64,000 nt of DNA. It comes from Ephemerocybe angulata (Eukaryota; Basidiomycota; Agaricomycetes; Agaricales; Psathyrellaceae). Position 1 is the stretch's first letter; each line of letters begins with the position of its first letter. The stretch lies in assembly GCA_013368325.1 (NCBI GenBank), contig JAACJK010000057.1, positions 1,612,001 to 1,676,000 on the forward strand. The letters run 5' to 3'. Of this stretch, positions 1 to 64,000 are shown in pieces. The notes beneath the pieces are model-generated. The model did not search any database and was not told the origin of the DNA. It was given only the letters and a program-made list of their open reading frames with translations. A program made the position numbers and the translations under genes.

Positions 1-1058
1 TGAGATTCGATAGCTTGGGTCGGGCTTTCGGTTGTGGAGACGGAAAGACCTTGACCTTGCCGTTCATAGATGAGGATGGGGTGCGTGACATCTTGGGGTC
101 AGACGAGTCCTTGATATCAGAAGATGTGGAGTCGGAAGAATGAGTGCGTATGCGTTTGCTTATCGAAGAGCTCGAGCTCTGTCGAGCGTGAGGGGCAGCT
201 TTAAACTGGCTCTTCAGCGGGGGGGCAGACTTGGGGGTCGGTTTGCCACTGACGTCGGCCTGAGTAGGTGAGACGAGTCCCGCGGTTCTCTGAGCTGTTG
301 GCAATGGTGCCTCCGGCGGGTATTCTATCACGGAGAGGACCAGGCAAGTTTCCAGCAATCGCGAGTTGATAACCTTCTCAAGGCCCTTCTGCGAGTGGTC
401 GGGGAGGAAGGACGAGGTGCGGGCAGCGGCGTTCGAGCTGATATACGAAGCATGTATACGCGAACTCGTTGTTGAAGACGCCTTCGAATTCGTGCGAGGT
501 CTTTGCTTGACGAAGGAGGTCGTCTTTGGAGATAGACTGGTTCCCGCAACATCCGCTCCTGTAGAAGCAAAGTTAACTCTGGATCCTGTGGATGTCTTCC
601 GGCCCCTAAGTGTCCCCGATCCACCCGTCAGACTCGTTGTCTCCTCGTCATGCAATCCGTCCTCCCATTTCAGGCTAGAGCGCGTAGCAACAGAGTTGCT
701 CGAAATCTTGCGAGAGCGCCGACGGGATGATAGGACATGAAGGTCGTCGTTCACTGTCGAAGCTGAGTGCATCAGGTCCACTGGCTGGGAGAGGGCCGAC
801 GTGAAGGCGTCCCGGACGGGAAAGGGGGTAACATTTCGGACTTGTATCGACGAGATGTGGCGGAGACGGCGCTGCACGCAAGGGCGAATTAGCGCTTAGA
901 CTGTGGGCCAGGGTACTGGGACTAACTGTGAGTATAGAGGTATCAGTACTGATGTCCACAGTTGAAGGGCGCTCGGAAGGTAGTCCTGGTAGTTCGGAGG
1001 CCATGTCTTTTGTGTTAGGGGGTCTGATCGTGTCGAGCGAGCTTGTGAACGTTCTCAA
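1..1058 (-). CDS. Ser/Thr-rich protein, partial (C-terminus outside window)
   Basis: I do not recognise this gene. Exon 1 is 927-1058 (first ATG 1058; a second in-frame ATG at 1004 may be the true start) and exon 2 is 871 down to the window edge. The 55-base intron 872-926 has donor GTTAGT and acceptor TGCAG, and it joins two frames that are each interrupted by stops otherwise. After splicing the frame stays open to base 1, about 330 residues. The protein is rich in Ser, Thr, Arg and Lys (for example SSRRRSRK and a Ser run followed by KRIR), with one more hydrophobic stretch, LLETCLVLSVIEYPPE. This suggests a disordered, phosphorylated, possibly nuclear protein, but that is inference only. 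The gene points away from the next gene on the plus strand. Confidence 0.6.
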
Positions 1059-1310
1059 CGACGATGTATGCGGGTTGGGTTAAAATTACTAGTTGAAAGA
1101 GGTCAGGCTATAATCTATATGGTTCAGAGATACGGTACATACGGTGTACATGGGTATCAGAGAGTCAGGAGGAGATCTTGTTCAAAGTCATACATGTCAA
1201 AACGGAACCTGCAGTTGACCGGGTCCTATTCGGGGCATCATCTTTTGGGTGCAATCAATTCCAGTTTAGCCTTGTTCTGCCATCTGGCTCTTCTTCACAA
1301 CCACGAACTT

Positions 1311-2784
1311 ATGATGGCGAGCACAGGACCTGTAGAGGCTCCAACAGCAAAGACCGCAAAAGAGATTGAAGATGCTTTAGCTATGCCCCCGCCGCCACCT
1401 CCAGTTAGGAGTGTCGTCCTTGAAGCTGAAGTCAACGCACTGCATGCCGCCTTGAAGGTTCGTGCCCGTCCAAATGTTTGGACTGACCATAGCTAATAGA
1501 TTATCAGAACGCTGTTGCTCAGACAGGTCTTGTTTACAAGTTTCACAATATCGCGAACGAGAGGTAGGTATGGCTTGCGTGTAGTTCCCAAGGCCAGCAT
1601 TTAAACTTGTTACAGTGGGGTCAGGAATGCCCAACCTCCACAGTCATTGACGGGAGCGCTTGGCCGCGAAATCGAAAAGTACGACCAGATCTGCGACGCC
1701 ATGGAAGCCCACATAGTATGCATCCCTCCCTGGCAATACAGTTCAATCGGCTGACTGTCCCGTGTAGCTTCGCGCTATCTCGGTCCTGCAGCGCGACCTG
1801 GCGAAAGAGCAAGAGAAGAAACGCAAGGAAGAGGAGGAGGAGGCTGCACGACTTGCAGAAAAGCAGCGAGAGATAGCTACAACTCCTGAACCAATGCAAG
1901 AAGACGAATCGACACAACAAACACAGCCGACGACTCAGAACAACTCCCCCATCTCTGCCACCCACCCAACACGCCGACCCTCTGTTATCTCGTACTCCTC
2001 TCTTCACAGGCCTGCATTCCCTCACAAACTTGACTTGTCTTCGGTATCCTTCCGCCTGCCCTCGGAAGATAACTCCATCATCCAAAGCGGCCTCGCTTCT
2101 CCGGTGACACTGGCACCCAAATCAGCCCGTGCTCTGGGTGCGAATGAACTTCCCCCAGATTTCCTGTCCTCTTTCGCGAGTTCTTCATCCGACTCTGGCA
2201 ATCGTCCACCCGACATTGACTTGACTATCCCTGATGACATATTGCCGGCGAATGGCCCTGTAGACCTCACTGCAGGTGGTTCTTCCGACAAGCCTATTGA
2301 ATTGGATCTCGACGACGATCTGGACGTTGCCGCTATGTTTGGGGGAAGCAGCGGAGCAAACGCCAATCCAGACCCGGCCATGCAGTCATCTGAAAATATC
2401 TTCTCGGAGGGCATGGGGGCTGCCGAGTCGACGGCTGCCTCTGCCATGAAGGATACCGACTTTTTCAAGCAATTCGAAGGCAACGAGGAATTATTCTCAA
2501 ACCTAGAGCAGCAAGGAGAGTCCTCGAAGGGCTCTGACCCTCAACCCGAAATTGCGCCTGGGTCTATGCTCGACAGCTTTGGCACGTCCACTGCGAATGC
2601 AGTGACCGAACTGGGCAACATTGGCGACCAGGCCTTTGACTTTAACACGATCGACTTGACCAACCTCGACTCGTCCTTCAACTTCCCTAACCAGGACCAG
2701 CCGAATCCAGAGTTGGCCTTTCCTGTCGACTTCACGATGGGCGACGCCAGCGAATCCAAGGAAGCCGGAAGTAGTAATGCATAG
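1311..2784 (+). CDS. Acidic protein with N-terminal coiled coil (Mediator-subunit-like?)
   Basis: Four exons: 1311-1457, 1508-1563, 1616-1715, 1768-2784, giving 439 residues; introns are 50-52 bases and phases agree. The first 120 residues hold a helical bundle-like region ending in a strongly charged segment (KEQEKKRKEEEEEAARLAEK). The rest is acidic, disordered and rich in Asp, Phe and Leu, with short motifs such as IDLTIPDDIL and PIELDLDDDLDVAAMFG that resemble transcriptional activator or co-activator contacts. The arrangement (short helical N-terminus, long acidic tail) recalls fungal Mediator tail subunits of the Med2 type, but no diagnostic motif confirms this and the functional name is a guess. 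It is tail-to-tail with the cullin-like gene, 77 bases apart. Confidence 0.7.
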
Positions 2785-2861
2785 TCCCACCGTTAATACA
2801 TTATCTGAAGCAAGCTAGAGACGCAGTAACCAAGCAGTAACTAAGGGCGAGCAAAGACTTG

Positions 2862-3923
2862 CTATGTCTTGGCCTTATCAACCCCATTCTTGTGGTCTGG
2901 TATAGTGGTAACGATGAGATACTTGTCTATTCGTTTTCGGAGGGGATGGTCAGGTCGTACGCCAATAGTCTCCAGACATTGCGCGACAGAAGGTAACAAG
3001 CGAGCCCGTTCTTCCTTGTCGGCGTCGTCCGAAGTCATCAAATGCTGGACAGCCCGACCAAGGCGCCCTTTGGGACGATAAGGGGCGGCGGCGGCCGGTG
3101 TTTTAGGGATTTTGTGTTTTGCTTTGGAAGAGCCTCTGGATTTTGGTGCGAGCAGCATAGGTTCGATAACCTCTGTTCTAAAGCGACGGTGGGCCAAGGA
3201 AGCGATGGGGACGACACGATCTGGGGGACTGGCAGCTTCTGAACATGCCTCTGCAATGGCCAAACGTTCCGCAGGGTCGCCCTCCGAGTACCCCCACCGC
3301 TTGAGCTCCTCGGCGCGCTTCTCCCTGAGGCGCTTGGAAATCTTTTCCCGTGTGTCCTCGAGGGTGATGGTCTTGACCACGGACTCGAGGACATCATTCA
3401 GGCGCAGCCAGCCACGATCCTCGTCTACGGCGCGCTTGACGTAGTGACGATTGACGTAACTGAGCAAGCGGTTTGCAGACTGGGCCCCGGAGCTGTATCG
3501 GTTAAAGCATGGGATGAGATAGTGGATGAGCGTGGTGTCGTCGTCAGGAGCATTGAGGGCGATTTCCTGGCAGATTTCCGAGAAGTATCTGTCGAGTTGG
3601 TCATAGATGTCGGAGCCAGAGACGGGGGCCTTGCCCCTTGCTGTTGCGGAGGGGCTGGAGTGTGCGGCCTCGCTCTGTGAAGTGAAGCTGGGGACTGTCA
3701 GCGGAGGCGGCAGCGAGGAAGAACGGACGGACTAGTTGTAGCAAGCGGTGTGTATTCCACTGTAGAGGACGAAGTCGACGGCGGGGGCCTTGCCGTTGGG
3801 GTCGTTCGTTGGGCTCTTGACGATGTGGTCGAGTGCGGGCTTGAGATAGGCCCAGAGGGAGACGGAGGAATTGGCAGGATTGGAGCTGCCGGATGCAGGA
3901 TTGAGCACAACGGCGGCAGGCAT
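2862..3923 (-). CDS. Cullin-like protein with N-terminal repeat only
   Basis: Two exons, 3733-3923 and 2862-3687, with a 45-base intron (GTCCGT...CCCAG), give 338 residues. Residues about 15-150 match the first cullin repeats: SLWAYLKPALDHIV, an aromatic HTACYN step, then DIYDQLDRYFSEICQEI and the highly conserved LLSYVNRHYVKRAVDED (CUL1 has YLNRHWVKRE at this place). In SCF ubiquitin ligases this part binds SKP1 and F-box proteins. True cullins run to 700-800 residues and end in a cullin-homology and neddylation region that binds RBX1; here the frame turns into Arg/Lys-rich sequence after DVLESVVKT and stops. The frame is open throughout, so this is not an obvious pseudogene. It may be a stand-alone adaptor-binding fragment or a decaying paralogue. 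It is divergent from the HMG-box gene, 144 bases away. Confidence 0.8.
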
Positions 3924-4067
3924 CGATGTCGTGTCCAAAGAAAGAACTTGAAATCGCTTCTTCTTTGTGATGGCGATCCCTTTGATGTGACAGCCCAATC
4001 ACCTCTTTCTCTCTCCTCCATACCCTCTATAAAGTCCCAGGTCCGTATGTCTCTTTCTTCACGAAAA
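3924..4067. promoter_or_regulatory. Bidirectional promoter between cullin-like and HMG-box genes
   Basis: Only 144 bases separate the two divergent start codons, so both genes probably share this region. Visible signals are a CCAATCA box near 3997 and TATAAAG at 4028-4034, about 35-40 bases before the HMG-box ATG. The TATA-like word lies so close to the ATG that it would imply a very short leader, or use of the ATG at 4047 as leader sequence. Confidence 0.5.
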
Positions 4068-5245
4068 ATGGACGCTTACAGCCCCTACCAGCCCTTTCTA
4101 CCCCTCTCGCCTGACCACTTGTCGCTTGATGCCGCGGACTGGCTCAGCAGGGCAAACTTTGGCGCCGGACACTTCGACTTTGGCGCCGCAAGCACGCATC
4201 CTCACCAGGCCGAGTCCAACGATGTCGAGGGCCTCCTTGCACAGCCCACCCCTACGACTCCGGAAAAGCGCATACCCCGGCCCCGTAACGCCTTCATGAT
4301 TTTTCGCTCCGCGTTCTGGGCCGAGCAGAAGATCCACCGCAATGTCGAACGCGACCATCGCCATATTAGCCGCATCATCGGCCACTGCTGGAACAAAATG
4401 TCAGAGGAAGAGAAGGACGTCTGGCGTCGCAAGGCTGACCAGGAAAAGATGGAGCATGAATTGAAGCATCCCGGATATCGGTTCAGCCCCACCGCGCGCA
4501 CGAAGAAACCCGTCAAGCGCAAGGTAAAGCGCAACGGTGCAGGCGATCTTTTGCGATGCGAAAAGGTTGCCGAGCTTCTGTTGTCCGGAAAGGCAGGTGA
4601 AGACCTGGAAGAGGCCGTCAAATCTCTTGGACCTCCAGTCGATGAAGAGCTAATGGTCCTGGCATCACCCATTTGTGAAACCAGCATATCCTCCATGCCT
4701 TCCAAGTCGGATGAGCCCCCATTCCGAAGCCCTCTACTTGCACCCGCGTCAGTGCAGAATTCGACCACCAGACATCTATGCTCACCCGAACTGTCTCCGG
4801 CGGTGAGTCAGAAGGCCTCACTTCGCAAACTTTTTACTGACAGTTTTGCTAGGGAGACGCATTCTCGAGATACTCTGCCCCCTCCAGCCCTCAAACATCA
4901 TCCCCTGATCAGTTTCCTGAGTACAGGGCGCATATAATGGCTGCCAACCAGACCCCACCGCCCAAATCTGTTCTTTTCCAAGCTCCAGTCGTCCCCCCTC
5001 TCGCCTACTCCGTCTACAATGTACAAGCGGCAGCATGCGACCCTGCTCGCCAGTCTTTCGACCTTAATCTCGATCCTATCCAGTATGTGCACCCTTTATC
5101 GCCTCGATCGCCCACCTCGCCCTACTACGAGACATTCGCTCCTTTCGACCGAACAACAGTCCCTCCGCTTCCCGCTCCGGCATCGCTAGCGAACGTCATG
5201 GCGGAGCCCGTCGAGTGGAACGCCACATATCCTTTCTCAAGATGA
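4068..5245 (+). CDS. HMG-box transcription factor
   Basis: Exons 4068-4802 and 4853-5245 (intron GTGAGT...GCTAG, 50 bases) give 375 residues; an in-frame ATG at 4047 would add seven. Residues about 69-140 form a MATA_HMG/SOX-type HMG box: IPRPRNAFMIFRSAFW, then HISRIIGHCWNKMSEEEKDV, ending KHPGYRFSPT, followed by a basic tail (KKPVKRKVKR) likely to serve as nuclear localisation signal. The RPxNAFMxFR core binds the DNA minor groove. Basidiomycete proteins of this class include pheromone-response and fruiting regulators such as Prf1/Pcc1, but nothing here ties it to one of them. The rest is Pro/Ser-rich. No homeodomain or pheromone-receptor gene lies nearby, so this is not evidence of a mating-type locus. 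Confidence 0.9.
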
Positions 5246-5574
5246 AAGTCTTTATCATACCTTCTAACAACATCAAATCTCCTTCTCCCTTTTCGTTCTT
5301 GATGCCATTACGATTCTATTTTCTTTCTTACGCGGGCAGATTTATCATCTTTGTTTCCTCTCTCCATGTTGAATTCCCTAGATCTCCGGACATGGCGGCG
5401 CAAACAAAGAAAGCGAACCCGTCTTCCAACATCACAGTCCAGTATACCCTCATCCTACTAACGACCTGTCCCAGCATTTTGTTCTTATTAGATGTAATTC
5501 TCGTCCACCCTTCACCTTTTGTAATTTTTATCACGACCACATATGTATCCATACCGTACCACCTATGCTAAGTA
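5246..5574. other. Intergenic, converging 3' ends
   Basis: This 329-base stretch holds the 3' untranslated regions of the HMG-box gene and of the opposite dihydroorotate dehydrogenase gene. It is T-rich on the plus strand. A long plus-strand frame runs through it but has no coding character; I see no gene. Confidence 0.6.
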
Positions 5575-6604
5575 TCAAGAGGACAAGAGCTCAAAAGCGC
5601 GCACCCCTTCCTTCCCATAGAAAGTTGCGCATGCAACAGCACCCGCACCCGCCTTTCTCATTCGCTCCATTGCTTCTTTCGAAGTTACCCCTCCGACTCC
5701 AATAATCTTGATTTTCGAAAGAGAAGGGAACCGTGCCTCAGGTCCTCGAAGAAGTTGTGTAAAGGTATATACGTTCCCGAGCGCCAGTGCGTGCACGGAC
5801 TCGCCTGAGAGGCCCCCTGTTGCCGAGGGTACTGCGAATTGGCTATCAGCGGACTGAGCGGCAACGACTTGCTCTGGGAACAAGAGGGAGCTCCCAAGGG
5901 TGTTTGTGCATGCAAAGAAGGAGATCGGTGACCGTGACGAGACCATGATGCCTGATAGGACTTGGAGTGCGTCTACGAATTGTTCGCGGTAGACATATGG
6001 CGGCAGCTTTAAGCCGATGGTGAGGGTCTGGTCTGCCTCAAATGCGGTAGACAAGGTTTTCAGCAAGGGCAGCAGGTGCACGAACGAGTATCCGGAGGGT
6101 GATGCGTGGCGAATGTTAGGGCAGGACGTGTTGAGCTCAATTGCGATCCTCGAAGGGGTGCGTTCCAAGTCTCCCAGTTCTCTCCGGAGTTCCTGGATGG
6201 AGGATACCATGGACTCCAGTCCGTCCGCGTTTGGTGAGGTAATGCTAATGATTACCGGTTTATCGGAGGTGCTGCCTTGGAGGATCTGCTTAACCCAGCC
6301 GAGGTACTCCGAAAGGGGGTGCGGAGAATACCCATACGAGTTGAGAGCAGAAAGGCTCGAATTGGAGAAGACGACCTATTAGGAGGGCGTGATTGTTAAT
6401 GGAGGTCATTCAGTGCCAGAGGCTCGGAAGACTTACAGTGTGCGATTCATCTTGGTTGAACCCAGCTATAGTCGCAGTCCGGGTGGTGATCGCCCCTGTA
6501 AATGGGGAATCATACAACTCTTGGAGGTCGCGGAGATTAGACGACCAGGCGCAAGAAGAGTTCAGCAAAGGCGGTGAGATTTGAATGCTGTGAAGGGTTG
6601 CCAT
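5575..6604 (-). CDS. URA1: Dihydroorotate dehydrogenase, class 1A (URA1 type)
   Basis: Exons 6437-6604 and 5575-6375 (intron GTAAGT...CTAATAG) give 322 residues, close to the 311-314 of class 1A enzymes. These are soluble FMN enzymes that oxidise dihydroorotate to orotate, normally with fumarate, in pyrimidine synthesis. The family's active-site loop is present as ELNTSCPNIRHASPSGYSF, with the catalytic Cys of class 1A in SCPNI, and the phosphate-binding end appears as KIIGVGGVTSKEAMERM followed by FYGKEGVRAFELL. The usual VNSxGNGL segment is altered to CTNTLGSSLLF. There is no N-terminal mitochondrial or membrane segment, so a cytosolic enzyme is expected. The start is the first in-frame ATG (MATLHSIQISPPLLNSS). 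Confidence 0.88.
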
Positions 6605-6835
6605 TCTCAGAGATGAAAGGAAGGAAGAGAAAGAGAGAGAAGATATGCCGAAGATTCTAGGTACATCCTGGGATAAAGAATCTTATCATCTGACTGATAA
6701 GAGCCCGCGATAAAGGGCGTGATCCCGATGCGCGAGAGCCTAGAGGTGAGATTGACAAGACAAAGAAAGCGGCATTTCAGCAGGCGTATCATACATGGAG
6801 GACTACTTTGAGTTTCATAACGCCTGACGTGGGCC

Positions 6836-7735
6836 TCATTTCAAGAGTTCTTCTCGTTCCAGCACGGACTTTTCGAGCTTGATGAGGATGGTGACCTTGT
6901 TCGGGTATTGCGCGTTTGCGGTGTTGTGAGCAGTTACCCTCGCCGGCTATCATGCAGTCAGAAAGGGCACAGAAACGAGGAAGACTACACGCACGAAGTT
7001 CAGGCCGTCTAGCACGGCTTCCACGATACCTGCAGTAAAGGATGAACAACTCAGTTGGCTGATGTCCCTCGGGACAGATATATGTCGCTCAAGCAGCGGG
7101 TCATTGTCAATAATCATGTCTATTGGCCAATGAAAATAGGTCAATTCCAGTATTTTACTTCTGACAGTAAACGACAAACATTCGTCTACGTTTGCGCTGC
7201 TCTTCTCCAAGCCATCAGCAGCCTTCCCAAAGACTGCTTTCCACACCTGGGACTGGATCATGAGGAGAACAGGCAACAGTCGGATCTCTCGCTTGGGCGT
7301 TTTCGAGCTTGACTCATTTCGCCAGATCAGAAGCTCTAAGATCCTGGTTCCAATACGGTATCCCATGGTATTCAACCTGGGCAAAATCAGCATCAGCACG
7401 CGACGGTAGGAGACATAACGAGCCGCAGCACACCTTCGCTCAAAGTCATTGATCCCGCTGACGCGTTTCTGCGTGTATTGAACAATTTCCGAGAACAAAA
7501 AGGCATATGCAGAGGCTGAAACCTCGGAGGAGCGGGCTTTGTTTAAATTCCGGTCGTAGATGTTGGGGACCACCCGCGTTGCTGTCTGCCTCGAGCTTCC
7601 AAGGGTGGTGTGTATTGAGGGCGCTGCGGGGAGCGAGAAGCGAGTAGAGCTCGCTGTTGGCGATAAGTGCTCTACAGAAGAGTGGGACGAAGTGGACAAG
7701 ATGGACTGGCGGGGATGTGGCTGGGTGTAGGCCAT
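6836..7735 (-). CDS. TRS31: TRAPP complex subunit Trs31 (TRAPPC5)
   Basis: Four exons, 7434-7735, 7180-7376, 6995-7119 and 6836-6946, give 244 residues. TRAPP complexes are exchange factors for Rab1/Ypt1 and tether vesicles at the Golgi; Trs31 is a core Bet3-family subunit. Family landmarks after splicing are MGYRIGTRILELLIWRNE, QVWKAVFGKAADGLEKS, IDNDPLLERHISVPRDIS, FTAGIVEAVLDGLNFP and ARVTAHNT, all in the order seen in yeast and animal proteins. The first 60 residues are a disordered Ser/Thr-rich extension. Two introns split conserved codons exactly, which supports the chosen junctions. It lies 231 bases upstream of the URA1 start on the same strand. Confidence 0.92.
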
Positions 7736-7875
7736 GACGGTTTGGGATCAAGCAGCACGCGCCCCAGGTGAACCCAAAATAGGCGCCAGGCACTGCCTCA
7801 TATGGACTCGTATGGGGTACGACAGGGGCTTCCGCCAAGCGCAAGCTTGTTCTCCGCTCCCTGCTTCCTGCCCTC

Positions 7876-10591
7876 ATGACTGTCTCCGCCATCCGGCCAG
7901 TCGATATACAGTCCCATCTCTATGCTTCATTTCTCCAGGGCCACACAGCAGACATAGTCCTGCGAATATCGGGCAGATGGAAGGCTCTCTACAGGCTGCA
8001 TCGCGTTGTCCTTATTCAGGCAGTGAGCGCGCTGCATCCATTGTCCTTGGCACCACACTCACGACGTCCATGGGTTGCAGGACTTTTTTCGGTCCCTCTT
8101 CACTGCTGGCTTCGCGGAGTCCTCTCAGCAGTCTCGCCCTCGCAATCGCGGTGTCGAGGAAATTCACATTACCTTCGACGACTCTAATATCACAAGGGCA
8201 GGTGCGGGGCACAACATGCCAAGATTGATGTGATACTGACCACGCGTCTTCAGCATTCGAGTATGTGCAAGGGCTACAGACCTTCCAGTGGTCCCTCCTA
8301 AGGCTAATACCTCCACAGGATATGCATATCTCGCCTTTACGGCGGCGGACCTCCACTGCACATCTTGAGGTCGTTGATACCAACCGTTGCACAACCTTTG
8401 TCAACATCTCTCATCGCCCTGCATGACGGCGAGGCCATACCAGATGGACATCACCCCGCTACCCCTCGGTTGCTCCTCTCGGTCCTGGCCACAGCTATCT
8501 ATCTGTGTATCCCTACCGTGGCATCCCAAGCGCTTTCCCTCATATTCAAGACGCTTGGGCCCCACACTGTCATGCCATACCTCAACTTCGCCCTTGGCAA
8601 GTCGATCGACTCCACAAGACCCGTCTTCACAGACCCCGAGGCTGCGGTTGGCTTGGAACACGTCGCAGAAATCCTGGAAGATGATCCAGACTCTGGCTCA
8701 AGCGTCAGCATCGCTGATGGCGACTTCTCCTACATCCCCGTCCAACCTTCACTGTCTGGTCTTCGCCAGGGTGAAGGTTCGGACGCCGCATTTCAGGAAA
8801 TCCTGTCCGACGATGACCAGTCTGATGCCGGCCACGCACCTTCCTTCCACAATTACGGCCCCATCTCGGATAAAATTGGGGAAGCCTGCGCTTGCTGGCT
8901 GGTTCGCTGGGCCAAGGATATGCTGGATACTGAGATGAGGACCGAAGACTCCGCGCCCACGAACGAAGGTTCTCAGACTGTCGATCCACCTGTCATTTGG
9001 AGGCGGGGTGGACTAGACCCTGCGTGGGTGAATGCTATCGTCTCCGCGGACACTCTGTTCGTCAGGAGCGAGCGAGAGCGATATGATTTCGCTCGCTCAA
9101 TCGTGGAACTTCGCAGGCGTGACGGAGTGACGGACAGCGAAGAGCAGGAGTGGAAAAAGATGTTCAGTGAAGCTATCTACTATGAGAATATGGTAAGTGC
9201 CCAGAATCACAGCGCACAGCCAGCTACTAAGCCCATTTCAGGGAATGGAGGATATCATTGCGATATCTCATGACAAATCAGAAATAACGTCGAGGTCCTT
9301 CGTTCCCATATCCACTCTTCAGACTGCCCTGTGGAACCAGTCCATGCTGCGGCATCGTATTAGCGCTCGGCCCAAGCCTCCTTCCCCTGCCACTGCGCAG
9401 GGCTTGCCATCGCCACCGGCAAGAGATAAAGAGCTGGGCATATCTCTCTCGACTGCTGAGCTAGGCTTGGCTCCCGAATCTAAGGACTCATTAACGAGCA
9501 GCCTGGAACAGAAGCTACATTACCCGGTCCCCGGCGATTCATCATGGCGGATGGGAGATAACGGAGAAGAAAGCGGAGACTCTTCACTCAAGACGGCAAT
9601 TTCCATGGAAGATTTATTCACCTTCTCGCATTCCCCCTGCGCCGCATCTGCCCGCCAAAGCTCCAATCGTTCGGGGACAAGGAAAGTCGCAACTGATAAA
9701 GATACGGAAATATGCTCGACCGAGTCGACCTTCTTCGGTTTAAAGCGAGAGCGATACGCAAACTCGGAGTGTCTCGATAAGGATCCCACCGGTAAACGAC
9801 GCTGGACAACATTCCCTCCATGTCGATTCGGAGTCGAGTTTTGGGATATTGACTCGCTCAAGGAGAAGTCACGCCTCTACAGCCAGACTATCTGGTACGC
9901 CGGTAGTCTCTTTAACATATACCTGCAAGTCGTCAAGAAGAAGGGCCAGACTCAGCTTGGAATATACCTCTATCGGCAGTCTACCGTCGAAGCCATACCC
10001 CCTTCCAGTGCACCTTCTCCTGCGGCAAATGGCTGTGGCCGGTCTTCAGAGAGCTTGGAAAGCGCGGAATCCAACCAGTCCCAGCCTCTGCCCTCTTCCA
10101 GCCCAGTTGTAGATCGCCCACACATGCACCGCGGTATCTCGTACGCCTCCTTCGGCTCGTCACCCCCTCGCTCACCCGCGATCAGCTCGCCCACATTCAA
10201 CTCCCGCACACTCATACTCACCACCTCAATATCCCCACCCTCTACTCCCATGATGATGCCCTCGATCAGTCCTTCCGTGGGCGTCGTCAGTCCCTCAACC
10301 TCGCTCAGTATACCATACACATCGAGCCCCGTTACGCCTCAGCAACCCTATCGGGACCCGCGCGCTTCAATAAGCGCCTACTTTATGATCTCCTGTGCGA
10401 GTGCGACCGGGTCATCCCAGATGCGGTTTACCAGTGCCCCTGACCTTTTCTCTGTCGGGCAGAGTTGGGGCTGGAAGACAAGCTCTCTCAGGACAGAGGA
10501 GTATATGGAAGTTGGAGAGAGTGCAGCTTCGGCTGGGAATAGGTCGGCGGTGAATAGCTTACGCGCCACAGTTGTCCTGGGATTGATTTAA
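7876..10591 (+). CDS. BTB/POZ-domain protein with MATH-like C-terminal region
   Basis: Five exons: 7876-8022, 8081-8201, 8254-8260, 8319-9192, 9242-10591, giving 832 residues. The N-terminal BTB fold (HTADIVLRI...LHRVVLIQADFFRSLFTAGF) is followed by the segment ITRAAFEICISRLYGGGPPL, which is only recovered if a 7-base micro-exon (8254-8260) is kept. BTB proteins dimerise and often recruit targets to Cullin-3 ligases. The middle is acidic and Ser-rich. A C-terminal region with CRFGVEFWDIDSLKEKSRLY, WYAGSLFNIYLQVVKKKG and LGIYLYRQ looks like half of a MATH/TRAF-like sheet, interrupted by a long Ser/Pro insert, then resumed at ISAYFMISC. The substrate is unknown. The protein probably acts as a ubiquitin-ligase adaptor; this is inference from the domains. 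Confidence 0.88.
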
Positions 10592-10823
10592 GATTTGATA
10601 CCTTGACGCACTGGGATGGACATCAGGATTTATGTAACAGAGCGTTGCGTCTATGCTCCTATTTTGCTGCTATACATGTTTAACACGAGAAAAGAATATA
10701 ACTTTGAACAACTAATGACTAGATAGATAGGAATAATAGGTTGACAGCGGATAAAGGATATGTAGTGTTCTAAGACCATGAGGAGCGTCTTTGCGAGGAA
10801 ACCGAAAGAAGACTAACTATGCA
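10592..10823. other. Intergenic, converging 3' ends
   Basis: AT-rich 232-base gap between the ends of the BTB and WD40 genes. No coding potential or repeat seen. Confidence 0.5.
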
Positions 10824-13312
10824 CTATAGCGACCATATTTTGACTGTGGCATCCCGGCCACCTGTTACTAAATATTTGTCCATGTAGCGAAGCCTCTCTA
10901 CTGGTTTGGTATGTCCGTTGGTAAGAAGAACCGACTGTTGCGATGTTGTCCGGTTGAAAATCTAGGAAAACAGGGATGAGAACAAGGGTAGGTGATTACG
11001 ATGGGATAAACTTACCTTGGCACCATTGTCGCCACATGCAGCCACAATCTTTCTCGTGTCAAACTGAAGGCTAGTAACTGGATGGTCTAGTTGCATGGTC
11101 TCGACTATGCCGCCAGTTCGGAGGTCCCACAAACGCAAAGTTTTATCCAGACTGCCGGTTGCGATGTGCATCTCATCAAACTGCAAACACGTTACAGGGC
11201 CGGTGTGACCCAATAACGTTCTATGAGCCTGTCCAGTGCGCACTAGGGCAAGGTTAATACGGCGATTGGCCAATGCTAGAAGGTATCACTCACTATCCCA
11301 CATCCTGACGGCACCATCTCCGCTGCCGCTGACCAGTCCATAGCCCCAGAATTGAACGCCACCAACAAAGTCGTCATACATAGCGTAGGCACTAGAAGCA
11401 GCTGGATTTGGCGCATGAAACGAGCTTGACATGTTGTACGGGTCACCAAAAGTCGAAGAGGAAGCCGGATGAGAAATTGCCCAAAGTATATCCATGGTCA
11501 TAACACATTGTCCAGTGGTTAGATCCCACTGGCGCAGCGTCTTGTCCGAGGCGCCGGTCACCTGAAAGGATGGTCGCTTAACTTTGAAAGGATAACAGCG
11601 ATGAAGAATGGGACGCTTACTAGACATTCATCCTCGAAGTATAGAGCAGTTACACCACGACTGTGCCCTTCCAGAACTCTTGCACAGGGACCTTCTGGTT
11701 CTTTTGATTCAGACGCTCCGTCTCGGATACCGTTTGGTCTCTCGACAAGTTCACCGTCGTCAGTGTTTTCGTCCTCCTCCAAGATAACTTCGGGAATGCT
11801 ATCCATCTCTCGCCGTTTGTACTCTTCGTCGTCTTCTACCCTCCGGAGGTCCCATAGCCGGACATTTCCATCCTCGCCACCAGTCAAACAGACGTGGTCC
11901 TCCACCTGCAAGCACTTCACAGCTCCAATGTGTCCCCTAAGCCTGCCAATTTCAACCCCTGCTAACAAGTCCCATACTCGTGGCTGGGCATCCTCCTCAG
12001 ACGCGCTAACAAGGGTGCCGTAAGGTTCCGAAAAGTCCAGGGCAGTTATAGGTGTAGTATGGCTTTCAAGAGTCTAGGCAGAATGCATCAAGGGATGCAC
12101 ACGGGAAGCTTGCGGCCTGGACTTACCATGAAAGCAACGCCTGGGGGAAGTTCTGAATGTTCAGATGGTAAAAAGGCGGGGCCTTTCCTTCTTCGCGAGC
12201 TTGGAGGGAGGTGCAGAGAGCTATTTAGCTCTGGATGCTGTGAAGAGATAGCTTCTTCAAAGCGCATTCGCTCCTTGACGCCTTCCACTACAAAAGGGTT
12301 AACCGACATTCCGAAAGGCAAAAGTCGAGTGCACTCACGCTCGTCATCCAATTCGAGCTCGTCCTCTTGCAGTTTTAGCAGATCCTGCTCCAACTTCTGC
12401 CTAACGTCGTCCAGAGCCCGAATCTTGTGGGTTATCTCAGTAATCTCGCCGTTGACGAGGCTCTGTCGCAAGGACTTGAGAAGGTGGTCAAAGTTACAAG
12501 GTCACGAAGAGACTCACCCTCCGCACGTGGAGGTTCTCTTTATCCCTTAAGATTTCAGAGACCTGACGTGTGAGCTCCTCTTTCCCAAGCCGCTTTGCCG
12601 TACTCAAGCTCTCCCTGCCCCGCTTCTTCTTCTGGTGAGGAATGACCACCATATCTTCCTCGCTTGCGGCACTCTGGTTGTCATGGTCCTCCTCCTCCGT
12701 CAACAACCCCCGCGCCGACATACCGTGCTTCTTCAGTCCAAGTTTTGGTGTATCGACGTTCCGCATTTGCCGTCTTCGTGACCGACTCTGATCTGCACTC
12801 GGAATGGTCGCCTTGAACCCACGTAGCAAACTGACATCGGCAGCGACGCCCTCAGGCTCTGGTACCTCAGCATCCAACAGCTCCTCCGTCGCCTCCACAA
12901 CTTGCAATTCACCCGACGTGATCCTCCTCGACCCAAGCCCGAACCGGAACGGTGTTCTACCAAATGTCGCGAAATCCATTGCCGAACGTGCCAGTGTTGG
13001 GTTTGCAAGCGAATGGCGGGGCCTTGAGGATACCTCTGCTGCAGAGTTCATCATGCGCGGTGTCATAATCACAGGGGCCACTGTAGCAAGGATTGTCGGC
13101 GAAGACATGGAGTTTAGACTAGTTGAATGCTTACAATCCGACAGTATTCGTGTGGAATCCGACTTCTTGTGATTGAAGGGGGAGAAAACCTTCTGCATGA
13201 GCTCGAGTTTACTGGGGCCGGTCGCGGGAGGTGCTGGGTCGTGGTGGTGCTGTCTCCCTTGCGATGACCGCGTGGACGAACGGGAGTCCGCCGACGTGCG
13301 GTGGGACGCCAT
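10824..13312 (-). CDS. MDV1: WD40 adaptor of mitochondrial fission (Mdv1/Caf4 type)
   Basis: Seven exons: 12518-13312, 12339-12474, 12127-12287, 11621-12073, 11294-11561, 11016-11242, 10824-10961; 725 residues (yeast Mdv1 has 714). The order of parts fits the Mdv1/Caf4 family: a disordered N-terminal half, a coiled coil (about residues 250-330: [20 protein letters not shown], then [17 protein letters not shown]), and a C-terminal propeller with seven WD repeats such as [44 protein letters not shown] and ATVKIWSL at the end. Family proteins link the membrane anchor Fis1 to the dynamin Dnm1 on mitochondria and peroxisomes. Insertion of acidic sequence inside the second blade ([14 protein letters not shown]) is also seen in relatives. 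A generic WD40 coiled-coil protein is the alternative. Confidence 0.88.
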
Positions 13313-13524
13313 GGGCAGGCTTGTGGCTTCCTCGTTGCTGCGCTGGCTGTGGGCTGTGGTGGCAGAGAAATTCTAACAGGGTCAGCTTGAATTTGGGACA
13401 TCGACACTTCCGGAGCGAAACCTCTTTCTCACGGGCAGGCTTGACATCATCCTCCGGGATTCCGCAATGAATCACCGCGTTCATCCTATTATCGTACACT
13501 AGCTAATACAGCCTAATTACGAGG

Positions 13525-14447
13525 TCACGAACCTCGACTCCAATCATAGTCTAGTATCATGTCGACGCCGTATGGACGTAGATCCAGCTCCCGAGGTCGG
13601 GGGACGTACGTTGCTGATGGCGCTTTGTTCGATGACCCCTCTGCGTCATTCGGTTCTGAAGTCGAATCGGCAGAAGAGGGAGAGGCTTCCGTCTGGTGCG
13701 CGCGCCGATATCTGGAGGAAAGCGCGTTCCGGATTGACCCCAAGTTTATGCGGGGTAGACGGAACGGAATGGACGTCGATGTGGAATTGGGCTTTGCGGG
13801 CGTCTCTTCGGAAGGCTCTGCATGCTCGACATTGAGGGTTCCGTCAAGGGTATCCAGGACTTCGTTAGATATTTCCAGTGCTTTCTGCTGTTTCCGCTCT
13901 AGGTTTTTCTTCAACCGCAGCACGCTGACTCGTTCCCAATGGGACACATTGTACGGAGTGAAGAAGCCAGAAGACAGGTCGCACCAGCATCTGTCTGCTG
14001 CGCGTATGACTAGAGGTATAGGGCCGGTATAATTGGCGGCGAGAGTCGAGTTCAGCGCCTCGCCAAAGGTGGTGATGTTCTCTGCCCAGGGCGTGGAGAG
14101 GGGTGTGTCGAGAGGGAAGGGATGCCAGTAGCAGGACGAGATAAATAGGGTCGTCAGGAGCACTATGCAGTAGAAACTATGCATTTTGTCAGTCGATGCA
14201 CCCTAATACGAGAAGAAGCGGCGCACCAAGGCTTTGCATGTAGTGTCAAGGACAACAAGAACAGGACGAGGAAATACGGGGGTGCCGTCGGTAACGGCAG
14301 CAGAAGCAGTGGCAGATACCACCGGGTGCACCTAGAATGTGTGAGCACGGGAAGGGGAACGACGAGCAGGGGACATACCACATCGTCGAAATCGTCGAGC
14401 ACAACGTCGGCGAACGTCCTGTCAAAGCCAAGTGCACGGGGTGTCAT
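13525..14447 (-). CDS. Putative single-pass membrane protein, unknown function
   Basis: Not recognised. Proposed exons 14379-14447, 14225-14331 and 13525-14176 give 275 residues. The second junction needs a GC-AG intron with a poor donor (GCGCCG); it is chosen because it is the only one that keeps frame and it restores one continuous hydrophobic helix, ALVFYCIVLLTTLFISSCYW, near residue 60. Without it the C-terminal exon could start by itself at 14184 (MHSFYCIVLL), giving 219 residues with a signal-like N-terminus. After the helix come ENITTFGEAL, NSTLAANYTG and NVSHWER, possible N-glycosylation sites, a Cys pair in DRCWCDL, then a basic and a Ser-rich tail. The start is 118 bases from that of p23 on the opposite strand, so the two share a promoter region. 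Confidence 0.6.
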
Positions 14448-14565
14448 GGCGCGTTACGTAACCCATCGTGATTGGAGATGGAAGGACTGAAGATTCTGGA
14501 CGATTCCACCGAGGACGTTTATTATCCTCGACTGTCTCTTCAACCCGCCATCCTCTTTATTCACA

Positions 14566-15470
14566 ATGGTACAACATCCCGAAGTCCTCTGGGCCCAGCG
14601 CAGCTCCGAGACCGATCCTGCAAAGGTCCGTGCCCATACACGATCTCGTCGCGATATCGTGTTGACCGTGACGCGTCGTTGCCTCCACAGAACGTCATCT
14701 ACCTCACCGTCAATGTTCCCGACATCCAGCCTGAATCGTTGGAGTACAACCTGACCCCCACTTCGATCCACTTCAAGGCCAAGAGCGGGGAGTGCGTTTT
14801 GCGTGTCCGACTGTTGTCGAAACAGCGTATCTAATCGTCTCTTAGCCCCGCACGCAATATTCCCGAACGTGAATATCAATTTGATCTCGACTTCTTCGCA
14901 GAGGTCATCCCAGAGGTAAACCAGAAATTTGACCTCTTTCCAGTCTGTAACCTCACATTGTCTCCAGGAATCTATCAAGAAGCTCTCTTCCCGATCCTTT
15001 TACCTTGTTCTCCGCAAAAAGGAAGCCAAGGAGGAGTACTGGCCACGCTTGACTAAGGAGAAGGCCAGGAACGCGTTCATCAAGACCGACTTCAGCAAGT
15101 GGGTCGATGAGGATGAGCAGGACGCTGCCGCCGAACCCGTTGAGGAAGACGAGGGTCCCGTTGGCGGAATGGGCGGCATGGGTGGTATGCCTGGTATGGG
15201 CGGTATGGGAGGTATGCCCGGCATGGGTGGCATGGGAGGTATGCCCGGTATGGGTGGCATGCCCGGTGGTATGGACCTCGAGGCGGTGAGGAAGTCAATT
15301 CTCCCATCGAAACAACAACTTACCCAAATTAACAGCTTATGGCCCAAATGGGACAGGGCGGAGGTTTCCCCGGGGGCGGCCCGTCAGGCGCTGGCGCTGA
15401 GGACGAAGAAGGAGACGACTCTGATGATGATGGCCCCCCGCCTCTTGAGGACGCTGAGCCCTCCAAGTAA
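14566..15470 (+). CDS. SBA1: Hsp90 co-chaperone p23/Sba1
   Basis: Five exons: 14566-14625, 14691-14791, 14846-14915, 14968-15285, 15336-15470; 227 residues. The N-terminal CS domain (about residues 1-115) starts MVQHPEVLWAQRSS and contains NVIYLTVNVPDI, FKAKSGD, REYQFDLDFFAEVIPEES and the family signature KEEYWPRLTKEKARN followed by IKTDFSKWVDEDEQ. p23 binds ATP-bound Hsp90 and slows client release. The C-terminal tail has Met/Gly repeats (GGMGGMPGM units) and ends acidic (EDEEGDDSDDD), as in other fungal p23 proteins. It acts in cytosol and nucleus. Length and motif order match the family well. Confidence 0.95.
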
Positions 15471-15765
15471 ACGGGACGGTGGAGCGATTCCACTCGATTC
15501 CAATTACCTATCCTTTCTTGTCAACATCAAAGCTAAACTGTACTACCCAAAGAACTTTTACTCAATGACTTGCTTTCTTGATGCGAAACTCATACCAACT
15601 TCAGTGAGAGGAGAGAAAATGATTGTGGGGTGGTGATACACTGCTGATGGTACTACACACAATTGGTACAATTTGGTACATCGAGACTTAAGAAAGAGAA
15701 AGTAATGGATGCAAAAGAAAAGTAAAAAGGTACAATCTCGACCGTTCTCTAAACGGTGAAGCCAA
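15471..15765. other. Intergenic, converging 3' ends
   Basis: 295 bases between p23 and the secreted protein gene. A-rich, no gene seen. Confidence 0.5.
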
Positions 15766-17224
15766 TTACTCGACAGTGAACTGTTTGCGAATCATCAGAG
15801 ATATGCCAGAAAACAAGAATCAAGATGAACTCACGTATACGATATCATCTAGTGATCCGTGCTGCGCAACAGGGGCAAGGACAGGTTGGTGGTTCGACGC
15901 AGCGTTGATAGATGCAAGCCGGTAAACGCCCTTGGGGAGGCCTTGCGTGACCTCGGTGCTTAAGATTCCGTTCTTTGCGGCGCCGTTGAGCCCCTTGAAG
16001 AAAGCGAAAACGGTAGGGTCTGCAATCTTTTTCTGACCCATGCTGTCAAGTTTCTGGATCGCAACATGGGAATGCCCCTGGATGATGCCTTGGGCGTTCA
16101 GTTGCTGGGGAGCGGAGAAGTAATTCTCAGCGGCATTGACGAAGTGGCCCGTCTCGAGATTCTGTATGGCCATCTGGATGGTGAACTTCTGGTTCGCCCT
16201 GATCGTACCAAGGTTGGGAGGGTTAACGAATTTGGAAGCTGGCATTTTCGACTTTGCGGGGATGGCTCCCATAGGTGCAGGGTTGCATGATCCACCTGCA
16301 ACCTGGGCGCCATTGGAGATAGGGAGGTTGACGGTCTTGCAATAGTTGATGAAGTTGTTCGACGAGGTCAATGAAGGAACTTGACCAGGCTCGGGCTTGC
16401 TCTGGCCGTTGTTCTCGAAGCCTTTAGCGATAACAGCGGGATCGAGAGCTAGAAGTTTCAGTGAATCACAGCACTTCAAAAAGAGGGAGAAGCAAACACA
16501 CTGAGTGACTTCTGAGGGTCGCCTCCGCCGTTGTTACCATTATTTCCTCCACCATTGTTATTGTTTTTCCCTGCGTTGTCATTGTTGTTATTGTTGTTGA
16601 CACCGCTGTTCGGTTTCTTCAACGAAGTTAGGCCTACAGCTAAGATAGAAATTGCCTCAAACCCACCTGTGGCTGAGCCTGGTTGTTGTTGCCTTGCTGA
16701 GCCTCACCGGAACCTCCTTTGGCGCCGGTCTAGGTCAATCGGTTAGATAAGGGGTAGATTATGAAGGATGTACGTAACGACTTACAGCGGCAATGCGGGC
16801 GTCCCGGTCACCAGCAGTGGTGCAAGCAATGCTTGTTCCTGGAGAATTAACCAGCGGGAGGGCTGCGCAGCTGAAAGCATGCTGTCGGTCAGGGTGTCAA
16901 ACACTGTATAATAAATACTTACATTGTGCCTGGTGCACAACCCTGAACAACAAATTTACCACCAACACATTGGGCGAAGCCATTGTTGATGCAAGCGTTC
17001 TCCCCGGCCTTACAAGGAGAATTGGCGTTCAGTCCCTGAAACTTGGAGCTACAAAAAGTTAGCGGCCGAATGCCGAAGACAGCGGGAAGCGATTAGACTG
17101 ACTTGAGCGCGATGGCGTCCTGGCCGTTCTTGAGGGCAAAACCTGCTTGGCGCTTCTCCAGTGCCTCCATGGGGCGTGCCACGGCAGCGCAAACGAGTGA
17201 GAGGATAAGGAATGTATAGTGCAT
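15766..17224 (-). CDS. Secreted Cys-containing protein with Asn-rich linker
   Basis: Seven exons: 17103-17224, 16923-17048, 16786-16870, 16667-16729, 16502-16616, 15835-16448 and a 15-base last exon 15766-15780; 379 residues. A clear signal peptide (MHYTFLILSLVCAAVA) and a dibasic site (LEKRQ) begin it. A Cys-rich part follows (SPCKAGENACINNGFAQCVG, then VQGCAPGT and CAALPLVN), then a linker with runs of Asn and Gly, then a conserved-looking C-terminal domain (NYCKTVNLPISNGAQ, IQGHSHVAIQKLDS, LPKGVYRLASINAASNHQP) that ends VYFTVE. Similar secreted proteins are common in Agaricomycetes and are sometimes mis-annotated as ribosomal protein S17; their function is unknown to me. A wall or extracellular location is inferred. 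Confidence 0.82.
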
Positions 17225-17970
17225 CGTAAAGAGTAAGTGTGTCGTGGCAGACGAGATAGAAAAGACGGTGTTGAGGACAGTAGAAGTTGAAAAAACCACT
17301 CGACCAGCAATTGAAACGGCAGACACCAGGCCAAGTCTTGTAAGTGGACAGACGACGCCGGAGAGCGGTAACGATCACGGATCGTTGGAAAAGGGGGAAA
17401 GGAAGGCGGAAGAAAGGGGGGAAAGATGAAAGCTGGATACAACCAGCGGTTCAAACCTTTTATATCCTACTTTGTATAGTGGGCACAATGCCACCCATCC
17501 AGCGGAGTGCAAATGATGACAATCAAAATTGTCCTCATTTGCGTTGCGTTCGGGGCACAGCACTGAGCACCAGCAGAGCATCCCGGGACACGAGGTACTC
17601 CGACACTCCGAAGGCGGCCTTTGTATCAAAAGGAGATCATACGTACATACCTCCACCCTGCCTTCACCGTTCGGCCATAGAGGGAAAATGTAATATAGTT
17701 GCCTGGCGACAGTTGCCGAGGTCAATCGGGTCGGCGCCACCTGTTCAAGTCGATGTTGGCGCTGGGGTGGCGAAGATAATATTTGCTCGACTCGCCCTTT
17801 GCAAGGCCTCCTCAATTCTACCGAAGTTGAAGATCTCTTTGAAAGGAACTGTAATCATCTCACTATCAGCACCTTCGTTCCGATTCTCACGCAGGGGGGT
17901 AAGACATACTGTTTTGCTACAACTGCCTATAGATCGAAGCATATCTAACCTGAGATATAATGGACATACA
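17225..17970. other. Upstream region of the secreted protein gene
   Basis: 746 bases without a supported gene. On the minus strand it carries a TATA box and, nearer the ATG, a long pyrimidine-rich leader (around 17375-17430), typical of strongly expressed fungal genes. Part belongs to the 3' end of the HAD phosphatase gene. Confidence 0.5.
17457..17464 (-). promoter_or_regulatory. TATA box of the secreted protein gene
   Basis: On the minus strand the sequence reads GATATAAAGG, with TATAAAGG at these positions, about 235 bases before the ATG at 17224. A pyrimidine-rich stretch lies between. This supports regulated, high-level transcription, but the transcription start is not known. Confidence 0.45.
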
Positions 17971-19054
17971 TTACTCCGAAATCGTAACCTCGATCTTGTT
18001 TCCCACCGCAGAGACAGAGATGCTAGACGAAAACCCCCTCCCGAGTAAGAATTCAAGATGTCAGGGGACATGAGTTTGAAAGTCATACCTTCGCAAGTCT
18101 GGGACAATAAAGTCCGGTTGTGCTCCTGCCAAAAGGCGCTCTTTGGGGGTCGATGTGCAGACTGCAAGCACTTTAGCGCCGGCTGCTCGCCCTGCAGTCA
18201 GTCCTGAGACTGCGTCTTCCACAACGAGGCCTGGAAGTCAATCGGTTACTTACCACTGCATGACCCGAACGTTTAACACAGGAGGCTTACAGTTCTTAGC
18301 GTCCACTCCGCATTTCAGCGCACCCGCCAGATAAGGGTCAGGGAATGGCTTTCCTTTCGACACATCGTTGGAGGTGACGTAGCCAATCTTTGGGATTGGA
18401 AGTCCAGCTTTATTCAAAGCTCCAGGCGTGTACTTGTTTGAGGCTTCAAATGCGTTTTAGCTAGTAGCATATACGTCCGTAGTGACTTGCGCACTTACCA
18501 GACGTGGCGATGGTCCAATTGGCATTAAGTTGGATAAGCTATATGATCCATGAGTTGAGATCTGGTTCAGTGAATTGGATAGACGGACTCGATTTAATAG
18601 CTCAAGTGTCCCTGGCAGGGCAACTGGGCCACCGAGAATAACCTCGTCCTCGAAACGATCAATTTCGGCCTGGAGGGGAAGTTCAATTTGAAGGATCCCT
18701 CTTGAGTTGACAGTACACTTGCGTGGAGCTTCTCTTCCTCGTCAATCTTGCAGTACTCCTTGAGGGTGTCATACAAGCGCCTGCCATGGGTTTCGTGCGC
18801 GATCGTCTCCGAGTCTCCTAATGAATAGTCCTTGCAGAACAATTCCCATGCCTTAAGAACTCCTGGGGTGGAATCAATTAAGGTTCTGGAAGGAGAGGCG
18901 TGTTATCTAGCCAATGCTAAACGTGAGCATTCTGAATGCATACCCGTCCATGTCGAAGAGGATCTGAAGGTAGTTGGGGCATTGTCGGGATGGGTCAAAC
19001 CCAGTCGCAGTCGTGAACACTCACCGCGTCGACAATAATTTTCTGCTCCGGCAT
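17971..19054 (-). CDS. HAD-family phosphatase (glycerol-3-phosphatase type)
   Basis: Eight small exons: 19025-19054, 18944-18963, 18723-18885, 18589-18669, 18499-18538, 18291-18443, 18089-18230, 17971-18022; 226 residues. All four haloacid dehalogenase motifs are present: ILFDMDGTLIDSTPG (nucleophile Asp and acid Asp), IATSAS (motif II Ser/Thr), the Lys and context of SNDVSKGKPFPDPYLAG, and LVVEDAVSGLTAGRAAG (motif IV acidic pair). The arrangement matches the subfamily of yeast Gpp1/Gpp2 and Dog1/Dog2, which dephosphorylate glycerol-3-phosphate or 2-deoxyglucose-6-phosphate; the substrate cannot be told from sequence. Intron 18670-18722 appears to be GC-AG with the optimal donor GCAAGT, because no GT donor keeps the frame. 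The frame ends KIEVTISE. Confidence 0.9.
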
Positions 19055-19383
19055 TGTAGACAGTTCGGTAGTGAGGCTGTGGTGGACGATAAGAGTAATG
19101 GATGGCCCAAGCAATCGATGGCTTGAAGTCCAATGGCAGTGGGAATATTGTCGGAACGGCTGTAGAACGGATCGAACCGACCGTTGCCGACCCCGGTACT
19201 CAAAGTGCAGGTTGGTCACGACGTACCTCGACGTTCCAACTAATACTAGCATAGGAGCGACGACGCAACTGGGGTTGTTTTACTTGTATTCAGTGGGGGT
19301 AGTATTAAGGAATATATTTTGATCCATGTAAACATAGTGGTAGGGGGAAAGGATGCCATCGTCGTAGACGGTGCACACAGGTT
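19055..19383. other. Intergenic between HAD phosphatase and Mgr2 genes
   Basis: 329 bases containing the HAD gene promoter and the Mgr2 3' region. No gene or clear motif found. Confidence 0.5.
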
Positions 19384-19961
19384 TTAATTGCTGGCGCGAG
19401 ATCGCTCTTCCGCCCAGCGCGCTCGTACGATCTGGGCGCTCTCTGCTTTTGAGCGGAGAATAGGGTTTGAGGCAGAGAGTTGCAATTGCATAGCTTCCAT
19501 TCGCAGAGCAAGTGGGGAATCGCTGCGAATGACCTGGACAAAAGGAGTCAGACATCCTTCAGGAAAGAAAAAAGGCATAATTACCGATCCAATAGCAAGG
19601 AAGAAAGAGAAGGTCGCAGCACTGCTGAGCATATACTGGGACAGGGTGGCCATGAAGCCGCGAGGGCCTGCGCCGTGCCTGTCGTATGTCAGTTGGGAAT
19701 TCCATTGTGAGCATAAGTGCGCGCACCTGATGATGCTCCAAGAGCCGAAGATGAAGCCAATAGTCAGTCCAACACCACCACCCATCATAGCACCCATCCT
19801 GACAACAGTTCACTCAGTAGTTCTTTCGACAAGACGAAACACTTTACTTCACTGAGGAATTGTCAGAACACCTGTTGCGAGAATTGCCACAACTACTCAC
19901 TCTTTTGGAAAATTGAAGGGGACTCCATTCCATGGCCATGTTGCTGAGGGACTGGTGGCAT
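19384..19961 (-). CDS. MGR2: TIM23-complex subunit Mgr2 (ROMO1 family)
   Basis: Exons 19901-19961, a 4-base micro-exon 19848-19851, 19727-19798, 19585-19678 and 19384-19533 give 126 residues (yeast Mgr2 has 113). Mgr2 sits in the mitochondrial inner membrane, couples Tim21 to the TIM23 translocase and gates lateral release. The family core is unmistakable: GGGVGLTIGFIFGSWSII, RHGAGPRGFMATLSQYML and SSAATFSFFLAIGSVIR, that is, two membrane segments with Gly-rich packing. The conserved K-x-K-M-G just before the first helix appears only when the micro-exon TGAA is spliced in, giving FQKMKMGAMMGG. Both flanking introns are 49 bases. The C-terminal tail of about 50 residues (LRMEAMQLQL, ARWAEERSRASN) is longer than in animal ROMO1. 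Confidence 0.92.
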
Positions 19962-20094
19962 ATTGGGATAGCAGTAAAGTGAACCTGGTGGGGGAGCGGA
20001 ACGAAGTCTTCTGACGTTGGCTGGCGCCAAATTCGTCTATAGTCACCGAAACGAGCATCACTAGCTCCGGCGAACAACCGGCAGTAAGAATAAC

Positions 20095-21336
20095 ATGCCT
20101 TCCTTCCCCACTACCCACCTCGGCTTTCCTCCAGCCCAACAGGCGCAGATTAGTACGCCTTTCCAGCCTCTACAAGCCACATTTACTTATAAAACAACAG
20201 TTAGAGCGAACCAGAGAGATTTGTTCCATGTATCTTCCCTGAGAGAGCAAACGGAAACAGTTCTCCGGTCTTGGCTAGGTTCGACACCCCCCTCTTGAAG
20301 CCGACATCCTCAGAACATTTATACAGGAACGAGGCGCCTTACAAGGTGGGATAAGGAAGTCGACGCCTTTGTGAAGCTTCTTTACTATGGCTTGACAATT
20401 GGGCGAGGTGAGTAGCGGTCACAGGCTAACTCAGGACGGAAGGCTGAACCGTTCGAGCAGCGACTCAAACGCTTGGAGAAGAATACACCGACATCTGGCA
20501 ATACTCCTCAAAGCGAGGCAACTTGCCACCATCCACGCGCCGACGTGCACTCCTCATCATTCTCTCTGTGTTCCCCGCATATGCCCTGGCAAAGCTCGGT
20601 AGCAACATGTCCCTCAACCAGATGTATCCCGAACTGGGGACGTGGTTAAGAAGGATTCAGAAGACGCTATCGATAACGACCGAAGTGAATCTGGCACTGT
20701 TCTATCTCAGAGGGACGTATTATGACCCGATAAAGCGGATATTGGGAATTCAACAGGTTGGCGATTCTGTCTCACTTTGGTGCTCGTACAGCGGTGCTAA
20801 ACGCAGAATAGTTATCATCTTTCCCCGAGAATCCGCATACAAGACCACCCTCTTACTCCCTTCTCGGTGTGATGATAGGCATACGTCTGGTTTATCGCCT
20901 CGTTCAAGAGCTGAAACCTTCGCTGTGGCCGAACTCGACAGTTAGTCAGGCTAACGATGATTCGACTTCTGGTTCCATGAACGCGTTCCTGGACGATAGA
21001 CCCATCAGCCAGGTTATCAAATCACAGAGCCTGGAAGATGCTCCAGTTGTACCTGCGGAGGATGATGAAGGGACTGCTCTGGACGTCGCCTCAATTTCAG
21101 AAGATCTTCGGCAGTCCAGGAATTGCACCCTGTGCTTGGAGGAAAGGACGGATAGCTGCGTGACGGAGTGTGGCCATCTCTTTTGCTGGAACTGCATCGT
21201 TGGCTGGGGGCGAGAAAAGGTGACGATTGTCCATCTGTCTGGTTTGAGATCGCGTCTGACGCCCTTCTAGGCGGAGTGTCCCCTGTGTCGGCAGTCTCTC
21301 GTTCTCTCAAAGCTGCTCCCCATTTACAATCTCTGA
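20095..21336 (+). CDS. PEX10: Peroxin-10, RING-finger ubiquitin ligase of peroxisomes
   Basis: Six exons: 20095-20152, 20201-20278, 20327-20407, 20461-20756, 20812-21219, 21271-21336; 328 residues. The N-terminal domain shows family motifs [49 protein letters not shown] and [20 protein letters not shown], part of the membrane-embedded region shared by PEX2, PEX10 and PEX12. The C-terminal RING (last 54 residues) reads [20 protein letters not shown], then [12 protein letters not shown] and AECPLCRQ, a complete C3HC4 set. PEX10 with PEX2 and PEX12 forms the channel-ligase that monoubiquitinates or polyubiquitinates the import receptor PEX5. The gene ends tail-to-tail with SmE, 79 bases apart. 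Confidence 0.95.
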
Positions 21337-21415
21337 CGATACCCACTCCTTCACATGTAACTTACACGCCTGGATCGCATTACACTGGATTATAGAACAA
21401 TAGATTCCCTGTGAT

Positions 21416-21887
21416 TTATGAGATCTGCTGGATGAGAGTGATATTGTCGCCCTTGAGCAAAATGCGACCTTCAAGGTTCATTCAGTAAGGATTTGGCAGG
21501 ATATGTGAGAGAACGCACCCAATTCCCGCTTGGGCTTCGCCTCCTTCACGAAGACCTCTACAGCCTCGTCGATAACGAGGTTCATGAACTCGTCAAAACC
21601 CTAGAAACCGGCGTTCATCAGCTATGGACAGGCTGAAGTATTCGGCAAACGAACAATGATTCGGCCTTCAATCCGCATCTCAACGTTGTCGTAGAGCCAG
21701 ATGACAACCTTTGCTTTCTATAGGGATTGACGTGAGCTTGGTCTTTTGGGTGAGGAGGGCGAGCATACCGTTTGGAGGTTTTTGAAGATGATATTCTGAG
21801 GGAAAATAGGCGTCAATGAGGGCTCAAACATGTGAGGAGAACGCGTACGATGGGCTGAACCATCACACGTTGTTGGCGACCCGACAT
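21416..21887 (-). CDS. SME1: Small nuclear ribonucleoprotein SmE
   Basis: Five exons: 21849-21887, 21769-21795, 21655-21717, 21519-21600, 21416-21468; 87 residues. The protein begins MSGRQQRVMVQPI and contains the Sm1 motif (VVIWLYDNVEMRIEGRIIGF, then DEFMNLVIDEAVEV) and Sm2 motif (GRILLKGDNITLIQQI) of SmE. SmE is one of the seven proteins of the ring on U1, U2, U4 and U5 spliceosomal RNAs. Four introns in less than 500 bases is extreme even for this window. The start is 213 bases from the dynein start on the other strand. Confidence 0.95.
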
Positions 21888-22100
21888 GGTGAGACGTTGA
21901 AGGATGGGTTGACGCTGTAGAATGTGGAGGTGGAGGCAGATACGAGTCAAGGTTCGACTGGTATAAGTTCAACGCAGAGCCCAATGCACGCATCCCCGGC
22001 GCCAACCCTTTCTTAGGGTTCGGCAACCACGTGGTTGCACTTAACAACAGCCAGAAATTGATTCTGCAGCTTAGCAGACGCGTCGTCAAACGACTACACG
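21888..22100. promoter_or_regulatory. Bidirectional promoter, SmE / dynein motor gene
   Basis: These 213 bases separate the two divergent start codons. There is no room here for a dynein tail exon; no exon with dynein tail character can be read on the plus strand. No convincing TATA box is seen. Confidence 0.5.
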
Positions 22101-25100
22101 ATGGAGGTGAGTCGAGAGGCTCAGCCCAGGTCCTGATTCTGAGCAATGCATTAGGTGTTTGCACCCTCCGGATCATCGACAGCGGCAGCTGTCACCTTTA
22201 TAACCTTCGTGCAAGATTTGAAGAAGAAGACGAAAGCATGGGGTCCCATGATCGAACTATGTGCCAGCGGGGAGAAAACCCTTGAAAGGTTCAGATACCA
22301 ATTTCCGGAAGACTGGCTGTACAGTGATCAGCTCAGGGGAGAATGGAGTGCTTACAACGAGATTTTGAAGAGGAAGAGTGACTCCATTCAGGAGCAACTC
22401 GGTGAGGTGTCACGCCCCATCATCCTATTCTCGCCTAACCATTGGGCCCTCCAGCTGGTTTGCAACTGAAGATTGTCGCCGAGGACAAGATTGTTGAGAA
22501 CAAGATCAACGATATTCTCAAGGAATGGGAGGAAACGAGGCCAGTTCAAGGCAATATGCGTGCCGATACCGCCATGAACACCATCAACGTCTTCGAGGGC
22601 AAGCTTAGCCGCGTACAGGAAGAGTACGACCTCGTTTGTCGCGCGAAGGAAGCCCTTGACCTAGAACTGACGCGTCACACGCGTCTTGAGCCTGTATTCG
22701 AGGAGTTGCGAGACCTGAAGGCTGTTTGGACAGCACTCTCCGGCATCTGGAGCCAGATTGGCGAGCTGCGGGAGATGGCCTGGGCGACCGTCCAACCAAG
22801 GAAGCTGAGGCAGCACATCGATGGGCTGCTTACATCGACCAAGGATATGCCGACGAGGATGCGGCAGTACGCCGCGTTTGAATACGTCCAGGACACATTG
22901 AAGGGTCTTCTCAAATCCAACGCATTGGTCTCCGAGTTGAAGTCAGAAGCGTTGAAGGACCGACATTGGAAGCAGTTGTTCAAGGTGCTGAGGGTATCTG
23001 CACAGGTGCACCTCCCATTGTGAGTGCTCTCGATGCCCAATAGGGTCTAGCTAATTTCCGATAAAAGGATGACGCTGGGACATGTGTATGACATGGACCT
23101 GAAGAGGAACGAGAGCTTGATCAAAGAGGTTATCATCCAGGCTCAAGGAGAGGTATGCCGACTGGGTGCTCAAGGCCGTCAATTGAAAAATGCTGATTTC
23201 TGCTCAGATGGCTCTTGAAGAATATATCAAACAAGTGAAGGAAATTTGGACGAATTATACCCTGGATCTCGTGAATTACCAGAACAAGTGTCGGCTTATC
23301 AGGTGCGTGAACAGCGTTTCTATAAGAAGAATGGGGTCTTGAACTTTTCTTAGAGGATGGGACGACCTTTTCAACAAGTGCAGTGAGAATCTCAATTCAC
23401 TGACGGCCATGAAGTTGTCTCCATACTACAAAGGTTAGTTATATTGTCTGTGATCTAATGGAGTGGCGAGCTGATGGATGCATCTTATTAGTTTTCGAAG
23501 AAGAAGTGAGTGAGGTTTCTATTCTTTTGAGAGGCCGCTGACATCCATTAGGCGGGATCTTGGGAGGAGAAACTGAACCGAATCCACGTTCTGTTTGACG
23601 TGTGGATTGACGTCCAGAGGCAGTGGGTCTACCTCGAAGGTATCTTCTCTGGCAGCGCAGACATCAAGCATCTGCTCCCGGTCGAAAGTGCCCGTTTCAC
23701 GAACATCAACAGTGAATTCCTGACCGTCATGAAGAAAGTCTACAAATCACCATTTGTACTGGACGTCATGAACATTCAGGGCATCCAGAAGAGTTTGGAA
23801 CGTCTTTCTGACCTCCTGAACAAGATTCAGAAAGCCCTCGGAGAGTACCTTGAACGCGAACGGTCGTCCTTCCCTCGGTTCTACTTTGTTGGTGACGAAG
23901 ACTTGCTGGAGATTATCGGTAACAGCAAGGACATTTTGCGCATCATGAAGCACCTGAAGAAGATGTTTGCTGGAATTGCCACCATTCAGCTGGACGATGA
24001 TCTCACACAGATCCTCGGCATGTCTTCCCGAGAGGGCGAGGAAATCGCTTTCACAGAGCCTATCCTTCTAAAGGAATACCCCAAGATCAACGACTGGCTG
24101 GCGCGGCTGGAAACAATGATGCGAGTTTCCTTGGCCAATCTGCTCTCCGACTCAGTCACGGAATTACAGACATTCTACGGTCCAGGCCACCAGCTCGACG
24201 CTGAACAACTTATGCAGTGGTTGGAAAAGTACCCCGCCCAGTTGGTCACCTTGGCTATCCAAGTTGCCTGGACTACGTCAGTCGAGTCTTCGCTGGAATC
24301 AAATACCGCCCCAGAGTCTTCCCTCGTTGTTGTCCACGAAGCTCTCGACCTCCTTGCCGACATCGTCTTGAAGGAACTCAGCCCAGTCACCCGGCGAAAG
24401 TGTGAACATCTCATCACGGAACTGGTTCACCAGAGGGACGTCACTCGGTCCCTAATCCAACAAAGGGTAACGGACCCCAAAGGTTTCACATGGCTATACC
24501 AGATGCGCTTCTACCTCGACAAATCCATCGAGAATCCTCTCGACAGGCTCGCAATCAAGACTGCCGACGCGACCTTCCCGTATGGATGGGAGTACCTCGG
24601 AGTGCCCGATCGCCTTGTCCAAACCCCCCTCACAGATCGCGTGTATCTAACGCTGACACAAGCACTCGACAACCAGCTTGGAGGTGCTCCTTTCGGGCCT
24701 GCGGGTACAGGTTAGTGACGGCACGAACTTCCCTTTCATAGCCCCGAAACTGATATGTTTTGCTGCCAGGTAAAACTGAGTCCGTCAAGGCTTTGGGTGT
24801 TCAGCTCGGACGGTTCGTCCTTGTGTTCTGCTGTGACGAGACGTTCGACTTCCAGGCTATGGGTCGTATCTTCGTCGGACTATGCCAAGTCGGTGCCTGG
24901 GGATGTTTCGACGAGTTCAATCGATTGGAGGAGAGAATTCTCAGTGCTGTCTCGCAGCAAGTGCAGACTATCCAGCAGGGCCTTGTGCAACTGGCGAAAC
25001 ACCCAAATGTCGAGATTGAACTGGTGGGTAAGAGCCTGAAAATCAACAAGAACATCGGCATCTTTATCACGACAAATCCCAACTACGCTGGTCGTTCTCA

Positions 25101-28100
25101 ACTCCCCCCGAACTTGACCAAGCTCTTCAGGCCGTGAGTTTCCTGGGACCCTTCTGCACCCTACACCTGCTAATATATAAATTCAGGATGGCGATGACAC
25201 GACCGGACAGAGAACTCATTGCCCAAGTCATGCTCTTCTCGCAAGGCTTCAGGACCGCCGAATCACTTGCTTCAAAGATTGTCCCTTTCTTCAACCTTTG
25301 CGACGAGCAGCTATCACCTCAACCCCATTACGACTTTGGTCTGCGTGCTTTGAAAGCTGTACTTGCCAGTGCTGGTATCCTAAAACGTGAACGCCTACTC
25401 AAAGCCAGCACTGATGTCGTAGACGAAATGACTGGTCTGTCTGATAACATCACCGAGCAAATCATTCTCATTCAGAGTGTCACCGAAACCATCGTGCCCA
25501 AGTTGGTTGCGGACGATGTGCCCCTCCTTACCAGGTACGCTACTCCCTTTATACACATTGATACTTTGCTTACGTGGGTCTGCTAGCTTGCTCGCAGATG
25601 TCTTCCCAGGCGTCGATTATTTCCCTGTTGACCTTCACGCTCTCAGAGAACAGATCGTGAAGGTCTGTGCGGAGAGGAAACTCGTGACAGGAGAACGATG
25701 GATCTCTAAAATCCTGCAACTGTACCAGATCCAGAAGATCCAACACGGTTTAATGATGGTTGGGCCTTCAGGGACTGGGAAGACGAATGCATGGCAGGTT
25801 CTCCTGGCTGCACTTGAAAGACTGGATGGGACGGAGGGCGTTTCGTACGTCATCGACCCCAAGGCAATGCATAAGGATGCCCTATACGGAACACTGGACC
25901 CAACAACTCGTGAATGGAACGACGGTTTGTTCACTCATATCCTCCGCAAAATCGTCGATGACGTCCGTGGCGAGAGTGGAAAGCGGCACTGGATTATTTT
26001 CGACGGCGATGTCGATCCCGAGTGGGTCGAGAACTTGAACAGGTACGTCGTTCACATCGAATGTGCCTCACACTTTCCTCACACTTTTTTTCGCCAGTGT
26101 TCTCGATGACAACAAGCTCCTCACCCTTCCCAATGGAGAACGTCTCAACCTTCCTCCGAACGTTCGAATCATGTTCGAGGTCGAGCATCTCAAATACGCG
26201 ACTTTGGCCACTGTCAGTCGCTGCGGTATGATTTGGTTTAGCGAAGACGTTGTGGAACCATCGATGGTCTACCAGAACTACCTCACTACGCTTGCTACTG
26301 TTCCGTTGGATGCCGATGAAGAAGACGGAGGGGACCTCATTGGGCGTCGGGGAGATACCCTGGCATCGGATGCCGCCGCCGCCGCCAACTTGGAGACCCA
26401 GAAGCAGATCGCTCAGATACTGGGACGCTATTTCGATGATGGAGACCTTGTCAGCTCTGCACTTGCCTACGCGGAAACCATCGAGCACATCATGGACTTC
26501 ACAGTCACTCGCGCTCTCAACACCCTTTTCTCCTTGATCAACAAGACCGTTCGGAACATAATCGAATACAATTCACAGCATCCCGACTTCCCTCTTACAC
26601 CAGAAAGGGTTGAACAATACGTCGAAAAACGTCTACTTGTCAGCATCGTCTGGGCGTTCTCGGGCGATGGGAAACTTGACCTTCGAGCCGAGCTGGGTGA
26701 TTACCTCAGAAAACAAACAGGAATTGATCTCCCTCCCCTCCTCCCCGGGGGCTCTCTCATCGACTTCGATGTCCAGGTTGGGACTGGAGAATGGATTTCG
26801 TGGCAATCAAGAGTTCCTGCCATTGAGATTGAAGCGCACGCAGTTACCGCTTCTGACGTTGTCGTCCCGACTATGGATACTATCCGCCACGAAGAAGTCC
26901 TGTACTCCTGGCTTTCCGAGCACAAGCCGCTGATGCTATGCGGTCCTCCTGGTTCTGGAAAGACCATGACCCTGTTCAGTGCTCTTCGCAAACTGCCTGA
27001 CATGGAGGTCGTTGGTCTCAACTTCTCGAGCGCGACCACGCCAGAGTTGATCCTAAAGACGTTCGAGCAGTATTGCGAGTACAGGAAAACACCCAACGGT
27101 ATCATCCTTGCCCCAATTCAAATCGGCCGTTGGCTTGTCGTCTTCTGCGATGAAATCAATCTTCCCGCCCCGGACAAGTACGGCACACAGCGTGTAATCT
27201 CATTTATCCGTCAGCTAGTCGAATGTGGTGGTTACTGGAGAACGACAGACATGGCGTGGGTCAAATTGGAGCGCATTCAATTCGTTGGCGCTTGCAATCC
27301 ACCTACCGATCCTGGACGAGTGCCCCTCAGCCATCGTTTCCTCCGACATGCACCACTTGTCATGGTCGACTATCCCGGAGAAGTGTCTCTCAAGCAGATT
27401 TATGGTACCTATAATCGAGCTCTGCTCAAGGTCGTCCCCAATCTCCGGGCGTATGCTGAACCCCTCACGGACGCGATGGTATCCTTCTACCTCGGTTCAC
27501 AGAAACGATTTACCACGGACGCCCAAGCACACTACGTCTACAGTCCTCGTGAACTCACTCGATGGGTTCGCGGTATCTACGAGGCTATTCGACCACTCGA
27601 AATCCTGTCAGTGGAGGGTCTCGTTCGTGTGTGGGCCCACGAAGCCTTGCGTCTTTTCCAGGATCGTCTTGTTACGGAGGATGAACGTTCGTGGACGGAC
27701 GAAAACATCGATGGTGCAGCGATGACCCATTTCCCTACGATTAACCGCGACGAAGCCCTTGCTCGTCCCATTCTCTTCTCCAACTGGACCTCCAAAGACT
27801 ATATTCCTGTTGATCGCGAGTTGCTCAGGGAGTACACCAAAGCACGTCTTAGGGTGTTCTACGAGGAGGAGCTAGACGTACCTTTGGTCCTCTTCAACGA
27901 CGTCTTGGATCACGTACTTCGTATCGATCGTGTCTTCCGCCAAATTCAGGGACATCTCCTCTTGATCGGTGTCAGTGGATCCGGAAAGGTCAGTTCTCTT
28001 CTATACATCGTTTGCATACGGCTAATTCTGTCCCCAGACAACACTATCAAGATTCGTTGCCTGGATGAACGGATTGAATATATTCCAGATCAAGGTGTCG

Positions 28101-31100
28101 AACAAGTACACCGGCGAAGATTTCGACGAAGATCTGCGAACCGTCCTCCGTCGAGCAGGTTGCAAAGGCGAAAAGGTCTGCTTCATCATGGATGAGTCAA
28201 ACGTCCTGGACTCCGGTTTCCTAGAGCGGATGAACACCCTTCTTGCCAACGCAGAAGTCCCTGGACTCTTCGAAGGGGACGAGCACGCAGCCCTTATGAC
28301 CGCCTGCAAAGAAGGCTCCCAACGCGATGGCCTCATGCTTGACTCGCCCGAAGAGCTGTATCGATGGTTCACTCAGCAAGTCGCAAAGAATCTCCACGTC
28401 GTCTTTACCATGAACCCTCCCGAGAATGGCCTTGCGTCCCGCGCGGCTACGTCGCCCGCCTTGTTCAATCGCTGTGTTCTTGATTGGTTCGGTGACTGGT
28501 CCGATCAGGCGTTCTATCAAGTCGGCATGGAGTTCACTCAAACCCTGGACCTGGATTTACCTTCCTACAACCCCCCTCCTCACTTCCCAATTGCGTACAG
28601 GGCTTTGTCTCTCCCTCCAACTCATCGCACGGCCCTTGTCAATGCTCTGGTCTATGTGCACCAGTCGTTGCATGCTATCAATCAGCGCCTCAGTCGTCGC
28701 CAAGGTCGCTACAACTATGTGACGCCGCGTCATTACTTGGATTTGTGAGTTTGCTTACCCCTGTTTCTAGTGGTATTCTCAAGGTTTTTTTTAGCATCAA
28801 CCACTACGTCCGTCTGTACACCGAGAAACGCGACGAACTCGAGGAGCAACAACGCCATCTCCACGTCGGCCTCGACAAGCTCAAGGACACTGTTACTCAA
28901 GTCGAAGAACTTCGCAAGAGTCTTGCTGTCAAGCGCTCTCAACTGGAAGCCAAATCTGCTGAAGCCAACGAGAAGCTTAAGCGCATGGTCGCAGACCAGC
29001 AAGAGGCCGAGCAGAAGAAGGCAGCATCGATCGAAATTCAAGCAGCCCTTGTCGAACAGGATCGTCATATCGAACAGCGCCGTGCCGTCGTCATGGCAGA
29101 CTTGGCTGACGCTGAACCAGCCGTCCTCGATGCACAGTCTGCTGTCAGCAATATCAAGCGTCAACATCTACAGGAAGTGCGAACAATGGCAAATCCTCCC
29201 GAAGCAGTCAAGCTGGCCATGGAGTCTGTTTGCACAATCCTGGGCCACAAGATTGACAGCTGGCGTACCGTTCAAGGTATCATCCGTCGAGACGACTTCA
29301 TTCAGCGCATCGTCAACTTCGATACACCCACCCAGATGCCTAGGCAGCTTCGCGAGACCATGAAGAAGGACTTCCTCAGTCGCCCGACCTACAATTTCGA
29401 GCAAATCAACAGAGCTAGTAGGGCTTGTGGTCCTCTGGCAAAGTGGGTCCTTGCTCAGGTTCAGTTCTCTGAGATCCTCGACCGAGTCGAGCCGCTTCGT
29501 AATGAAGTACAATCCCTTGAAACCCAGGCAGAGACGACGAAGAAGCAGGCAGCTGCAATTATCAATATGATTGCAGAGCTCGAATCCAAGATCAGCCAGT
29601 ACAAGGACGAATACGCTTTACTCATTAGCGAAACTCAAGCCATCAAATCCGAGATGGAACGCGTTCAATCCAAGGTCGACCGTAGTATGAAGCTGCTCGA
29701 AAGTTTGTCCTCCGAGCGAGGTCGCTGGGAATCAGGAAGTCGCACCTTTGAGACGGAAATGAGCACCATCGTCGGTGACGTGCTTCTGTCCGCCGCGTTT
29801 TTGGCCTACGGTGGTTTCTTCGACCAACACTATCGAGAGGTTATGTGGCAGGAATGGTCAAACCACTTGACCGAGGCCAACTTGAAGTTCAAACCCGAGC
29901 TGTCATTCACGGAATATCTTTCCACAGCGGACGACCGCCTTAGCTGGCAATCCAACTCTCTCCCATCCGACAACCTCACCACCGAGAACGCTATCATGCT
30001 CAAGCGCTTCAATCGCTACCCACTCATCATCGACCCAACTGGCCAGGCAACGACCTTCCTCCTCAACGAGTACAAAGAGCGAAAGATCACTGTTACCAGT
30101 TTCTTGGACGAAGCGTTCCTCAAGGTATTGGAGAGTGCCCTCCGTTTCGGCAACCCACTTCTCATCCAAGACGTTGAGCACCTGGATCCAATCCTAAACG
30201 CCGTCCTAAACAAGGAAATCAGACGCACAGGAGGTCGAGTTCTGATCAGGCTAGGCAGTCAAGACATTGATTTCTCGCCGTCGTTCACCATGTTCTTGTC
30301 CACCAGAGATCCATCCGTCGAATTCTCTCCGGATATCTGCAGTCGTGTCACCTTTGTCAACTTCACCATGACGAGGAGCAGTCTCCAGAGCCAGTCGTTG
30401 GATCAGGTCCTCAAGGTCGAACGCCCGGACACCGAAAAGAAGAGGACCGACTTGATGAAGGTGCAAGGCGAATTCCGTCTCCGTCTCCGAACCTTGGAGA
30501 AGTTACTCCTACAAGCTCTCAACGAGTCGACTGGCAACATCTTGGACGATGATAAAGTTATCGATACGCTGGAAACCCTGAAGCGAGAAGCGGCGGAAAT
30601 CACGCGCAAAGTCGAAGAAACCGACATCATCATGAAGGAAGTTGAGCAGGTCACTGCGGAGTATCTGCCTCTCGCCCAAGCGTGCAGCTCCGTCTTCTTT
30701 GTTCTGGAGCAACTAAACATCGTCAACCACTTCTACCAATTCTCCCTCCGCTTCTTCCTCGACATCTTCGACTACGTTCTCCATCACAATCCCAACCTCA
30801 AGAATGTCACCGACTACAGCGCTCGCCGAGAAATCCTACTCAACGATCTCTTCCTTATTGTCTACAAGCGAACGTCGCGTGCGCTACTCTATCGCGATCA
30901 TTTGATGCTGGCAGTGCTCCTCGCTCAGGTCAAATTGAGGGGCCTTGAAGAAATCACTGACGAGCTTGAGTTCCTCCTGGAGAGCGGGGATGGCATCTCG
31001 ACCTCTGCTACCATCACCCAGCAAGACCTACCGTTCCTTTCCGCGGAGCAAGTCGCACGACTCGATGTCTTCTCCAAGCATTCCATCTTCAAGCCGGTCC

Positions 31101-33352
31101 ATCGCCATATCGTGGACAACGAAGAACGCTGGATCGGTTTCATCCAATCGAGCAAACCAGAAAGCGAGGTCCCGACACCCTGGGAAGCCGCCACTCGTAA
31201 GAGTCATCACACCTTGTTGCCGACATCAATGCTGACACATGTTCTGCACAGCCGCACTTGAAGCCATCCGTGCCTTGATCGTTATGAAATGCTTCCGTCC
31301 AGATCGCCTGCTGCAATCAACTGCTGCCTTCACTCGAACGGTCTTCAACGAAGACCTTGCTGCGGAAGCCAGCTTCGACCTTGGCACTATCGTCTCTGAC
31401 GAAATCCCAGCAAGCACCCCCATTGCCCTTGTCTCCGTCCTAGGCTATGATGCCAGCTACCGTGTCGAGAATCTGGTTAAGAATACAGGGGCAAGATTCT
31501 CCTCAGTTGCAATGGGTTCACAGGAAGGATTTACTCTCGCCGATCAAGCTATTGCTGCTGCATCGAGGCAGGGCTCATGGGTCTTACTCAAGAACGTTCA
31601 TCTTGCGCCTTCTTGGCTCGGTCAACTCGAGAAGAAGCTTCAGACGCTCAATCCTCACCGCAATTTCCGACTCTTCCTGACTATGGAGATTAACCCGTCC
31701 ATTCCTGTCAACATCCTCCGACAATCCCGCCTCATTATGAACGAGCCTCCCCCAGGAATCAAGGCTAACCTTCTGGACTCCCTTCGCGGCATTCCACCTG
31801 CACGTTTGTCACAAGGCCCAGCAGAGAAGGTTCGCTTGTACTTCTTACTTGCGTGGTTCCATGCCGTTGTGCAGGAGCGTCTACGCTATGCCCCTCTCGG
31901 CTGGAGTAAGATATACGATTTCAACGACTCGGACATGTCCTCGGCATCCGGTACCATCGATACTTGGCTCAACTCGGTTTCGAAGGGCCGCGCGAACATC
32001 GACCCCGCCGTCATTCCTTGGGACGCCCTGCGCACCCTGATTAAACAGTCGGTGTACGGTGGACGTGTAGACAGCGACTTCGATCAGCGCATTCTCGACT
32101 CCTTCGTTGACGCTCTATTCACGCCCAATGCATACAATGTCGACTTTGAGTTGGCACCTTCTGTCAGCGGCGAGCAGCTGCTGTCGTCGCCTGACGGTAC
32201 GAAGATGGAGCACTTTTTGAGCTGGGTGCAAAGCCTTCCTGACAGAGAACCACCGTCGTGGCTCAGTCTTCCTCCCACTGCGGAGAGGGTCATCGCCGTC
32301 GCGCAAGGCACGTCATTTTTTTCCTATGTCTGTTGCACTTTTCTAAACTTGACCCCCTAGGAAACGAACTGCTGAGTAAACTACGCAAGATGAGAACTCT
32401 AGCTGATGACGATGATGATGTCGCCGCGACCGCCACCGCCAAGTCACAAGGGTCGACCCAACCAGCATGGATGCGAACTCTCCTCGAGCGATGCAAGGAA
32501 TGGCTCGCACTGTTGCCACAGAAGTTTGCCACTTTACCGCCTCAACCAGCGGAAAGCCAGGATCCGCTTTATCGCTTATTTGCGCGTGAAGGCTCCATCG
32601 GCCGAAGGCTACTCGACCAAGTCCGAAAGGACCTTCTAGACGTCGTCAAAGTATGCCAAGGCGAACTCAAGCAGACCAATCACCTCCGAAATCTCATCAG
32701 CTCTTTGCCCAAGGGTAAGCCGGAAGTATTTGTAGATAAGCGCGCGTGCTGATGCTCCGTCCGTATCAGGCACAATTCCGGATCATTGGCGACGGTACAA
32801 AGTGAGCAAGAGCATGGGCGTGTCTGGCTGGATCGCGAATTTTGCCAGGCGGCTGCAGCAATTGGACACTATTGCACAGCTCGACAGTTTGTCCAATATC
32901 GAAGTTTGGCTTGGCGGGCTGTTCTTCCCGGAGGCGTTCATTACCGCAACCCGACAAGCTGTCGCACATCGCAAGAAGTGGAGTTTGGAGACTCTCAACC
33001 TTCGTCTTGATATCGACCGCGTCAACGACCCTTCTGCGTTTATTGTTGATGGTACGTACAGCTAAGGAGTGACCTTTTCAAGTGCTAATTGCTTCGTGTA
33101 GGTCTCGCACTGGAAGGCGCATCGTGGGCCAGCGATCAACTTGTGCTCAACGACGGAGAAACTGTCCGATTAAACCCTTTGCAAATCCGATGGGTGCAAA
33201 CGGACGACACTTCCCGAGAGGGTATGGTCAATCTTCCCGTTTACCTCAACAGTGACCGTGGAGAGGTGCTCTTCACTGTTGACCTGCCGTTCGATCGCAA
33301 TGCTGGCTCGTTGGTGTCCATGAGGGCTGTTTGCTTGACTGCTGGAGGTTAG
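22101..33352 (+). CDS. DYN1: Cytoplasmic dynein heavy chain lacking the N-terminal tail
   Basis: Eighteen exons: 22101-22106, 22155-22401, 22455-23019, 23068-23152, 23208-23302, 23354-23433, 23492-23505, 23552-24710, 24770-25133, 25187-25534, 25587-26042, 26098-27988, 28038-28744, 28795-31196, 31252-32307, 32361-32714, 32770-33051, 33102-33352; 3453 residues. It contains the linker, four intact Walker A loops (GPAGTGKT near 746, GPSGTGKT near 1047, GPPGSGKT near 1422, GVSGSGKT near 1764), Walker [10 protein letters not shown] in AAA1, the antiparallel stalk (about 2018-2130 and 2240-2325) around the microtubule-binding domain ([20 protein letters not shown]), AAA5, AAA6 and the full C-terminal domain. 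The protein starts [11 protein letters not shown] and enters homology at [11 protein letters not shown], near residue 1000-1100 of ordinary heavy chains (about 4400-4650 residues). The dimerising tail that binds intermediate chains is thus absent. Intron 32308-32360 seems to be GC-AG (GCACGT). Confidence 0.93.
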
Positions 33353-33482
33353 ACGTACATTTTATTCAGAACACGACGACTCTTGATGACCGGCACGACA
33401 CCGCACGCTAATGTATACACTGATATTCCTTGTTCCATTGTCGACTATATACCTAATTCTGCTTTCATGTGAACATTTTGCG
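33353..33482. other. Intergenic, converging 3' ends
   Basis: 130 bases between dynein and homoserine kinase stop codons. Nothing else seen. Confidence 0.5.
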
Positions 33483-34656
33483 CTATTGCGTTGTGACGAC
33501 GCTTCCACCGGCGACCTCAAGGACCTTCCAATCAATTTCGATACCAAAGGACTTGAATATTGAGCCTGCGTCTTCTGCGATACGCTCGAATCCACCAGTG
33601 GCCAGCGCCAGAATGGTGGGACCAGCTCCGGAGAGGCAGATTCCAAGGAGGCCGGGGTGCGTCGCAGGCGTGATCGTGCTTGTGACTTCGGGAAGGCCAG
33701 GGATCTGTGAAGAGATAGGGTGAGTGAGGTGAAATGGAGGGGTTACTGCGTCCTTAATACCAATTGTTTGCGATAGGGCTGGTGGACACGATCTTTCATT
33801 GCCTCGTAAATTAGTCCAGCGTCGGGTGGAGTCTGGCCGAGTGCAGTGGTGAGCACAGCAAGGCGTTGAAGATTGAAGACCTGTATCAAGGTCGATTAAA
33901 CGAATATCGCAGAGAAAAAGAGAAAACACGTACCAGATCCTTGCGAGAGTACTCAGTGGGCAACACCTCCCGCGCCTTGGCCGTGCTCAACTCAAACCTC
34001 GGAATAATCGCAATGGCCTTGATACTCTCCGACCACCCAAATCTAATATAGTGGCCGATGCCCAAGGGAGGCTTCGGTGGATTCAAGCCCCAGTTCTCCC
34101 CAGCATCAGGGGGGAACTCGGGCAGAACCTCGCTCAGCGGCACGCTCGCAGCTTGGCTGGCCTCCTCGTCGAGCTCCTTGAGGTACGATCCTACAAACCC
34201 ACCAACTAGTGCCGCGGTGACGTTATCCGGATGGCGCTCGACCATGAGGGCAAAGTCGAGGAGGCGTTCGATGGGGAGGTTGAGGTCGCCGAGGGCGTTG
34301 CCCAGGAGCACGCCGGCGATGACGGCGGCTCCTGAGGACCCCAGACCGCGTCCGAATGGGATCTGGTTATCGGCGTGGATGGTGACATGCGAGGGGAAGC
34401 GGGTGATACCGTTGCAGCGCAGAACGTAGAGGGCGACACGGGTGGTCAGGTTCTTGTAGGCATCGAGTGGGACGTCGTCCGCGCCTTCGCCGGTGTAGGT
34501 GATCGCTGGGTCGGCATAGGGACCCGATGGCGGGGAGGCAGGGTGGGCGACGGTGAGGGTGAGGTAGAGTGACAGGGAAAGGCCGACGACGTCGAAGCCT
34601 GGTCCAATGTTTGCGGAGGTCGCAGGGACCCGGATCGTCAACTTTTTCTCTGCCAT
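33483..34656 (-). CDS. THR1: Homoserine kinase
   Basis: Exons 33934-34656, 33761-33880 and 33483-33704 give 354 residues (yeast Thr1 has 357). It phosphorylates homoserine with ATP in threonine synthesis, in the cytosol. As a GHMP kinase it begins LTIRVPATSANIGPGFDVVG, carries the ATP-binding loop QIPFGRGLGSSGAAVIAGVL, HPDNVTAALVGGFV, and the C-terminal motif LGICLSGAGPTILALA. Every expected catalytic motif is present. The N-terminal exon is long and GC-rich and the start ATG has no competitor. Confidence 0.96.
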
Positions 34657-34839
34657 GACTGCTGTTCGGAAAGATAATCAGACGCGTCGCTTCATCCGGG
34701 TCCATCATCCCATCAAACGCGCAATTAAGGATCGCTATAATTCACAAATAACAGATTGTAAAGTATCCACTCCCAATCAAAGATAATACACAAGGGAATA
34801 CAGTACGAACAAGAAAAAACGAATCATCTAGTCCTTGAA

Positions 34840-37058
34840 CTACCGGGACGGTGCAACCGAGGTCTGCGGCTGATACTGGTAATAGCCGCCCTGTTGCTGA
34901 TAGGTAGTGGTGGGGTGAGGCGAGGGGGTGGCAGATGGGGCTGGTCGGAGGTGTGAAGGGACTGACGCCGCAGCTTGGTAGGTCGGTGCAGACCACGTCC
35001 CTGCATTCTGCGGAACAGGGGCCTTTGAAACTGTGTTCCCGACCGCAGGTGGCCGGGAGGCGGGTGCTCCATTTGCAGCGGTTCCACCCGTGAAGAAGGC
35101 ATTATAGGAAGCAGCTGGGGCGGTAGCTGTCGGTGTCCCCGGCTTGGTTCCCGCAGTAGTGGCAGCAGCGGCATTCTGAGTGGGTTGGTATTGATTGTAC
35201 CATGATCCGTACTGGTAGGTCTGCCCACCGGAGGAACCGTAGGGCTGTTGATTGGACGTGCCGCCGTAGCTTTGCTGGCTGTAATAAGATTGCTGGGTTG
35301 TTGCCGGGATGTATGGCTGGTAGTAGTTTCCCTGACCAGGCTTGTATTGGGCATACGTGGGAGCGGCGGGTCGATAAGCTTGCTGCTGCTGCTGCGTGGC
35401 GCCATAGTTGTACGTGTATCCTGGGTAGCCGGTCGGTGCAGGGGTCTGGGAGGACGGTGCCGCAGTATTGGGAACGGGAGTGCTTGCAGGAATTGCCGGT
35501 GCGATAGTAGGGCTCTTTACTTTAATTGTCGAGTCGTCATGAAGAGCGGTGGCCCTGGATGCTGGCAGAGTCCCGTACCAGCCAGCGGAAGGTTCCAAAG
35601 CGAGGGAGCGATGGAGTTTGCGAAGGACCGCGGGAGATGGAATGAGAGGTGCTCCTTCCTCACCGGAGGTACGGGGACGTAAGGAGGCAAGGGTGGCAAT
35701 GGAGTCCATTATGCATTGAGCTTAAACACGATGAGAATCGCGAATGACCTGTCAGGAAAGGGCAACGTACCAGTCTCCCATTCTTCTGAACCTTCCTCGA
35801 CAGGTTTGACATTTCCACTGCTCAAACGATGCCTTTGAAGTTCTCCTAGCCTCTTCAAAGCCAGAGCATTCCTTTCTAACAAGGTCTGCACGGCATTCTC
35901 CAACTCCAAGCTCCCAAGTGCGTCCTTGAGGGCCTCGGCGTCTTCCGGTGGCAGCAGACTGTTCAAATCTTCGTCCGAGATTGGCGTCACCTCCGTCGCA
36001 TGCATAACGATGTCCTCCTTTTCTTCCGTGATTTCTTGTATGAAGCCGTCAGACTGACTCTGGTCTCTCCGTCGTTGCTCCGCCTCCTGCTTCTTCTGTA
36101 CCCTGTGATAAAGGACCTCAGAGAGCTGACCTTGTCCAACAATGCCTCCAACATTATCGAAGCACGGTGCAAAGCTTGTATACGGGCCGTAGTCGAGGAA
36201 ATGGCCGGTGGTTACGCGCCGTTGGCCAATGGTCTGTCTGGTATGGGCGACTGGGCGTGACGAAAGGGAACCTAGGGTGGGGACGGAGTCGAGCGCGGTG
36301 GAACAAGCAGTCGGGATAATGGCAACGAGCTCTGCATGACCGGTCGAGAGGTTTCTGATGTCTGAGGACGGGTTTTGTGTGCTGAGGGAGGACCAGTAGT
36401 CTCCGGATGGGAGATGCTGGACAAGGGCGTATTTGCGGCGTGCAAGAATGGGTGAGCTATGCGGGCTTTCTGCTTTGGTTGGTTCAAGAATGTCGGGCTT
36501 GTCAAGGGAAACAGGAACGGAGTTGCGCGAAGCTTGCTCAAGCAGGGAAAGGGCGAGGTTGCTGAATGCAAGCTGCTGGGAGGCGGCTGGGGAGGGCCTT
36601 GAACGCGGTAGCGACGATATGGGAAAGAGATGGTTTATTGCAGCCTAGAGACATAGTTCAGGCAGGAAAGACACCAAGGGGGGGAGCACGAACCTTGACT
36701 GCTGTCAGCGGGTGCTCTGCGGGGCGTTCAAGCAGCGTTCTTAGCGAAAGCAGGCTGTCTGGGGCATGTCCCGAGGGAAAAACGCGGTCCAAGAGGCCCT
36801 GCGTGTCCGAGCTGATGCTTTCGTGAGTTCGGGGGTGGCAGGTAGCCAAAAGAGAACGCACAGTTCGAGAACATCGAGGATCTTGGTCGCGTCTGCGGGT
36901 GCGAGAAATGTGGGTTGGTCGTCGTCGGTTGGGTCGTCTGTCTTCTGGAGCTTTGTGGCGGACGTCGGGCCCAGCGATGAGGTCCGTTTGCGCTTCTTTT
37001 GTGCTGGTAGATGCTGGGCGGTGGAGGAGCGAGTTGCTCTGGCCATGATTTCAGCCAT
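34840..37058 (-). CDS. Nuclear-type protein with Gln/Tyr-rich C-terminus
   Basis: Four exons: 36862-37058, 36694-36817, 35771-36644, 34840-35720; 691 residues. I do not recognise the family. The N-terminus carries a basic cluster (AQKKRKRTSS) that looks like a nuclear localisation signal. The centre contains VTTGHFLDYGPYTSFAPCFD and a helical stretch ending in VLYHRVQKKQEAEQRRRD, then an acidic-helical segment (ISDEDLNSLLPPEDAEALKD). From about residue 450 the sequence is prion-like: Tyr, Gln, Ser, Gly and Pro with QQQQQ, NYYQPYIPATTQQSYY and YQQQGGYYQYQPQ. A chromatin- or transcription-complex subunit is possible but unproven. Other in-frame ATGs exist at 37082 and 37046. Its start lies 75 bases from the left end of the large transposon. 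Confidence 0.8.
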
Positions 37059-37133
37059 CCTACTCGATTCAGACCTCTCCAAAACGGGGGCATCCGTTGA
37101 TAGCTATGTTGGTCCAGACACACCGCCCCCGTG

Positions 37134-37174
37134 AGGATGATGGTCATCCTCGCCCGCGAGGATGATTATGTAAG
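37134..37174 (+). repeat. Left terminal inverted repeat
   Basis: Begins AGGATGATGGTCATCCTC and ends GATGATTATGTAAG. Its reverse complement occurs at 53811-53851 with two differences in 41 bases. The 8-base word GAGGATGA (or its complement TCATCCTC) occurs three times, two of them facing each other around TGG so that the outer 19 bases form a small palindrome. Weaker similarity continues about 20 bases inward (TGTAAA, ATGCC). Confidence 0.9.
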
Positions 37175-37529
37175 CTGTAAATAATGCCCACGCTAGATCA
37201 AACCTGCTGTGTGCCACGCCTGAACGGCGTGGCACAGCTCTTTCAACATCCCAATCCGCTCAGTGCACCTCGGATATCCAGAGCCTAGGAGGAGGAGAAA
37301 GAGGGCAGGAGGCTTTTAGATCTTATAGTTCCTTATCCCTGGCCGTTACGTCCACCCCTTTCTTTTCCAATATGGATATCGAGCGCAGTGCGTCCGCCCA
37401 CCAATGTCTGTGTAGAGATTACTCCCAGATTTCAGAATGTGTTTCTTGCGTAACGAGTGTTTATCCATCCTGTGGTTCTACAGCCATTCCCACCGCGCAT
37501 ACCTCGCCAGTCGGTTCCCTGCATCACGA

Positions 37530-39640
37530 GTGGCTCTGGTGGATGATTGCAGGTGTCCCGCTGCCCGAAAGCAACCATTGTATCGGCAGACATCGCACCG
37601 CCCAAATCACCTCTGCATTGCTTCAGTAGGAGGTGGTCATCCGACGAGTGCTTCTGGAAGCAAGGTACGCGCGAAATCTGACTTGCATTTCCTGTGGAGG
37701 CATCGGTGTTATCGCAGGTGGGTCCGCCACCCCGAAACAGTGCGCCAGTGTTGACCGTCCATCCATTCCTTCTACAGACAACGCACGGCCCAAACCAGTC
37801 CTGCAATGCTTCAGTAAGCGGTGGTCATCCAACGAGTGCTTCTGGAAGCAAAGAACGATCGAAATGTGACCTACATTTCCTCTGGAGGCATCGGTATTAT
37901 CGCAGGTGGGTCCGGAGCCCCGAAACAGTGCGCCAGGGTTGACCGTCCATCCATTCCTTCTACAGACATCGCACCACCAAAATCACCTCTTCATTGCTTC
38001 AGTAAGAGGTGGTCATCCACCGAGAGCTTCTGGAATCAAAGGACGGGCGAAATGTGAGGTGCATTTCCTCTGGAGGCATCGGTATTAAGGTCCCGTCCTT
38101 TCCTTCTACAGACATCGCACCGCCCAAATCACCTCTGCATTACTTCAGTAAGCGGTGGTCATCCAACGAGTGCTTCTAGAAGCAAAGGACGGGCGAAATG
38201 TGACCTGCATTTCCTCTGGAGGCATCGGTATTAAGGTCACGTCCCTTGCTTCTACAGACATCGCACCGCCCAAACCACCTCTGCATTGCTTCAGTAAACG
38301 GTGGTCGTCCGACGAGTGCTTCTGGAGGCGAAGAACGGGCGAAATGTGACCTACATTTCCTCTGGAGGCATCGGTATTATCGCAGGTGGGTCCGCCGCCC
38401 CGAACCAGTGCGCCAGTGTTAATCCTCCTTCCATTGCTTCTACAGACATCGCACCGCCCAAACCACCTCTGCATTGTTTCAGTAAGCGATGGTCATCCAA
38501 CGAGTGCTTCTGGAAGCAAAGGACGGGCGAAATGTGACCTGCATTTCCTCTGGAGGCATCGGTATTAAGGTCCCGTCCCTTGCTTCTACAGACATCGCAC
38601 CGCCCAAACCACCTCTGCATTGCTTCAGTAAGCGGTGGTCGTCCGACGAGTGCTTCTGGAGGCGAAGAACGGGCGAAATGTGACCTACATTTCCTTTGGA
38701 GGCATCGGTATTATCGCAGGTGGGTCCGCCGCCCCGAAACAGTGCGCCAGTGTTAACCCTCCTTCCATTGCTTCTACAGACATCGCACCGCCCAAACCAC
38801 CTCTGCATTGTTTCAGTAAGCGGTGGTCATCCAACGAGAGCTTCTGGAATCAAAGGACGGGCGAAATGTGACGTGCATTTCCTCTGGAGGCATCGGTATT
38901 AACCGTTGTTCCTAGAGACATTGTACAACCCAAACCACCCTTGCGATGCTTCTGAAAGCACCGCCCGGCCGCAACGCACGGCCCAAACCAGGCCTGCAAT
39001 GCTTCGGTAAGGGGCGGTCACCCGACGAGGAGTTCTGGAAGCAACCCACCGACGAAATGTGACCTGCGTTTGTTCTGGAGGCATCGGTATTGTCGCAGGT
39101 GGGTCCGCCGCTCCGAAACAGTGCGCCAGTGGTGACCCTCCTTCCATTGCTTCTACAGACATCGCACCGCCCAAATCAACTCTGCATTGCTTCAGTAAAA
39201 GGTGGTCATCCAACGAGACGTTCTGGAAGCAATGCGCTGACGAAAAGCGACATGTGTTTCCTCTGGAGGCGTCGATGATTGCAGTGTACACCGCCTGGCC
39301 GTTGCTTCAGCAGACAGTGCACGGCCCAAACCAATCCTGCGATGCTTCGGTAAGGGGCGGTTACCCAACGAGACGTTCTGGAAGCAACCCACCAACGAAA
39401 TGTGACTTGCGATTCCTCTGGAGGCATCGATAATTACCGCAGGTGGGTTGGCCGCCCCAGAACAGTGTGCCAGTGAACCGTTGTTTCTAGAGACATTGTG
39501 CCACTCAAACCGCCCATGCAATGCTTCTGTAAGAGTTGTTAATCCGACGAAAGGTTCTGGAAGCAACTTTCCGATGAAATGTGGCCTGCGTTTGCTCTGG
39601 AGGCATTGATTAATACCACAGGTGGGACGGCCGCCCCGAA
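37530..39640 (+). repeat. Left subterminal tandem array (145/189-base units)
   Basis: Twelve units can be counted by the word GGAGGCATCGGT or variants, with its CATCGG at 37701, 37889, 38078, 38223, 38369, 38558, 38703, 38891, 39082, 39270, 39424 and 39604. Spacings are near 189 or 145 bases. Long units contain an extra block of about 44 bases (CGCAGGTGGGTCCGCC, CCGAAACAGTGCGCC). All units share CTTCTACAGACATCGCACC, CTCTGCATTGCTTCAGTAAG and GGTCATCCAACGAG. Copies on the right side of the array are more diverged. The short frames that run through these repeats are not genes. Confidence 0.9.
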
Positions 39641-40031
39641 ACAGTGTGCCACTGCTGACCACACAACCGTTGTTCCTACAGACATCGTACTACACAAACC
39701 ACTGCTGCAATGCTTCTCTAAGAGGCGGGCGCTTGCTTTTGTATCAACTAGTCATGCATTTGTATGGCTGGTTCTGTCCAATGTTTCTGTAGACATTGGA
39801 ATCCTTATTATTATCTGACTTTCAGCTCACGGGTCTGTGTACCGTTCTGTGCTGACCCCTTCCGTGTCACGGAGACCCGCCGACAAATGTCGTGTGCCTC
39901 GTCGAGCATCGCCGAGAGGGGCTGCCAGATGGGGCGTGGGAAACCTTGAATTGCACCCATTGTACGCGCGACACTTCCCGTCTCCCTCCCACTTCACTCC
40001 CTACGTTTCACTCCTACCTGTCCCATCCCCG

Positions 40032-41134
40032 ATGCGCATCCGAAGGCTCGTTCAGCGTTATCCGTACCGGGAGGAGCTGGAGTGGTGCAGCTTCTGTAAC
40101 AAGCGACATAGTAAGTCTCCCGATAGGTCTGATTCAGTCGTATTCATGACCGCCTTCTGTCAGCGTCTGACAAGGACGCACCAATACTTCGCCTTCCTCT
40201 CGATCTCTCCCTCTTCATCGTCTCCTTGCTCCCTTTCTCTGACCGTCGCTCCCTACACGACTCGTGCCTTCACATGGAGAAGTTGGTAGCCACCCCGGTC
40301 ACTACACGCGTGCGCAACACCCTCCGGACCTTTGGGCTCGATCCCGCTCCCTTTCTCGAGTCCATGCAGTACTACGGGGCTGTGATCGGAGGCATGGCGG
40401 CTCTTCGAATCTTTGCCGAGGAAGTCCCAATGCCTCGCGTCCTGGAGGTGTATACACAGACGAGCACCGACTCCCACCCGGACTTGGGTGCCCCACACCA
40501 ACAGGTTTACGACGACAACGATGCATCGGATGATCGGGGAAATGGCTACCGCCTTGTCGACACGCTCCTCCACACGTATGAGAAATGTACGGTGCTGGGA
40601 TACCGCCACTACGGATACGGAGACAACATCGTCAAGATCTTCCGCATGGTCAATACGACGCTCGACCGAGAGATTCTATTCATACAATGTCGTGTCCCCC
40701 CTATTGCGTTAATCACCGAAGCCCCAACAACCGCCCTCATGAATTTCATCACCTCCAACGACGCGGTTTGCCTTTATCCCGAACTCACCGAGGCTCGCAA
40801 GGGGCTTTTCACCATCGTCATCCCTGAAGACGGCTCATCAACGTTCGACATCCCCGTGTTTGATAGGCTCGTTGGCCACGGTTTTACCATGTTCGAAAAC
40901 GCAACGCGCGCGATTGGACGTCACCTTTGCCCAATGAACCCCTCCTGCCCCGCACTCTCCAGGGCGTATCCCGACCTCCTGATGTACTCCGTCCACTTCA
41001 CCGACGCTGGAAGCTACGGTTCTCGCATTCCTTCGATAACGTGGAACTTAAACGTCCCTTCGTCATGTGGTTCGTCTGAAAGGATACAAACCGGTGTGTA
41101 CTTATATTTTACCGTCAAGTGGACACGAAGCTGA
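40032..41134 (+). CDS. Transposon cargo: F-box-like protein
   Basis: Exons 40032-40110 and 40164-41134 (intron GTAAGT...TGTCAG) give 349 residues. The N-terminus has a Cys pair and His (ELEWCSFCNKRH), then an F-box-like helix set, LRLPLDLSLFIVSLLPFSDR followed by RSLHDSCLHMEKL, which would bind SKP1. The rest shows GAVIGGMAALRIFAEE followed by LEVYTQ, a pattern faintly like nucleotidyltransferase folds (Gly-Gly then acidic-x-hydrophobic), but the acidic residues needed for catalysis are not clear. The 3' end is uncertain: an alternative last intron at about 41095-41143 would change the last residues to a short tail. It lies just inside the left array on the plus strand and has a good leader. 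Function in the element is unknown. Confidence 0.65.
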
Positions 41135-41330
41135 TATCAAGCAGTGGTTGGGCCCGGCAAGTGGCCGAAGGAACTCAGAGGTTGATAGCATGTACCATAC
41201 GTCGAATCTACTCTTTTGTATCGCCACGTTTGTCTCAAATCTCAGATCTCTTAGTGTTTGTCGCGCACAGTGAAAGAAAGGCAGATAAAATTCGAGAGAC
41301 GCAGAAAGAAAACAAAGATCGGTAGATAAA

Positions 41331-44083
41331 TTACGAGCCCAAGTCCATCTCCTCGTCGCCCATGTCCACGTCCTCGGCTTCCGAAAGGGATAGGTCCGCA
41401 AAGCTCCTGTGACCCGAAGGTCCCGGGGTGGGAAGATCGTCAATCTCGACGTACTGGGGCTTCTGTCGTTGCTTGGGCTGAGGGGTGGGAGGAGCGGGGG
41501 AGGGGAGAGTCAGGCCATGGTAAGAGTACCAGTTGAGAAGCGCTTCGGGGGCATTGGACGTATCCCTTCGGACGCCGTTCCTGTCAAACAGGTACAAGTC
41601 GTCGACCCTAATCCTCAAGGCCCGGAAGATATGGTTGAAGTGACCCCGGTGCCTAGGGTCTGGAGAAACGCCGAAGTATTCCATTGCGCCGGTCGAGGGG
41701 GAGACAAGCATGGGGCTGCTCTTCCACAGGTAGAAGTCGAGGAGACACGTCTCCAACTCGCACCCACAGTGCAAGTAGTATGCTTCACCTATCTTGCGGA
41801 AGAAGGTGAGCAGTTCGGCTTCGCCCATGCCGCTGACGACTGGCGGGACCTTGTGCGGGTTGTCGTTATGCGATGGCAGCCTCTTGATTACAAGACTTTT
41901 GGCTGGCCCTGGAACCTTGGCGACCGACGAAGGAAGGGCGGTCGTTGTCTGCGATGGACTGAAGGGAACACCGGTGACCTTCTTGTCGAACTTAGGCTTC
42001 CTAACCGTCCCTTTCAGCTCCCTGCTGTCCTGGTCGTTGACGAGGCACTGGTGATCGAGGACGCTGTGATACGCGCACTTTGTCTGACCGGTGCCGTTGT
42101 CCAAGAGAAACATAGACATGGCCAGGATGCGAGATGTCGTGGCAGACTCCGGCAGGTACTCCTGGACCTTCCGGGCCTTGCTACGGATCCGACCAGATAG
42201 CATGAGATTGTGAGTGATGAAGTTGTGCATAGAATTCTCGCCGGCCACTGTGAGGAAGGACATTGTCAATAACTCTTTTTTTGGACGAAGCGTGGACGGA
42301 CAAACTCACGTGCAAATTTATTGTCCTCCTCCGCGAGCTCCGCCTTCGTAAGGATCTGAGGCACCGACTCAGGTTCTGATCCCTCGCGAAGTAATTGGAA
42401 ATCGGCGTCATCGATCAACCGCATGCCCTCGTCCTCTGGCTTCATTTTCGATTTTCCCTTGCCTTTTGCACCGGCCTTGGGCCCCGTTCGTTTGGCGCCT
42501 AGAGAAGAAGGTTCGTATTAGCCGTCAAGGTACAACTGAGATGCACATAACTTCAGAACACGTACGTTTTACGGTGGGCTTCACAGGCCCTGGGGTATCG
42601 GAGTCACTCGAGATCACAATGACCTCCAAGTCAGCATCCGGCTTTCGCTTGTTTGAACCTTTAGGAGGGAGACGATCGGCAGCCTCCACCTTGGGCTTGA
42701 TATGTACTATGAATTTTGTATGATCGTGAGTTCCAATTGAATGAACAGTGTTTACGGATCCGGAGGCGTACCTTGCTGGGCTGTAGCGATGGGCGGCGCG
42801 CCACTCGCGGGAGGAGGAAGAGCGGCCTCCTGTGCCTCGGGTTTGACAGGCTGCATAGGATCTTGGGACAACGTCAGCTCTTACTCAGAGAAATGGTGTG
42901 TAGAGAGATGGACACATACCTTGTTGGGCTGGACGTACGGGCACGGGGCGTTCAGGGAGAGGAACGGCAACCTCCTGTGCCTCTGGCTTCACACGAGTCA
43001 AAGGAGCTTGAATGTACGTTAGCTCATATTGTAGTCATGAACGGGTATCACACGAACCTTGACCGACTGGGGGAACAAAGGAAGATGCAGGAGGAAGTAC
43101 AACCTCCTGTGCCTCAGGCTTGATGACACCAGTTGTGGTGGGAACGACATTTGGAGTAAGAGGTGCGGAGGTCTCGGTGACAGGGGGAAGCGCCGCATCA
43201 ACTACTCCAACAGGCGCAGCGGTCGGAGCGGTCGGCGGGATGACGGCCTCTACAACGTTAGCGGGCACAGGGACCGGAGGAACGACCGCGTTGATGACTG
43301 GAGGAGAAGCGGGATCGACGACTTCAGAGGGAGCAGTGACCTCGTTGACTGGAGGAGAAGCGGGATCGACGACCTCAGAGGGAGCAGTGACCTCGTTGAC
43401 TGGAGGAGAAGCGGGATCCACCACTCGAGAGGGCGCAGTGACCTCGTTGACCGGAGGGGTGGCGGTGGCCTCTTCGACCGGCGGAACTGCAGTGTTGACG
43501 GCTCCAGGAGGTGCAGTGGGCTCGCTGACCGGAGGGAGAGCCGCAGAGGTCTCGTTGACGGGGGGAGGAGTAGAGCCGACGCCTCCGGCTTCAGGGAGCG
43601 CAGTGGCTTGGTTGAGCGAGGGGGGAGAGGCGGAACTGACGACCTCAGAAGTCGCAGTCGCCTCGTTGTCCGGGTGGCGGTCAGTGTTGACGGGGGGAGG
43701 AGTGGAGCTGACTCCTCCGGCTTGAGGGGGCGCAGCGGCTTGGTTGAGCGAGGAAGGAGCCGCGGACTCGGAGTCCTCTGGCACAGGAGATAGAGATGAA
43801 CCTCTCTCCTCAGACCTCACTTGCGCCATGGCGCCTTCAATACCAGCCAACCGTTGTTTCATGATGTTGACCTTCCTCGAAATGTGCGAATAGGTCAACT
43901 TCTGCGATCGAGCGAAGTCCCTCCTTTTTTCCAAGTCTTCAAGTTCTCCCGTGGAGAACTTGAACGCTGCTTCAAGGGACGCTGTCAAGACCATTTAGTT
44001 ACATGCGCGTCGTCGCGAGTGCCCTACACACCAATTTTTTCAGAGTAGGGGAGGAGCCGATTGCTCTCTAGGAAGGCGTCCAT
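41331..44083 (-). CDS. Transposon cargo: 799-residue Pro-rich protein with SIM-like motif
   Basis: Seven exons: 44032-44083, 43058-43981, 42920-43006, 42772-42861, 42566-42706, 42310-42498, 41331-42247; 799 residues, all phases agree. Not a family I recognise. Order: a short coiled coil (ELEDLEKRRDFARSQKL, then VNIMKQRLAGIEGAM), a long Pro/Val/Ala/Thr-rich repeat region, three related exons each carrying KPEAQE, a basic part with EVIVISSDSD, which fits a SUMO-interacting motif followed by phosphorylatable acidic Ser, a KGKGKSKMK nuclear signal, and a C-terminal globular region (HCGCELETCLLDFYLWKS, HFNHIFRALRIRVDDLYLFD). The protein ends very acidic (EAEDVDMGDEEMDLG). It is convergent with the F-box-like gene. 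Nuclear location is likely; a role in the element is a guess. Confidence 0.75.
43296..43448 (-). repeat. Three 51-base direct repeats within coding sequence
   Basis: Three nearly identical 51-base units encode PPVNEVTAPSEVVDPAS with small changes (APSRVV in one). They are an exact multiple of three, so copy number can change without breaking the frame. Further, more diverged Pro-rich repeats lie on either side. Confidence 0.9.
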
Positions 44084-45007
44084 GACAGCTGTACGCGCTG
44101 TAAGTATCGGACCCTGAATACACCTCGAAAGCACACACCTTGAGCGGACGTTGGTTGAGCGGACATTCTGGGTATTCAATGCTTTCAGAGAGTCGGTTTC
44201 ACGTCTGAGTGGGAGTGTAGACAAAGGATGGGGGCAGGAACGTCCATTTGGGGTCGTTTACTATCCGTGAAAAGGTCCAAGGGGCACGGCCGGCCGATGA
44301 GAGCATATGGAAGGGAGGAGACACGAGTGCGCGCAACACGCGTCCATTCATGAGGCGAACAAGACATCTTGACGATTGGATGCGCGTCCGATGGCGGTCG
44401 TTGATACCAGCTGATACCAGGAGCCCGGAGGAGACATGCATGCTCGCGACACGCATGCAATCTTAAGCTAAGTAGACATCTTGACGATTGTATGCGCGTC
44501 CGATGGCTGTGGTTGATACGACCCATCTTGCTCATCGACTGTAAAAACGCTGTGGTAGGCCTTTAATGCTCTGTACAACGGAAATAGAAGAGAGATATAC
44601 TGGCTGTGTACCTTGTGGCATGAGACGAATCCAAGTGGGTTGAACTTGGCCTTTCACTTCGACATAGATGATTCAGATAGGGCAGCCTGATGCCGTCGCG
44701 TCGCGGTTCATTTTACCACCACATGACCGTGTAGATTCTCATCAGTGATCTTCGCGAAGTTGATCCCTGTGTATCATTATGGACGGGCGCCAACTGCTCC
44801 GCGCTTGGGGTTAAAAAATAAAAAAGATCATATGGTAACAGACTTGAAAAAAATCATATGCCCAACCAGGCCCAACCCTGAGCATTGAGCGATTCTCGGG
44901 GTCAAGGCCACCGTTCCAGAACCCAGGTATTTGGGCCCCAAAACCCCCATCGAAACCATGTCCATGAGTGCGCGGTATGTATATGGGAACTCGATGCTAT
45001 TCTTAAT
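44084..45007. other. Non-coding part of the transposon
   Basis: 924 bases between two cargo genes. It contains a direct repeat (44363-44407 and 44475-44519), the presumed promoter of the 799-residue protein gene and the 3' end of the next gene. No gene seen. Confidence 0.55.
44363..44519. repeat. Direct repeat of about 45 bases
   Basis: The sequence starting GACATCTTGACGATTG and running through ATGCGCGTCCGATGGC to GTTGATAC occurs at 44363-44407 and again at 44475-44519, 112 bases apart, with few differences. A tandem duplication with an intervening partly similar spacer is likely. Confidence 0.75.
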
Positions 45008-46012
45008 CTACTCCTGAAACTCAGTGGCCTCAGCCTCGTGCTCGTCTTCGCTAATTTTGGCCTCCAGGCCGACACTCTCCTCGTTCGCTTGGCTTGAGAT
45101 CCGTCCCAGCACGCTAACCCCCGTTTCACTACTGCCATCGCTATCATACTCATCCTCTGACGAATCTAATGCCTCTGGGAATGGGTCATTTAAATCAGGA
45201 TCTATTCCAAAAGCCGCCAGACCAAAAGGACTGTGTGGGGAGTGTGATGAGGTGGTGGTAAATAACGAACAGTAGATACACGTACTCGTCAACAGCAGAT
45301 GAAGTCCCAGACCTTCCATCTATTCCAAAAGCCGCCACACCAAAAGGACTGTGTGGGGAGTGTGATGAGGTGGTGGTAAATAACGAACAGTAGATACACG
45401 TACTCGTCATCAGCAGATAAAGTACTGCGACCCTTCCCAGACCTTCCAGCTTGACTGGCTCTAACATGAAACGTATCAGGCAGGCACATATATCGAGAAA
45501 GAAAAGGGAATACGCACTTGGCTACTGCAGACGTGTTGCTCTTCCTGGGCGAAGATCTATCACCCAACGAGGGATAAGCTGGAACTGTACCGATGGGCAC
45601 GTAACGACGGCCAAGCGTGTGTCTCCCTGACGGACTCTTGATGATAACGAGGTCTTCCTCTAAGCCTGCATCCCTTAGCTCCTTCCCCCGAGCCACAGAT
45701 CTACACAGGATGCGGGAAAAATCAGGCTACAGTCCTTCTCGCAGTGCAGTGACTTACTCCTTATACTGCTCCGACATCTTCTTGGGCCTGCGGCCTACGT
45801 GGTCCCCCTGAGCTTTACGTTTTTGCGCTGACCTACAGCACTATTCGCATTATTAGGAGTAGCTGCTGTGATACTTGGAAGACTTACACAGGGAGGAGAG
45901 GAAGCTCTCGAGATGGCAAAACCTGGGATGCATCTGCTGATGTGGGGTTGCTCATGGTATTGTCGATGGTGGTGTCGATGAAAGAGTGTGCAAGGTCACG
46001 GGGAGAATGCAT
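45008..46012 (-). CDS. Transposon cargo: acidic protein with duplicated exon
   Basis: Six exons: 45888-46012, 45758-45832, 45518-45700, 45404-45460, 45286-45348, 45008-45230; 241 residues, phases agree. Not recognised. The N-terminal half is basic (KRKAQGDHVGRRPKKM) and contains SVARGKELRDAGLEEDLVII; the C-terminus is acidic (DSSEDEYDSDGSSE, ISEDEHEAEATEFQE). Exons 5 and 6 are the two copies of a tandem 118-base duplication and both encode DPFGxAAFGID; splicing one or both leaves the frame open. The intron inside the duplication is the same in both copies (GTACGT...CACACAG). Confidence 0.65.
45201..45448. repeat. Tandem duplication of an exon-intron unit
   Basis: The 118 bases at 45201-45318 are repeated at 45319-45448; the second copy has a 12-base insertion. 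The unit covers one intron and the start of the exon that follows it in the minus-strand gene. The copies are nearly identical, so the event is recent relative to the rest of the element. Confidence 0.9.
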
Positions 46013-46871
46013 GATAGATCAGATTCCGCCGGAGGTTGATGTGATCCGTCATGGCATATGCCGTTACGGAGCTTTGTTGCGCGCCTCTGCGATATTTGTG
46101 AGCGCCTCTTGACGTTCCCGCCCTATCACACACAGCCCTTTGTAGGATTTCGAAGATATTATGTATCTCAGTGATTTAGACCAGCAAAAACTATACTCAG
46201 ATAATTCTCCAGTAAGCCTCGCGCCATCCTCTAGCGATAGCGAGTACATTAGGCAGTGAGTACGTGCGTGAAGCGACGTACAAAGTACTTTCATCTCTTG
46301 ACACCTTCCACGCCACTATAAATTCAGTGAGACTCGCAGGGTAGTCTAAAGCTAGGCTCACACCTTCCTTTTGTGACAGCAGGGACATCAGGCAGCCAGT
46401 GCGCGCCCCCTTGTGCGCGAAGTACAATGTGCGTTCATATGCGACGTACGAGCACTCATTTTCCGCCAGTATTCTACAGTTCAGTAAGATTGATCTGCAA
46501 GAAGTTTAACGAGCAGTGTCTGACAGTGAAAGGGTGCGTACCTCATTCTACTGTTGCTAAATCCGAGCTGGCAAGGTGCGACTTGACGCCCTTCCTTTGT
46601 CACTTGGTTTAGTATGATATATGTTTATATATGTCTAGATTTTTTCATAGCATGTACTGTGTGCTATTCATTTATTATTCTACGTACATACTTTTACTTT
46701 AAATGTATTGAGCGAGCCTGGAGAGCATGAACAGTCTTGATGGTGGAGTAAACGTGAGACGAAACGCGCAAGTCAGACGCGGAACTGTGAATCCTTACCG
46801 GTTTCGACTTTAGCAACAACCATCAAGCTCACCCCACCCCCACTCGAGTACGGGTCGTCCAGACTGCGCAC
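46013..46871. other. Degenerate repeats inside the transposon
   Basis: 859 bases with no supported gene. Around 46190-46520 similar segments recur about every 130-180 bases (for example GTACAAAGTACTTTCAT against GTACAATGTGCGTTCAT), so short minus-strand frames here show similar peptides by repetition, not by selection. The right end is AT-rich. Confidence 0.5.
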
Positions 46872-47967
46872 TCACTCACCGCGACCCACTCCCTCAATCC
46901 AGTCGAAGATTGGCTTCGCACCGGATGCATAGGCCCGTTTCTTGGAGGCGGGTGCGGGGGAACTGTTCATCGAATCCTCGCGGGGGCGCTTTTGCCCATG
47001 CTGGGACACAGAGTCCACATGGTCGTCAACGAGAGGCGTGGGACTAGTCGTTACAGAGGGTGCGGGCTGTGATGTTACATCAGAGGTTTCAAGTTCGCCA
47101 TCCGGGAGTGGGACTGCGCCGGCGGGCTCTGGCACAGCACATGCGGAGGGCATGAGCCCAGCCTGTGTCGCAGGGACGGGGGCTGTAATATCCTGTGTCG
47201 CAGGGACGGGGGCTGGAATATCGTCGTCCAGAAGGGAGAGATCGACGTTGTAGGCGTTACTCTGGGCCGTCAGAGGCGCACCACCGACGGTTGAAGGAGA
47301 CTGGTCAGTTCCGGCAGGCGGTGCAGTAGCAGACGGAGGCGCGGGTCCCGCAAGCCCATAGGAGGCGGGGTTGAAGAGCCAGGGGTGCGACATTGGGGTA
47401 TCTGATTGGGATGTTAGAATGTGCACGCCGTCCGCGATTCGCGAAGGAAGAGCAACTTACACCCGGGAGGGAACTGATACACCGGAGCACTTGGAGTTCC
47501 AGGGGGGTAGCTCTGAACTCCAGCAGGAGTTGCTGAGGGTGGGTTGAAGTTGAAGGCGTACGGGTTCACTGAGAGAGGTTTGATGGATCAGCAAAGGACA
47601 ACGAGAACAACCTAATTCTAACTTACTTTGTCCAAATTGAAATTGAGGGTACATCGGCACTACGAGGGAAGGTATAAATTGATGATGAGATATTTAATGT
47701 GCACGGGGCGCACCTTGTTGAGCTGCGAGTGCTGGACCTTGTTGGACAGCGAGTGTTGGATCGATGACTGGGTTCTGACCAGCGGGGGGAGGCTATTGAT
47801 AGCCTTTAGAGAGATATCCCGTACGCGAATGCAAAACGTACACCTGCTTGAGCCTTGCGGCTGTGAGCACACTCAGTCAGGAGTGGGCTACCATCACATC
47901 GACGGCAGTGAAGCTTTTTGGCGGGCTTCGGCTCTTTGGTTGGTTGTCGACGTTTGGAAGGAGCCAT
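46872..47967 (-). CDS. Transposon cargo: Pro-rich protein with Cys/His cluster
   Basis: Five exons: 47842-47967, 47714-47792, 47627-47659, 47461-47568, 46872-47401; 291 residues. Not recognised. It starts with a basic segment and possible zinc knuckle (APSKRRQPTKEPKPAKKLHC, then RRCDGSPLLTECAHS: C-x2-C ... C-x-H). The middle is Pro/Gln/Phe-rich (NPYAFNFNPPSATPAG), and the C-terminal half has low complexity with a repeated PAPVPATQD/TAPVPATQ, a nuclear-signal-like GQKRPREDSM and SKKRAYASG, ending in FDWIEGVGRGE. The gene is divergent from the transposase gene, 482 bases apart, and may share its promoter region. Confidence 0.65.
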
Positions 47968-48110
47968 GATGATGTTGAGTTGTCGTTGGCTAACGGTGCC
48001 AGGCTATATGGAGAGGGATGGGGTTCGAGCGAAAACAGCGGGTGCCCATGAGACGACCCTGGAACGATCCCACATGACTCCTGCCTTCTCCCTTGTATCA
48101 TCGTTCCCCA

Positions 48111-48345
48111 TGTGAGCCCATGTGAGCCCATGCGCCTTGATAAGATTGGATTGAGGCCCGCGCCGGGTGCTGAATTGGAAATGACGCGCTAAGCACGACC
48201 AAAGCACGACGGTGAGCCCATGCGCCTTGATGAGACTGGATTAAGACCCCCACTTGGAGACGATGGGTGCCGAATTGCAAATAACTTGCCTAAGCCAGCC
48301 GGTGACCCATGTGCCTCGCATGGGAGCGGATTAAGGCCCCAAATA
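48111..48345. repeat. Three diverged direct repeats before the transposase gene
   Basis: Segments with GTGAGCCCATGCGCCTTGAT followed by GGATT(A/G)AGGCCC occur near 48118, 48211 and, more diverged, 48300, spaced about 90 bases. They lie in the 482-base divergent promoter region of the transposase and the neighbouring cargo gene, so they might be regulatory sites or simple relics. Confidence 0.6.
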
Positions 48346-48449
48346 TGTATTTGGATCGATGGGTGCTGAGCGCTGAATCGGAAACAAGGCTCATAAACCA
48401 CACGACACTTTTACCCCCACCCCAAGGCATTGCTTTCTAGCTCACCAAT

Positions 48450-51400
48450 ATGGCCACGAGAAAGAAACGAAGGCGTAAAGATGAAGATGACCTTGACGAT
48501 GAGGCTCAGCATTCGTTCCCTAGTGAGCTCCTGGAGGCCGTGGCGGAAACTTCTTACTGGACATCCCCAACGAAACCTCAGCGAATTTTCGAAGAGGCAA
48601 AGAGCCCTAGAAAGCGCGTTGTAAAGAAGGTTCTTGCTCAATCATCGCAGACCGCTGGGGCTTTCAAAGAGGATGATGAGGGTGCTTGGACACAAGAGGT
48701 GCCGTCAAGTCAAGCTACGGGCGCCAGTGGCATCGAGGACGGTGGGACAATATCGGACGTTGTGCCCGACCAAGCGCCGGACGACGGTGATTTCGGCTCT
48801 TGGGTCGGCTCGGAAGTAATTGATCCAGACCTTGGGTGGATCGGCGAAGACGACGACTTCGAAGACTATGTTGACGCCGTAACCTCACATGTCGCGGGGT
48901 ATAGCCACCTTCATACCTCTCTATTCGTTGTTCAGGGATGGGATTCTAACAAGAGGCAGACCACGGTAAGTGTCGTATCTGATTTAGTTTGCTTTAATAC
49001 TTGACATTGACTCCACCTAAGGATGCGTGGTATCATATGCGATTCCAAACCTCCGATGTAGGACAGCTCGACACCGGGTGCACCTGCCCTAAAGCTCTTA
49101 ACCGCAACCTCTGTGTGCACAGGCGGTACTTTCAGGACTATGAGGTCGAGAGTATCATTCTCGAGAAGAATGCCGAAGGAACCGAGGACAGGGATGTTGC
49201 AGGTGATAAGGATAGGACAGGTAAGCTACTTAACTTACCTCTTCAGTAATGAAATAGCATTGTAACGATGGACTCATCACCCCCGGCAGCGACGCTCTTC
49301 TCCCGCCGCATCCTAGGACGCCATCGTTTGGAAAGCTTGTACTCCGTTCAGTCGATGTCGTCCTCCGAGCTCAAAGGCCGAGCGATCGTCAGTAATATCC
49401 TTTCCCGTTCGGAATCGACCTGGAAATGCTCCAAGGACACGGGACTTCTATCATGCTATCATATAAACAAGGCCAGAGAGCGGTACCCAGACGTCCCAGA
49501 AGATGAAATCGAAGATTTGGAGGACTTTGTAGACTCAAGCCTCGACTCACTCTCTATAGGCGAACTTGGTCAGTTCCTGTGATCTGAACTATCTTGTGGG
49601 ATGACGCTGATCTATCCTCAGCTCGCGGACCCGGTACCACAGTATCCTATCTGCCAATACATCCACCGTTCTGGGCGCGAATCCCGTCCGACCCCAAGCT
49701 CTATTCCGATCCCCCTCCTGCCCGGACACCCCCAGATGGCCCATTCCCTCTTCAAGCCGATTCCTCCTGCAACTGTGGAACAACGCGGACCTTCTTCAAT
49801 AGGGATGGGCTGAAAAAAACGAAGCGTTGCAAGTTGTACACCCTGCTAACGGTTCATGACGTCGAGATTGAGGTTCAAGTCTGCCCCGTTTGTCCTTCCG
49901 TCCGGCGAAAGCGAATCGGCCCTGATCTGCGCGCACATGGCATATTCAATTTCAACAATTCTGCCCTTGTCTCCCACGAGCTACTTGACGAATACACCAG
50001 CTGCTTTACCTCCTCAGAGACGCCCTTTACCGCCTGGTATACGCAATTGTCAAGACGCTATCTCCTTTCTGGAAAAGAGTTCATGGGCGACGACCTCTTT
50101 CGCGCCGTATGGTTCGCATACGTCTCCCTCCAGAAGTTCGACAACGACATGTCCTGTACGGTCTGCGGACCATCACCCGAGACGGTCATCTGGGATGGAA
50201 TCACCTTAGCCTTTGGCCGGAAGCATCTCAGTGGTTCACTTCGCCCACCAACGTTTACGATGCCAGATTCCGTTCGGCGCCCTAACGTAAAGTACAAACC
50301 AAAGCAGCAACTCTTGCCCCTGGCGACATTACGACGGCGTTTCCGAGCCACGATGGAGCGGCCCACGCATCCCGACCGCATCGAGGATGGGGAAGAAGAA
50401 GGCGGTGTTGATGGCGCAAAATCTCCTTCGAAGAAATCGCGAGCCAAACCCAAGGCGAAGAAGGGTGGTACTGCGTCAAACCCCGACACTCCGTCGAAGC
50501 GGGCACAGGCCATCCCCGAGACATCCACCCCTTCGCTATCTCCCATGAAACCGCAGGCTAACTCCGCGGCGATCTCGCTATCAACTGTGGCGGTCTCTAC
50601 TGAAGCAACTGGTGCAACAGAAGGCACTCTCGAAGACGCAGGACCGACACCACTTCCCGCCACCAATCCAAATGAGAACCTCCGACGTCGACAGGCTTTG
50701 TTAGTGGAAGACTACTTGGAGAAGGTGGACTCGGTGACTGAAGACATGAGAAAGGAATGTCCCGCCTTAGCGCAGCTATATACGATGCATTACGGCCGTG
50801 CAGCCTTTTGGTCAGGGCACAAACCTCCTGCCGTCATAAAGAACTTGTTCCGACAGGTACGCCCATTCTCTGGTCATGTGGACCCTGCTTACGACAACAT
50901 AGATCGCCGCCGAGGAATCTGTGCTACAACTCGTCAACTACACGGCACTGCTCAAGCTTAGGGAGTTTGTGGCGAAGCCAGACGTTAACGTGGCCTATAA
51001 GCTGAGGCCCATACCTTCCCTGAACAAGGTTATAAATCACAGCGACGTAGATCTTGCTGATCTCTTGGGAGTGATGACCTGGATTGAAAAGAAGGCGCGT
51101 GCTACTCTCAAAGCACTGATCGTTGAACCGCCGCTGCCACCGCCCAACATACATATCCTCCCGAATGATCATCTGGATTGGATAACGGTACATCCTCTTT
51201 TGCCCTCGCCCCCATTCACCTCTAACTGACTAAATTTCGACAGACTGGTTGCTTTTATAGCATGCCCATAATACGGCATCGCCCGCTTTATCCGTCACTG
51301 AAAGAGAACCAAGAAGAACAGGCATCAGGCCAGCAACGTGGGGATCGATGCGGGAAGTATTACTCTCAATATGGAGAACGACGATTAACTGGGGGTATCA

Positions 51401-51834
51401 TGGTATGCTGGTGTTCGCACAGCATTTGTTACGGGTTCCATTGTATCCCCAAAGCCGAAGGTCGTGACGATGTCTTCTCAGCAATGGTGACTCGATGGCC
51501 GACAGCTCCCAAAATCGTCATCTACGACTTTGCATGCGCCTTGGGTCCCTACTGCTTGCTGCGCGAGCCTATGTTTTTTGCAAATACCCTCTTTGCCATT
51601 GACATCTTTCATGCCACAGGTCACAGCAAATGTAGCCCTGCAGCATTCCTATCCGAGTATATGAATGTGGACACCAAGCTCGAATACATCAATTCGAGCG
51701 CGGCCGAATGCGGCAATGGAGCACTTAGGAGGATTCGAAAATCGGTCAGCTATATGGGACAGAAGAGGGCTATTATATATACAAAGGTCTTCCTTTCTGT
51801 ATGGAATAGGCTGAAGATCTTGAAAATAGACTAG
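48450..51834 (+). CDS. KDZ-class transposase with two Cys/His clusters
   Basis: Six exons: 48450-48965, 49022-49220, 49290-49568, 49622-50856, 50903-51187, 51244-51834; 1034 residues. The N-terminus is basic (ATRKKRRRKDEDD). A SWIM-like cluster C-x-C...C-x-H is in TGCTCPKALNRNLCVHRRYF, a second C...C-x-H in STWKCSKDTGLLSCYHINK, and a CxC5-like cluster in SSCNCGTT and VQVCPVCPSV. The core motif of the KDZ nuclease is seen in the last exon: GIMVCWCSHSICYGFHCIP, VIYDFACALGPYCLLREP, FAIDIFHATGHSKCSPAAF, and SSAAECGNGALRRIRKSVSY. These are the invariant Asp, Cys, His and Glu positions of the family. The third exon join (intron 49221-49289) fuses two frames that look like separate genes; it is preferred because the ATG of the second lies only 13 bases after the stop of the first. 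No frame is broken. Confidence 0.85.
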
Positions 51835-52035
51835 CATTTATGGTGGCTTAACTGCCCTATCAATTTGTGAGGCCAGTAGTTATGTTTACAGAAGCAGTGA
51901 TCTGACGATCCACGGAGGTGAACGAACGCAAGCTCAATACTCAGGGACCTATGTCTCCAGAGGCATAGAAGGGCTGATGTTCGATTGGGGAGGAGGTACA
52001 AATGAGAAACTGGAGTGTCCAATGTCAGCAGAAGC

Positions 52036-53385
52036 ATTGCTGATGGGAGGATTGAGGACGCACCCTCCGTTGGTTGTAGAGACATCGGCTTCGCGCTGAG
52101 AATCGACGGAGCCCGATGGCTACCTACCTAGGTCAGTTGCACACTTTTGGAAGGCCATGCAATGTTGTTGGATTTGCTGTGAGTGTAACTTCGTTGGTGC
52201 AAGATTGATCACGCCCCAATGGCATCCTTCGGTCGTCCTGCAGAGCTTCTTCCCAACAACATTCCATTTGCCGTCACGGATGGGCTTGTTAAACTATGAG
52301 GGAAACTACCACGGTCTCGCACAGATAAGACACCGTACCATTGGTGGAGAACCGCGAAACTCGATTAGCGGGGGTTGCATCTAAGTGGTGTCAACGTCCA
52401 TCGGTTGACCTGCATCCCAGCCGATATCAAGGACTCCGACGCTTGATAGGTCTCAGGGTCGAAAACCTAACCATCTCGCGAGCTGCCACCTCCGGCAGCG
52501 CTTTCTTAAAAAGTTGGTTGGATTCGATGTTGTGGAGGAGACACAAATGAAAAACTGGAGTGTCCAATGTCAGCAGAAGCATCGGCGATGGGAGGATGGA
52601 GAACGCACCCTCCGTTGGTTGTAGAGACATCGCAGGCCCGATAGATGCCGCCCTATGTCTACTGAAGCAGTGTAAGGGCGTCACGCGCTTATGGAGGGAA
52701 TGCAGCCCGGAAAATGAGCGTCCATTGTCAGGAGAGGCATCGGTGATGGGAGAATCGAGAACGCACCTTCCGTTGGTTGTAGAGACATCGCAGGCCCGAT
52801 AGACGGCGCCCTATGTCTACTGAAGCGCTGTAAATGCGTCGCGCGCTTATGGAGGGAATGCAGCCCAGAAAATGAGCGTCCATTGTCAGGAGAAGCATCG
52901 GTGATAGGAGGATCGAGAACGCACCTTCCGTTGGTTGTAGAGACATCGCAGGACCGATAGACGGCGCCCTATGTCTACTGAAGCGCTGTAAAGGCGTCGC
53001 GCGCTTATGGAGGGAATGCAGCCCGGGTAATGCGCGTCCAATGTTGGCAGAAACATTGCTGATAGGAGGATCCAGAACGCACCCTCCGTTGGTTGTGGAA
53101 ACATCGGGGCTTCGCGTGGTTGTGGAGGAAATGCAGCAGCGAAACCGCCGCCCAATGTCAGCAGATGCATTGCTGAAGCGAGGATGGAGAACGCACCGAC
53201 CATTGGTTGTAGAGACATCGCAGGCTCGATAGACGGCGCCCTATATCTACTGAAGCAGCGTAAGGGTGTCGCGCGCTTATGGAGGGAATGCAGCCCGGAT
53301 AATGAGCGTCCAATGTCGGCAGAAACATCGGTGATGGGAGGATCGAGGACGCGCCTTCCGTTGGTTGTAGAGACATCGCAGGCCC
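52036..53385 (+). repeat. Right subterminal tandem array (158-base units)
   Basis: Seven copies of a segment ending GTTGGTTGTAGAGACATCG, with ACATCG near 52082, 52628, 52785, 52943, 53101, 53215 and 53373. Four spacings are 157-158 bases, one is 114 and one 546 (interrupted by unrelated sequence). Each unit also has GGAGGATCGAGAACGCACC, GCGCGCTTATGGAGGGAATG, CTATGTCTACTGAAGC and GAGCGTCCAATGTC. ACATCG and CTACTGAAGC also occur in the left array, the latter inverted, so the two arrays share motifs. Confidence 0.88.
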
Positions 53386-53810
53386 GATAGACGGCGCCCT
53401 TAGCGCCGTTGCTTGTAGAAACACTGCGGAGGTGGTCCGTATCGTGGACCGTATCACCTGGATAACCGGGAGCTCAATCCAGCATGCCATGTCTACACAT
53501 GCAGCTATGTCTACAGATGCACCGAACTTTGGATGAGTGTTTAAGGAAGTATTCGAGGTGTCCACGGTCACCGGAAGCTTTGCTGAGGGATGGATGGGAG
53601 CGCACTCATCTCATCGTGAAGTACTGCTGGGATGGGATTCTAGACGGAAAGGACCCAGTGGGATACACCTACAGACCATTTGACAGTATGGTACGCGATT
53701 GAGCCAAGCATTGGCCCACCTGCGACAGGATATAGCAGAAAGGGCAAAGGCCAAGGTATGGCCTATTGAGCGGGCATAGCCAAAAAGGGTGCAGGCATCA
53801 CTTTTTACAT

Positions 53811-53851
53811 CTTACATAATCATCCTCGCCGGTGAGGATGACCATCATCCT
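53811..53851 (-). repeat. Right terminal inverted repeat
   Basis: Reverse complement of the left repeat at 37134-37174 with two differences (39 of 41). On the plus strand it runs from CTTACATAATCATCC to CCATCATCCT. Confidence 0.9.
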
Positions 53852-53979
53852 TCCCGGTTAGGTGCGTGTGGACCATCATCCGGTTTGTCGGTTATCTGCC
53901 AAAACACTATCAATCCGTTTCAAACCCCGCCACAGCTCCTCTGCCCAGTTTGGACTCCGCCTCGTCCAACGCTTCCCCG

Positions 53980-54441
53980 ATGTCCCTCCCCGCTGCCCTC
54001 CGTTCGCGCGCCGCAAATGGCCATGCCGCCTATGTCCCCGCCATAAGAAAGCTCGTCTTCGAGTTCTGTACGTCGTGGCCGACGTCACAACCAACCCGCA
54101 CTTTCCTCGTCAATAGTCTCCAGAAACTGGCCCGGGCAAACCCCCACGTCGAGGTTGTAGCAAGGGAGCGGGTCCACAGGGAACCCATTATCCGCGGCTT
54201 CTATGGTGCGTAACTCTCTGTGTAATGCATATACCCCGACTTATGACCCGCAGCCAACGGCAGGGACAAAGTCATCTCGCTAAAGGGACTGGAGCCCTCC
54301 GGCATCCGCAAAAAGGTCGAACTCCTGCTCGATTCCTCGGGCGCAAAGATCAAACCTCTGAAGAGCCGCCCCGTCGAGAGCTCAACAGAGTCTGTCAGAG
54401 GCATCTGGAGCGGCGTCCACGCACCTCGACCAACCCTGTAA
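53980..54441 (+). CDS. MRPL51: Mitochondrial large-subunit ribosomal protein mL43
   Basis: Exons 53980-54205 and 54254-54441 give 137 residues (yeast Mrpl51 has 140). The thioredoxin-like family fold shows as AYVPAIRKLVFEFCTSW, SQPTRTFLVNSLQKLARANP, VEVVARERVHREPIIRGFY, ANGRDKVISLKGLEPSGIRK and KVELLLDSSG. It is a component of the large subunit of mitochondrial ribosomes. Its start lies 128 bases from the right end of the transposon, and divergent from the 691-residue gene on the far side of the element; without the insertion the two start codons would be only about 200 bases apart. Confidence 0.93.
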
Positions 54442-54889
54442 TTGCCCACCCGTGTTACCGTTCCTCAAATTTATATCACGTGACCACGACCATGTACCCT
54501 ACCTTCCAGGCCTTTAATTTCAGCTTATCTTGCACCCTTCGACCCTCACATAAACTCCGGAACCCCGTATTGACGCAACGAGGTTAGGTTTGGATATCAT
54601 TGATCCTCCTCCATACACGTGTAGGCCGTGTGGTATGAGGTGTGCACTGCCAATGCAGAATCGGGCCTCTGTCCGAGAAGCTGGTCTGACTCTGGGTCTC
54701 CAACTCTCTTGCTTACCATCACCGTGCGGCGCGAGGCTTTCCCGTTCCTTCCCTCTCTTTCCTTTATATTGGCCCGTTCCTACTTCCAGACACCTCGGAT
54801 TCCCCCCAGCATGTTGTCGGTGCGTATGGCCCCTTTGTATACTCACACTCCTTCGTTCTGACTCTCCCGTCCAGTCTCCAGACTCCAGC
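54442..54889. other. Intergenic between mL43 and Ser-rich gene
   Basis: 448 bases with 3' region of mL43 and promoter of the next gene. CT-rich leader just upstream of 54890. No gene seen. Confidence 0.5.
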
Positions 54890-56707
54890 ATGATTGAAGA
54901 CTTGACTGTCGACGAGCTCAGATGGCTCGAAGCCAGTGAGATTCTCGACTTTCCAACCTCTGTACGTTTCTCTCGTCTCTGTCGTGGGCGGCAGTGGCCT
55001 CATGCCCCTCAAGCCAACAGATTCATTCCACTTGAACGACAGGGTCGTTCTTTCGCAACGCAAATCGCGCTTCAATGAAGATTTCCATCGGCCAGAGGCC
55101 CATCTCAAGACCCCTCGAATCACTGCAAGTCTTTCTATTGATTTCCCCGTACGAATAGATGATTGACTCGGCTGCTTCAGACTACCTCATCAGCTTCCCG
55201 TCCTTCTCCACGTGATACCGCGTCTTCCAGGAGATCGACAGCGGTTCTGGCCAGCCTTCCTACTCCTCCTCGAACCCCTCCTCGCCCATCCCAACCGAAG
55301 GATTCATCGCCCTCGGAGTGGCTTTACCGCCGCCCCAAGACACCGAGTTCAGCGTCCAGAACTGCGCCTTCCGCATCGGCCCTTTCCTCAACGCTGACAC
55401 TTCCTCAGGTGCCTTCTCGAGAAACTTCTCCTGAGCTCGTGCGGACCACCTCGGGGGCTAGCTCACAAATGGCGAAAGGGAGGGATGAAGTTCTGCGAAG
55501 AGTCGAAGAGCAGCCCGCTGTTGACGGTGGCAAAGCATCCGGAAATGCTTCTTTCTGGACGACCATGCTCCGTCCTCGCTCCCGTTCTCTGCGGTCAATT
55601 CCGCAACTCAAGACCATCCCATCCCAATCCCAGGTGGATATCCTTCATTCCTCTGCCCTTGCTCGTGATGCCGAGTCCATGTCCCGGCGCTCTCCTTCCA
55701 TTAGCTCAAACTCTTCTAGCACCCTTTCCTCGGCAGCATCCTCCTATCCAGACACTCCTATCTCGACCCACCCAGATCCCTTCGGAGCCTTCGTAACGAC
55801 CAAACATCGCCGGAATGCATCACAGCCGTCCGCTCCGCGGGATTACAGGGCCCCCCCTTTGCCCTCGTCCTGTCCAAGCAGATCCATTCTCGCCCGTGCC
55901 TCATCCGTCTCGACCAAGGATTCGGCTACCGCCAACAAGTCCGTCAAGTTCGTCGAAGTCCCAACAGTGCACTACGCCAGCGCAGGGCATTGGGATGCGG
56001 ATGCTGCTACCGCTAGGCGCGTCCCAGAACCCCATTACTCCAGCATGGATGTCGACGACCTCGACAACACTGCGATTCCGCGCAGTGGTGGCGGAGCCTG
56101 GACCATTAATCGAACTGCGTTCGCCGGCACACATTGGGGTAACGCGACCGAAGCCAATCTTGATATGGACCTCGACCCTCTACCACGCATAGAGGAGAAG
56201 GGGAGGAGTAACTCTGGTTCGTTGAAACGCCTCATGTCCCTCAGCCGCAGGTCGTCTGTGTCCACTTCTGCTGCTGTCTCTCCCACTTCAAGTCCTTCTC
56301 ACCGGCGCAAGTCGTCGGCTTCTTCAATTTCTACGGCTACGATCACACCCAGTAAGCCTTTGCCCGCAACCCCTAACAGCAAGTCTCTGCCCCCCGTGCC
56401 ACCCCCAAAGCCAGCCATCTCGGGGCCTTTCGTGCTCGGCTCTCACCCGGCAACCCCTGCATCCCCAGCACAATCCACTGCTTCGCTGAGGAGCATGCAC
56501 CGACACAAGCCCAAGTCCAAGTCAATGTCAGCCGCGACAGGTGGCAGCTTGTATCACGCACTGGAAGAGGCCCGGAGCACTAAGAACTCCGCCGCGAGGA
56601 GCGTGCGCAGCCTCGCTAGCAGCATCCGGAGCGAGGCGAGTACAACGCCGAAGTTCAAGTCGTGGTTAAGTAAGGTCGGGGTTGGGAATTCATGGCCGAA
56701 GAATTGA
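54890..56707 (+). CDS. Ser/Pro-rich phosphoprotein-like, unknown
   Basis: Exons 54890-54961, 55014-55124 and 55181-56707 give 569 residues. Not recognised. It begins MIEDLTVDELRWLEASEILD and NDRVVLSQRKSRFNEDFHRP, which look folded; the remainder is disordered with many SP and TP sites (SLPTPPRTPPRPS, SSYPDTPISTHPDPFG, SRRSPSISSNSSST), a KFVEVPTVHY strand and a basic C-terminus (TPKFKSWLSKVGVG). The second intron (55125-55180) is GC-AG with donor GCAAGT: no GT donor joins the long frame, and the spliced frame is open from start to stop. A cortical or cytoskeletal regulator is possible but unsupported. Confidence 0.72.
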
Positions 56708-57442
56708 CGTCGTTTTTTCATCTCTTTCATCCTTGTGCTGCGTAACCAACTATGCCGCTGTTTCCCTTTCCTTTTTGCGCTGGCTCGGAACATGCTTTCC
56801 ATTCGAACTTCAACCAATCATGTACTTTTAGGTGTGCGGTATACCCCTTTCGCGTTTTTGTGTAACTGTTTTCGGTCCTTCTAGGTGAAGGACAGCGGAC
56901 CATACCACATTGCTATAGAACATCACATTCTGTCCTTTACACGGTAGTCGCAGGGACACTCTTTCCTCGATCATGTATGCCATCGAAAATTTCATTGCAA
57001 GACTGATTCGTTCCATTGTATATTACTAGGCGTTACACACACTGTATAACAGATATAGATCTCCAATGTCGTCTAGGTCCCAACCCCCACGGACGGAAAA
57101 AGCCCTCGAAGGGTAGGACTGACATCCGACATTCATTTCCCTCTCACACGCAAAACCACCTCTGAATCTCCTTGAGCCCTCAGGCCCTTGATCAGAGGAA
57201 AGTAACCCTCCAGGCCCCCATCCAACATCGAGCTTGCAGAGAGACGGTGGGGGCAGAAGAGTAAAACGTGAATGTGGAGGATCGAGAAGGGGCGGGGAGA
57301 GATTTATTTTATATAGGCCGCGGCTTGCGATCGGTAGTTGCCGTAAGCACCGCGCCGGCGCTTCAACGTTGGCCCGCTTCTGCGCTTCGGCAAAAAGAAA
57401 ACTTCCAAACTTCAAGCATCACGACGGGAAGAAGCAAAAGGT
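56708..57442. other. Intergenic, no gene seen
   Basis: 735 bases holding the 3' region of the Ser/Pro-rich gene and the sequence downstream of tRNA-Tyr. Short frames only, no conserved motif. Confidence 0.5.
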
Positions 57443-57531
57443 TCTCACTTGCCTGGCTCGAACAGGCGACCCTGAGATTTGCGAATTATCCTGTTTACAG
57501 TCTCATGCTCTTCCAGCTGAGCTAAAGTGAG
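57443..57531 (-). tRNA. tRNA-Tyr (GTA) with 16-base intron
   Basis: On the minus strand the gene folds as a complete cloverleaf: acceptor CTCACTT pairs with AAGTGAG in all seven positions, D arm GCTC-AGCTGGAA-GAGC, anticodon stem TGAGA/TCTCA, anticodon GTA at 57498-57496, T arm GCCTG-TTCGAGC-CAGGC, discriminator A. The intron (57479-57494) sits one base 3' of the anticodon, the standard place for eukaryotic nuclear tRNA introns. A box (TAGCTCAGCTGG) and B box (GTTCGAGCC) for RNA polymerase III are intact, and a run of T follows at some distance. Confidence 0.93.
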
Positions 57532-57858
57532 CTTTTCTTTGTGTATCTGCCACCCCATATGGGCGCTAAAGTAGGGACGACGAGGAGCGTCTTTTCTTTT
57601 CTTCATCTTTTTTTTGCACCAAGTCCAATTCCCACGAGGGTGGTACGTCTGTGAAGTTTGACCTGCACCAAAGATGGCCAGCACAAGCCCAGCATTACCA
57701 CGCCAACGAGATGTAACGATCGAGTTCCTCAAGGCCTTTAGCGCCCAACAGACAGATTGTAACCACCAGCCCTTATGCATTGGACGACTTTTAATGGCCA
57801 TTTCTCCATCCTCTGGAAGGTGGTCGTCCGCGTCTGTAGGGCCTCTATTAATTCCATA

Positions 57859-57890
57859 GTCTCATGCTCTTCCAGCTGAGCTGAAGTGAG
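57859..57890 (-). repeat. Partial copy of tRNA-Tyr, 5' half
   Basis: Matches bases 1-33 of the tRNA-Tyr gene with one change (GCTAAAG to GCTGAAG on the plus strand). It stops in the anticodon loop just before the anticodon; no intron, T arm or B box follows. It is therefore a fragment, not a gene. Confidence 0.9.
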
Positions 57891-57997
57891 AAGCTGAACG
57901 AACACTCATAAAAGAGTGCGCAGGATGCAGCGATTGATAGACTGACCACGCATGCCGGGCTGATAAAGTCAGCTGAATTGCCATGGGGCGTGTAAGA

Positions 57998-58027
57998 GTC
58001 TCATGCTCTTCCAGCTGAGCTGAAGTG
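57998..58027 (-). repeat. Second partial copy of tRNA-Tyr, 5' half
   Basis: Same 5' half and same base change as the copy at 57859-57890, lacking the first two bases. The sequence beyond its 5' end (ATGGGCGCTAGAGG and a T-rich run) resembles that beside the full tRNA gene (ATGGGCGCTAAAGTAGG), so flanking DNA was copied too. Confidence 0.85.
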
Positions 58028-58707
58028 TTTTTTTTTTCCCTAGATGGGCGCTAGAGGCGAGGAGAACATTTTCTTTTGTTTTTGACGAAACGGGAAGAGC
58101 TAAAAATGCGTTCCGAACTGTGCTCTTTCAGTTGGGTCCAGTTGCCCAGGGAGAGGGGGTCGCTTTGCTTCGATATGGCGACCCTGAGGAAGGCTGCATG
58201 TGTGAAGATAAGCCACGCTGCATATGGTGCGGGCGGACATATCTGTAACGTACTCGCGGGGACCATGCATTCGGTGAGTGCTCCTCTGAACGACAAGGTG
58301 GATAATTATTTGGTTTCTGGGACCAGCGCTCGAAGTTGCCCCAAGAAGTTCTCTTCTGCTCTAAGTTGACGGCATGGTTAGAGTTACTGCGACGCGGACG
58401 AGTGAAATATCGGAACCTGGGCAACAACCATGATGAGGTTTTGAATTAAGGAGTCTTCAGCATCAGTCTTTGCCGCGAGTCGGGGGTTTCCAATGGCTGT
58501 CCCACTCTTCGTACACAACGTCAATGACTCCAAACGAGTCCTGTACATATAGGCAGTTAGGCAGAAGATACGACCGAAGAGGACAAGCAACATAGTATTA
58601 TACACAAAGATCACCGAAGAATCCAACCAATACGAACGAACATATTACATATACACACAAACACAAAAATAACGGAAGAATAAGATTATAGAAAGAAAGA
58701 GGTCCGT

Positions 58708-60518
58708 TCATCGTCCCGCAAAGCTAGCAGCTGGCCCCATGAGAATAAGGCATTCTTCGTCTTCACCGGCGTGTCGCCCTCCCTTTGACGGGACCATGCT
58801 TTCGAGTGGAAGGGGGAGAGGACTCCATGACGTTGTTCGATGGTCGCCGTTGTTGTCAACAGTGGACACTTCTCTTGTCCGTCGTCGCCTAGACGCACGG
58901 ACAGAGTCATTGTTGACAGTCGTCACCGAGTCCATGACACTTCCATACAATGACATCGGGTGACGAGGCCCCAATGGTTCGGTGCTCGCAGGAGAGCCAT
59001 TGGGGTTCATCGTAGATCCCAACCCACGCCGGGTTGTGGCCCGAATGCGATATTCGGTGCGATATCTCTCCAATTCATCCTCCTCCTCAGATGGAATTTC
59101 ATTGCCATCCGAGTCGAGACGGGCTAAAGGTTCCAAAGTCAGTTCAGCGCAAAGGACGAAGATAGCTTGGACTCACACCATCCACGCCTCCGCATGGACC
59201 CTGGAGGGATTGTAGGCGGCATGTTCATGCGGTGGCCTCTCTCGAAACTCTGGATAATGGTGCGTCGGCGAGCTTGTTCCGCAACAAAGTCCATATCACC
59301 CCTCGCCCAATCGGTGGTACTTGCGCCCAAGCCAGACGACGCAAGGTTGATATTTTGGACTCGCTCAATGCCTTCGGCCGTCATATGGCGACGAACAATG
59401 TAATTCCTTCCAAAAGGAATGTCGTCGGCCATCATCAACTCGGCGTCAGTCAACGCTCGAGGTTCAGGAGGAGGAGGGGTGGGTTCGATGTAACTCTCTG
59501 GCTCTTCAAAAAGAAGGGGTCGAGCCAGAGATGGGGCAGCTGACAAGGGGCTCGCAAAGTTCTGAACGCTGGAGAAGCTCGAAAGCATCGAAAGTCGAGA
59601 TTGCCTGTCTGAGCTCCCGGTCGAACCCGTTCCGCTGTTGGACGCGGAGTCTCGGGCAGAAGGAGGCCTTGTGTCCGACCTAACAGGTCTCCTCCGCCTG
59701 GGGTCCTGCCTCCATAGTAAAGGTGGACTAGCAGGGGATGTGAGCTGCTGATGGATTTGGTTCAACCGTTCCTCAGGGCTCGGCTGCAACTGACGTTCCA
59801 CGGAAGAGAGGGCCTCCATAATCCTATCCAGTCTGGGGTTTTCAGGCCTTACCCTTGGTTGCACCGATGGAAGTGGTGTGGCGCTTGTTGTGGGAGTATT
59901 GCCCGGATCCGTACTTTGAGTAGTTCGGCGTTGCCCAGCTTGCTCCCTCGCTGCGACATGGCGACCCCTCCCTGTCAATCCGTCGTCTCTAGACTGAGAG
60001 TCATAGAAGCGGGAGCCCTGTGGTTCGAGTGGCAGTGGTTGTGGTTGAACTCTCCCAGGCGCAGGTGGCTCCATCGGTGATGCTGGGGTATCGTCTAGGG
60101 ATTGGCGAAGCGCTGATGACTGTTCTGCAAGATGAGCCAGTGAGTTCTGGGCCTGAACCGCCCTGCGAAACGAGTTGTCGTATGCGAAGAGCAATTCTTC
60201 TGTGTTCAAGGCCGTCGATGAATCCCAAGCTGGCTCCCCTGGCTCCCCTGTGAGCATGATGGCGCCATGGTTGGGTCCCAATTGATCGCGCGCCCGTGAG
60301 GTAGGAGGTTCTGGTAAACGATTCGAAAGCCGAACGAGGCTGGACCGGACTTGCTCGAGTCTCGCAAAAGCTGCGTCCAGGTCTGCAGCCGCTGTTTGGA
60401 GGGTGTTCCGTCGGGCCCTACGAATGGGCAAGGGAGGGGGGACTGCTGGAGAGGGGATGTCGCTCATTCGAGGTGATGGTGTGGTTGAGATAGGAGAAGG
60501 GTAGGAGTGGGCACTCAT
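58708..60518 (-). CDS. Pro/Arg/Ser-rich protein with coiled coil, unknown
   Basis: Exons 59177-60518 and 58708-59123 (intron GTGAGT...CTTTAG) give 585 residues; an ATG 17 codons in (MSDIPSPAVPPP) is an alternative start. Not recognised. Residues about 35-75 (QTAAADLDAAFARLEQVRSS) and 110-145 (AYDNSFRRAVQAQNSLAHLA) are helical and may form coiled coils. The middle is disordered with many Arg-Asp and Ser. A conserved-looking short part, DIPFGRNYIVRRHMTAEGIE, precedes an acidic segment (DSDGNEIPSEEEDELERYRT) and a basic-Ser tail. A scaffold role is possible; there is no enzyme motif. Confidence 0.7.
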
Positions 60519-60946
60519 TGAGCCGCGCTGATAAACCCCTACTGGCGACTATATTGCCTTCGGTTAGGTGCTGGGGTCGATGTCAACAGCCAGGGCGACT
60601 AGCAAAGGTTTAGGGGGGAGGTATGAGATTCAGAATTCGATCTCAACATACTCTGCTGTCGGGGCGGTGGAGAGGAAGGTAAAAATGGGCGGGCCAGGCG
60701 CAAGGGGATGGTGTTGGTTGAGGAGAAGGGGAAACAAGATCCCTAACGAGAGCGCTTTAGGTGGCGGTACCTAGTAACCAATTATTGATCCCGCTTATGT
60801 AGCCGCGGCAATGGCGATGATGAATCTCCAGGCCCCTTAATCAAGAAGCGTGAAGGCAAGATGCTTTGAGGGAATTGGCGTTGCATGGTGGTCTATCAAG
60901 TGAAGATGAAACTTTTGATACGGTATGAGTCTAGTAATCTAAGCCA
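60519..60946. other. Intergenic, no gene seen
   Basis: 428 bases between the Pro-rich gene start and the MFS transporter stop, mainly promoter of the former. Confidence 0.5.
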
Positions 60947-63155
60947 TTAAGCTATATTTTGTTCTGGGGACTGGGGCCCTGGGGGGGCGCGGTTGCGGCC
61001 CAAAAACACCTTCAAGCGACCAATCAATGGACGATCCCCTGTGAAGCAAGTGGCGACAAGAACTCCAAGGCCACAGAGCGCAGCTGCCAAGATAACGATG
61101 GCCTGCCAGCCTTCCTCTAGATGCGCGTACAGCTTTAAAAGATATGCAATGTTGAGCGTCCTAGTTGGATGGGAAACCACCGAGAAAACTTGCCTGACCC
61201 CCAATTACAGGGCCAACTATGAGAGTCATGTCAATGTTCCTCGAGAGTGGGATTGCACATCGGAAACATACTTGTACTCCCAGCCCCGAAAGCTGCATTG
61301 AAAACACCGTAAACGTGGGCGTCTGCGAAATTGAAACCATGTGAGGATGATACCCTTCTCAGAGGCGCCAAAACACTCACATCCAACACCCTCGATGCTG
61401 CGTGAAACAGCCGCCAGTTCAGATGTCAGCGGCGATATCACCCCTGAGCTAAAGAAACCTAGCCGGCGCTTAGATTAAAGTTCGTGGACGGCACCCTGGC
61501 GTAACTTACTGCTAAGACCAAACGCTGCAATAAAGAGGCCAAGGCGACCCTCAACGGTCATCACAGCATACCAAGGGACCCCCAAGATAAGACTTAGCAT
61601 CGTCACCCATTCCGTACCTCGTTTGTCGGATATCCAACCCGTCAATGGCGATGCTAGAGAAGATTCAGACCATGGTAAGATTGTAGTGAGTGGAACCTTA
61701 CAGAAGAGTGTCGGGACAACAGCCGCAATAAAAATGATGCCCACTTTCTCGGACGAGAGTCCCCATACAGTTTGTAAATGTACGGGGAGGGACGGCTCTT
61801 GGCTCGAATATAATGTCCTATGCACAGGGGTTGGATCAAAAGCCCCATCCTTGTTCACATCCGACTCACCCATACAAAAAGGTGATAAATGCAGCGGCTA
61901 ATGCTCGAGGAGATTTTGCCAATAGCACCATAACTGCGAAAAATGACAAGGGCTTCGTAGTTTGAACTACAGGCCCCACCGGAGTGGATTCTGCTGCTCC
62001 TCCGCTCTTGGGACCATCGGCTTCTGACCCAACTTTCTCATTACTGTCGTCTGTTTCATTGGGCAGTGCCAACGGGTTTGGCACGAAAGGATCGTATCCC
62101 CACTTCAGGGAATCCTTTCTCTCGATTACGACAAACCTTCCAAGCAAGTCCACAAAGGCAAATATCGCTCCAAAGATGAAAGGGCCACGGAAACCGAAGC
62201 GACTGTAGAGAGCTCCTCCAACTGGGGGCCCGAGAACCAAGCTGGAAGAAGGGTCGGTTATTACATAGGTACCAAGGAAGATGACCTTCACTTACCCGAT
62301 CGAAAACCCAATCATGGCAAAGCCCAGTTGTTCTTTGGCAAATATCTGTATCAGCGAGGTCCCCCGACTTCCGCAGCCACCATGACTCACGTCCTGTCAA
62401 CTGTTCCGGGGTACAGTCACACCTAGAGAAAAGTGTATGAGAGCTCGCGTGTAGAAGGAGAGGAGATAGCAAAGACGATATATCGCTCTACTCACAATAA
62501 CGCCAATCCAATGACCCATACGATGGATGAGCCTATGCCTTGAATAACTCGGGCCACACACATCACCGCGTAATTGGGCGCTTCCATAAACATGAATTGG
62601 GATCCAATAAGAACGACAAAGCCAATGATGAGGGGCCATCTTCGGGCATTATAACGTTCTGAAAGAGCTGCGATAGGAAAGGTTGCTATTGGAGTGGTTT
62701 CGACCCATTAGTTGGATGACTTGGAACTACATTGGGGAACGCACATAGAAGAAGGCCACCTGACTATAATTCTTGGTTAGTGCTTCATCCCTCAGACGGG
62801 GGACATGATAACCCACGTATGCGAAAAGAAGCCAACCCGTAAGCGCAGACACATTCTCGTAGCCCAAGTGCTCCAGCTGAAAGGGAATCACGGGGATGAT
62901 GATTGAGTACACCAGCAGGTCAATGGCAATACCTAAAATCCCAAATTTGAATTAGGCGCCAATGTGAAGCCTACAGCACAAGTGAAGGGTATCGTTGAGC
63001 TTACCAGAACCGATGACTATCGTCGTAAACCAATATGAAGCTCTCCACTCCAACCCAATAGGCCGTTTCCGGTGGCCTTTTGTTGACATCACCTCCACCT
63101 CTGCGGCTGGTAGTGGTAGTGGTAGTGGAGTCACTGGTGTCTCAGTGTCATTCAT
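60947..63155 (-). CDS. Major facilitator superfamily transporter (DHA1-like)
   Basis: Thirteen exons: 63005-63155, 62817-62932, 62745-62763 (19 bases), 62685-62496, 62391-62422, 62296-62332, 61870-62241, 61702-61817, 61510-61653, 61381-61458, 61272-61322, 61194-61216, 60947-61132; 415 residues. Membrane segments include IAIDLLVYSIIIPVIPFQL, WPLIIGFVVLIGSQFMFM, GIGSSIVWVIGLALLCDCTP, GFAMIGFSIGLVLGPPVGGA, VGIIFIAAVVPTLFS and VILAAALCGLGVLVATCF. Motif A is seen in ALSERYNARRWPL and motif C in GLVLGPPVGG, which marks proton antiporters. The long cytosolic loop is acidic (ETDDSNEKVGSEADG). The family includes drug, polyamine and amine exporters; substrate unknown. The last intron (61133-61193) is GC-AG with donor GCAAGT. 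It ends in a short hydrophilic tail. Confidence 0.85.
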
Positions 63156-63443
63156 GGTGCAGTACTAGAGACGGTGACCCTCTTGTCTCTTTTTTTCCAG
63201 ATGGATGTTGAGTCAGTGAAAGACCAGGATCATGACAACGGCCTTATAAGGCCTTATACTTCTTTTGTGAGCTTGGCAATGGGGGTGAATTCAAAAAGGA
63301 CCGCATCCGCGCCATATGGGGAGGGTAAAGTAAAGGTGCTGCCATCACTTTGCCCCTATTTCCTGAGTCCTCTAGGCTGCGTATGCAAACCTGGAACCGT
63401 CTGCCACAATTGCCTTGAACGACCCATCCTCTTCCACGTCACT
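63156..63443. promoter_or_regulatory. Bidirectional promoter, MFS transporter / DNA glycosylase
   Basis: 288 bases separate the divergent start codons. The plus-strand frame starting at 63174 crosses this region into the glycosylase exon but in a different frame and is not a gene. No clear TATA box. Confidence 0.4.
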
Positions 63444-64000
63444 ATGCCAGAGCTTCCCGGTACATCTTACTTCTGCTCGTCTCGATGTGTAATCATTACT
63501 CACCCCTCATACAGAGGTAGAAAGGGCAGCGAAACTTTTGCGTGACGTAGCCAAGGGACGTCAAGTTATGAAGGTCGACACGTTCGATGACCAGATCGTG
63601 TATGCAGGGACGACCCACCAGGAATTTGTTCGTAGCCATTAGAGCGTCGCGTGGAAGGAGCTTAACGCCTCAATAGGAGCAGGAACTGTCTGGACGCGTA
63701 GTAAAAGATGTCCAGCGTTATGGCAAGTCTCGTACAACCTCTCAAACTCCTAGGGTTCCTGCTGAACCGGGGTCGCAGGCAAGGTTTTCTACATACTTTT
63801 GGAAGGAGAAGGGAAGCACCCTGTGCTCCACTTTGGTATGACAGGCATGCTTCAGGTACATCACAACTCTATGAGGGCGTCCAGTTCCTTAGTATGAAAC
63901 GTCATCCTCTTGCCAGGTCAAGGGGAAAGCCCCGTTTTATTATAGGGAAAATGGGAGGAAGAAGGCTAACGTTGACGAATGGCCACCCAGGTTTACCAAG
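63444..64000 (+). CDS. Formamidopyrimidine-DNA glycosylase (Fpg/MutM family), partial
   Basis: Exons 63444-63459 (16 bases), 63515-63627, 63677-63722, 63779-63855 and 63917 to the window edge. The spliced N-terminus reads MPELPEVERAAKLL, the family signature whose Pro after the initiator Met is the nucleophile and the next Glu the catalytic acid. The first intron divides the Glu codon of MPELPE. Further family sequence: RVVKDVQRYGKVFYILLEGE, GKHPVLHFGMTGMLQ. These enzymes excise oxidised purines and cut the strand by beta elimination. The intron 63723-63778 is GC-AG with donor GCAAGT; only this join restores RYGKVFY. The helix-2-turn-helix and zinc or zincless finger lie outside the window, so catalytic completeness cannot be judged. 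Confidence 0.9.

Follow-up and report, generated by a model that had tools for sequence, protein, structure and literature searches.

The 64,000-nucleotide stretch of Ephemerocybe angulata DNA analysed here (the window) contains what we take, with a probability of about three in four, to be a copy, shortened by an internal deletion, of a CxC4-class KDZ transposon that was amplified recently and that combines conserved helper genes with an exchangeable cassette, which possibly counters silencing. When complete, the element carries six spliced genes: the transposase gene T and five others, A to E. All the copies and relatives described below come from the one E. angulata genome. A preliminary description of the window had proposed a KDZ-class mobile unit with several genes and defined ends, and the copies, their ends and the 8-mer duplications around them bear this out.

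The limits of the window copy, which is 16,812 bp long, were set by comparison with copies elsewhere. The element begins with GGGGCATCCG... and ends with ...GGTTATCTG (Table 1). The inverted repeat looked for in a KDZ element is present and is subterminal: 64 of 76 alignment columns match, and the local alignment score is 92, against a maximum of 28 for up to 2,000 pairs of random stretches from the window. The outermost ~20 bp of the two ends have no mirror symmetry. Thus, the 41-bp inverted termini first described are a genuine inverted repeat, but since copies elsewhere share the outer ends, they are the inner part of the ends, and the true limits lie 47 bp further out on each side. Between the inverted repeats and the genes are tandem arrays, and AGACATCG occurs on the + strand nine times in the left subterminal region and six times in the right. 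A deletion of 1,768 bp (net 1,767), private to the window copy and absent from the others, takes out gene E together with the part of gene C that encodes the C-terminus. The four extra genes originally counted must be corrected to five for the complete element, with E missing from the window copy. The window copy is inserted in the ~100-bp region that separates two divergent open reading frames at their start codons.

Table 1. Features of the window copy and its flanks (window coordinates).
Feature	Position	Strand	Remarks
Left flanking 8-mer CCAAAACG, target-site duplication	37079..37086	.	7/8 bases agree with right flank
Whole element, window copy	37087..53898	+	Shared ends of copies
Left subterminal inverted repeat	37106..37181	+	Local alignment
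Left subterminal tandem array	37560..39728	+	146/188-bp units
Gene A	40032..41134	+	349 aa; 2 exons (40032-40110, 40164-41134)
Gene B	41331..44083	-	799 aa; 7 exons; SUMO-interaction-like motif, conserved C-terminal part
Gene D	45008..46012	-	241 aa; 6 exons
Junction of private 1,768-bp deletion	46876..46877	.	
Gene C, 5' part only	46877..47967	-	Coordinates converted from C223 by arithmetic
Gene T, transposase	48450..51834	+	1034 aa; 6 exons; CxC4, weak KDZ, CxCx8CxH motif
Right subterminal tandem repeats	51985..53400	+	Mostly 158-bp units
Right subterminal inverted repeat	53804..53879	-	Local alignment
Right flanking 8-mer CCAAAACA, target-site duplication	53899..53906	.	7/8 bases agree with left flank

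The further copies with identical ends, which the preliminary description had suggested looking for, are numerous: perfect copies of the left end occur 30 times in the genome and of the right end 32 times. The left flanking 8-mers that could be read comprise 31 distinct sequences, 26 of which are exactly repeated at a right end. Five copies other than that of the window have both ends on one contig, each with identical 8-mers (8/8), and for 22 of the remaining 26 left ends, a right end on another contig carries the identical 8-mer; the chance expectation is ~0.01 by an arithmetic estimate. An 8-bp target-site duplication is thus found in the copies and, as described below, in a relative. The complete copies on contigs C223, C207 and C152 are 18,577–18,579 bp long, and that on C139 is 18,854 bp; two of the first three have no substitution relative to the third, and the only differences between the best copies are single-base indels. 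We conclude that the 18.6-kb element was amplified recently and occupies about 31 insertion sites, which would be ~1% of the 58.7-Mb genome were all full length (31 x 18.6 kb). So recent a burst makes many near-identical insertions available in a single genome. In none of the 10 copies read are all six gene models open at once. Left-end matches often lie ~10 kb from a contig start, which suggested telomeres; this idea was dropped, as the contig breaks fall within the element itself and the matching right ends are on other contigs.

Gene T is open in the window, with GT-AG introns, in agreement with the unbroken transposase reported initially. Its product has the cysteine cluster that precedes the transposase core in the KDZ superfamily: Pfam CxC4 matches with E=2.7e-44, and with 8.1e-44 and 2.2e-41 in relatives. 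The KDZ domain follows, C-terminal to CxC4, with E=0.012 in the window protein and 0.015 and 5.2e-5 in the two others scanned; all three are below the curated cut-off (15.7, 15.4 and, in the best relative, 23.5 bits, against 26.6). The proposed Pfam check of the proteins thus gives a firm match to CxC4 and sub-cut-off matches to KDZ and the F-box. Searching with the core of T by phmmer yielded no match better than E about 1. Comparison of T exon 6 with that of the C146 relative gives pN 0.10 and pS 0.88.

None of genes A to E has a Pfam match above the cut-off. Gene A has a weak F-box and a conserved C-terminal part. The "F-box-like" label given to it earlier has hits in three of the five A proteins scanned in its favour, but each is weak and below the cut-off, with F-box E-values of 0.93 (window), 0.13 and 0.015 (the best, in a relative) and 0.056 for the F-box-like profile; A of C214 and of C202 gave no F-box hit. 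A PDB profile search with the five A proteins gave nothing (best E about 1), and a reading of A as a nucleotidyltransferase, made by eye, is without Pfam support. Between A and its C232 counterpart, dN is 0.23 and dS 1.27. The length of the 799-residue protein of the preliminary description is exact for B. Its SUMO-interaction-like motif, VIVISSDSD, is kept in the C232 relative, and the C214 relative has, by eye, an IDLT-type motif. Single-sequence structure predictions were uninformative (mean pLDDT 34.4 for A exon 2 and 37.8 for the last exon of B). The two low-complexity proteins noted at first are most likely D, which is open, and C, which is shortened here by the private deletion. Gene C is complete in other copies, where it encodes 458 aa with a CxxCx8CxH motif at the N-terminus. 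In gene D, one exon has been duplicated together with its intron.

Diverged relatives show which genes belong together. The order A-B-(slot)-C-T is kept in three of them, C146, C214 and C202, with A of C202 inverted relative to the others. The C146 relative is complete: its 17,694 bp lie between ends GGGGCAACCGTTGATGGC...GATATCTG, similar to those of the main family, and its target-site duplication, CATTGATG, is exact (8/8). For 13 of 15 diverged B loci, a T locus is found at a distance of up to 25 kb, and in all 13 cases B lies 8–21 kb upstream of T, in the opposite orientation; random placement would give this with P about 3e-22. There is no T nearby at the other two, C232 and C186. Given this recurrence in one order with T, A, B and C look like the element's own genes, and the cargo can no longer be called unrelated-looking. 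Diverged members of A are also found away from any T or B (e.g., C133:317 kb, C90, C11, C207:430 kb and C125:2.18 Mb), as are three of four diverged E loci (C13, C124 and C209:32 kb); it follows that A and E are not strictly tied to the element. Among the matches listed, gene D occurs only on main-family contigs. D and E have a weaker tie to the element than A, B and C.

The slot between B and C/T is variable. It holds D and E in the main family, E in C202, and in six relatives a gene F, all 11 hits of which (own query included) are in such elements. In C107 and C150, the slot has a weak, sub-cut-off TET/JBP-like gene; a PDB comparison of the TET-like protein gave no match at E up to 1. Pfam found no TET/JBP gene among the six proteins of the main element, and the original statement that the cargo differs from TET/JBP stands.

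That the extra genes are passengers, acquired from the host by a KDZ element that has no use for them, would fit their lack of Pfam matches above the cut-off and the members of A and E elsewhere in the genome. We consider this unlikely, since the arrangement of A, B and C relative to T persists in diverged relatives whose synonymous sites are near or at saturation while the proteins are more constrained. A composite of nested or neighbouring transposons, with some of the genes contributed by another element, is quite improbable. Nesting does occur, as the common duplication of C77 and C57, ACATAGAT, reads into the element itself; the ends of C88 enclose additional DNA, T is split in C214, and the slot varies in content. 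However, one pair of ends is common to ~31 sites, three copies hold the same 18.6 kb, and the genes of the C146 relative are laid out alike, again between a single pair of ends.

An effect of assembly might also explain the copy number and the near-identity of the copies, the real element being rarer or older: many contigs break inside the element, where there is indel noise, and C139, C141 and C112 have a common 8-mer and could represent a single insertion. Against this, which we judge highly improbable, stand the distinct left 8-mers and their exact counterparts at right ends, as well as the agreement of C223, C207, C152 and the window copy, all inside contigs, except for single-base indels and the window deletion.

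Under the transposon reading that we prefer, T would excise and reinsert the element and would probably bind the subterminal arrays of the two ends, which have AGACATCG in common. B and C, and also A, are putative nuclear helper proteins that would assist transposition or the evasion of host control. The slot genes (D+E, E, F, TET/JBP-like) would be exchanged between families and may serve partly to counter silencing, by analogy with published proposals for transposon-borne TET/JBP genes. It is tempting, though doubtful, to see a modular transposon organised like a small phage, in which a core of B, C, T and usually A moves jointly and one slot swaps counter-silencing cassettes. If so, F and D+E would stand in for a DNA demethylase in function and would be novel anti-silencing proteins. 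The natural exchange series in one slot (TET/JBP-like, F, D+E) makes the role of the accessory genes directly testable, and a defined set of uncharacterised proteins is seen to have stayed with a KDZ transposase across deep divergence.

Maverick/Polinton elements have as hallmarks a protein-primed DNA polymerase B and a retroviral-type integrase; Pfam scans of the six proteins (E up to 1) showed neither. Starships, the giant transposons of Pezizomycotina, are likewise large, fungal and gene-bearing; a published account classifies them by a tyrosine recombinase, which the same scans of the six proteins did not show. In the accessible parts of the openly licensed literature on KDZ cargo and accessory genes, we found no description of the A–E set with KDZ.

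KDZ1-3 of Cryptococcus neoformans are described as having a KDZ core and cysteine cluster transposase, inverted repeats and short duplications, of 8 bp for KDZ1 and 4–8 bp for KDZ2 and KDZ3 (PMC12810828). They are 9–11 kb long, with CxC1 and 139–241-bp terminal repeats, whereas the present element has 18.6 kb, CxC4, a repeat starting ~20 bp inside the ends and five further genes. Duplications of 8 bp are reported for Zisupton and the described Dileera family; Kyakuja has 7-bp duplications and lacks inverted repeats, unlike the element here (PMC12730594). The TET/JBP-carrying KDZ elements of Agaricomycetes and rusts resemble ours in joining a KDZ transposase to accessory genes (PMC12730594), but a weak TET/JBP-like gene is seen here only in the slot of the two diverged relatives. 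Similar in size and in having extra genes are giant KDZ elements, to 30.3 kb in Ectocarpus and 31.7 kb in Chlamydomonas (PMC12477816). In Ectocarpus, broken transposases are reported to be frequent and nested insertions to occur in most giant families; in contrast, there is a recent burst here, and gene order is conserved across families. Since KDZ elements that are large and carry accessory genes have been published before (PMC12477816), the "new kind" of transposon suggested at first is not one: the element is a variant of the large KDZ elements.

On the evidence of one genome, that of E. angulata, the element is a new KDZ family with a new multi-gene layout. In the aligned flanks, agreement among the copies runs from GGGGCATCCG to ...GGTTATCTG and gives way to divergence beyond, and the limits of the element are placed accordingly (table). 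The inverted stretches near its two ends are identical in 64 of 76 columns, a match far beyond that of random pairs taken from the window. The ends were searched for in the same genome (58.7 Mb, 232 contigs). The left 145-bp probe has at least 30 perfect full-length matches, the window counted, and a further one at 98% (41 rows; of 71 candidates, 40 were scored, so that the count is a lower bound), and the right 141-bp probe has at least 32 perfect matches plus one at 98% (40 rows; 40 of 68 scored, likewise a lower bound).

Coordinates of the features (window positions unless a contig is named)
Feature	Position	Remark
Element	37087-53898	
Inverted stretches	37106-37181; 53804-53879	
Duplicated exon and intron of gene D	45200-45423	118-bp tandem repeat, 97% matches
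ATG of leftward ORF, left flank	37058	28 bp from element (37058-37086)
ATG of ORF, right flank	53980	81 bp from element (53899-53980); mitochondrial ribosomal L51/S25 domain, Pfam E=1.8e-7
Relative with long inverted arrays	C202:72001-90000	
Second A-like ORF	C214, ~117.7-118.3 kb	between B and C; by eye

Thirty-two left and 32 right junctions were read, leaving out left C126, C65, C76, and C88, which are cut by contig ends, and right C14 (C numbers denote contigs and the copies or relatives on them). The left flanking 8-mers comprise 31 distinct sequences, one of them shared by C139 and C141. In six copies both ends lie on a single contig, and their flanking 8-mers are identical at 8 of 8 positions in five and at 7 of 8 in the window copy. 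For 22 of the remaining 26 left ends, the identical 8-mer was read at a right end on a different contig, the partner of C127 is offset by one base, and no counterpart of the C37, C9, and C6 8-mers was found among the 32 right junctions read. It follows from the same-contig and cross-contig pairings that 26 distinct 8-mers recur exactly at a left and at a right end. The junctions read show no strong consensus for the target. At the insertion with ACATAGAT (C77/C57/C59), the flank continues into the element's own sequence; therefore, the element has inserted into a copy of itself. Two divergent ORFs whose start codons would otherwise lie about 100 bp apart are separated by the window copy, and the leftward one adjoins an ORF with a weak DUF3512 match.

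Compared with the 18,579-bp C223 copy, taken as reference, C207 has no mismatches and four single-base gaps, C152 has no mismatches and two single-base gaps, and the window copy has no mismatches in either of two blocks, plus one gap. The differences among the best-assembled copies are single-base indels; these could be genuine or could come from the assembly. C139, the fourth copy in which both ends are present, measures 18,854 bp and has an internal duplication and a larger number of gaps. A deletion of 1,768 bp marks the window copy, and its junction was found once in the genome; C151 lacks ~6.8 kb, and C88 has additional DNA between the ends. Among 10 copies examined, the models of the transposase gene, T, and of the further element genes are open in 6 (T), 7 (A), 7 (D), 5 (E), 5 (C), and 3 (B), and all six in none, the misses partly being models not found (anchor word different, or copy cut or deleted).

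In the final gene models, every intron is GT-AG. T contains CxC4, a weak KDZ match, and a CxCx8CxH motif that is SWIM-like (Pfam SWIM E=0.31 in T of the C146 relative). A, B, C, D, and E have no Pfam match above the cut-off. B contains VIVISSDSD, conserved in C232, and the exon duplication in D results in a repeated DPFG-AAFGID motif. Tandem arrays are present in both subterminal regions, and AGACATCG occurs on the + strand nine times in the left region and six in the right, with none on + and one on − in the middle. T would probably bind the subterminal arrays sharing AGACATCG.

Protein searches of the same genome with A, B, C, D, E, and T found diverged members, those of E, C, and D being among the matches listed. 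Stretches of C146, C214, C202, and C232 were read for relatives. A, B, C, and T stand in one common order in the first three; C202 also has E, with A inverted, and C232 has, in the stretch read, a left end, A, and B only. C146 is bordered by GGGGCAACCGTTGATGGC and GATATCTG with a flanking duplication of 8/8 and therefore represents a transposon family of its own, 17,694 bp long, with the layout of the main family. For C214 and C202, a search for ends and duplications found none, and T of C214 is in two pieces 33 kb apart. Synonymous sites of the relatives are near or at saturation (pS 0.61–0.89), with non-synonymous change lower; where rows cover low-complexity parts of B and C, the alignment is poor (pN up to 0.55), and these rows are not usable. 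The long inverted arrays flanking the C202 relative (~1.2 kb aligned, largely identical) contain, by eye, a near-perfect palindrome of ~70 bp; they are either terminal repeats of great length or a palindrome introduced by the assembly. The second A-like ORF of C214 is shorter and has no Pfam match.

The strongest new point, within this one genome, is the conserved linkage of uncharacterised proteins with the transposase, together with a slot, between B and C/T, where TET/JBP-like, F, and D/E genes substitute for each other. The linkage set, compiled by hand, holds 15 B loci and 18 T rows, all diverged; C214 accounts for two of the T rows, its T gene being in two pieces. Near-identical copies were excluded from the set, as were degenerate rows on main-family contigs. 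At 13 of the 15 B loci a T lies 8–21 kb away, with B in all 13 upstream of T and on the opposite strand. No T was found within linkage distance of B at C232 and C186, nor any B among the listed loci for T at C152, C130, C22, and C67; in the diverged C152 element, F, C, and T are present and B was not found. F, the slot gene queried from C146, gave 11 matches in this genome including itself, all within six such elements, paired in five and single in C112. The Pfam search for TET/JBP gave 30 matches, 25 above the cut-off and 5 below. None of the 25 lies in a T–B interval; two of the five do, in C107 and C150, where TET/JBP is the sole Pfam match of the open frames (E about 3e-6, below the cut-off). 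At least two of 30 matches would fall in such intervals by chance with P about 0.003. The 25 above the cut-off, all outside these elements, make up a large family whose members may lie on other transposons. The strict tie of A and E to the element is weakened because several A loci and three of the four diverged E loci among the matches listed (C13, C124, and C209) lie apart from all T and B loci found.

Known KDZ systems offer points of comparison. Cryptococcus elements are active and 9–11 kb long, with duplications of 8 bp for KDZ1 and 4–8 bp for KDZ2 and KDZ3 (PMC12810828). Ectocarpus elements reach 30.3 kb, with giant families carrying extra genes, and accessory genes are described as frequent on fungal KDZ (PMC12477816). 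Many fungal transposons carry TET/JBP genes, thought to counter silencing (PMC12730594). For an insert with a CxC5/CxC6 region in Pleurotus MSH4, no KDZ transposon is reported to have been found nearby (PMC7641404). The weak F-box of A has a precedent in a Zisupton isoform from fish that contains an F-box (PMC12062965).
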